From positions 1 through 34,404 of IMG/VR virus record IMGVR_UViG_3300020293_000036: a DNA stretch of 34,404 nucleotides; one strand, 5' to 3'. The notes under the pieces were generated by a model, which did not search any database, was not told the origin of the DNA, and worked only from the letters and a program-made list of their open reading frames with translations. Below are positions 1-34,404 of this stretch, piece by piece (the stretch's first letter is position 1; every line of letters starts with the position of its first letter). A program made the position numbers and the translations under genes. Origin of the DNA: a virus.

Positions 1-1003
1 CTCTTTCGTGTCTATCTTTGAGTGCCTCGACTTCACCTTCATGTTTTTGTTTGAGTCTCTCGATTTCTTCTGCCTGTCTTGCCTTGAGATTTGCAGCGTC
101 AACAGCAGCGTCTTCCTGTATATTATCTCCGAATTTCAGGAATAACTTATTTTTCTGTTGTGCTTTATCTGTGACTTTATGACCTACAAATGCACCTAAT
201 GTATTAATCAGTGCAATACCTTTCTCTTTATTCTTTGATAATTCTTTTTCGACCTTTAAGTAGATATCGTTTAATATCTTTTTTACTATATCTCTATTGG
301 CTGCAACTAGCTTACCTTCTTCTATTTCTTCTTGAGCTCTTTTTATTTGGTCATCAGTTGGAGCTCCTTTTGCACCTTTGGGTCTCATTTTCTCACCACG
401 AGCTTTCTTTGCACGAATGTTATCCCAAAGACCAGCTTCTTTTAAGTCTTCTTCAAACATAGGCATTAGAGCTTTGACTACTTTACCTAATACTGCTGGG
501 TCTATACTTGCAATGAACTCTGATTCTTTTCTCTTTAGATTTCTAATCTTCTTGATTTTGTTGTGAATGTTTGTGTAGACTCTTTCGTCTAGTGGTATGT
601 CACCTGCTACAATCATACCTATCTGATTAATTAGAGAAGTGACTACTGGTGTAGGTAGTGTAGATAATTGTTGCACCATATCTCTCGATATACCTTTCAC
701 ATTCTTTAGTTTCTTCTTCCAAGAAGAGATTGCAGTCATATCTTTCTTCTTCTCTCCAAACATTTTTTGGAATTTTTTAGTATGTTTAGAAGGTTTAGTT
801 TCTGCACCTTTGTCGCCTGGAGCTGGTTCTTTACTACCTTTTGCAAAATGAGCAGCTCTTTTATCCTTTGTATCCTGTGACATTTCGTCACCGTCAGCGT
901 CTTTTGCATAGTATTTTTTAGGCTGTGTTCCCTTCTTATCCTCAACATCTTTATCTTGTTGAGTTTTTCGAAGTTTCTCTACTATTGTATCTAATTCTGG
1001 CAT
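1..1003 (-). CDS. Partial phage structural-type protein (C-terminus beyond window)
   Basis: An open frame starts at ATG 1003 and reads 334 codons without a stop to the left edge, so the 3' end is missing. The protein is Lys/Glu-rich, beginning MPELDTIVEKLRK. After a charged N-terminal region of about 80 residues comes a mostly helical part. Around residues 190-220 it has the run LWDNIRAKK...GEKMRPKGAKGAPT, which resembles a short conserved element (LW-N-I-AKR...G-EKMRKPG-KGAPT) found in many phage virion and tail proteins. The visible C-terminal part is highly charged and probably coiled coil. A TATAAATA late promoter lies 5 nt before the ATG, consistent with a virion protein. The exact role is not recognised. 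Confidence 0.8.
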   Translation of the reverse strand, partial: MPELDTIVEKLRKTQQDKDVEDKKGTQPKKYYAKDADGDEMSQDTKDKRAAHFAKGSKEPAPGDKGAETKPSKHTKKFQKMFGEKKKDMTAISSWKKKLKNVKGISRDMVQQLSTLPTPVVTSLINQIGMIVAGDIPLDERVYTNIHNKIKKIRNLKRKESEFIASIDPAVLGKVVKALMPMFEEDLKEAGLWDNIRAKKARGEKMRPKGAKGAPTDDQIKRAQEEIEEGKLVAANRDIVKKILNDIYLKVEKELSKNKEKGIALINTLGAFVGHKVTDKAQQKNKLFLKFGDNIQEDAAVDAANLKARQAEEIERLKQKHEGEVEALKDRHER

Positions 1004-1008
1004 AATAC

Positions 1009-1016
1009 TATTTATA
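1009..1016 (-). promoter_or_regulatory. Late promoter TATAAATA
   Basis: The minus strand reads TATAAATA followed by GTATT and then the ATG at 1003. This is a perfect match to the T4 late promoter, which in T4 is recognised by gp55 with gp33 and the gp45 clamp. With only 5 nt between the box and the ATG, the predicted transcript has almost no leader. Confidence 0.75.
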
Positions 1017-1020
1017 ATTT

Positions 1021-2310
1021 TTAACGAGCTCTTCCAGCCTTCTTCTCTAACTCGTTAGTTCTCCATTGTTGAGCTATTTTGTTTTTAGGAAAAGAGGTTG
1101 ACCAAGACATCATTTTTGTGAATAAAGCTTTTGTTTTACTTTTTAGAGTTGCCAAGTCATCGTCATTTGACAATGATACAAAGTCTCTTTTAAATAAAGA
1201 TTTTAGTTTACTTGCATTCTTTTCTACAGCTTCCCAGTCCTTTTCTACAACTTGAGGTGGGAGTTTTCTAGGTCTCATTTCATTTCTCTTTTGTGCATTA
1301 TCTAAACTTGTTCTTACATATATCATTTTAGATTCATAACCTAATACATCTAACATTTTCTTATAGTTTTGTATTTTACTTATTTTTGCAGAAGTTGTAT
1401 CAAATACTAAACCTAGTCTTCCACCTATGTATCGGTCTAGTTGATTACCTGTAATTTTCTTTGCTTTAGTTCGAATCGGGTCTCTGACATCAGCAGGTAA
1501 TTTTCGTAAGTCTAGAGATAATCCAGCTTTCTTTAGTCCAGTCTCAAAAGCTTTATCTGAATTGATTAACTTAAGACCTAATGCCTTAAATCCTAAATCA
1601 TCTACAACTGTAGATTTACCACTGCCTGGGCCACCCATAAGGAATACTGCTTTAAAGGTGCCTGGGTCATAAACACCTTCGGCAATCAAATCTTCCATCA
1701 TATAATGTGGTAGTGTTCCCTCTGTAATACCCATTCCTTTTCTGACTGCTTTATATAACTGTTTTTTTGCACCACTATTAGACGAAGGGACACCTTTTGC
1801 AAACTCTTCGAAGTTTCCGTCCTCTGCATACTGTCTCATTTTACTTGCAGACATTCCTGATACATCGTCTGCATCGGGGTCTCTCTCACCAGCTGATACA
1901 ATATTAATCTCTTTAAATTTGTAGTATCCGTGTCTTGCTTTGACTCCGTTGTATTTGGTCAAAAGGTTCTCAAACTCTTTAACTCTATCAGAACCTACAA
2001 CCATATTGATATGTGTATATCCTTGTTTGTGTAATTCATTTGCAATCTCAAATACAGTTCTGACATTTGCATCTACAATAATCCTTCCAAAGAATTTACG
2101 AAGAAATTTTACCTTATCTCTGTGATTTAGTGGGTTTTTTCTTTTGTCATTAGAATGAGAAGAGAAAATCATAGTATCTGTTCCCGAACCTAATGATTTT
2201 AATTTCTTAACTAGTAATGCATGACCTGTGGTAGGTGGATTGAATCGACCAAAAGAGAATGTTGCCTCTTTGTCTTTTTTCTCTGTTAAAAAGGTTTGTA
2301 ATGTTTTCAT
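1021..2310 (-). CDS. Bifunctional nucleotidylyltransferase / P-loop kinase-like protein
   Basis: This 429-aa protein has two domains. Residues about 17-165 form a nucleotidylyltransferase of the cytidylyltransferase/NMN-adenylyltransferase fold, with the (H/G)xGH-type motif GRFNPPTTGH at 21-30 and a C-terminal SxxxxxR-like motif (SGMSASKMR, 151-159). Residues about 220-400 form a P-loop kinase with Walker A GGPGSGKST (226-234). NadR and related NAD-salvage enzymes have this adenylyltransferase-plus-kinase architecture, but the substrate here is not established. I chose the ATG at 2310, which overlaps the upstream stop as TAATG, over a TTG 12 nt further upstream. Translation is probably coupled to the ligase-like gene. 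Confidence 0.8.
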   Translation of the reverse strand: MKTLQTFLTEKKDKEATFSFGRFNPPTTGHALLVKKLKSLGSGTDTMIFSSHSNDKRKNPLNHRDKVKFLRKFFGRIIVDANVRTVFEIANELHKQGYTHINMVVGSDRVKEFENLLTKYNGVKARHGYYKFKEINIVSAGERDPDADDVSGMSASKMRQYAEDGNFEEFAKGVPSSNSGAKKQLYKAVRKGMGITEGTLPHYMMEDLIAEGVYDPGTFKAVFLMGGPGSGKSTVVDDLGFKALGLKLINSDKAFETGLKKAGLSLDLRKLPADVRDPIRTKAKKITGNQLDRYIGGRLGLVFDTTSAKISKIQNYKKMLDVLGYESKMIYVRTSLDNAQKRNEMRPRKLPPQVVEKDWEAVEKNASKLKSLFKRDFVSLSNDDDLATLKSKTKALFTKMMSWSTSFPKNKIAQQWRTNELEKKAGRAR

Positions 2311-3512
2311 TATTTGTCCCAATTCTTCTGTGCAGTGAAGTTATTGAATGCAAACTCCATTCTATCTACGAGTTTTACTGCACTTCCTTTTTTGTCTATT
2401 GCAACATAACCTTCGGGATTCACTGCTTCGAATCCGTTATCTGTCTTTTTGAAGGTTCCTATACTCTTTACTCTATTTAGGACATTTATAATCATTTGTT
2501 TGGCCTCTACTAAATGTCCCATAAATTTTGTTAGATTATCTATTAGTTTTTTTAGAGACCTCATTTCGTTGTAAATCTGTTCACCAATTTCTCTTTTGAT
2601 TTGTTTAGTCTTCTCTGTTTTTACTTTACCTACAACTTTGTCTCTCCAGTATATTTCGAAGTATTTCATATAATCCACATACGAAGGATTATATTTTCCT
2701 GCCCTTATGAGTGAATTACAATATGTTTTATAACTTGCACCAGCTCCTTTTTTACCAATTGCACCTTGTAATTCCATGAACTTCTGTAAATCATTTCTTT
2801 TGATTCCGTGAAATGCTTTACCTGCCTTTGATAAAGCTCCAGTCAATGCAAGAGTTTCTTTTGCAGTCATAGAACCTTTACCACTTACATCTTTATAACT
2901 TGCATCGTCAATCCATACATCTGAACTACTTCCTAGTTTAGATATGTTTGCACCAAAACTTGCAGATAGACCCTCTATATCTGAACCTGTATATGTTGTA
3001 TGAAAAACAATACCCATTTTAGACCTTGCAATCTCTTTTCCTAAATCTGAATCTACTTGAACTGCATATAAAATTGTATTTGGTTGAAATGTTATGAAAG
3101 ACTCATTACCTATCTTTGTCATTTTTGTATCGTCTGTATACATTAAATCACCTTGCATGATTGTATTCCAAGATAATTTAGATAGGTATTTGTATGCAGT
3201 CAGAAACTTACTTTTTAATTCACCCGATAGTTCCTCTGCATTTTTGATTTCTGATTCGGAAGTATAATATAGGGGGGTCTTGTTAAATAATGATTTCTTT
3301 GCAACAAAGAATTGACCAGTCTCGGGGTGTTGACCACAAAAAATAGCAGGAGCTCCGTCCCACTTTACTGTCATATTTACACCCGAGGTTGCATTACCTT
3401 TTAACATATCACGAAGACCTTGCATAAAGTTTATTGCACCACGACCACCGTCAATTCCTTGATTGATGATTTCGTCCTCTATATGTTCTAGATGTAAATT
3501 CTTTGCAGCCAT
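2310..3512 (-). CDS. Putative nucleotidyltransferase/ligase-like protein with a KxDG motif
   Basis: This 400-aa protein belongs to no family I can name with confidence. It contains KWDGAPAI (K50-W-D-G53), which matches motif I (KxDG, the adenylated lysine) of the covalent nucleotidyltransferase superfamily of DNA/RNA ligases and capping enzymes. Candidate later motifs follow in the right order: an AKKS element at 71-74, QGDLM at 120-124 (like motif III) and MGIVFHTTY at 166-174 (like motif IV). A Lys-rich segment at about 295-310 could hold motif V. The gene is coupled to the nucleotidylyltransferase-kinase, so nucleotide or nucleic-acid end chemistry is plausible. Ligase activity is inference. 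Confidence 0.6.
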   Translation of the reverse strand: MAAKNLHLEHIEDEIINQGIDGGRGAINFMQGLRDMLKGNATSGVNMTVKWDGAPAIFCGQHPETGQFFVAKKSLFNKTPLYYTSESEIKNAEELSGELKSKFLTAYKYLSKLSWNTIMQGDLMYTDDTKMTKIGNESFITFQPNTILYAVQVDSDLGKEIARSKMGIVFHTTYTGSDIEGLSASFGANISKLGSSSDVWIDDASYKDVSGKGSMTAKETLALTGALSKAGKAFHGIKRNDLQKFMELQGAIGKKGAGASYKTYCNSLIRAGKYNPSYVDYMKYFEIYWRDKVVGKVKTEKTKQIKREIGEQIYNEMRSLKKLIDNLTKFMGHLVEAKQMIINVLNRVKSIGTFKKTDNGFEAVNPEGYVAIDKKGSAVKLVDRMEFAFNNFTAQKNWDK

Positions 3513-3527
3513 AATTTATTCTCGGAA

Positions 3528-3953
3528 TTATGTGCCTGCAGCTTCTGCTATTGCTTGTGCCTCTTCAGCTGTCTCGTCACCTGTATATCCTGCGTCAATT
3601 TTTGCTTGGACATTTGACTTCTCTGTATCAAAATTTTCAACTTGTGACTTTAAATCAGCTAATCCTGATGATTCAATCGAAGATAAATTAGACCCATTAT
3701 CTGACCAATGTTTCCATTGATTGTAAACTTCTAATTCGTATCCTGTAGAACTCTCACTTGCAGAAGGGTTTGCAGTTCTCCATTGACTATAAAATGCGTC
3801 ACCACCAGCACCCGTGAAAGACTCTTGTAGTGCTAGAGGGTCACCATAATATATGTCCCAAGTGTTTGAATTGCCTTCAATCCAATCAATTTGTTTTTGT
3901 GATTCTGCTTTAAACGCATCTAATTGCGTTATTCGGTCTGAATGTGCGCCCAT
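3528..3953 (-). CDS. Conserved-looking hypothetical protein, late expressed
   Basis: This 141-aa acidic protein is soluble, with no signal peptide or membrane segment. The C-terminal third (LKSQVENFDTEKSNVQAKID) is likely coiled coil, followed by an Ala/Glu-rich tail. A good Shine-Dalgarno (AAGGGAG) precedes the ATG at 3953. A TATAAATA late promoter lies 27 nt upstream of the ATG, so this transcript has a normal leader. A minor virion or assembly protein is plausible from the late promoter alone, but the function is unknown. Confidence 0.65.
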   Translation of the reverse strand: MGAHSDRITQLDAFKAESQKQIDWIEGNSNTWDIYYGDPLALQESFTGAGGDAFYSQWRTANPSASESSTGYELEVYNQWKHWSDNGSNLSSIESSGLADLKSQVENFDTEKSNVQAKIDAGYTGDETAEEAQAIAEAAGT

Positions 3954-3980
3954 ATTTTCTCCCTTTTGAGTTATATGAAC

Positions 3981-3988
3981 TATTTATA
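3981..3988 (-). promoter_or_regulatory. Late promoter TATAAATA
   Basis: There is an exact TATAAATA on the minus strand, 27 nt before the ATG at 3953. It overlaps the stop codon of the upstream 58-aa gene. It should drive late transcription of the 141-aa protein gene and perhaps the genes downstream. Confidence 0.7.
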
Positions 3989-4160
3989 TTTTTGAAAGGG
4001 GTGAGGAATGAAGTTTATCCTCTAGTTGGTCTATTTTGAGTTGCACGATTTGTGCTTTTTTGAGGTCACCTTGTCTTTTTAATTCACGAAGTTCCTTCTT
4101 AAGTTCTATCTTAAGACTGATAGTATCAATAACTGTAGAAGGTTTTAGTGTTTTACTCAT
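3984..4160 (-). CDS. Small helical protein, 58 aa
   Basis: ATG 4160 to TAA 3984 gives a 58-aa charged peptide beginning MSKTLKPSTVIDTISLKI. Residues 10-50 are rich in Leu, Lys, Glu and Gln with a heptad-like pattern, suggesting one long helix or coiled coil. Small coiled-coil proteins of this kind occur as structural or chaperone proteins in T4-like phages, but no family was recognised. There is no clear Shine-Dalgarno. A late-promoter-like CATAAATA lies 9 nt upstream. Confidence 0.6.
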   Translation of the reverse strand: MSKTLKPSTVIDTISLKIELKKELRELKRQGDLKKAQIVQLKIDQLEDKLHSSPLSKI

Positions 4161-4169
4161 AATAATTAG

Positions 4170-4177
4170 TATTTATG
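4170..4177 (-). promoter_or_regulatory. Possible variant late promoter CATAAATA
   Basis: The minus strand reads CATAAATA 9 nt before the ATG at 4160, one mismatch from TATAAATA. It overlaps the 3' end of the upstream lipoprotein gene. The call rests on the match and position only. Confidence 0.4.
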
Positions 4178-4391
4178 CAACAAGAATACAATCATCACTT
4201 AACGGGTCTTTGCAGTTATTTGTATAATCTTCATGGTCTTCATGTTTAATTGGGTCTTGTCGATAATCATGTATTGGTTCAAGACCAGCACACCCAAGTA
4301 AAAATACCAAAGGTATAAGAATATATAATCCATATATGAGTCTTACGACTCTACGATACTGTTTCTCACCTTTTTCAGTTATATCATACAT
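4173..4391 (-). CDS. Small membrane lipoprotein, 72 aa
   Basis: This 72-aa protein has a charged N-terminus (MYDITEKGEKQYRRVV), then a hydrophobic segment at about residues 17-33 ending in the lipobox-like LLGC. A short hydrophilic, His/Asp-rich tail follows. This layout suggests a lipoprotein exported to the envelope; an outer-membrane spanin subunit is one possibility, with no direct evidence. The start is the ATG at 4391, which overlaps the HAD gene's stop as TAATG. A frame extending further upstream lies wholly within the HAD gene and is unlikely. Confidence 0.65.
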   Translation of the reverse strand: MYDITEKGEKQYRRVVRLIYGLYILIPLVFLLGCAGLEPIHDYRQDPIKHEDHEDYTNNCKDPLSDDCILVA

Positions 4392-4846
4392 TAAAAATCT
4401 CCGTCTGCAACTTGAACAACAGTGGTTCCTCTTTGTCTCCACATATCAACAACCTTGTTTCTGTCGTCAAAAACCAAGTCAATTTTACCACCTAACTCTT
4501 CAAACTTGTCTGCAAGTTCAGATTTGAATTCTTCATCGGGTCTGAAATCACCATTAGGTCTTAAGAAAACACCTTTGTGTCCGTCACCAATCCATTCAGA
4601 AATCTGTTTTTCAGTAATCTTTCTTTCTGATTCGTTCCTAGCAGAAAAGAATGCAACTTCATCACCTTGTGCAATGTGTCTTTTTGCAATATCACAAACC
4701 CATTGAACAGGAGTATCATTAACAGTTGCTTTTCTAAATGCAGTCCAGTCGGGTTTAAACCCTTTATCACCATTTACAAGATGTCTTCTATGTTCAACAT
4801 CTGCAATTGTTCCGTCTACATCAAAAATTATTACTTTATTCATCAT
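4391..4846 (-). CDS. HAD-superfamily phosphatase, polynucleotide 3'-phosphatase-like
   Basis: This 151-aa protein carries the HAD motif I FDVDGT (nucleophile D9, general acid D11) and a motif II-like FFSARN. The C-terminal VFDDRNKVVDMW supplies the acidic metal ligands of motif IV. The pattern is close to the C-terminal phosphatase domain of T4 Pnk (PseT), which removes 3' phosphates from nucleic acids, but the kinase domain is absent. The 151-aa length fits a stand-alone phosphatase domain. A near-perfect sigma70 promoter lies immediately upstream. Initiation could be at ATG 4846 or at the adjacent ATG 4843, the latter suiting a leaderless mRNA. Confidence 0.85.
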   Translation of the reverse strand: MMNKVIIFDVDGTIADVEHRRHLVNGDKGFKPDWTAFRKATVNDTPVQWVCDIAKRHIAQGDEVAFFSARNESERKITEKQISEWIGDGHKGVFLRPNGDFRPDEEFKSELADKFEELGGKIDLVFDDRNKVVDMWRQRGTTVVQVADGDF

Positions 4847-4850
4847 GTAT

Positions 4851-4880
4851 ATTATACGAAAAAAATGGGCCTATTGTCAA
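4851..4880 (-). promoter_or_regulatory. Consensus sigma70-type early promoter
   Basis: On the minus strand, -35 TTGACA (4880-4875), an 18-nt spacer and -10 TATAAT (4856-4851) both match consensus perfectly. It lies between the gp41 stop and the HAD gene. The -10 box ends only 4 and 7 nt before two consecutive ATGs. It begins with the extended GCCTTGAC seen at four other promoters in this window. Confidence 0.85.
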
Positions 4881-4882
4881 GG

Positions 4883-6262
4883 CTATATTTTAAAATCTGA
4901 ATAATCTCTACCCCTATCTGCAACTGGTATATCGTCTGATATAAGGTTTTCTGCATTTTCTATTAGTTCTTCCTGTGCTTCTTGTTCACAATCATAGAGT
5001 TTCATACGACTTCTATCAATACCAATTACAAATCTCTTGAATATTGTAGGGTCATTATATCGATTCTTCAACTGTTTTACAACTAACTGGTCAAGGTCTT
5101 CAAGTTCGTCACTGGTAATCAATGCAAACATTAGGTCGGCTGTAGCTGGAAGTCCAAAGGATTCCGAAGTGTCTTCGAGTCCAATATCTGTGGAACCATA
5201 ACCACTTCGGGTTGTTTGGGTTGCAGAGACCATAGGAACATCATACTCAACGGCAAGTCCACGAAGTTCCTCTGCAATACTTTTGACTAGGGTGTAAGAG
5301 TTTGCACCTGCGCCTGGTCTAATTCTATGACTTGCACATATATTCAGATAGTCAATAAAAATTATATCGGGTTGAAAATCTTTTTTGATATCCAACTCCT
5401 GTAGTAAGTGTCTAAAATGTCCAACATGAGCAGCTGCAGTTGGATACTCTTTGATAATAAGTTTACCTTTTGTTTTGTTCTTGAGTTTCTCAACCTTTTT
5501 ATCATACATTTTCTTTGATAGGTCGGGAATATCTTTCATAGGAACATTCATGATATTTGCATCTATCCTTTCTGCAATCCTTTCTTCTGACATTTCCAAA
5601 GTAATGTATAATACATTCTTGTTCATCATAAGACAACTTGCAGCTTGGTGACACATAAACAATGATTTACCAACACCAGTTCCAGCAAGAACAATATTCA
5701 AAGTCTTGTTTGGTAAACCACCCTTGGTAATCTTGTTGAAATATTCTAGGTCAAATGGAATCTTCTCTTCTTCTGTATGATAGAATTCAAATCTATTATC
5801 TGAATCTTCCAACTGGTCGTGTCCAATGTGTGTATCAAAGGACACGGAAAGTGCATCTTTCAAAAGCTCTGGTATTTCACCCGTAGACCTTTGTGATTTC
5901 TTATCAATCACTTCGATAGAATCCATTACTGCAATATAGATTGCTCTATCTTTGCACCATGATTCTGTCTCGTCTACTAACCAATCTTGAGGAGTTTCCT
6001 CACTCTCGAATTTACCAACTATTGATTTTGCATCTTGAACAACCTTTTCATTGATTGAGTTTGCGTTGTCAAGATTTATGAGAAGTGCTTCTTTCGTTGG
6101 TGGTTTTGTATACTTCTGAAAGTATGTATGAATTTCTTCAAATACAGTTCTTTCAGTTGTATCAGTGAAATACTCTGGCTTCAGAAATGGGATACACTTC
6201 CGTGTAAACTGTTCATTCTGAATCAGATTCTTGAGTATCGTCTGTTCTATTCGTGTTTCCAT
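4883..6262 (-). CDS. 41: Replicative DNA helicase gp41 (DnaB family)
   Basis: This 459-aa helicase corresponds to T4 gp41, the hexameric 5'-3' helicase of the replisome that works with primase. The small N-terminal domain (1-150) is followed by a RecA-like core with Walker A GTGVGKS (194-200) and a hydrophobic Walker B strand, IIFIDYLN. The DnaB-type regions ITLEMS and SATQTTRSG are also visible. Length is similar to T4 gp41 (475 aa). The first 50 nt overlap the end of uvsX in another frame. This start is supported because residues 1-32 ([10 protein letters not shown]...FLKPEYF) resemble the family's N-terminus. Confidence 0.95.
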
Positions 6263-7265
6263 ACTTAAAATATTGTTCTACTACTGTTTCGAGTCTTTCC
6301 ATTACTTCTTCTGTAAAGTATTTCTCGGGGTTGTTGTTAATGGTCTTACCAAATTCTGTTTTACCATTTGGTAATTCAATTCTTGTTGAAGCTTTCTTGA
6401 ATATTCCACTTGCAAGTGCAAGGTCAAGTAAACCATAGTATCTATCTAGACCCGTTTCATAATTGAGTCTGACATCAACCATTCTGTTTTCAACGGTCAA
6501 TCTTGATTTTGCATTCTTACAATGTATAATATTACCGACAACTTCTGTTCCCTCTTTCTCTTTTTTCTTGGATAGATAAATGATAGACGAAGCTGCATAC
6601 TTCAATCCACTTCCACCACCCATTTCTTTTTGTGGGAACATTGAACCAATTACATCATAAGTGTGATTAGTCACAATCATAGGGACACCTGCCCTACCAA
6701 GTTTTAGAGTCAATACTCTAAATGCACCTTTAACAACTTGAGCTCGAGTCATGTCTCGGGTTTCTTTACCCTCGGCAGTATCTTCGATTTCTTTCGTAGT
6801 TGATAACATACCAAGTGAATCAAGACACATTGCCATAGGCGGTCTCTTGTCCTCGGGTGTTTCCAAATACTTATCAAGTATGTTGATTGCCTGATTTCTG
6901 AATTCTTGAACTGTCACTACAGGCACGATAACAATTCTGTTTGAATCGATTCCTCTATCTTCAATCATTTCTTTACTGATTGCAGATTCGGATTCGAAAT
7001 AGATTACTGCAGCTTCGGGATTATCGTCAAGGAACTGTTTACACATTCCCAGTGCAAAGTAAGTTTTACCTGTTGCTGATTCTCCTGCGATTGCAGTGAT
7101 TTTGTTTTTAGGAAGTCCACCATATAGTGAACCACTTAATAATGCATTGAAGATATAACTCCCTGTATCTACGAAGGAATCAACATCTCCAGCTGCAACA
7201 CCGTCTGAAACGACATTTGCATATTCGTTTCCCGATGCTTTAACTAGGTCTTTAATAAATGACAT
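6213..7265 (-). CDS. uvsX: UvsX recombinase (RecA-like)
   Basis: This 350-aa RecA/Rad51-type recombinase carries out strand exchange in recombination-dependent replication and repair. It has Walker A GESATGKT (61-68), Walker B MCLDSLG, and a loop-2 region with [13 protein letters not shown], as in T4 UvsX (about 390 aa). The acidic Asp/Glu-rich tail resembles the family's C-terminal tail. I chose the ATG at 7265 because GAGAGG lies 5 nt before it; a GTG at 7271 would overlap that Shine-Dalgarno. A sigma70-like promoter lies just upstream. Clustering with gp41 is typical of T4-like phages. Confidence 0.95.
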
Positions 7266-7291
7266 ATACACCTCTCATAATGAATAATATC

Positions 7292-7320
7292 AGTATAGTA
7301 TATATGGTGGGATTTGTCTA
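7292..7320 (-). promoter_or_regulatory. Sigma70-type promoter for uvsX
   Basis: The minus strand has -35 TAGACA (7320-7315), a 17-nt spacer and -10 TATACT (7297-7292). It lies between the 55-aa membrane gene and uvsX. Unlike several other promoters here it leaves a leader of about 20 nt with a GAGAGG ribosome-binding site. Confidence 0.6.
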
Positions 7321-7485
7321 GTGGGTTTTATCGTTATTTGATAATTCTTTTAGTTTATCTTCACACTTAACCATTTCTTGCAACATGGTTTTTACCACTG
7401 ACATTTGTGCTTCCAAATGAATGATAAAACCAAAGATTGCAGCTATCATTAAGATATAGAAAATGTCCATTCCCGAGACTATCAT
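7318..7485 (-). CDS. Small single-pass membrane protein, 55 aa
   Basis: ATG 7485 to TAG 7318 encodes 55 residues beginning MIVSGMDIFYILMIAA. One hydrophobic helix (about residues 7-23) is followed by a charged, probably helical tail rich in Lys, Glu and Met. The start overlaps the nuclease stop as ATGA, so translation is probably coupled. No family was recognised. Confidence 0.65.
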   Translation of the reverse strand: MIVSGMDIFYILMIAAIFGFIIHLEAQMSVVKTMLQEMVKCEDKLKELSNNDKTH

Positions 7486-7922
7486 AGTTCTACTATACCT
7501 TTCTCAATTAGAATCTCCCTGTTTGCAAGGTGACCCTTTTCAATCTCTTCTTTGTTTCCGCCACTGTATGGGACTGCATGACTATCTTCTATCATTTGTT
7601 TATTGATATCTACTTTAAGTTCGAACTGTGGGTGTCCCTCTGCATGGTGACCATATAAGGTTCCTAGGATTCTTCCAAACTTTCCTTTGTCATGTGAAAC
7701 TAGTGATATACTATCACACTCTTCTAATAATCTTTTTAAATGTTTCTTCGAAGCTTTTCCAAACTTCTTTTCTACTAAATCTCTTGTTCGGCTTTCTGGC
7801 GTATCAATTCCAACCATTCTAACTCTTTGTTTTTTGTAAGTCATACCGAAACCTAAATCGATATCGACATCTACTGTATCGCCGTCTACGACTTTTACTA
7901 ATGATACTTTATATTCATACAT
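7482..7922 (-). CDS. Thermonuclease-like (SNase family) protein
   Basis: This 146-aa protein has the staphylococcal-nuclease OB-fold. VKVVDGDTVDVDIDLG near the N-terminus resembles the family's opening KVxDGDT element, and RVRMVGIDTPESR holds the IDTPE signature with an arginine and acidic residues at the active-site region. Such phage nucleases cleave DNA or RNA endonucleolytically in a Ca2+-dependent way. I saw no signal peptide, so it likely acts in the cell. I chose the ATG at 7922, which overlaps the IscU stop by 8 nt (ATGTATGA), over an upstream in-frame start buried in the IscU gene. Confidence 0.85.
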   Translation of the reverse strand: MYEYKVSLVKVVDGDTVDVDIDLGFGMTYKKQRVRMVGIDTPESRTRDLVEKKFGKASKKHLKRLLEECDSISLVSHDKGKFGRILGTLYGHHAEGHPQFELKVDINKQMIEDSHAVPYSGGNKEEIEKGHLANREILIEKGIVEL

Positions 7923-8337
7923 GTTGATTGTGTTTCCTATGTTCAGACTTTTCTTCCCAGTGTTCGATTGCTTTCTTGATACAATCTTCTGCAAGAACTG
8001 AACAGTGTAATTTGATTGGTGGTAATTCTAATACTTCTGCAATATCCTTATCTTTAATTAGTTTTGCCTCTTCAATAGTTTTACCTATTAACATATCAAC
8101 AAATAAACTAGAAGAAGCGATTGCACTACCACAACCATAAGTTTTGAATTTGACATCTTCGATTCTTTCGTCAATATCTAATTTTAAATCTAACTTCATG
8201 ACATCACCACAAGCAGGAGCTCCAGTCATACCAGTTGCAACATTTGGGTCTTTAGGGTCGAACCTTCCAACTGAATGTTTTTGTGGATTATTTAAGACTG
8301 ACTCGAATCTTTCAACTACTTGTTTTGAATATGCCAT
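7915..8337 (-). CDS. iscU: IscU/NifU-like Fe-S cluster scaffold protein
   Basis: This 140-aa protein aligns along its length with IscU, the scaffold on which [2Fe-2S] clusters are built before transfer to apo-proteins. All key residues are present: C43 and D45 in GAPACGD, C69 in TYGCGSA, and H111-C112 in LHCSVLAEDC. The N-terminal HSVGRFDPKDPNVATG resembles the family's N-terminal segment. No cysteine desulfurase or other Isc partner is in the window, so it would rely on host IscS. A GATAAATA late-promoter variant lies exactly 5 nt before the ATG. Confidence 0.92.
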   Translation of the reverse strand: MAYSKQVVERFESVLNNPQKHSVGRFDPKDPNVATGMTGAPACGDVMKLDLKLDIDERIEDVKFKTYGCGSAIASSSLFVDMLIGKTIEEAKLIKDKDIAEVLELPPIKLHCSVLAEDCIKKAIEHWEEKSEHRKHNQHV

Positions 8338-8342
8338 ACAAC

Positions 8343-8350
8343 TATTTATC
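8343..8350 (-). promoter_or_regulatory. Possible variant late promoter GATAAATA
   Basis: The minus strand reads GATAAATA, 5 nt (GTTGT) before the ATG of iscU. It overlaps the last codons of gp43. It has the same 5-nt spacing as the TATAAATA boxes at 1009 and 23426, which raises confidence despite one mismatch. Confidence 0.5.
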
Positions 8351-10862
8351 CAAAGAAGGAGTCCAAACTTGCAACTGGTTCTACATTCCAGTTGATTAAA
8401 TTTACTACGACTTTCAATGGTTCAACAAATGCTTTGTCAAACTGCATGTCATAATCTACAAACCTATGCAAGTCAAACTCTCTAGGTAATACATTCATAA
8501 ACGAAATAACATTCTCATTGATAGGATTCGGTGTTGTAAGATATGTAAAATGTATCTTCTCACCATTCTTAATCTTCTCGTATCTCATATCCACATTCTT
8601 TTTACCAAGGTGGTGATTGTATAGTAATGCACCTCTAGTATGGATAGGAGTTCCTTTACCATATATGTGTGTTGGGTCTGAATATTGTGCAAGATTCTTA
8701 CAACCTCTAGGGAATGCAGCCTCTTCGGGTGGTAGATTACGAAACTCTTTTCGTGCATTCTCTACGAACTCCCAAAGGTCTTGTTCAGTCCCACTCATAA
8801 CAACTTTGAAAGCTTCTGTGAGTTTGGTTCTGACCCATTGTGGTGTAGAAGACTTTGCAGTCTCGATACCCATCATCTTGAGTTTCGGTTCTGCAAGTCT
8901 TACACCTTCGTTGTCGTGGACATTTAGAATGTATCTTTTCTTTGCAGTCCAAATACCACGGTCAGCGATTACCTCTCTCCCCATTTCCATTTTGTTTTGG
9001 AATGCATTTGTATATTCTGCAAGTTCGTTGAATCCGTCAGCGAGAACTTTCTCAAACATACCTTCGGACTTGTTCAAGAAATCAATAATCTTACCCTTGT
9101 CTGTTTCTTCGGGAAGAACCTGTTTAACAAGTTTATCCATAGTGATATACACTGAATCTGTATCCATTGCAATCACAAAGTCTTCACCCTCTGTTCCAAG
9201 AGTCTTGTTCATAAATTCATTGATAGTTCTTTCTGACCACTGAATAATCAACTGACCACTGGTAGTGATTGCCTCTGCAAGGTCAATAGAAAAGAATGCA
9301 AAGTATTGATTTGCCAATGCACCGTAAGCTGAATTCAGTGCAATCTTACGAACCATTTGATTGTTGTATGCACGCTTGATTAGGGTATCAAGTTGTCTTC
9401 GCCGTTTTGCATCTTTGCACGACTCTCGTTCAACTTGATACTCAATCATTTTCTTCTTCCACATTTTCCTTTCGTCATAGAACTTTTCCATGAGTTCGGG
9501 AAGGAAACCTTGACGGTTCCTAGTGAACTTTGTTCCGTTAGGACATACAGTATTGTTCTGTTGTTTTAGATATGATAGGTCACACTGTTTGTTTAGAAGT
9601 TTATCAATCGATACATCTTCTTTATATCCCTTCACCATTTTCTCGGGAGAGATATTGTATTGCATAATGATATGGGGATATAGTGAGTTCAAGTCAAATG
9701 ATACAACCCAGTTGTGACCACCCACCAAGGGTTCTTTGACATATGCACCTATGATAGGTTTGTTTTTGTCATTACCCGTCTTGAGTCTTTGAGGTGGAGT
9801 CTGAATATTTTGGTCTTTGAGGAAGTTGTATATAATAGTTTCCCAATACTTCACCATACCAAATGTATCATTGTAATTACATTTTGCATTGTAAGACATT
9901 GCTTGAACCAACTCAATAAGTCCAAGTTTCTCTTCTAGTTCCTCAACCAATACAGCGTCTTGAACATTGTATTCAAGAAACTTTGCATAGTCTTGTCGGT
10001 AAAGGGTGTGTAGATTTCCATACTCTGAATAGTCGAGTTTCCCTTTACCGAGTTCGACATTTGCAATATGGTCTAGTCTGTATGATTCTTGATTTACAAA
10101 AGTATGTTTGCGGTAGAGTTCGAGATAATCAAGAACATTAATACCGTAAAGGTTATAAACCATTTGTTTTTGATAACCCTGTGCAACAAATTCCCTAACA
10201 TCTGATTGATTCCATGGTGATAATTTTTTATGTTCGTCTTCTCCTAGTATCCTATCGATACGATTACAAAGATATGTGATATCAAAACTGTTTACATTCC
10301 AACCTGTGATAATATCAAAAGATTCCTTTCTCCAGTATTTAATAAACTCTATTAGAAGTGCAGCCTCATTCTTACAATTGTGATAGATTACATCTGTTCT
10401 GTTGTGTTCCCATGGGCCGATACCGAATACTACAGTTTCTTTACCAAAGGGTTTGATTGATATTGCATTGACCTTTTCATTTGCAAGTATGGGTTCGGGG
10501 AATCCGTCTTCACACTCACACTCGATATCAAGAGAAGCAGTCTTGATTAGTTTTTGATTGTATTCTATGTCACCCTTGAATCTGTCTGCAATATAAGTGT
10601 AGATATATCTGTCATATCCATGAATTTCAAATCCGTCAACTCCAGCATATCTCTCTCTGAACTTTCTTGCACCACCCATGGAGTTTAGATTTACTGCTTC
10701 AAGGTGTCTTCCGTCCAATGAACGGAATGCTGTTTCTCCTTTCTTTGAGGGGATATAATGATTAGGTCGATAAGAAACTGCAAGTTTTTCTTGTTTGTTT
10801 CCTTTATAACCTTTTACGAGAATCTTGTCTCTCGTGCGACAAACACTTGTATAGAAATCCAT
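8346..10862 (-). CDS. 43: DNA polymerase gp43 (family B)
   Basis: This 838-aa replicative polymerase with proofreading is slightly shorter than T4 gp43 (898 aa). The exonuclease domain has SLDIECE (D112, E114), GWNVNSFD (D194) and YNVQD (D302). The polymerase domain has motif A SFDLNSLYP (D390), motif B KIALNSAYG (506-513) and motif C AMDTDS (D567, D569). The C-terminus SLDSFFG resembles a sliding-clamp-binding peptide. The ATG at 10862 lies 6 nt after a consensus -10 box, predicting a leaderless transcript. In T4 this gene follows regA; here it is about 13 kb away. Confidence 0.97.
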   Translation of the reverse strand: MDFYTSVCRTRDKILVKGYKGNKQEKLAVSYRPNHYIPSKKGETAFRSLDGRHLEAVNLNSMGGARKFRERYAGVDGFEIHGYDRYIYTYIADRFKGDIEYNQKLIKTASLDIECECEDGFPEPILANEKVNAISIKPFGKETVVFGIGPWEHNRTDVIYHNCKNEAALLIEFIKYWRKESFDIITGWNVNSFDITYLCNRIDRILGEDEHKKLSPWNQSDVREFVAQGYQKQMVYNLYGINVLDYLELYRKHTFVNQESYRLDHIANVELGKGKLDYSEYGNLHTLYRQDYAKFLEYNVQDAVLVEELEEKLGLIELVQAMSYNAKCNYNDTFGMVKYWETIIYNFLKDQNIQTPPQRLKTGNDKNKPIIGAYVKEPLVGGHNWVVSFDLNSLYPHIIMQYNISPEKMVKGYKEDVSIDKLLNKQCDLSYLKQQNNTVCPNGTKFTRNRQGFLPELMEKFYDERKMWKKKMIEYQVERESCKDAKRRRQLDTLIKRAYNNQMVRKIALNSAYGALANQYFAFFSIDLAEAITTSGQLIIQWSERTINEFMNKTLGTEGEDFVIAMDTDSVYITMDKLVKQVLPEETDKGKIIDFLNKSEGMFEKVLADGFNELAEYTNAFQNKMEMGREVIADRGIWTAKKRYILNVHDNEGVRLAEPKLKMMGIETAKSSTPQWVRTKLTEAFKVVMSGTEQDLWEFVENARKEFRNLPPEEAAFPRGCKNLAQYSDPTHIYGKGTPIHTRGALLYNHHLGKKNVDMRYEKIKNGEKIHFTYLTTPNPINENVISFMNVLPREFDLHRFVDYDMQFDKAFVEPLKVVVNLINWNVEPVASLDSFFG

Positions 10863-10868
10863 AATGTA

Positions 10869-10897
10869 ATTATACTAGAGAAAGACTATTCTGTCAA
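10869..10897 (-). promoter_or_regulatory. Consensus sigma70-type promoter for gp43
   Basis: On the minus strand, -35 TTGACA (10897-10892), a 17-nt spacer and -10 TATAAT (10874-10869) are all consensus. Only TACATT separates the -10 from the ATG, so the expected +1 falls at or next to the first base of the start codon. It overlaps the end of the upstream 78-aa gene. Confidence 0.85.
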
Positions 10898-11122
10898 TGT
10901 TCTTTTGCCTTCAAAATCAAAATGTTTTTTGATTACAGACTTGATTTCTTCCCAATGACCTATCTTGTTGAGTTCATCTTCAACTGTCTTCATTATATCG
11001 GGGTGGTCTGCAACACCCGATGAATTTTTTGTTAAGACTTCAATGTTGATTTTATGTTTCTCAATCATTGCATCTGCTTGTTGCAGCTGCGCCATTAGTA
11101 TTCTGTTTTCAAAATCTTTCAT
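10886..11122 (-). CDS. Hypothetical protein, 78 aa
   Basis: This 78-aa charged protein has an N-terminal helix rich in Gln, Ala and Ile (NRILMAQLQQADAMIEKHKI), likely coiled coil. The C-terminal half contains HWEEIKSVIKKHFDF. There is no signal peptide, membrane segment or known motif. Its ATG overlaps the preceding stop as ATGA, so it is translationally coupled. Its 3' end contains the -35 element of the gp43 promoter. Confidence 0.65.
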   Translation of the reverse strand: MKDFENRILMAQLQQADAMIEKHKINIEVLTKNSSGVADHPDIMKTVEDELNKIGHWEEIKSVIKKHFDFEGKRTLTE

Positions 11123-11448
11123 TCTTCTTTATTTTCCTCTTTTATAAATTCTACTAAATCACCTCTAGGTTGATTACCCGTCACACTCTTGAAGTTTTGA
11201 GCAAGAGTTGGATTTGGGTCAAACACTGTTTGTATTTGTTGGTCTAAAACTTTGAAATGAAAATCTCTTGCATAAGGTATCCATGGTGCAAAGTTGACTT
11301 CCATTTGATTATTGTCTGCAACTGTTAATATGATTTGAGGTTCTATGATTGTAAAACCATTTTTTTCGGGTTTTACAAAACCCATGATTACCTCACCAGT
11401 ATTGAGACGGATACATTTAACTTTGTATCCTTTTATTGGTTCATACAT
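11119..11448 (-). CDS. Hypothetical protein with an LSm-like N-terminus, 109 aa
   Basis: The first about 75 residues (KVKCIRLNTGEVIMGFV...IIEPQIIL...FAPWIPYARD) have the alternating beta pattern and LxTGEVIxG turn of small Sm-like barrels, which often bind RNA. Proteins of this appearance occur in cyanomyoviruses as conserved hypotheticals. The assignment is by pattern only. The ATG overlaps the lysozyme stop in the same ATGTATGA arrangement seen at iscU and the nuclease. Confidence 0.65.
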   Translation of the reverse strand: MYEPIKGYKVKCIRLNTGEVIMGFVKPEKNGFTIIEPQIILTVADNNQMEVNFAPWIPYARDFHFKVLDQQIQTVFDPNPTLAQNFKSVTGNQPRGDLVEFIKEENKEE

Positions 11449-11887
11449 TTCTCACAATTTCTTGCAACTCAACAGACCTTCTACCGACCTGTCTGAACCA
11501 ACGACTATCTTCCATCTCCACTGCCATTCTTTCCCAATCGTGGTCTTCTACTGCATTCAACATATTTTTGAATTTACCCAGTCTAGTCCCACCTAGGTTG
11601 AAACACATATTAACTAAAACCTCTTGTATCTCGCCTGGAAGACCTTCAAAAACATCATGTCCTATAACATGTTTTGTTTCTTCTAAATGTTTTTCGAAAT
11701 CGATTTCGTAGTATCTGTCTACTACTTCTTGACTTACTGGAGTTCCAGCTGGTTGCCCATGTTCGGGGTCATTGTCTTGTATGAGATGTCCAACACCCAG
11801 TGTAAGATAGCCCAAAGAATCTGCGTATACTTCCAATACTTCACCTTCATGTCGCTTTATTTGTTCCTTCAATTTTTCTATGTTCAT
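11441..11887 (-). CDS. T4-type lysozyme / endolysin (GH24)
   Basis: This 148-aa muramidase cleaves peptidoglycan between MurNAc and GlcNAc. The catalytic triad of T4 lysozyme (E11, D20, T26) is present with identical spacing: E14 in RHEGE, D23 in YADSLGY and T29 in LTLGVGH. Further matches are MCFNLGG and the C-terminal MEDSRWFRQVGRRSVEL. The length is close to T4 gpE (164 aa). The start MNIEKLKEQI matches T4's own MNI start; an upstream start would add 13 residues lying in the preceding gene. There is no signal peptide, so a holin is required. It could be the free lysin or a particle-associated one. Confidence 0.92.
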   Translation of the reverse strand: MNIEKLKEQIKRHEGEVLEVYADSLGYLTLGVGHLIQDNDPEHGQPAGTPVSQEVVDRYYEIDFEKHLEETKHVIGHDVFEGLPGEIQEVLVNMCFNLGGTRLGKFKNMLNAVEDHDWERMAVEMEDSRWFRQVGRRSVELQEIVRNV

Positions 11888-12164
11888 GCTTATCCCTCTC
11901 GATTTGTTCTTGCATAAGTTCAACAAGTATGTCTCCCATAAGATTGTTGAGTTCGATATTATTTAGGAGTTCATCAAGGTCACCACCTTCGGGTATCCTT
12001 CGTATTGTTCTTTGAAAGTTTAAATGATTCTTATTCTCAACGAACTCTACTTTACCATATTGATATACTAATCCTTTCCATTCACCGTCAATAATTTCTA
12101 TTGCAGCGTCTTTCTCATGTGGATTTTCTACAACTATGTATGTTTTACTGAATAATTTTTCCAT
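11847..12164 (-). CDS. Hypothetical protein, 105 aa
   Basis: This soluble protein has a beta-rich first half (KTYIVVENP..AIEIIDGEWKGLVYQYGKVEF) and a helical acidic second half (DLDELLNNIELNNLMGDIL). No motif was recognised. It overlaps the kinase gene upstream by 20 nt and the lysozyme gene downstream by 41 nt. The two overlaps mark it as part of one polycistronic unit running from the methyltransferase to lysozyme. Confidence 0.6.
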   Translation of the reverse strand: MEKLFSKTYIVVENPHEKDAAIEIIDGEWKGLVYQYGKVEFVENKNHLNFQRTIRRIPEGGDLDELLNNIELNNLMGDILVELMQEQIERDKHEHRKIEGTNKAT

Positions 12165-12684
12165 ATATGTAGTCTTCCATTTTCATAGATTGTTGTATAT
12201 CATAATTATCATGTATGATTAATCTATCCATGAGATTAAAGTTCTTTCTAATATTATCTATTTGAGTTCTTCTACCTTGCAACCATACTTCTGATTGAGT
12301 ATCTCCTCTTGAATGGTGTCTCTCATGTTCTATCCCTATGGGAACAGTTAATATAATAACTTTTGCTTCATGATTATCTAACAACCATTCTATATCTTCA
12401 TTACGAAAATATCTATCACCCTCTATAAGTGTATGTTTATATCTAGTTGTGACCTCTTCAATAAACTCTCTGAAATGAGGTATAGAACCATGTGATAATT
12501 TATCTGTTCCACCAAAAGTTTCACCTTCGGGATATTGACCTACAACTAATATATCTCCGTGTTCTTGACACTTGAATAATTTTTTAGGTTCAATAAGATT
12601 TGGTTCCTCGGGTAAACGAGAAAGTAAATTTCTCATTAGTGTTGATTTACCACTACAGGGAATACCACCAATCAAAAATATCAC
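12145..12684 (-). CDS. P-loop kinase, possibly of modified DNA bases
   Basis: This 179-aa P-loop kinase has a near N-terminal Walker A (GGIPCSGKST, 6-15). A mid-protein strand ending in EGDRY may be Walker B. A later Arg-rich segment (HERHHSRGD...WLQGRRTQ) may be the lid. It resembles small phosphotransferases of the AAA_33/zeta-toxin type. Position is the best clue to function: it is the last of four coupled genes after a C5-methyltransferase, a TET-type dioxygenase and a nuclease, and phage DNA-modification clusters often include P-loop kinases that act on hydroxymethylated bases. The start is GTG, overlapping the nuclease stop as GTGA and preceded by AAGGAA. The substrate is inference. Confidence 0.75.
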   Translation of the reverse strand: MIFLIGGIPCSGKSTLMRNLLSRLPEEPNLIEPKKLFKCQEHGDILVVGQYPEGETFGGTDKLSHGSIPHFREFIEEVTTRYKHTLIEGDRYFRNEDIEWLLDNHEAKVIILTVPIGIEHERHHSRGDTQSEVWLQGRRTQIDNIRKNFNLMDRLIIHDNYDIQQSMKMEDYIYGKIIQ

Positions 12685-13250
12685 GATATATTCCTTATAT
12701 GATTACCCAGTAAATCTAATGCATTTTTATCTAAAGGGTCTAATGTTGTAGCGACACTTTGACCTTTCCTTCTGAATTTATTAGTATTGAGAACAAACAC
12801 CTCAAAAGGAACTCCAAGTTCTTTTGCAAGTTCACTATGATAGTTTAATGTTTCTTCTCTGATTGAAAGTTGTCCTGTAGATATTATTCTAGGACAGTCT
12901 CCTAAAACTTTCTTGACTTCTAAAAAGTCCATGATTGCTCTCTTTAACATACTTGAATCTAGATATGATTTACATTCAACTACAAATTTTGCTTCATCCT
13001 TATCATAAACATGTAAGTCAACCTGTATACCACCATTAGTATATCCACCAACTTCTGCAATTAGATAATCGTTTTGTTTTACAACCAAGTGAGGACTGAC
13101 TTCATTGATTATCATTGTTGTTATTTCTTCGTATAATCTACCACAACCACCCCTTACTGCACCACCTTCGGGATATGTTCCGTCTAGTCCAGCAGTGTTT
13201 AATCCTCTCAATGTTGTATCGTAATGATTTAGTGTGTTAGAAAAATCCAT
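12681..13250 (-). CDS. PD-(D/E)XK nuclease, restriction-endonuclease-like
   Basis: This 189-aa protein has the core of the restriction-enzyme fold: D78 in GIQVDLHVY and E92-x-K94 in FVVECKSYLD, with a candidate N-terminal acidic residue E41/E42 in RLYEEI. The N-terminal GGAVRGGCGRLYEE is consistent with a helix leading into the core. Its length suits a stand-alone endonuclease. A GGGAG ribosome site precedes the ATG, which overlaps the dioxygenase gene by 14 nt. Two roles are possible: degrading unmodified host DNA, or acting as a restriction partner of the methyltransferase. Neither is shown by the sequence. Confidence 0.75.
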   Translation of the reverse strand: MDFSNTLNHYDTTLRGLNTAGLDGTYPEGGAVRGGCGRLYEEITTMIINEVSPHLVVKQNDYLIAEVGGYTNGGIQVDLHVYDKDEAKFVVECKSYLDSSMLKRAIMDFLEVKKVLGDCPRIISTGQLSIREETLNYHSELAKELGVPFEVFVLNTNKFRRKGQSVATTLDPLDKNALDLLGNHIRNIS

Positions 13251-14283
13251 CTAAACTCCCGTGTTTGTCTTTGTTATGTGGCCCAATCGGATTCTCTGAT
13301 TTACCACCGATACCCATTGTTGCAACATGTTCATCACAATATGCAACACATGAAAGTCTTACTCCGTTTCCACGAATAGGTGTGACCCCATGTAATTCAT
13401 TTGAATCTGCAATCAATACATCACCATCGTCAGCTTCGATTGCAAGACCGTATCTAGGAAAACATAAATTTGCACCTTTAAAATCTCCAATTCTAAAAAC
13501 ACACATTGTTGTCATTCCAAATTCTAAATCTTTACCGTCTACATGTGCAGACATTTTTGCAGTCCCTTCACTAGAATATCTGTTTGCAGATAAAGCTGTG
13601 ATAGGTGCGCCCCCGATATGATACTTACTTTCAATATAGTTATCGGCAAAGGCTCTCTGCCTTCTCCATATATCGGGAGCTGCGACTTTTAATGCACCTT
13701 CATTGATAGGTGCAATGTTCTGTAATACTTCCATCTTCGGAATGTTCCCTTTCTTTTCCATCCAACCACTTGGTTTTATCATTCCAGTAAATCTTCCTCT
13801 CTTGTATCCAATCAATACAGAATGTATTGCATTTGATTCTGCAATACGATTGAACTTACCATTCTTTTTAAGTGGATAGTAAGAGTTAGGTGTTCTTAAT
13901 TTGTAATGGACTCCTTCAATCAATCCTTTCTTTTTCATTTCTTCGGGGTCGATTGGCCCAGCTGCATTTGCTCTCATTGTCGATACATCATCTATGGAGA
14001 ACAAAGTGTCTTTTATATTCTGATACATGTCTCCAGTATACTCACCTTTTACAATATATGCAAGTGGTGGTCTATCTCCGTCTATAGAAGCAACTGGTTT
14101 AGATACTTTTATTACCTTCTCATTTACTCCTATTGAAGATACTAAAGTATCATAGTCCGATTCGTCTAACCATTTACCGTTAAACTGTTCGTGTGTTTCT
14201 TTATATCCTAAATCTTTTTCTGCAACGAATTCCATGGTTCTAATATTTGTTTTTTCACCTCTTCTACTAGGTAATATAGACAT
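13237..14283 (-). CDS. TET/JBP-type 2OG-Fe(II) dioxygenase (5-methylcytosine hydroxylase-like)
   Basis: The C-terminal half of this 348-aa protein is a double-stranded beta-helix dioxygenase. HVD (H247, D249) and H298 in NELHGVTPI form the Fe(II) triad, and R309 in VRLSCVAY would bind 2-oxoglutarate. The surrounding GANLCFPRYG and DDGDVLIAD fit the TET/JBP family. Phage TET homologues oxidise 5-methylcytosine in DNA made by a phage methyltransferase. The C5-methyltransferase gene overlaps directly upstream, strongly supporting that role. The start is uncertain: ATG 14283 overlaps the methyltransferase by 76 nt, and ATG 14235 would overlap by 28 nt. Neither has a strong ribosome site. Confidence 0.83.
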   Translation of the reverse strand: MSILPSRRGEKTNIRTMEFVAEKDLGYKETHEQFNGKWLDESDYDTLVSSIGVNEKVIKVSKPVASIDGDRPPLAYIVKGEYTGDMYQNIKDTLFSIDDVSTMRANAAGPIDPEEMKKKGLIEGVHYKLRTPNSYYPLKKNGKFNRIAESNAIHSVLIGYKRGRFTGMIKPSGWMEKKGNIPKMEVLQNIAPINEGALKVAAPDIWRRQRAFADNYIESKYHIGGAPITALSANRYSSEGTAKMSAHVDGKDLEFGMTTMCVFRIGDFKGANLCFPRYGLAIEADDGDVLIADSNELHGVTPIRGNGVRLSCVAYCDEHVATMGIGGKSENPIGPHNKDKHGSLDGFF

Positions 14284-15467
14284 AGTGGTGCAACCATAAG
14301 TCCTATCCTTGCACCTTTGTCATTATAATCACCTGTCATTTTATAATCATTTGGTAAAGACATAAGTCTCACCATCTCCTTTGGAGTATATATTCTCTTC
14401 CCACTATAATGAAAATGATTACCACCCATAAACTTTGGTTGACAACCTTGTTCTGTTAGTGAATGAGCTGGAAGATTTTTTGGAACAATCCTTGACATAT
14501 AATAAGAATGTTTTTCATTCTCGGGTGGAATGTTTCCTAGTCTTATATTCTCTTGATACCATGGTTTTACAATATGGTCTCCTATAGAAATATAAGACAT
14601 GTTATCTCCGTTTACTCCGTCAATCCCTTTACAGGGAGTGCAGTGTGATAGTTCGGGGTCGGGGTGCTTTTCAAATCCATGCACCCAATGACCTTTTGAA
14701 CTATCAATCATTGCCTGTTCTAGATATTTTGCATCTTCGATATTTTCGGGGTCGTCCTGTAAATCGTCAATGGCTTCACCTATACTTGTTCTTTCTTCAC
14801 TTGGTTGTGGAAACAATCCACTCAAACACATGAATGGCATTCCTATTGCATCTAATACATCGTCTCTGACACCAACCATGAATACTCTTTCTCTTTTTTG
14901 TGGAACTCCATGTTCATGTCCTTTCATAACTTTCCATGTGACTGAATAACCTAATGCTTCAAAATCGTTTACCATTTTGTTTAGGTGGTCTCTTGCATAA
15001 TCCATGGATAGACCTTTTACATTCTCACATATAATAACTTTAGGCATTAAGTCTTTTGTGATTCTAATTTGTTCCCATGTCAAGTCTTCGATATTTTGTT
15101 GTTTCATACCGTATGCAATTTTCTCTTGTTCCCAACCTTCTCTTTTAGTTCCAGCCATACTGAATGGTGGACAAGGTGGAGAACCGTCAAGAATATCTAA
15201 CTCAAACTTTTTGAGTCCAGTAAGTTCCATGATATTTTCACCAGTGACTTGTTTGATATCTTTACACTCATGAACTGTATTTGGAAAATTCTTAAGATAG
15301 GTGTCTACATGAATCTGTTGAAACTCATTCATGTATCTTACATCACCACCTGCGAGTTTATATGCACACGATGAACCACCACCGCCTGCAAAAAATGTTA
15401 TATAAGAAAATTTCTTTTCGGAACTGCGTTCCTGTAGGTCTTTTAAACTGTATTGAAAGTAAGTCAT
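14208..15467 (-). CDS. DNA (cytosine-5) methyltransferase
   Basis: This 419-aa enzyme transfers methyl from SAM to cytosine C5 in DNA. Motifs in order: I (TFFAGGGGSS, 24-33), IV with catalytic C99 in SPPCPPFSMAG, VI (CENVKG, E148), VIII (QKRERVF, 190-196), a target-recognition region at about 210-340, and C-terminal motifs IX-X (ARIGLMVAP). Motif IV reads PCPPFS instead of the common PCQPFS. A sigma70-like promoter ends 6 nt before the ATG. It is followed by a TET-type dioxygenase, so its 5mC product is probably an intermediate, not the final modification. Confidence 0.94.
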   Translation of the reverse strand: MTYFQYSLKDLQERSSEKKFSYITFFAGGGGSSCAYKLAGGDVRYMNEFQQIHVDTYLKNFPNTVHECKDIKQVTGENIMELTGLKKFELDILDGSPPCPPFSMAGTKREGWEQEKIAYGMKQQNIEDLTWEQIRITKDLMPKVIICENVKGLSMDYARDHLNKMVNDFEALGYSVTWKVMKGHEHGVPQKRERVFMVGVRDDVLDAIGMPFMCLSGLFPQPSEERTSIGEAIDDLQDDPENIEDAKYLEQAMIDSSKGHWVHGFEKHPDPELSHCTPCKGIDGVNGDNMSYISIGDHIVKPWYQENIRLGNIPPENEKHSYYMSRIVPKNLPAHSLTEQGCQPKFMGGNHFHYSGKRIYTPKEMVRLMSLPNDYKMTGDYNDKGARIGLMVAPLCLYYLVEEVKKQILEPWNSLQKKI

Positions 15468-15473
15468 ATGACT

Positions 15474-15503
15474 ATATTAACATAAACATAGTCATATTGA
15501 CAA
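15474..15503 (-). promoter_or_regulatory. Sigma70-type promoter for the methyltransferase gene
   Basis: The minus strand has -35 TTGTCA (15503-15498), an 18-nt spacer and -10 TAATAT (15479-15474), then AGTCAT and the ATG at 15467. The 6-nt gap again predicts a leaderless transcript. Confidence 0.65.
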
Positions 15504-15512
15504 GTGGGTTTT

Positions 15513-16013
15513 TTATATATTTGCCAAAACATTTTCGGGAGTAGAAACTTCGTATGGGTCTGACTCTATATTATCCCCATATCCTTCTTCCCAAAATACT
15601 TTTTCCATAGTAGTATCGTTTACTACCATTGCATATCTCCATGACCTAATTCCAAAACCTAGATTTTCTTTTTGGACATGAGCTCCAACAGCTCTAGTAA
15701 ATTTACAATTACCATCAGGTAATGCTTTTACCTTTTCGATACCCTGTGCAGTAAACCATGAATTCATAACGAAAGTATCATTTACTGACAAACAATAAAT
15801 TTCGTCTATACCTTTCTCTTGGAACGCAGAATATTGTTCCTCGAAGCCAGGCAATTGGAAAGTCGAACATGTTGGAGTGTAAGCTCCAGGCAATGCAAAG
15901 ATAATAATTCTTTTACCTTTAGACATCTCGTGTGTGTTTATGTTCGTCCAATCTCCGTCAACTCTGACAGGAAGATTAACTTTAGGAATAACTCTTCCAA
16001 CCATATTTTCCAT
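15513..16013 (-). CDS. Peroxiredoxin (Prx5/AhpC-TSA type)
   Basis: This 166-aa thiol peroxidase would reduce H2O2 and organic peroxides. The active site is PGAYTPTCS (P42, T46, peroxidatic C49), and the conserved arginine region is GIRSWRYAMVV, typical of Prx5. C69 and C93 are candidate resolving or extra cysteines. The length matches the family (about 160 aa). The ATG at 16013 has GAGAGG 9 nt upstream. An auxiliary role protecting the infected cell or phage iron-sulfur proteins from oxidation is plausible. It lies beside Hsp20, downstream of a hairpin that encloses an extended -10 promoter. Confidence 0.92.
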   Translation of the reverse strand: MENMVGRVIPKVNLPVRVDGDWTNINTHEMSKGKRIIIFALPGAYTPTCSTFQLPGFEEQYSAFQEKGIDEIYCLSVNDTFVMNSWFTAQGIEKVKALPDGNCKFTRAVGAHVQKENLGFGIRSWRYAMVVNDTTMEKVFWEEGYGDNIESDPYEVSTPENVLANI

Positions 16014-16035
16014 AATTAAATACCTCTCTTAAATA

Positions 16036-16072
16036 AGAATAGACTTCCATTATAACAATAGAAGTCTATTCT
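16036..16072. repeat. 12-bp perfect inverted repeat enclosing an extended -10 box
   Basis: AGAATAGACTTC (16036-16047) and its exact reverse complement (16061-16072) flank a 13-nt loop. On the minus strand the loop contains TGTTATAAT (16057-16049), a perfect extended -10 element directed at the peroxiredoxin gene. The transcript read through this region could form a stable hairpin between hsp20 and the peroxiredoxin gene. There is no long U tract, so a regulatory operator or attenuator fits as well as a terminator. Confidence 0.7.
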
Positions 16073-16085
16073 GTATATAGGGTTT

Positions 16086-16496
16086 TTAAGAAATTTTTAT
16101 AGAGACTGGTTTATCCTCATCGGGGATAATTCTCTCTAAACTAACTTTCAAGATACCGTCTTTTAGACTTGCACCACTGATTTCTACATCATCTGCAAGT
16201 GTAAAACTTCTCTTGAATCCTCTAGAAGCTAATCCCTTGTGGACAAAGTCCTTGGATTCGTCTTCTATCTTACCCTCAATAACAAGGACATTTTTCTCTT
16301 TAGTGATAGAAACATCTTTCTTACTGAACCCAGCCACTGCAAGTTCAACGGTGAAGTGTTCATCGTCTTCCTTTACAACATTGTAAGGTGGGTAGTTAGT
16401 TTGTGTAATATTTGACATTCTTTCGAGGTCTTCGAAATACCTATCAAATCCTATTGCGAACGGTCTGAATTGACCAAATATATCTAAATGCGTCAT
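16086..16496 (-). CDS. hsp20: Small heat-shock protein Hsp20 (alpha-crystallin family)
   Basis: This 136-aa ATP-independent holdase chaperone has an N-terminal segment (DIFGQFRPFAIGFDRYFEDL) like IbpA. The alpha-crystallin domain at about 35-125 contains ELAVAGFSKKDVSIT, LVIEGK and GFKRSFTLAD. The C-terminal VSIKIS tail includes the short I-x-I type motif. Hsp20 genes are common in marine T4-like phages. The ATG has an AAGGAG site just upstream and two overlapping promoters, one sigma70-like and one late. It is the first gene after the cyclase/curli operon. Confidence 0.94.
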   Translation of the reverse strand: MTHLDIFGQFRPFAIGFDRYFEDLERMSNITQTNYPPYNVVKEDDEHFTVELAVAGFSKKDVSITKEKNVLVIEGKIEDESKDFVHKGLASRGFKRSFTLADDVEISGASLKDGILKVSLERIIPDEDKPVSIKIS

Positions 16497-16558
16497 ATTT
16501 TTCTCCTTTAATTAAGCAAGTTAATATAATGTAATCCTCTTTTGAGCAATTACAATAG

Positions 16559-16566
16559 TATTTATA
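16559..16566 (-). promoter_or_regulatory. Late promoter TATAAATA upstream of hsp20
   Basis: This is an exact TATAAATA on the minus strand, about 60 nt before the hsp20 ATG. It begins immediately downstream of a sigma70 -10 box, so early and late promoters are stacked at this gene. Confidence 0.7.
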
Positions 16567-16567
16567 T

Positions 16568-16597
16568 ATTATATGGGGTCAAACTATAAAAAGTCAA
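16568..16597 (-). promoter_or_regulatory. Sigma70-type promoter upstream of hsp20
   Basis: The minus strand has -35 TTGACT (16597-16592, preceded by GCC), an 18-nt spacer and -10 TATAAT (16573-16568). The -35 overlaps the stop codon of the 116-aa membrane protein gene. The leader to the hsp20 ATG carries an AAGGAG ribosome site. Confidence 0.75.
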
Positions 16598-16944
16598 GGC
16601 AGTTTTTGGCAATTTTTTTTTGCACGATTCAAAACTATATTATTGTTTACTATGACTAACATCATCATTTTGTTAACACCACTCATAGTTTGTTTGGTAA
16701 GAGAGTTATTTTTTGTATCATATTGAATAGTTGGTGTAAGAACTATAGTTTTCCATGCAAACATTTTTGGAACTGTAGGTCTATCTCCTAGGAAAGGATT
16801 CATTTCTTTTACACACCTGTATTTGATTCCACGGTGTGTAGTATAGATATCTACAAGTTGTAAAGCTGCAAAGGTATAGAGTTGTCCGTCAGTGTATTGT
16901 TCAACAAGTGTATATTGTGACTTTCTCTGACTTTCCCTTAACAT
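16594..16944 (-). CDS. Small membrane protein, 116 aa
   Basis: The start at ATG 16944 gives 116 residues. An extension to 17208 would lie entirely inside the cyclase gene and is rejected. The central part (YTFAALQLVDIYTTHRGI...MNPFLGDRPTVPKMFAWKTIVL) matches a pattern seen in small phage and bacterial membrane proteins: a helix with LQ-DxxTT, an Asn-Pro-Leu-Leu-Gly-like element, then a second helix. A third hydrophobic stretch near the C-terminus (MMMLVIVNNNIVL) is followed by basic residues. It overlaps the cyclase gene by 44 nt, so it is probably the last gene of the curli operon. Confidence 0.65.
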   Translation of the reverse strand: MLRESQRKSQYTLVEQYTDGQLYTFAALQLVDIYTTHRGIKYRCVKEMNPFLGDRPTVPKMFAWKTIVLTPTIQYDTKNNSLTKQTMSGVNKMMMLVIVNNNIVLNRAKKNCQKLP

Positions 16945-18739
16945 GTATTGAGTCGACTTCCACGAATTCTCTTGTTGGACAGCATTGATAAGTTCTTTCC
17001 GATAACAACAAGTCCACCCCATCATAATTCCTTGTTTGGCCTTCGAGTCTAGCACCCAAGTTGACGGCGTCTCCAATGACGGAATAGTCAAATCTAACTT
17101 CTGACCCCATGTTTCCGACAATACATTCTCCTGTGCTGATACCAATGCCGACATTGATAGGAGGAAGATTGAGAGGAGCGAGTTCCTTATTAAGTTCTTT
17201 AGTTGCATCTAACACCTCCAGTGCAGATTTTACAGCGAGTTCAGCATGGTCTTCACAATCCAAGGGAGCATTCCAAAAACTCATGATACAATCGCCCATA
17301 TATTTGTCTATGGTTCCTTTATTATTTATTATTATTTTAGTTTGGACATCTAGGAACTTGTTTATCAAGTCTACTAATCCTTCGGGGTCGTCTTTATTTT
17401 TATAAGCTTCGCTTATAGGTGTGAACCCACAGATATCCATGAACATGAATGTCATTTCCTTTCTTTCTCCACCAAGTCTCAATTTTTCAGGATTCTTGGC
17501 CAGTTCGTCAACCATGTCGGGAGATAAATATTTTTGGAACTGTTTCTTAATTTGTTCTTTGAGTTGATAGGTTCTATAGTATTTGTTGAAAGAAGCATGT
17601 CCGAAAACAACTATGGAGGCTATCGATGAGTAGAAAATATCGAAAAGAACGAGAGATGAAGACCACAAATAGAGACCCCCACCCACCTGAAATCCTACGA
17701 CACCTAGACTCACTATCCCCGAGTAAATTGTGGGAAGTTTGTAGACCACTCCCAATATTCCTAGAAGGACTATCAGAAGAAGAACGAGAGATAGAAATTC
17801 AAGATAGTAGGATTGTTGTATTTGAACTCCTGTGGAGACGGAGTGGAGGATATTCCCTTGAACTTCGTGGGGATACATTACACCCACTGGGGTTGAAACT
17901 GGATTATTCAGACCCTCCGCGGTCAGACCCCAAACAAGAATCTTACCCTGAATATTTGAATTAGATAAATCGGCTGCTGATATTCTGTCAAAATCATTCC
18001 AATATGAAATCATAACATCAGCAGTCGGAGTTGTTTCTATAGGTGGATTCCTTCCTATACGAATCCACTCTATTCCAACTTCGGGAGTCACTCTAGTTTG
18101 ATAATTCTTTTGGTCAAACATTGCACGCATAACCTCTAGTGCAACCGAAGGATATACAACTTCATTTGCAGAAACTATCAAAGGTGCAGAACGAACAGTC
18201 CCGTCAAAGTTTGGAGTTCCGCTTACAGCTGGTGTGGTGACCGTCACACCAACTCCATATGTGTTTTGTTTCAGGATATCAACTGGACTTGCAATACCCG
18301 AGAAGTTCCATATGTGTTCTGATATATCTCCACCTCCAAATACAGATGTCCTGACATATGGTGCAGAACCAGTATCTTTTTGAATTGTAGGTGCAGCTGA
18401 AAGTATTGTTAAACGATTTACTAATCCTTCTGCAAATGACTCGTCACCCTGAAACCTATCAGGTTCTTTGAATAATTGTGTGAATACATGTGTATTAGAA
18501 TAATGAGTTTCAAAAAGTATATCTGAATATATGTTTCTAGGCCAAGGATATTGACCATATTTTTCTAGAGATTTTTCGTCTATATCAACAAGAACTATAT
18601 TGTCTACTTGTTCTATTTCGTGTTGTTGGTGTAGAAAGTCAAACCATGACCATGTGATATTTTCTACTAGATATGGATTCCAAACTTTAAGACCGAAGAG
18701 CAACCCTATAGTCACTAGGACTGTCTTCCAAGAATACAT
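16901..18739 (-). CDS. CHASE2-domain class III adenylate cyclase
   Basis: This 612-aa membrane enzyme should make cAMP. An N-terminal TM helix (about 5-20) leads to a periplasmic CHASE2 sensor domain (about 30-300; VDNIVLVDIDEKSL, YPWPR). Three TM helices follow (about 310-382), then the cyclase domain (about 425-605). Catalytic residues look intact: metal-binding D435 (FMDICGFT) and D483 (KYMGD), adenine-selecting K479 and D551, and transition-state N560 and R564 (DAVNLGARLE). K plus D at the selecting positions favours ATP over GTP. The ATG overlaps the curlin-like gene's stop as TAATG, with AAGGGA before it. Such an enzyme is unusual in a phage. Confidence 0.92.
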   Translation of the reverse strand: MYSWKTVLVTIGLLFGLKVWNPYLVENITWSWFDFLHQQHEIEQVDNIVLVDIDEKSLEKYGQYPWPRNIYSDILFETHYSNTHVFTQLFKEPDRFQGDESFAEGLVNRLTILSAAPTIQKDTGSAPYVRTSVFGGGDISEHIWNFSGIASPVDILKQNTYGVGVTVTTPAVSGTPNFDGTVRSAPLIVSANEVVYPSVALEVMRAMFDQKNYQTRVTPEVGIEWIRIGRNPPIETTPTADVMISYWNDFDRISAADLSNSNIQGKILVWGLTAEGLNNPVSTPVGVMYPHEVQGNILHSVSTGVQIQQSYYLEFLSLVLLLIVLLGILGVVYKLPTIYSGIVSLGVVGFQVGGGLYLWSSSLVLFDIFYSSIASIVVFGHASFNKYYRTYQLKEQIKKQFQKYLSPDMVDELAKNPEKLRLGGERKEMTFMFMDICGFTPISEAYKNKDDPEGLVDLINKFLDVQTKIIINNKGTIDKYMGDCIMSFWNAPLDCEDHAELAVKSALEVLDATKELNKELAPLNLPPINVGIGISTGECIVGNMGSEVRFDYSVIGDAVNLGARLEGQTRNYDGVDLLLSERTYQCCPTREFVEVDSIHVKGKSEKVTIYTC

Positions 18740-19461
18740 TAGTTCCCTTGAGATACACTAACTGAACAACCACCAACTGTATAACAATTTTGAGTTATAC
18801 TATATGATTTATTATTCCAACCATTTTGATATACAGTGATATCAGTTGGTTGTGTTCCATTTAGTATGACACTCATATAATGGTCGCCTGAATTTGTTTG
18901 TCGAAGGTCGACTTCATTGTTGTCGTTATAGATATCTAAATTAATATATTGACTTCCACCTTCTCTTTGAACTGTGTAGATATCGTTATTATCTCCTTCT
19001 AGGTGCAACCAATATTGGTGGCCAGAAGAAGAACTGTTTGTTCTTTGTGTCATAAGAACATCATTATAATCACCTGTAATGTTTATGTGTGCAAATGTAT
19101 TTCCGTATTCTGAATTATCTATAGTAAAGTTTCCGTTAGTTCCAACTTGATATCCTTGACCAAGTTTTAAAGTATTTCCGTCTCCCCAAACTCTACGAAG
19201 TTCTATGATATTTTGACCTGTTCCATTACCTCTATCTCTAGCTTGTTTTATAATAACAGTATTGTCGATACCGTCTATTCCTTCTGAAGCAGTCCACTGT
19301 TTAACAACATTACGGTATCCTATTTGAGTTATATCGAGTTCGAAGTTATTACCTTCTTGTTTGATTGTTATTTCGTTGTCGTCTGCGAAAACCATAGGGA
19401 GTGACAATGTCACTCCCGTTATAATTCCTAATATTAATAATAATCTTTTTAAAATATCCAT
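18739..19461 (-). CDS. Curlin-like repeat protein (secreted), 240 aa
   Basis: A signal peptide (residues 1-26, hydrophobic core LLLILGIITGVTLSLP, cut near VFA-DD) precedes beta-repeat sequence. Repeats contain polar Gln/Asn and Gly with curlin-like spacing, for example ITIKQEG..FELDITQIGYRN, GDNNDIYTVQ and YNDNNEVDLRQ. Two Cys lie near the C-terminus (NCYTVGGC). The N-terminal mature sequence closely matches the second curlin-like protein at 20727-21467, so they are paralogues. Curlins are secreted through CsgG and polymerise into amyloid fibres; csgG and csgF in the same operon support this. Identity as a CsgA-type or CsgB-type subunit cannot be decided. Confidence 0.82.
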   Translation of the reverse strand: MDILKRLLLILGIITGVTLSLPMVFADDNEITIKQEGNNFELDITQIGYRNVVKQWTASEGIDGIDNTVIIKQARDRGNGTGQNIIELRRVWGDGNTLKLGQGYQVGTNGNFTIDNSEYGNTFAHINITGDYNDVLMTQRTNSSSSGHQYWLHLEGDNNDIYTVQREGGSQYINLDIYNDNNEVDLRQTNSGDHYMSVILNGTQPTDITVYQNGWNNKSYSITQNCYTVGGCSVSVSQGN

Positions 19462-19595
19462 GACAATAAAAACACAACTACAATACCTTTAACAAAGGCA
19501 AACCACATTGCTTGATACTCTGTTATTTGTAGTCTTTCTATCCACTTATAAGTCAAATCTTCATGCCAGTCCCAAATTTTTCTTAATAAGTCCAT
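19449..19595 (-). CDS. Small membrane protein, 48 aa
   Basis: ATG 19595 to TAA 19449 encodes 48 residues beginning MDLLRKIWDWHEDLTYKW. It has an amphipathic, Trp-rich N-terminal half and a C-terminal hydrophobic helix (MWFAFVKGIVVVFLLSWIF). A strong AGGAG lies 7 nt before the start. The end overlaps the curlin-like gene by 13 nt, so it sits inside the curli operon between the FecR gene and the second subunit. It may be a small inner-membrane accessory. No family was recognised. Confidence 0.7.
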   Translation of the reverse strand: MDLLRKIWDWHEDLTYKWIERLQITEYQAMWFAFVKGIVVVFLLSWIF

Positions 19596-19618
19596 ATATT
19601 TCTCCTGTAAATAAGTAT

Positions 19619-20773
19619 TTAGTTAGATTGATTAATGAAGATTTGTATTGCGGGGTCTCCATTCCCAAATTCAATGATACCTTCATATCCTTCAACTCTA
19701 GTATCTATGAATCCTGAATTACCATTTTGTATGATAATCTCAATGACTCCATTTACTTCTCTAAAGAATACTAAATTCCCGTCTTCCTCAAATACATTAT
19801 ATTGTGAATCTTTGTTGAATCCAAAGATTGCACCCTGTAAATTTACTCCTCCAGTTGTTGCCTGTTTATCTGCAAGAGAAGCTGTTGTCCTAGTTAATTC
19901 TTCCACAACATCTAAAACATCTGTTAAGAAGTCTACATCTAAAAAATCTATATCTAATCTACTACCCCTTGCATCATAATCGGGGTCATTTGCATAGTCG
20001 TCATAGTCTTTTTCTAGTTCATTGAACTCTAAAAAGTCCACATCTAACACCCCTTGGTCATCATTCATATCTTCTCTAGCCTGCTCTTCTACGGCCTCCT
20101 GAACCTCCGTAGGCGGTGCTACAATGAACATATTGTCTATCATAGAGGTTGTTAGGTTGTTGATTACTACTGACCCTGTAGGTGGTGTTTCTATGGTTGA
20201 CACCATGGTTGCCTGATACGCTTGATTGAGAGTGACACTTCCACCCTCATTTGATACAACTATCTCTCCCGAAGGTGTGACTCCGTCTTCATCAGGAAGC
20301 AGAATTACCAATGTTCTTCCGAGTTCGTCTATAGTTGTTGTAAAATCTGTGCCGTTGATAGCAATTTGTGCTGTTGGTGTGCTGATATCTATATTTGCTT
20401 TCTTTATTTTTTGACCTTGGCCCGAAGCAAAACGGGCGGTTCCTTGAACCATTCTCAAGGACATTTTTGATAGTGAAGGATTTGGGTCGTAATAGACCTC
20501 GTCTATAAAAACTAATGTGTGTTCTATTAAGTCTAGGAATTCTTTGTCAAGGAATTGTATTTTCATTCTTCCATTGACTGTTTCAGCAGAGTCGTATAAC
20601 TCTACACCATATCCAACTGAATGTGGTATGGTTTCATTGTTTCGAACTATCTGTCCGATACCTGTGGATTCAACGATGTCTCCAATGGGGTCAGCAAACC
20701 CGACCCCACTGATGAACAATAAAAAACTAACTATCGTTAGCTGCGTCTTTCTGATTGATTTGAATAACTGCAT
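19619..20773 (-). CDS. FecR-domain secreted protein, 384 aa
   Basis: A signal peptide (about 1-27, ending GVGFA-DP) is followed by a FecR-type domain (about 30-165): IGDIVESTGIGQIVRNN, the GVELYDSAETVNGRMKIQFLDKEFLDL core, and PTAQIAINGTDFTT. After a Ser/Thr linker comes an acidic region with repeated LDVDFL units (LDVDFLEF, LDIDFLDVDFL), then a C-terminal beta segment. FecR domains act in envelope signalling and are often encoded beside CHASE2 cyclases in bacteria. That pairing is reproduced here, so it may regulate or feed the cyclase sensor. I chose ATG 20773 over GTG 20779. The gene overlaps the upstream curlin-like gene by 47 nt. Confidence 0.85.
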   Translation of the reverse strand: MQLFKSIRKTQLTIVSFLLFISGVGFADPIGDIVESTGIGQIVRNNETIPHSVGYGVELYDSAETVNGRMKIQFLDKEFLDLIEHTLVFIDEVYYDPNPSLSKMSLRMVQGTARFASGQGQKIKKANIDISTPTAQIAINGTDFTTTIDELGRTLVILLPDEDGVTPSGEIVVSNEGGSVTLNQAYQATMVSTIETPPTGSVVINNLTTSMIDNMFIVAPPTEVQEAVEEQAREDMNDDQGVLDVDFLEFNELEKDYDDYANDPDYDARGSRLDIDFLDVDFLTDVLDVVEELTRTTASLADKQATTGGVNLQGAIFGFNKDSQYNVFEEDGNLVFFREVNGVIEIIIQNGNSGFIDTRVEGYEGIIEFGNGDPAIQIFINQSN

Positions 20774-21467
20774 TATCACTTTCTATATCTAATACAATAG
20801 TTGCATCAGGTGAGGAACAAGTATTACCTGCTCCACTCACACATGTTCCTGATAACTGGTTGATATCTACATCTGCACTATCTCCAACCAAAGTGAAGTC
20901 CAATGTTTGTTCTCCATCTTTTTGAAGTGTGTTAATGTTATTAGAATCACCTGTTATTTCAAAGTCCCATGTCAAATCATCTGATTCCCAATCAACATCA
21001 AAAATGTTTGAGCTTCCGATTAATATTAAGTCGGCATTTAATCTTTCAGCTGATAAAGCATAACCTTGGTCTAGGTCAAACTGGTTGCTTGAACCTGTGA
21101 CATCAAAGTTAATGTTTGAATCATCTGTGCTACCTATATAACCGATATTCCAATCTATCTTGTTTGAGTCTCCAGTAAAATCTAATTTATAATAACTATC
21201 ATCAGATATGACTGGCCCAAATAAAATATTTGAATTACCTGCGAAATCTAAATCAAATTCTAAACCTGAACCAGTGATTGTCATTGCTGACAGTGAACCA
21301 CCACTTGCATCATCTCCACCGACTTTGTTTCCAAAACCGATTTGGTCGATGTAAAGTTTTAGTGTATCACCTTCTTGTGTGATTTTGATTTCGTTATCAT
21401 CAGTGGCTTGTGCGAAAAGATTTGTCGACAGTAATGCAATTACGCATAAACTAATTAATTTATTCAT
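20727..21467 (-). CDS. Curlin-like repeat protein (secreted), 246 aa
   Basis: A signal peptide (1-19, SLCVIALLSTNLFA) precedes mature sequence opening DDNEIKITQEGDTLKLYIDQ, nearly the same opening as the paralogue at 18739. At least six units with a G(D/N/S)SN core follow (GNSNILF, GDSNKIDW, GSSNQFDL, GSSNIFDV, GDSNNINT), spaced about 20-35 residues, consistent with a beta-solenoid. The protein is strongly acidic, unlike E. coli CsgA. Two Cys lie in the SGTCVSGAGNTC loop. It starts 8 nt inside the end of csgG, so the secretion channel and its cargo are translationally linked. Confidence 0.82.
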   Translation of the reverse strand: MNKLISLCVIALLSTNLFAQATDDNEIKITQEGDTLKLYIDQIGFGNKVGGDDASGGSLSAMTITGSGLEFDLDFAGNSNILFGPVISDDSYYKLDFTGDSNKIDWNIGYIGSTDDSNINFDVTGSSNQFDLDQGYALSAERLNADLILIGSSNIFDVDWESDDLTWDFEITGDSNNINTLQKDGEQTLDFTLVGDSADVDINQLSGTCVSGAGNTCSSPDATIVLDIESDNAVIQINQKDAANDS

Positions 21468-22353
21468 TTTCGTTATACCCCTCTATTTCCCAAAAACCTC
21501 TATCGTGTCCTTGGTATACTAATTCCAACACTGCAGCTTCAATTGCTGACCGTGTTGCATATGTCACTGATTCATTATTACCCACTCCGTCCTCGATTTC
21601 TACGAGTTGAGTTCCTTCTTCGATGAATCTAAAAACATCGCCTCCTGAACCATAACTCAAAATAGTCTTTCGAGATTGGACATTCAATAAAACTTCTCCA
21701 GTAAGAACTGATACAGCTCTCATGGAAACTGTGACAGCGTCTTGTCGATACTGTCTACTAAAACCAATACCTAGGGTTCGTGCGCCTCGTCCCCCAGTCT
21801 TGATATTAGAATCATAACCAATCAAACCACCCTCTATAATAATTCCTGCGAAGAGCAGTGGCTGAATTCCTTCATCGTCCTGTTCCATTTTCTTTGCATA
21901 ATCTGACCTTGCAGAACGAATGATTTGTCTTTCACGGACTAAATGGTCTATACCGTTTCTTTCAACGACTCTGAACCATGTCCCACCTCCAGCAGTCTTT
22001 AGTGCGTCTATAACCATTTCTGTTGCACCTTGGGTGACTGCTGTAGAGAAACTTGCAATGTTGGTCACTGACTTTCTCTGTCCTGTTTTGTCCATAAAAT
22101 TATAGACTGCAACTATAGGTTTTTCTTTTGCTGGTGGTAAATTTAATAATTCAACATAGGCTGGTAGGCTTACAACTTCGGGATTTTCGACACAAATATA
22201 TTTCCTCGATAGTTGTTTCTTAACTGCACTGTAGACATCTTTCTTGATTCCTTCGTCCCAACGACTACAGTCCTGTGGTTTTTCAGACCACTGCGGAAAA
22301 CTTGCACAACCTGACAATGCAATAACCATTGCAAGTAAACCTACTCTTAACAT
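21460..22353 (-). CDS. csgG: CsgG-like curli secretion lipoprotein
   Basis: This 297-aa homologue of CsgG (277 aa in E. coli) would form the nonameric outer-membrane channel that exports curlin subunits. The lipoprotein signal MLRVGLLAMVIALSGC places the lipid on C16. Family landmarks include PIVAVYNFMDKTGQRK, FRVVERNGIDHLVRERQIIR, the FAGIIIEGGLIGYDSNI barrel region and VTVSMRAVSVLTGEVL. It starts in a TAATG overlap with csgF and has a GGAGG ribosome site. With csgF and two curlin-like genes it forms a near-complete secretion set lacking csgE. Confidence 0.95.
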   Translation of the reverse strand: MLRVGLLAMVIALSGCASFPQWSEKPQDCSRWDEGIKKDVYSAVKKQLSRKYICVENPEVVSLPAYVELLNLPPAKEKPIVAVYNFMDKTGQRKSVTNIASFSTAVTQGATEMVIDALKTAGGGTWFRVVERNGIDHLVRERQIIRSARSDYAKKMEQDDEGIQPLLFAGIIIEGGLIGYDSNIKTGGRGARTLGIGFSRQYRQDAVTVSMRAVSVLTGEVLLNVQSRKTILSYGSGGDVFRFIEEGTQLVEIEDGVGNNESVTYATRSAIEAAVLELVYQGHDRGFWEIEGYNENE

Positions 22354-22847
22354 TAACCGCCTCCTGTATCAGGGTCTTGACCAAAGTTTCCAGTTCCTAC
22401 TGGAATCTCTACTATGGTTTCAGAACCGTCCTCTGCTATAATTGTTAACCTAATAAACTCTGCACCTGATTCGTCTGTAATAACTTCCCATGTAATAGTA
22501 TTACCTTCTAGTATGAAGGAACCAAAACCTACAGGATTATCGTTTGCAAACATAGATTCAACTAATTGTTTTGCAAATTGAGCATAGATTCGCGATTCTA
22601 AATTCCTGATAAATTTAGCAAGCGTGGTGTTATCTGCCTCTCTTTCTGCAGCTTTTCTCGCTGCCTCCAGTGCATCTTCGATTGATTTTTTTCTGCTATG
22701 TTCTTGGTTCTCAATCGTAAGATAATGTGCGCCTGTCCCTATTCCACTAAAGCTAGGGTTCTTAAACTTATGAACTATTTCGTCTGATATTACTGGACTT
22801 GATAATCCCAGTAATATTATAAATGTTAAAATATTATTTCTCTTCAT
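22353..22847 (-). CDS. csgF: CsgF-like curli assembly factor
   Basis: This 164-aa protein has a signal peptide (1-20, ending SPVIS-DE) and then the CsgF signature: a VHKFKNPSFSG stretch like the CsgF N-terminus that inserts into the CsgG pore. A helical part follows (KKSIEDALEAARKAAERE...LESRIYAQFAKQLVESMF). The C-terminal beta region contains GSFILEGNTITWEVI, typical of the family. CsgF forms a second constriction on CsgG and links nucleation to the cell surface. It is slightly longer than E. coli CsgF (138 aa). The end couples to csgG by TAATG. Confidence 0.94.
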   Translation of the reverse strand: MKRNNILTFIILLGLSSPVISDEIVHKFKNPSFSGIGTGAHYLTIENQEHSRKKSIEDALEAARKAAEREADNTTLAKFIRNLESRIYAQFAKQLVESMFANDNPVGFGSFILEGNTITWEVITDESGAEFIRLTIIAEDGSETIVEIPVGTGNFGQDPDTGGG

Positions 22848-23127
22848 TCTTTTCCTCTAAAGCTTTCTTCTCTTCTGCGTCTTCTAATAATTCCTCTTTT
22901 TCACGATATTCTAATACCGTGTTCACTTTCGACTGTAATCTAATTAAGTCGTTGTCTAACATTCTGATTTGGTCTATGAGTCTAACTAACTCTACTTGGG
23001 ATTTAGATAGTTTGGGTTTTAACTCTGTAGTTATAAACTTCCAAACGAAGTATATGAAATAACCCATGCCCAATGCAAGAACCACGGGGAACCCGAATTC
23101 TGCAATCAGTTGAGCTAACTTGTCCAT
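22834..23127 (-). CDS. Membrane-anchored coiled-coil protein, 97 aa
   Basis: A hydrophobic N-terminal helix (AEFGFPVVLALGMGYFIYFVW) is followed by a long heptad-type region (VELVRLIDQIRMLDNDLIRLQSKVNTVLE) and a highly charged Glu/Lys tail. It resembles the adjacent upstream protein (23127-23420) in layout and sequence, so the two are tandem paralogues. The true start is the ATG at 23127, which shares one base with the upstream TGA (TGATG). Possible roles include an envelope scaffold for the curli apparatus or a holin-like protein. Function is unknown. Confidence 0.7.
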   Translation of the reverse strand: MDKLAQLIAEFGFPVVLALGMGYFIYFVWKFITTELKPKLSKSQVELVRLIDQIRMLDNDLIRLQSKVNTVLEYREKEELLEDAEEKKALEEKNEEK

Positions 23128-23420
23128 CAATCTCTACGGGAATCTATCTTCTCGTCTTCAAGAAAATTCTCAGCTCTTGCAATCCTGTCTATGTCGGGTT
23201 TCAATTCTAATGCTGATGATATAAGTAAGTCTATTTTTATCATGTCATTGTTCATCATTCGAACTCTTGACTCTAGACTTCCTATGATATTTGCTAATCC
23301 AGTGACTTGTCCAACCACTGATTCCAAGATATACTTCAAAGTTAGGAATATAAAGAACGCCATTATCACAGCACTTCCTATAGGGATTCCGACTTCACTC
23401 AAAAATGTTAACATATTCAT
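23127..23420 (-). CDS. Membrane-anchored coiled-coil protein, 97 aa (paralogue)
   Basis: This is the first gene of the curli operon. MNMLTFLSEVGIPIGSAVIM opens a hydrophobic segment to about residue 33. A coiled coil follows (SLESRVRMMNNDMIKIDLLISSALE), then a charged tail (ENFLEDEKIDSRRD). R-M-M/L-x-N-D-M/L-I and the trailing ALE/VLE align with the downstream gene, indicating duplication. I chose ATG 23420 because a TATAAATA late promoter ends 5 nt before it; an upstream in-frame start at 23465 would place 15 residues over the promoter and terminator region. ATG 23414 is also possible. Confidence 0.7.
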   Translation of the reverse strand: MNMLTFLSEVGIPIGSAVIMAFFIFLTLKYILESVVGQVTGLANIIGSLESRVRMMNNDMIKIDLLISSALELKPDIDRIARAENFLEDEKIDSRRD

Positions 23421-23425
23421 ACCAT

Positions 23426-23433
23426 TATTTATA
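23426..23433 (-). promoter_or_regulatory. Late promoter TATAAATA of the curli operon
   Basis: An exact TATAAATA on the minus strand, followed by ATGGT and the ATG at 23420. It lies just downstream of a strong terminator, so the curli, FecR and cyclase genes are predicted to form a separate late transcription unit. Confidence 0.75.
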
Positions 23434-23455
23434 CTTTTGAGTTTACTGTAGGCGT

Positions 23456-23483
23456 AAAAAAACACGACCCGAAGGTCGTGTTT
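23456..23483 (-). terminator. Intrinsic terminator with a UUCG tetraloop
   Basis: On the minus strand AAACACGACC pairs perfectly with GGTCGTGTTT across a TTCG loop, followed by a T run (seven T, partly in the stem). C(UUCG)G is an exceptionally stable tetraloop and common in bacterial and T4 terminators. It lies between the 87-aa membrane gene and the curli operon and should end upstream transcription. Confidence 0.93.
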
Positions 23484-23495
23484 AGTATTCTCTTG

Positions 23496-23759
23496 TTATT
23501 TTATTTGAGAATGGATTGAATTAACAACTGAAGCCTTTTTTGCAGACCTTTTAATTGAGAGATTTCTCTTATCTGCAAATTCTATTAGTTGTGCTTTTGT
23601 GAGTCTATTCAACTCTGCCTTTGAAGTAATTCCATTATCGTTTGCATCTGCAACGACTTCACTCGGAGTATCAACTACTACGGGTGAAGATGAGGTATCT
23701 CTCCAAAAGTAAACACCAACGGCTAGCAATACTAACAATCCTATCGCTAAATATTCCAT
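23496..23759 (-). CDS. Membrane protein with a C-terminal SAP/Rho-N-like domain, 87 aa
   Basis: An N-terminal TM helix (residues 4-19, AIGLLVLLAVGVYFW) is followed by a Ser/Val/Asp linker. A short helical domain (about 45-85: LNRLTKAQLIEFADKRNLSIKRSAKKASVVNSI) has the pattern of SAP, LEM or Rho N-terminal helix-extension-helix modules, which often bind nucleic acid. GAGG lies 8 nt before the ATG. A membrane-tethered nucleic-acid-binding role is conceivable but unproven. It is the last gene before the UUCG terminator. Confidence 0.65.
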   Translation of the reverse strand: MEYLAIGLLVLLAVGVYFWRDTSSSPVVVDTPSEVVADANDNGITSKAELNRLTKAQLIEFADKRNLSIKRSAKKASVVNSIHSQIK

Positions 23760-23795
23760 AATATTTCCTCATAATTAATTAATTATCATAGGTAT

Positions 23796-23972
23796 TTATT
23801 TGTCCTTTGCCTTACCGATATTGAGCGCAAACCAATCAATTACTTTATAATATTTGGCTACCCACTCATCATCTTTAGGTGTAGGTGTTAAGGCTGCAAC
23901 TGCTGAAGCACCCATAACTAACCACGGGACAATTTTAACCAATACTAAAATCATCTGAATGAATTCTAACAT
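23796..23972 (-). CDS. Small membrane protein, 58 aa
   Basis: The start is ATG 23972, with GGAGGAG 5 nt upstream; an in-frame upstream start would include that ribosome site in the coding region. The protein has one hydrophobic helix (about residues 5-29, IQMILVLVKIVPWLVMGASAVAAL) followed by TPTPKDDEWVAKYYKVIDWFALNIGKAKDK. The hydrophilic end with a Trp/Lys-rich helix resembles small phage membrane proteins of unknown function. A holin-like role is possible only by size and layout. Confidence 0.65.
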   Translation of the reverse strand: MLEFIQMILVLVKIVPWLVMGASAVAALTPTPKDDEWVAKYYKVIDWFALNIGKAKDK

Positions 23973-24019
23973 TGTATCTCCTCCCGAAACCATTTATGAT
24001 TCCGTAAGGTTATTTAGGA

Positions 24020-24424
24020 CTAATTACCACCTATACTGTATTTAGTCGTCAATTTCCAGTCGTTTTTTTCCTTAAAAGGAATGATTTTGATTTGTGATAA
24101 CGGTGCTTTTGGTTCCTCAATTTGTGATTTATTGACTACAGATACTAGGTTCCATTGTTCTAAAAGACCAACAATAGTGTTCCTTCTACCTATATCTGAC
24201 TCGTCAATATTTGTAGGTTTACCGTCTAATTTGAATAGTTCTTTGAAATGGGTAATGTAATACTTACCCCTTTTGTGTAGTATATGACATGATTGGAAGA
24301 GTTCTTGCTCCCTTCTAGAGGCCACTCCTATGCGTGATAAGGTTTCTCTTATCTTTAAGAAATCGTCTCTTTCGGGAAATGTGACCTCGACTAGGTCTTT
24401 TACTATATCTTCTTGGTTATCCAT
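24020..24424 (-). CDS. regA: RegA translational repressor
   Basis: This 134-aa homologue of T4 RegA binds the ribosome-binding sites of early mRNAs and represses their translation. Close matches to T4 RegA run throughout: FLKIRETLSRIGVASRREQELFQSC, HILHKRGKYYITHFKELF, a DESDIGRRNTIVGLLEQW segment and a C-terminal FKEKNDWKLTTKYSIG. T4 RegA has 122 residues. I chose the ATG at 24424, which lies inside the overlap with gp62 and has TAAGG just before it. Its position after gp62 is exactly as in T4. Confidence 0.95.
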   Translation of the reverse strand: MDNQEDIVKDLVEVTFPERDDFLKIRETLSRIGVASRREQELFQSCHILHKRGKYYITHFKELFKLDGKPTNIDESDIGRRNTIVGLLEQWNLVSVVNKSQIEEPKAPLSQIKIIPFKEKNDWKLTTKYSIGGN

Positions 24425-24809
24425 TATCCTTACCACCAGTTTTCATACTGTTTTTCAATTCTCGAATCTGTTTATCAGATAAGATTTCAACATAATCTTT
24501 TGCCTCTCTAGTTGATATCTGATAATATTCCTTTACAGTATCGAGTTTTTTACTAACATATGGCTTTTGCCATTTGGAAAATCTTTGTCTTTTCCTTAAG
24601 GTATTTAGGAAAAACATGTATTGAAGACGGTTGTCTACTCCATGTCTGACATTCATTTCGTTAGTAAGAAAAACAGAATCTTGGTGATAAGATAATGCTT
24701 TGTTAATAAGGAATGGTTGATATGCTTTCTCTTCGACCTCATCAACCATGAGGTCTTTTTTGTCGTAAGAGACCGACTTTACAAAATCAAATGGATTTCT
24801 TTTACCCAA
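24417..24809 (-). CDS. 62: Clamp loader small subunit gp62
   Basis: This protein corresponds to T4 gp62, which joins four gp44 subunits to load the gp45 clamp. Landmarks are NPFDFVKSVSYDKKDLM, the YQPFLINKALSYHQDSVFLTNEMN segment, and RQRFSKWQK, all typical of marine T4-like gp62 (130 aa here). No ATG is available. The most likely start is TTG 24809, which reads (M)GKRNPFDF and overlaps the upstream gene by 8 nt; another TTG at 24830 would add 7 residues. A poor start codon could keep gp62 below the level of gp44, matching the 4:1 complex. Confidence 0.9.
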   Translation of the reverse strand: MGKRNPFDFVKSVSYDKKDLMVDEVEEKAYQPFLINKALSYHQDSVFLTNEMNVRHGVDNRLQYMFFLNTLRKRQRFSKWQKPYVSKKLDTVKEYYQISTREAKDYVEILSDKQIRELKNSMKTGGKDNG

Positions 24810-25095
24810 GTTGCTTACCCGAATCTGCAAGCTGTCTAGTGACTTCTTGGACTAAATCTGCACCTGTTTTACCTTCAACAAGGATATATTTTTTACCGTT
24901 CTTGAGAGTTCTTTCAACTCTTCCGTCCATGTATTGTATATCCATAACACCGTCTGCAACATCTTTTACAGTATCTTCTGTTTCATACCACATAGATGGT
25001 AGACTGTGTGCATGTATCGATGTAGGTCTATTCACATAGTCTTCTGCTTTTAGTATTTGTCTTTGTAGTTCTACTTTGTCGTTATATTCTGTCAT
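24802..25095 (-). CDS. Hypothetical protein, 97 aa
   Basis: This acidic, soluble protein lies between the two clamp-loader genes. The first half (VELQRQILKAEDYVNRPTS) is helical; the second half has short beta segments (GVMDIQYMDGRVERTLKNG..YILVEG). No motif was recognised. The ATG overlaps the upstream stop as ATGA. Its place inside the replication operon suggests early expression and a replication-linked or host-takeover role, with no direct evidence. Confidence 0.65.
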   Translation of the reverse strand: MTEYNDKVELQRQILKAEDYVNRPTSIHAHSLPSMWYETEDTVKDVADGVMDIQYMDGRVERTLKNGKKYILVEGKTGADLVQEVTRQLADSGKQLG

Positions 25096-25364
25096 AATAA
25101 ATTATATCTGCACTCCAATTCAAATTTTGCTTTTTCCCAATATAGAGAACCTTCGTCAAAATTATCCAAGACCCAACTCAAATAATATTCAGGCAAGTCC
25201 ATCAGTTTATATTTTCCACAATATTTACCTTTACACTCCCAAACTTCGTTTCTCCACTTTGTTCTGATTTCTTCATGAGTATATTGATTTTCAATATCAT
25301 TACTGTAATCTTTATTGTAATGATTTACATTTCTGTTATGTTTTTCGTGATTGATTTTACCCAT
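25092..25364 (-). CDS. DUF3820-like small protein, 90 aa
   Basis: The C-terminal half (CGKYKLMDLPEYYLSWVLDN) matches the DUF3820 pattern, roughly FGKYKG..L.DLP..YL.WLL, a small domain often found with phage and bacterial exonucleases. The N-terminal half is His/Asn/Asp-rich and carries two Cys (ECKGKYC). It begins 8 nt inside the end of gp44. The function of the family is not established; the match is by eye. Confidence 0.6.
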   Translation of the reverse strand: MGKINHEKHNRNVNHYNKDYSNDIENQYTHEEIRTKWRNEVWECKGKYCGKYKLMDLPEYYLSWVLDNFDEGSLYWEKAKFELECRYNLL

Positions 25365-26304
25365 CTTTAAATTTACACTCTGACATAATCTCTGTCATAC
25401 ATGCAGTAAAATTAATTTCAGAATCCATTGCAAATGCAGCTTTGTATTGATAATCTGCAATAAACAAAACTGCAGCTGGAATACTGGAAGGTTCTAGTCT
25501 TTTCTCAAGTGCATTAAACACTTTTCTATATAGGGCATTGAAATCATTATCAGAGTTCTGACCGACCCATTTTCTCATTCCACCCCAGTTTTTGTTTGCC
25601 AACATATCAATCAAGGGTGTAAGTTTCTCTTCTGATAGTGTAGATAATAACCCACTATCAATTACACCACTTGCACCATATCTTTGAACTTCATTGATAC
25701 ACCTTCTGAAATCGGGAAAGAACTTGATAACTAATTCAACTAGAACCTTTTGGTCATACTTGATACTTTCCTTATCACATATCTCCATAAGTCTTGCAAG
25801 GAAAACCGAGGCAAGTCTTTGTTTTTCATTTGGTGTCATTGTAAAGTCAATGACAGTTGTTCTTGAATGTAAAGGTGGTATGATTCTATTCTTGTAATTA
25901 CATGTGAATATAAATCTACAGTTTGAAGAGAACTCTTCGATAAAGTTTCTCAAAGCTGGTTGAACAGAGTCAGCTGAAATATAATCTGCTTCGTCTAGGA
26001 TTACAACCTTTGGTGCGTCTGATAATGAAACAGTGGACGCAAAGTTTTTGATTTTAGTTCTCAAAGTATCAATCAATCTTCCTTCGTCTGAACCATTGAT
26101 TACAATAAAGTCTGCACCCAGTTCATTACATAGTGCTTTTGCAATCGTAGTCTTACCAACACCAGCAGAACCACACAACATGAGATTAGGAATCTCACCT
26201 TGTTTTACAAATTCTTCAAATGTTGATTTTAGTCCAGCAGGAAGTATCGTGTCCTCAATTGTTTGAGGACGATACTTTTCTACAAATAGAAATTCTTGAT
26301 TCAT
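25357..26304 (-). CDS. 44: Clamp loader large subunit gp44 (AAA+)
   Basis: This 315-aa AAA+ ATPase forms the core of the clamp loader with gp62 and opens gp45 onto primer-template. It starts FVEKYRPQTIEDTILP as in the family. Walker A is CGSAGVGKT (44-52), Walker B VVILDEAD (100-107), and the arginine-finger region is PLHSRTTVIDF (SRT where many homologues have SRC). The length is near T4 gp44 (319 aa). There is no ribosome site before the ATG; instead an RNA hairpin ends 4 nt upstream, which may control translation. Confidence 0.95.
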   Translation of the reverse strand: MNQEFLFVEKYRPQTIEDTILPAGLKSTFEEFVKQGEIPNLMLCGSAGVGKTTIAKALCNELGADFIVINGSDEGRLIDTLRTKIKNFASTVSLSDAPKVVILDEADYISADSVQPALRNFIEEFSSNCRFIFTCNYKNRIIPPLHSRTTVIDFTMTPNEKQRLASVFLARLMEICDKESIKYDQKVLVELVIKFFPDFRRCINEVQRYGASGVIDSGLLSTLSEEKLTPLIDMLANKNWGGMRKWVGQNSDNDFNALYRKVFNALEKRLEPSSIPAAVLFIADYQYKAAFAMDSEINFTACMTEIMSECKFKDG

Positions 26305-26308
26305 AAGA

Positions 26309-26330
26309 GTAAACCCCCCGCCGAGTTTAC
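26309..26330 (-). promoter_or_regulatory. RNA hairpin just before the gp44 start
   Basis: On the minus strand GTAAACTC can pair with GGGTTTAC (8 bp, one G-U) around the loop GGCGGG, ending 4 nt before the gp44 ATG. The only G-rich, Shine-Dalgarno-like bases lie in the loop and 3' arm. This could gate gp44 translation or serve as a binding site for a repressor such as RegA. It is predicted from base pairing only. Confidence 0.5.
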
Positions 26331-26418
26331 AGTGTTATTCACCCTTGAAGATTGATGAGATTGAATAACTCCCGTATGCATTGCAGAGACTGGCACAATA
26401 CTTACACTAATATATAGG

Positions 26419-27084
26419 TTAGGCATTGTATTTTGAATCTGGCTCTAATGCAATAAAATACTCCAAATCAATATCTGTATTGTTGAAGTGTGAAATACCT
26501 TTACTTGACACAGAAACCTCATAATTTCCGTCAAGGACTTTCAAGTTTTCAATCTTGAAGTTCATTGTATAAGATACTCCGTTTCCTTCACCCACGATTC
26601 TTGAGAATGTGTTTGAAGTAGGATTCTTTTTATCAGTCACTTCCAGTCTGATAACTGTTCCGTCACTGGATAACACCATGTCGTTTACTCCTAACACACT
26701 TGCAGCTTTCTGTAGTTCACTTAAGAGTGAAGAAGAAAGATTAATTACAATCTCTGCGTCAGGCATGGTTATCATTTTATCGGGTGCTGTGACCATTCCT
26801 TCACTTGCATAGAAATATGCAAGACTTGAGTTATCATCTGCAACCGTCAAACTTGTATCTCCGAATTCAAATTCGGGGTCTGACAACAATGAAGTTGCAC
26901 CCAAGAATTCAGGCAAGTTGTATATACTAAAATCTTGAGGGAACGATTCGTTTACCGTTGCCACTGCAAGAATGTTTTTCATATTTGAAATGGTCTCAAG
27001 TTTGTTCCCACTCTTAACTCTTATACCCGAGTTAATAGTAGAAAAGTTTTTAAGAACACTCCTCGTATCATTACTAATTTTCAT
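26419..27084 (-). CDS. 45: Sliding clamp gp45
   Basis: This 221-aa protein corresponds to the trimeric processivity clamp of T4 (228 aa). The opening MKISNDTRSVLKNFSTINSGI parallels T4 gp45, and the acidic, two-domain beta-rich layout fits. In T4 the clamp also activates late transcription with gp33/gp55, relevant to the TATAAATA promoters here. AAGGAGG lies 9 nt before the ATG at 27084, and a GTG at 27087 is a possible alternative start. The gene precedes gp44 as in T4. The spacer at 26305-26418 holds the gp44 hairpin and no gene. Confidence 0.94.
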   Translation of the reverse strand: MKISNDTRSVLKNFSTINSGIRVKSGNKLETISNMKNILAVATVNESFPQDFSIYNLPEFLGATSLLSDPEFEFGDTSLTVADDNSSLAYFYASEGMVTAPDKMITMPDAEIVINLSSSLLSELQKAASVLGVNDMVLSSDGTVIRLEVTDKKNPTSNTFSRIVGEGNGVSYTMNFKIENLKVLDGNYEVSVSSKGISHFNNTDIDLEYFIALEPDSKYNA

Positions 27085-27388
27085 CACTTTTAGCCTCCTT
27101 TATATGCGTGTCGTGATTATATAAAGCAAGGAACCCATAATGTATGACTTTCAACAAGTCAGCACGATTGTATCCGTCCTTCTTACCGTATCTTTGTGCA
27201 TACTTTAAGATATTACCGATACAGAATCCCTCTCCGTGACCACCGTCCATGATAAATTCAGTTGCCTGAAACTTATCCTTGGAGTAATGCTGGTCGTAAG
27301 TTTTATCTACATAGAGAGAGAACTCCTTGAGGAGTTCTTTCTCGTTGTATTTGTAGTCAACTTTGTTTTTTCCAAACATTGAAACCAT
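27074..27388 (-). CDS. DUF3310-like protein, 104 aa
   Basis: The segment ATEFIMDGGHGEGFCIGNILKYAQRYGKKDGYNRADLLKVIHYG matches the DUF3310 pattern: a short helix, then (F/Y)C-GN-(I/V)-KY--RY--K-G, then D--K. This is a family widespread in phages near replication and nucleotide genes, but its activity is unproven. I chose ATG 27388, which lies 4 nt after the AAA+ gene stop; ATG 27379 is also possible. A longer frame would lie inside the AAA+ gene. The end overlaps gp45 by 11 nt. Confidence 0.7.
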   Translation of the reverse strand: MVSMFGKNKVDYKYNEKELLKEFSLYVDKTYDQHYSKDKFQATEFIMDGGHGEGFCIGNILKYAQRYGKKDGYNRADLLKVIHYGFLALYNHDTHIKEAKSDEN

Positions 27389-27392
27389 TATA

Positions 27393-28649
27393 CTACTCGT
27401 AGTCTGATTCGTCAACTGGGTTTTCTTCTGAATCTGAAACTTCTGCTTCTTCGTTCAGATTAACCCCAGCGTCAATCTTGGAATAAAGGTCAAGGATAGA
27501 GTTTCTAGTCTCGATATCGAATCTAGAAATACACATCTCAATTGACTTGAGTCTATCTTTGAACATTCTGAAAGCATTCACAATGTGAACAAGTCTTCTT
27601 GTTGTAATCACATCGTCAATACCACCTTCGTAGTAAGTTTTTCTGATTATGTCAGCCCAGTCAACCAACTTCTTGGTAAACTCTGAATCAACATCACCAG
27701 TCAACTCCATTTCTTTTTCAAGAATTTTCAATTCAGTTTTCACTGGTGGATATTCTTGTTGCATTGTGATTGCAAATCTTTCCAACATAGCTTCGTTCAT
27801 GATTTGAGTTCCAATGAACTTTCCATCTTCGGAACCTTGTCCTTTAGTATTTGCAGTTGCAAGGATTGTGAACCCAGCTTTTGGAGTCACCCACTCACCA
27901 GTTTTCTTGATTAGGTATCCTTTACCTTCAAGAACTGATTGTAAACACATGAGTTTGTTAGAACCCAAGTCAACTTCGTCAAGAAGAAGAACAGCTCCTT
28001 TTCTCATGGCTTTGATAACAGGGCCTTCTCTGAAAACAATGTTTCCATTGACTAGAGTGTGACCACCCATTAAGTCATCTTCATCAGTTTCGATAGTAAT
28101 GTTGACCCTGTAGAGTTCCCTCTTCAATTGGGCACACACTTGTTCAATCATAAGTGTTTTACCATTACCACTCAATCCAGTGACAAACACTGGGAAGAAT
28201 ATTTTAGACTTGATTATGTTCTTGACATCTTTGAAGTGTCCAAAAGGAACATAGTTAGACATTTTCTCGGGAATGATTTTGACATTGTCGTCAAGAACAT
28301 TCACGGACTCTGTTGCAGCTGCAACTGGCATGTTTGAAGGAACTGCCTTCGAAGGAACAGCCACTGGTTGTGGTGCAACTGGAGTCTCACCACCGTGAGA
28401 ATATCCACCGTTGTATCCACTGATTACAGCTTCAAGGTTGAAGAGAACAGAACCATCGGGTTGTTTCTCTTTGAATGGGAACCTAGACGACTTCACCCAA
28501 TAAGGGAGATAACCATCGGTTGCCTCTTTGATTTCAGCCCTCGAGAACGAGGTCTGATTAGGATAAGCAGAACATAGAGTATCTATGACCTCTGTCTTAT
28601 CGGGGGTAAGAGTAAAGTCCTTACCATTCACTTTTATTGATTTCTTCAT
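27393..28649 (-). CDS. CobS/MoxR-like AAA+ ATPase
   Basis: This 418-aa AAA+ protein has an N-terminal about 80-residue domain (VIDTLCSAYPNQTSFSRAEI), a Pro/Val/Ala-rich linker at about 88-115, and an ATPase core. Walker A is GLSGNGKT (158-165), Walker B LLLDEVD (221-227), followed by a sensor-1 region ILATANT. Marine T4-like phages carry such proteins annotated as CobS, the cobaltochelatase subunit, but the family is MoxR-like and normally works with a VWA protein. Such a VWA protein is encoded nearby at 29161-31560. I chose the ATG at 28649, with AAGGAG just upstream. Confidence 0.88.
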   Translation of the reverse strand: MKKSIKVNGKDFTLTPDKTEVIDTLCSAYPNQTSFSRAEIKEATDGYLPYWVKSSRFPFKEKQPDGSVLFNLEAVISGYNGGYSHGGETPVAPQPVAVPSKAVPSNMPVAAATESVNVLDDNVKIIPEKMSNYVPFGHFKDVKNIIKSKIFFPVFVTGLSGNGKTLMIEQVCAQLKRELYRVNITIETDEDDLMGGHTLVNGNIVFREGPVIKAMRKGAVLLLDEVDLGSNKLMCLQSVLEGKGYLIKKTGEWVTPKAGFTILATANTKGQGSEDGKFIGTQIMNEAMLERFAITMQQEYPPVKTELKILEKEMELTGDVDSEFTKKLVDWADIIRKTYYEGGIDDVITTRRLVHIVNAFRMFKDRLKSIEMCISRFDIETRNSILDLYSKIDAGVNLNEEAEVSDSEENPVDESDYE

Positions 28650-28677
28650 ATAGTCTCCTTTTCTCATCAATACATAT

Positions 28678-28707
28678 ATGCTAACAGAAAGCTGGGGTCA
28701 TTGTCAA
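28678..28707 (-). promoter_or_regulatory. Sigma70-type promoter for the AAA+/replication operon
   Basis: The minus strand has -35 TTGACA (28707-28702, preceded by GGCC), an 18-nt spacer and extended -10 TGTTAGCAT (28686-28678). It serves the AAA+ gene and probably gp45-gp44-gp62-regA. It shares GCTTT..TG.TAGCAT with the promoters at 31567 and 31731. Confidence 0.8.
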
Positions 28708-28711
28708 GGCC

Positions 28712-28984
28712 CTATTTGATAGGTTCAAGGTTCCTTCCCATTTTCTCAATACATTTAATCTTATCACCTTTCTTATTTTTTTCAGTAAGATAAGGTTCAC
28801 CATTATTCACCCAAGTCCTAAATGCAAAACATTCAACCTTCTCATCTCTACATTGGTTGTAATTATCACAGTTATGGAAAACACAGGGACTTGGCCCAAC
28901 TTCCATTACAGCGTCAGCGAACTTTGAAACATTCTCCACTGTTGGAATGTAATAACTTGGGTCTACTCTTAACGGTTCTCTCAT
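28712..28984 (-). CDS. Cys-rich hypothetical protein, 90 aa
   Basis: This 90-aa soluble protein has five cysteines, four of them in PCVFHNCDNYNQC and VECFAF. The spacing (C-x4-C-x6-C-x7-C) could bind a metal ion or an Fe-S cluster. The remainder is charged (YLTEKNKKGDKIKCIEKMGR). It starts 1 nt-coupled behind a 58-aa gene in the VWA operon. No family was recognised. The metal-binding idea is inference from cysteine spacing. Confidence 0.65.
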   Translation of the reverse strand: MREPLRVDPSYYIPTVENVSKFADAVMEVGPSPCVFHNCDNYNQCRDEKVECFAFRTWVNNGEPYLTEKNKKGDKIKCIEKMGRNLEPIK

Positions 28985-29161
28985 TTAGTCACTCCCAGTA
29001 ATATCATCTAATAAATCCAAGTCTACTTTTTCCAATAGTGTGACCTTGAACTTTTCACCTACTGTTTCTACTATGTGAGGAACTTCTACACCCTTTGAAC
29101 TTGCAATGTCCACTCTTTGTGTGAATTCCCTATAGTCGTCTTTATTCAGAATTGCTTCCAT
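28985..29161 (-). CDS. Hypothetical protein, 58 aa
   Basis: ATG 29161 to TAA 28985 encodes 58 residues beginning MEAILNKDDYREFTQRVDIA. The sequence is acidic and soluble with no signal or motif. The start overlaps the VWA gene stop as TAATG, and the stop lies directly before the next gene's ATG. That arrangement supports a real gene despite its small size. Confidence 0.65.
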   Translation of the reverse strand: MEAILNKDDYREFTQRVDIASSKGVEVPHIVETVGEKFKVTLLEKVDLDLLDDITGSD

Positions 29162-31560
29162 TATGCTATCTCCTTGATAAATTCATTAGTCAAAAACCTA
29201 GATGTTGTCTTTGACTTTTGGTTTTTCTTGAAAGCAGCCAACACTTTAGTTTTTTTAGCGTCGACCAACTCGTCATCTAGTTCGTCTGAACCTTCCACTC
29301 CAAGATTTGAAGCAGCGGTTATGAATAGTTTGTTGTATCCGTGGGAGTCCATTACGAATCCACCTTTTCTTGCTTGTCTCCAAGCACTGTCTGTATCTGT
29401 TTCCCAATGAACAAGTTCTGCCTCTCTGATAACTTGAACTGCCTCATGTTTCTTTCCACAAACAAAGTATCCAGTGATTATACTTCCTGTTTCTTTACTC
29501 AACCAGTGTAGAAGGTTTTGAGTAGTTTTGAAACTAGAACCACCACTGTATCTTTCAGCGTCTTGTAAAGGGTAAACTTTTCTTGAATATGGGTCAATGA
29601 TTTCTCTGATATGTTTTGTATCCCATCTGTCAGTTTCACCTCTTTGTTCTCTCTCACTTGCATACTCGTCATCTTTTTTCTCAAGACTTCTTGCAGAGTG
29701 TGAATACCCGTCTGTAATAACTGTTAGGATTGACTTTTCAATTCCGTAGTTCTTGATAAAGTTTCTCAATAGAGTTCTTGAAGCAACAAGTGCTTGGTCT
29801 AGAGGAGTTCCACCTAGCTGCATTTCTCTAGGAATATATTCTCTAGGAATATCAATGTATCCACCCATGTGATTACCATAACCGTCATCTTTGAAAAATG
29901 GTTCTTGATATCCTCTATACCACTCATCATACTTTTGAACTTTCTTTTCCCAACCTCTTCCCCAAGCATAACCAAGTTTCTCATAGAAATACTCATTGTA
30001 GATTGAAGAGAACCAAACACAAGCTTTCTTGAAATCTTTTCCACTCATTTCATTTGAGAACAATTCAATCAATGTAGAGTTGTCACTTCTCCATTCACTG
30101 TCAGCGTCTCTTCTGTAAGCGTCACTGAATAAGTAAACTCTGTGAGGAATGTTAACTTTTCTACAGAACATTGTAAGAATATATGCTTGTTCTAGAATGT
30201 CCATGACCTCACCACAAATAGAACCACTCCAGTCAACTAGAATATTGACACCATGGTTTTTACCGTCAGGCATGTAAGTCACTCTTTTGAAAACATCATC
30301 AACAATCTGATATTTTGCAAGTCTGTTCATATCCAACTTACCAGTTTTACCACTGAATGAATGAACAGCTCTTTGTGCAGTTTGTCTCATTTCAAACTCT
30401 TTTGCCATGTGCATGACAATTGCTTTGTTCTTCTGTTCCATTTTCTTTGCAGTCCACTTTGCTCTTCCAAGAGACTGTTCTTTGTATTTGAAACCGTATT
30501 CTTCTTTACCACCTTCGTGGAATGTTTCGAATAGTTTGTGGAGTTCTTTGTAAGAAGTCACATAGTCTTTGAAGTAATCTGCATTCTTGAATCTTTCACC
30601 AAGGTCAATTTGATACTTGGTATGGTTTGAATCTGAAATGAACATTTCTTCATTGTTGTGTGCATTGTGTTCTGTGATAGATTCTCTTGCACCGTCTTTG
30701 TCATCGAAGTCTGAAGCTTCAGCAGGATTACCTTTACTTGCAATACTTCCAGTAGGTTTTTCTTCTTCTGTTTCTTCTTCACCTTCGTCTGATTCTTCTT
30801 CACCACTTCCTGTAGTTTCTTGTTCTACTTCGGGAAGATTGTCCTCTTCCTCTTCTTCTGAATCTGAATAACTGTCACTGTAAGATTCTTCACCTTCGTT
30901 CTCTTCGAAGTCTTCGAAGTCATCTTCACCTTCTTCTTCGTCACCAACATCAAACATTTGAGGAACTAACGATTCATCAACTTCTGTTCTTACTTCGTTT
31001 TCTTTTGACCACTCATAGATTGCAGTTGCACATTCTTCAACCTCTTCCCATGTTTGACATTTCATTGACCAGTCAAGGAAGAATTTTTCTTCTTTAGAAA
31101 GATTGATATTTACTCTAGAACCACACTTTGTAATCAAGTTGATTTTGTCAATCAATGAACATTCTTTGTCTAGGTCTCTTCCCTTGACTCCAAAGAAATC
31201 CATTTCCATAAGTTCATTGTATGCTTTGAAGAATGACTTTCTTAAGCCTGGATATTTGTCTTTGATAAATCTCTCGATTCTGACATCTTCAACAACATTG
31301 AGATATCCTTTGAGAGTTCTGTTTTTAGTGACAGCAGAATGAACACCTTCAAATGGTGTATGTAATGCATGAGAAACTTCGTGACCCATGAACAAGTCAT
31401 AAAGTTCGGAAGATATATCTTCTTTAAGAATAGGACAACAAAGTAATCTATTCTTTAAGTCGAAGTATGCAGTAGGAACCTTCCTATGAACAATAGTAAG
31501 ATTCTCTGTTGCCATTAGTCTGGCAAGGTTGTCTTTTTGGTTTGTTAGTCTCTCATTCAT
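29161..31560 (-). CDS. CobT-like VWA protein with an HExxH motif
   Basis: This large 799-aa protein combines several parts. An N-terminal domain contains H60-E-V-S-H64 and a following VVEDVRIE (E91), like a zinc-peptidase site. A very acidic linker lies at about 203-270. A basic/helical segment follows, then a C-terminal VWA domain with MIDAS D443-W-S-G-S447. VWA proteins of this type (CobT, MoxR-associated) pair with a MoxR/CobS AAA+ ATPase, and that gene is two genes downstream. Peptidase activity is not demonstrated. The ATG lies 6 nt after a -10 box, predicting a leaderless mRNA. Confidence 0.85.
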   Translation of the reverse strand: MNERLTNQKDNLARLMATENLTIVHRKVPTAYFDLKNRLLCCPILKEDISSELYDLFMGHEVSHALHTPFEGVHSAVTKNRTLKGYLNVVEDVRIERFIKDKYPGLRKSFFKAYNELMEMDFFGVKGRDLDKECSLIDKINLITKCGSRVNINLSKEEKFFLDWSMKCQTWEEVEECATAIYEWSKENEVRTEVDESLVPQMFDVGDEEEGEDDFEDFEENEGEESYSDSYSDSEEEEEDNLPEVEQETTGSGEEESDEGEEETEEEKPTGSIASKGNPAEASDFDDKDGARESITEHNAHNNEEMFISDSNHTKYQIDLGERFKNADYFKDYVTSYKELHKLFETFHEGGKEEYGFKYKEQSLGRAKWTAKKMEQKNKAIVMHMAKEFEMRQTAQRAVHSFSGKTGKLDMNRLAKYQIVDDVFKRVTYMPDGKNHGVNILVDWSGSICGEVMDILEQAYILTMFCRKVNIPHRVYLFSDAYRRDADSEWRSDNSTLIELFSNEMSGKDFKKACVWFSSIYNEYFYEKLGYAWGRGWEKKVQKYDEWYRGYQEPFFKDDGYGNHMGGYIDIPREYIPREMQLGGTPLDQALVASRTLLRNFIKNYGIEKSILTVITDGYSHSARSLEKKDDEYASEREQRGETDRWDTKHIREIIDPYSRKVYPLQDAERYSGGSSFKTTQNLLHWLSKETGSIITGYFVCGKKHEAVQVIREAELVHWETDTDSAWRQARKGGFVMDSHGYNKLFITAASNLGVEGSDELDDELVDAKKTKVLAAFKKNQKSKTTSRFLTNEFIKEIA

Positions 31561-31566
31561 ATGTAT

Positions 31567-31596
31567 ATGCTACCATAAAGCCTGACACATAGTCAA
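31567..31596 (-). promoter_or_regulatory. Sigma70-type promoter for the VWA gene
   Basis: The minus strand has -35 TTGACT (31596-31591, preceded by GCC), an 18-nt spacer and -10 TAGCAT (31572-31567). ATACAT then leads directly into the ATG at 31560. It belongs to the recurring GCCTTGAC promoter family. Confidence 0.8.
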
Positions 31597-31604
31597 GGCT
31601 TAAT

Positions 31605-31724
31605 TTACTCACTGTTTTCAAGGGCTTCCAGTGCATACGCAACTGCTTGGTCTTCATTTAGACCTTTTTCAAGTCCCTCTTCGAACATGTTTTCTAAAAA
31701 TATTTCTGTATATTCACAACTCAT
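31605..31724 (-). CDS. Micro-ORF, 39 aa, with its own promoter
   Basis: ATG 31724 to TAA 31605 encodes a 39-residue acidic, helical peptide beginning MSCEYTEIFLENMFEEGLEK and ending in an Ala/Glu-rich helix (QAVAYALEALE). A near-consensus promoter ends exactly 6 nt upstream, so this small gene is probably real and strongly expressed early from a leaderless mRNA. Small acidic early peptides in T4-like phages often act on host enzymes, but nothing shows that here. Confidence 0.6.
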   Translation of the reverse strand: MSCEYTEIFLENMFEEGLEKGLNEDQAVAYALEALENSE

Positions 31725-31727
31725 ACT

Positions 31728-31751
31728 ACTATGCTACCAAAAAAGCATAGT
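31728..31751. repeat. 8-bp inverted repeat over a promoter spacer
   Basis: ACTATGCT (31728-31735) and AGCATAGT (31744-31751) are perfect reverse complements around an 8-nt centre. The repeat covers the -10 box and spacer of the micro-ORF promoter. It could be an operator or chance palindromy in a T/A-rich spacer. Confidence 0.45.
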
Positions 31752-31760
31752 CACTGTCAA
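31731..31760 (-). promoter_or_regulatory. Sigma70-type promoter for the 39-aa micro-ORF
   Basis: The minus strand has -35 TTGACA (31760-31755, preceded by GCC), an 18-nt spacer and -10 TAGCAT (31736-31731), then AGTAGT and the ATG at 31724. Spacing and sequence repeat those of the VWA promoter about 160 bp downstream. Confidence 0.8.
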
Positions 31761-31768
31761 GGCTTGAG

Positions 31769-32554
31769 TTAGAATTTTTTGGCGTAATTCAGATATTCAT
31801 GCCAGAGTTCTTTATTTCTGTGCATTTCAGTCTGTTTTGTGAATAGGGTATCACCCAAATCAAAAGGTAGGTGGTGTTTAATAGAAGATTCATCTTGGTC
31901 TAAATCTTGGACATAATTTTGAGTTGCACATTTTTCAATGTCATCTGTAAACCATATTGCCATTGTGTGTCTAGACTTTCTTCTGACTTTAAAAACACCA
32001 TGAGAATGATAGATTCCTTGGAATAATAATCCGTCACCAGCTTTTCTGTCTTCACCCATGTTTGCAGATTGCCAACCAAAAGGGTAATAATCAGAAGGTG
32101 GAAAATATGTTTCACCACCACTGTGGTCATCATTTAGATATAAGATACAAGTCCATTCTCTTGAAGGGCCTCGTTCTCCTCTCTGTATCTTCCCCTCATA
32201 CTCGGGGTCTATTGCCATTTCTTGATTAGAATATGTATCTAGGTGAGGATTTTGGACACCACCAATAGGCCACTCTGTGACTGTTGCCATTTCTGTGTGG
32301 TAAACTCTGTTTGTTGCTTTATATATCTCTGCAATGCAATGATTTTCTACTTGCTGAAAGATTCTACGAATCGTTTCATTTCGTATATGCATTTTACGGA
32401 TTCCCCAATAGTCGGAACCGTCACCAACTCTACGAAGATGTTTGTGACTCAAGTGCCACCGAATCATCGTTTGGCACTGTTCCTCCGTTAGTATCGGAAT
32501 CAGCTTGTGATTGTATACTTTGGAGTTGTCTAGCAATTTCCATTCTGCGCTCAT
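31769..32554 (-). CDS. 2OG-Fe(II) oxygenase (prolyl-4-hydroxylase-like)
   Basis: This 261-aa dioxygenase has the Fe(II) triad in NPHLDTY (H104, D106) and IYHSHGVFKV (H183 or H185), with a downstream basic residue (R195 region) for 2-oxoglutarate, and the fold element SGGETYFPP. The opening HKLIPILTEEQCQTMI resembles the start of P4Hc proteins. Such enzymes are frequent in marine T4-like phages and may hydroxylate a protein or small molecule; the substrate is unknown. The first 125 nt overlap the deformylase gene in another frame. Residues 15-30 look genuine, so the long overlap is probably real. Confidence 0.86.
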   Translation of the reverse strand: MSAEWKLLDNSKVYNHKLIPILTEEQCQTMIRWHLSHKHLRRVGDGSDYWGIRKMHIRNETIRRIFQQVENHCIAEIYKATNRVYHTEMATVTEWPIGGVQNPHLDTYSNQEMAIDPEYEGKIQRGERGPSREWTCILYLNDDHSGGETYFPPSDYYPFGWQSANMGEDRKAGDGLLFQGIYHSHGVFKVRRKSRHTMAIWFTDDIEKCATQNYVQDLDQDESSIKHHLPFDLGDTLFTKQTEMHRNKELWHEYLNYAKKF

Positions 32555-33056
32555 AATCTAATCTCTTTCTTCTCTCTTTTGGTCGAGCCTGTAATGCTCT
32601 TTCTATTTTCAATCGAGAAGCTCTTTGTAGGAATATAATACCGTTTAGGTGGTCTAATTCATGTTGAACACACCTTGAACCTATTCCATCTAATTGTAAG
32701 GTTCTTCTCTCTCCGTCTGAATCTGTATAATCAAACTCTATAACTTTTGACCTCTTTATCATTAAGTATATATCGGGGAAAGAAAGGCAACCTTCTTTCA
32801 TTAATTCTGTTTCTTGGGATAACTTTGTAATCTCGGGATTGAAGAATGCTTTGGTTCCACTATCTGCTGTTTTCATAACAAAAACTCTATAATCTAAACC
32901 TAATTGATTTGCAGATAAACCTATACCTCCAAATCTATCCATGGCTTCTCCAAGATTTTTTTCTATTTCTTTTGGGTCTTCGGGTGGATTTTCGAAATCG
33001 AACTCTGTTGTAGGGTTGCGTAAAACCTTCGAAGCTTCTTCTACTAAATCATACAT
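32430..33056 (-). CDS. def: Peptide deformylase with a C-terminal extension
   Basis: This enzyme removes the formyl group from N-terminal Met of new proteins. All three motifs are present: GIGLSANQ (44-51), EGCLSFP (88-94, metal ligand C90) and QHELDHLNG (131-139, H132, E133, H136). The catalytic domain ends near residue 150. A further about 58 residues form an Arg/Glu-rich helix and a Ser/Gln/Asp-rich tail encoded partly in the overlap with the oxygenase gene. Phage deformylases are known from marine cyanophages and are usually shorter. This one is 208 aa. Confidence 0.94.
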   Translation of the reverse strand: MYDLVEEASKVLRNPTTEFDFENPPEDPKEIEKNLGEAMDRFGGIGLSANQLGLDYRVFVMKTADSGTKAFFNPEITKLSQETELMKEGCLSFPDIYLMIKRSKVIEFDYTDSDGERRTLQLDGIGSRCVQHELDHLNGIIFLQRASRLKIERALQARPKERRKRLDYERRMEIARQLQSIQSQADSDTNGGTVPNDDSVALESQTSS

Positions 33057-33058
33057 AA

Positions 33059-34342
33059 TTAAAATTTTACTGTTGGATTCACTTTCACATTTACATCTAA
33101 TTCAAACACTCTTATTGATTCATGAATCCCTTTATTTATAAGGTCTTTAACACCCTTAACTAATTCTTGTATTTTTTCTTTGAACCAATTGAAGGCTGCT
33201 TTAAGTTTCTGAAATATCCAACTTATTATAGATTTTATTTTATCTAAAAATTTTCCCTCGTCTATAACCCCTTCGGTTAACATATTATTTGCAAGTTCTA
33301 TCTGTTCGTTTGCACCTGTCTCTATCTCACCAGTCTTATCTAAAAGAACTTTTGCTGAAACTCTAACTGCTTGGTAAAAATTATATCCTGCTTTTTGGCC
33401 ACTAACTTTATATGAACCCGATTTTAAATCTGCACGAATTCCCATTTTTGCAGCTGTCTTACTTGCAAAATTTTTATCTATTGGAAGCATTTTGATTCTA
33501 TCCATTTTATAATCCCATATAACCATATGAGTTGCTTCTGCAAGTGGGTCACCTTTCCCTTTATTAAATGCTTTACCACCAAACTTTTCAAACCCAGTCA
33601 TGGCTTCATATGCAAATGCAGTTCCTACTTCGGGGTCTTTGAATGCTTTTTCGAATAGTTTATTGACATCGTCTTTAGTTTTATCTTGTTCGTCAATTAT
33701 TTTCTTTGCAGCTTCATTTCCAGTTTTGATTGCTTCTTCGGGTGTCATTTTTTTAAGAACACCAGCATTAACCTCTTCACCAATAGTTCGTGTATTATCA
33801 ACAAAACTATCTACTGCATTTATTAAATCTGTTCTTAAAGGTTCACTTACCTTTGCCATTTCTACAGCTGCCAATACGGTTGCTTTTGATTCACCTTTTT
33901 TACCCGACATTAATTGTGCAACTGGGCCCTTAACAGAACACTTCTGTCCAGCTAATAATATATCAGTTTTAGATGTATCTTTACCTGTTTTACCACTCAA
34001 TTCACTCCATATGGGTGACATATTTCTTTTTGATTGACCAAAACCTGCGTCATGTTTACCACTTGGAATTTTTCTTTTACAAACTTTTGCAAAATTATAT
34101 AAAATTTTATATTTTTCTTCTTTGTCTTTTGTTTTTGCAACTGCCCAATTACCTTTTGCAACTCGAAGAAAACCTTGAACATAATCATCTTTTTGCATTT
34201 CTACTTTAAACTTTTCGAAAGGTAGTTTTGCATGTTGTGTGCAAGCAACTATGACTCCTTCAAAGTAAGTAGAAGCATCAGCAGAAGCCTCCATTAGATT
34301 CTCTTTTCTTTCTTTTATAAGTCTGTAGACTGTTTCTGACAT
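33059..34342 (-). CDS. Probable virion structural protein, 427 aa
   Basis: This is a Lys-rich 427-aa protein without signal peptide. An N-terminal region contains SPIWSELSGKTGKDTSKTDILL and CSVKGPVAQLMSGKKGESKATVLAA. This resembles a pattern seen in large T4-like phage virion proteins (a GK-xxSKTDI element, then SLK-G-AQLMSG-KGE). The middle is helical and charged. The C-terminus has repeated amphipathic Phe/Trp/Lys helices (IISWIFQKLKAAFNWFKEKIQELVKG). The function is unknown; a structural role is inferred. A degenerate late promoter (AACAAATA) lies 5 nt before the ATG. Confidence 0.7.
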   Translation of the reverse strand: MSETVYRLIKERKENLMEASADASTYFEGVIVACTQHAKLPFEKFKVEMQKDDYVQGFLRVAKGNWAVAKTKDKEEKYKILYNFAKVCKRKIPSGKHDAGFGQSKRNMSPIWSELSGKTGKDTSKTDILLAGQKCSVKGPVAQLMSGKKGESKATVLAAVEMAKVSEPLRTDLINAVDSFVDNTRTIGEEVNAGVLKKMTPEEAIKTGNEAAKKIIDEQDKTKDDVNKLFEKAFKDPEVGTAFAYEAMTGFEKFGGKAFNKGKGDPLAEATHMVIWDYKMDRIKMLPIDKNFASKTAAKMGIRADLKSGSYKVSGQKAGYNFYQAVRVSAKVLLDKTGEIETGANEQIELANNMLTEGVIDEGKFLDKIKSIISWIFQKLKAAFNWFKEKIQELVKGVKDLINKGIHESIRVFELDVNVKVNPTVKF

Positions 34343-34346
34343 GATA

Positions 34347-34404
34347 CTATTTGTTTCTTTGATTACCGATTGCGTCTGTATAAGATAATGTTAAAGGTAA
34401 TAAT
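34347..34404 (-). CDS. C-terminal fragment of an upstream gene (cut by the window edge)
   Basis: The minus-strand frame open from the right edge reads about 18 residues ending LSYTDAIGNQRNK and stops with TAG at 34349-34347. That is just 4 nt before the next ATG, the same tight packing as elsewhere. It is too short to identify. The other frames also close within the window, so the reading frame is a judgement. Confidence 0.4.
   Translation of the reverse strand, partial: LLPLTLSYTDAIGNQRNK
34348..34355 (-). promoter_or_regulatory. Degenerate late-promoter candidate AACAAATA
   Basis: The minus strand reads AACAAATA, then GTATC, then the ATG at 34342. The 5-nt spacing and flanking GTAT match the clear late promoter at 1009. 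Two mismatches to TATAAATA make this tentative. Confidence 0.3.

Follow-up and report, generated by a model that had tools for sequence, protein, structure and literature searches.

A phage curli-like export module with a putative FecR–curlin hybrid and a CHASE2 adenylate cyclase

Introduction

Why would a phage carry genes for curli-type amyloid export together with a FecR-domain protein and an adenylate cyclase? The question is raised by IMG/VR virus record IMGVR_UViG_3300020293_000036, of which positions 1 to 34,404 were analyzed as a single stretch of 34,404 nt (the window). CsgF and CsgG have been reported in pelagimyophages (Zaragoza-Solas, 2020; PMC7029224) and in Melnitz (Buchholz, 2022; PMC9004378). 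The full order CsgF–CsgG–CsgA/B–FecR–CsgA/B–cyclase is known from both myo- and podo-pelagiphages, with metatranscriptomic expression of the module, and phage curli modules are oceanic and widespread, with occurrences at every one of the 65 GOV2.0 stations (Wittmers et al., 2022; PMC9599517). A preliminary description of the window had noted csgG and csgF as reported in some pelagiphages, and had regarded a FecR/CHASE2-cyclase pair in one phage operon as undescribed, which is contradicted by the pair reported in myo- and podo-pelagiphages (PMC9599517). The operon as such is not new; what is new lies inside the module, namely a putative FecR–curlin hybrid, the exchange of one curlin (Cur2), an obligate pair of small membrane proteins (SMa and SMb), and a conserved late promoter. 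The text of PMC9599517 makes no mention of a C-terminal feature of FecR, signal peptides, promoters, or a variable curlin.

Locus Organization and Late Transcription

The module lies on the minus strand between 23433 and 16594 (all features below are on this strand), where SMb, SMa, CsgF, CsgG, Cur1, FecR, a 48-aa protein, Cur2, the cyclase, and a DUF5658-like protein are tightly packed, with overlaps between adjoining genes. All parts named in the preliminary description were located where it had placed them, with overlapping neighbors, and their identities were upheld by Pfam matches for CsgF, CsgG, two curlin-repeat proteins (the second just below the cut-off), FecR, and a CHASE2 class III cyclase. 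Its count of at least three small membrane proteins also holds (97 and 98 aa for the two at the 5′ end, and 48 aa for one lying between FecR and the second curlin). The last gene is optional (74/109 loci) and encodes a DUF5658-like membrane protein (~16594–16944; E = 0.0018, below cut-off); this shorter reading frame replaces an earlier call of a 204-aa ORF (16594–17208), which overlaps the cyclase gene out of frame by chance, its apparent signal peptide included.

The curli operon is flanked by T4-like genes for the clamp loader, DNA polymerase, UvsX, and helicase, and the DNA polymerase shares ~47% identity with its counterparts in cyanomyoviruses and in marine single-cell viruses. These flanks, and a gene order that recurs across many viral contigs in the synteny check, confirm the phage origin of the operon and rule out a host–phage chimera.

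A T4-type late promoter, TATAAATA (23426–23433), precedes the first start codon by 5 nt and follows directly on the hairpin and T-run (23460–23483) that close the preceding transcription unit. In 136 of 169 distinct relatives an ATAAATA-type site precedes the first gene, compared with 11 of 845 control windows that contain one, and promoter-to-start spacing peaks at 4–7 nt. Because the window as a whole shows no enrichment of the octamer TATAAATA (5 found vs. 3.0 expected), its meaning rests on this conservation of position. The proposal of a single late transcription unit is borne out.

Export Components and Small Membrane Proteins

CsgF (22353–22847; PF10614, E = 3e-10, over cut-off) precedes CsgG (21460–22353; PF03783, E = 3.5e-53), an outer-membrane pore lipoprotein with the lipobox LSGC that matches solved E. 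coli CsgG structures at E = 1e-49. No CsgE, CsgC, CsgD, or CsgH was found by Pfam among the operon proteins scanned; CsgE and CsgC are not essential in E. coli (PMC7029224). On sequence grounds, export competence of the phage module is supported.

The module is headed by SMb (23127–23420; 97 aa, phrog_18771) and its paralogue SMa (22834–23127; motif DxxRMLDxDxIRL), each with a single transmembrane helix and a coiled coil. SMa occurs with SMb in 248 viral loci, and either one occurs alone in six. When SMa only was used to fetch new contigs, the curli module was present in 68 of 70, including all 26 of those with long flanks. SMa and SMb are therefore obligatory parts of the phage curli module. 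None of 25 SMa/SMb proteins matched the kinase domains HisKA or HATPase, so PMC9599517 very probably mislabels the gene at this position as a "histidine kinase," the genes being identified with SM genes from position and length. In comparisons with holin families, SM proteins gave phrog_4898 at E = 0.02 and weak YvrJ matches in 5/25. In many relatives, an ORF related to the 48-aa membrane protein (19449–19595) occupies the corresponding position.

A Conserved and a Hypervariable Curlin

Cur1 (20727–21467) is the conserved curlin-like subunit (PF07012, E = 3.6e-5; 24.0 bits, cut-off 20.7), and it changes slowly under purifying selection (dN/dS ~0.1). Its AlphaFold2 (AF2) model is all-beta (mean pLDDT 85), and a Foldseek search of this model against the PDB gave no significant match (CsgA 8c50 at E = 5.2).

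Cur2 (18739–19461; PF07012, E = 8e-4; 19.7 bits, just below cut-off) is hypervariable, being most conserved in its last 20 residues and variable in the middle. The nearest relatives of the window are 91–92% identical in CsgG, 87–91% in FecR, 85–90% in the cyclase, and 85–95% in Cur1, yet only 34–37% in Cur2, and relatives further from the window (CsgG 78–80%) share Cur2 at 81–82%. As judged from these identities, the difference in Cur2 is allelic exchange of one subunit between phages; relaxed constraint alone would leave similar alleles in distant backgrounds unexplained. The polymorphism points to a surface-exposed role, such as holding neighboring host cells or excluding competing phages.

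A Curlin-Type Tail on FecR

The FecR-domain protein (19619–20773; PF04773, E = 5.2e-7) carries a signal peptide. Its AF2 model comprises a signal-peptide-like helix (residues 2–21), the FecR domain (residues 31–191; pLDDT ~95), a helical linker predicted only weakly, and a C-terminal beta domain predicted with confidence (residues 305–384, 19622–19861; pLDDT ~92 over residues 305–381) whose final strand is IFINQSN. By Foldseek, the model resembles the FecR domains that anti-sigma regulators carry in the periplasm (PupR, BDI_1681), as well as a domain for anchoring at the cell surface (5ix9); no match marks the tail as curlin. A role as an anti-sigma iron regulator was rejected, as the N-terminal anti-sigma domain and transmembrane segment are absent and the FecR domain begins at residue 31.

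A curlin-type strand, [ILVF]x[ILVF]xQ, ends 215 of 216 complete phage FecRs and all 70 representatives, against ~3% expected, and all 62 aligned FecRs have the terminal Gln. A second, independent set of phage FecRs has the motif in 39/39, and in the control proteins CsgF, CsgG, and cyclase its frequency is about 1 in 100–200 (control counts 1/207, 1/107, and 1/208). It is lacking in all of the ~14 bacterial FecRs whose C-terminus is visible. The E. coli CsgB C-terminus, AIRVTQR, follows the same pattern; CsgB requires its fifth and last repeat to associate with the outer membrane (PMC4551309). Among 41 FecRs, Pfam Curlin_rpt gave a single, weak match; the tail was thus rejected as a Pfam curlin repeat, and motif and profile tests were used instead. 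The tail profile aligns on curlin repeats with scores of 20.9 and 24.5, compared with 9.4 and 9.3 for shuffles (0/200 reach the observed scores), and reversed and unrelated profiles fail. The nominal hhalign probability of this alignment is just 9–24%, which we attribute to the shortness of the motif. These comparisons suggest that FecR is a FecR–curlin hybrid, the tail of which may be how the sensor reads fibers.

The CHASE2 Adenylate Cyclase

The cyclase (16901–18739) combines a CHASE2 domain (E = 8.5e-29) with a class III catalytic domain (Guanylate_cyc, E = 1.2e-19), and its nearest solved domains are bacterial adenylate cyclases. All 24 homologues share the metal-binding residues D435 and D483, the adenine-type K479, and R564; the window has the transition-state Asn (N560), which some divergent homologues replace by Ser. 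Catalytic competence is supported by these residues. No protein that binds cyclic nucleotides was found in six phage records, so a target of cAMP would have to be in the host. The earlier suggestion of host cAMP manipulation is kept as possible, although the receptor search supplied no phage partner for it.

Distribution of the Module

In the initial batch of viral contigs retrieved with CsgG, 40/40 that span the region have the eight core genes complete. Of the viral CsgG loci that reach at least 7 kb beyond CsgG, 108/109 have both FecR and cyclase, and 109/109 have a curlin. The set of 108 includes contigs of up to 337 kb and CsgG identities of 45–54%; in divergent contigs the cyclase or the SM pair can occupy the other strand. 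Searches of the divergent contigs for T4 major capsid, terminase, and sheath proteins gave T4-type matches in the 337-kb contig of L317 only, the others being viral by IMG/VR classification only. In the phage collection, full-length relatives of cyclase, FecR, and SMa were confined to the HTVC008M (NC_020484) and Melnitz (MZ577097) records, both with the gene order of the window.

In bacteria, FecR, cyclase, and SM genes were found at 0/74 csgG loci; these additions were likewise absent from three annotated alphaproteobacterial plasmid csgG loci, and plasmids gave no FecR match. Among FecR matches from 399 Pseudomonadota genomes, seen as loci of ~3.5 kb with neighbors barely visible, no bacterial ancestor of the whole module was found. 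Pairs of FecR and CHASE2 cyclase exist apart from curli in Ensifer and Ruegeria. Thus, two bacterial sub-modules, curli and FecR–cyclase, appear to have been joined in phages.

Proposed Function and Alternatives

We consider it an even prospect that the block is a curli-like (type VIII) export module that belongs to the phage, is expressed late, and includes a sensor, in which the tail of FecR contacts curlin and FecR passes a signal to the CHASE2 cyclase. Transcribed late in the infected cell, the block would place a CsgG/CsgF pore in the outer membrane, through which Cur1 and Cur2 would be secreted as curlin-type subunits to form fibers on the cell. FecR, exported by Sec, would reside in the periplasm with its FecR domain facing the CHASE2 sensor; the curlin-type strand of its tail would pair with curlin subunits, and its occupancy, by periplasmic subunits or ongoing export, would be converted to cAMP by the cyclase. 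Gene content and order, the late promoter, catalytic residues, purifying selection, the FecR tail, and Cur2 exchange are sequence features that favor such a module; localization, the contacts of FecR with curlin and CHASE2, fiber formation, and the output and use of cAMP are what we infer from them. A more specific form, an amyloid-coupled second-messenger circuit in which the hybrid reads periplasmic curlin and drives the cyclase, and the swappable Cur2 gives each phage its own type of surface fiber, is put forward tentatively. Several observations tell against the export-and-sensing reading: Foldseek neither matched Cur1 significantly in the PDB nor marked the FecR tail as curlin; the tail-versus-curlin hhalign probability is low (24%), its controls being clean, and Curlin_rpt matched 1/41 FecRs; CsgE and CsgC were not found in the operon, clumping was not seen with Melnitz (PMC9004378), and six phage records contain no cNMP-binding protein.

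That clumping was not seen with Melnitz would suit a gated CsgG/CsgF pore for lysis timing (Buchholz, 2022) or solute uptake, with curlins and signaling as accessories, a proposal likewise based in its published form on predicted pore structure; the small membrane proteins that head the operon, with their weak YvrJ and holin-profile similarity, would fit it too. We judge it unlikely, since a pore requires neither the curlins kept in all 109 long loci, nor the constraint on Cur1, nor the diversification of Cur2. Among the roles entertained earlier, surface amyloid is accordingly the better reading, and a pore only for nutrient or virion traffic is weakened by the same curlin counts and Cur1 dN/dS.

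FecR might instead be a CsgB-like nucleator or anchor whose tail starts or holds the fiber with no sensing, the cyclase affecting host physiology separately. The resemblance of the tail to the CsgB end, with the role of its fifth repeat in outer-membrane association (PMC4551309), speaks for this, as do the overlap of the FecR gene with Cur1, its place between both curlins, and the match to 5ix9; but FecR and CHASE2 are paired in Ensifer and Ruegeria with no curli nearby, and passage of the FecR domain through the CsgG pore in its folded state is not expected, leaving this role improbable. That the tail is a periplasmic chaperone strand capping curlin edges in place of CsgC, CsgH, or CsgE, none of them found in the operon, with signaling vestigial, is still harder to credit given the invariant cyclase residues and a cyclase gene kept in 108/109 loci.

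If the export-and-sensing reading holds, the FecR tail would be the physical link between the amyloid and signaling halves, and the phage block should make an infected bacterium export amyloid-like fiber proteins across its outer membrane. Cur2 polymorphism speaks for a surface function rather than a bare pore, with aggregation or exclusion specific to phage type as its prediction.

Comparison with Known Systems

The pelagiphage type VIII secretion modules (PMC9599517; HTVC008M; Melnitz) are alike in gene set and order, and one or two small genes precede them. Two labels in PMC9599517, a histidine kinase for the small gene and a ferric citrate regulator for FecR, did not survive testing here, and correcting them removes kinase- and iron-based explanations. 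Bacterial curli systems (E. coli csgBAC–csgDEFG; alphaproteobacterial csgH–csgF–csgG) share CsgG, CsgF, and curlin-repeat subunits with the phage module, whereas the latter lacks detectable CsgE, CsgC, CsgD, and CsgH and adds FecR, the CHASE2 cyclase, and SMa/SMb. As in the phage, an exported FecR-domain protein adjoins a CHASE2 sensor enzyme in Ensifer, Ruegeria, and the BiofilmReg operon of Burkholderia, where FecR and a CHASE2 kinase belong to an operon controlling biofilm (PMC5192318); CHASE2 cyclases of S. meliloti respond to a protein signal via the outer-membrane barrel NsrA (PMC13001267). Unlike the bacterial FecRs tested, the phage FecR ends in a curlin-type tail.

Late promoter and flanking genes of the curli-like module

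Among the distinct relatives that have the late promoter site, the gap between this site and the first module gene's start codon is 4–9 nt in 79 of 125, with a peak at 5 nt (positions 23418–23433 in the window); this spacing rests on the choice of start codon. Given the start codon chosen, the short gap suggests that the late mRNA of the module may be leaderless.

Directly behind the module, the window encodes an IbpA-like Hsp20 (16086–16496), and a cytosine-5 DNA methyltransferase (14208–15467; TIGR00675, E = 4.8e-43) also lies after the module. One divergent viral contig carries a full gene for Hsp70 (DnaK) (L279:1402–3318), which precedes the module by a few kb. The adjacency of chaperone genes to an amyloid module may reflect more than chance.

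Two distinct phage contigs that carry the module (L084 and L087; 121 and 142 kb) are placed in a single Sphingobacteriales MAG (JAAXIF01), an assembly that also contains two T4-type major capsid genes. Both contigs are mis-binned phage DNA.

Features of two module proteins

In many relatives, as in the window (19449–19595), a 48-aa membrane protein is encoded between FecR and Cur2, the hypervariable curlin-like subunit; it has a conserved WHE/WHR motif and an end of the WIF type. CsgG, the outer-membrane pore lipoprotein (21460–22353), has an N-terminal insert between lipobox and core (approximately residues 20–63) in the phage group of the window, including a conserved YICV stretch, whereas CsgG of phages HTVC008M and Melnitz lacks this insert.
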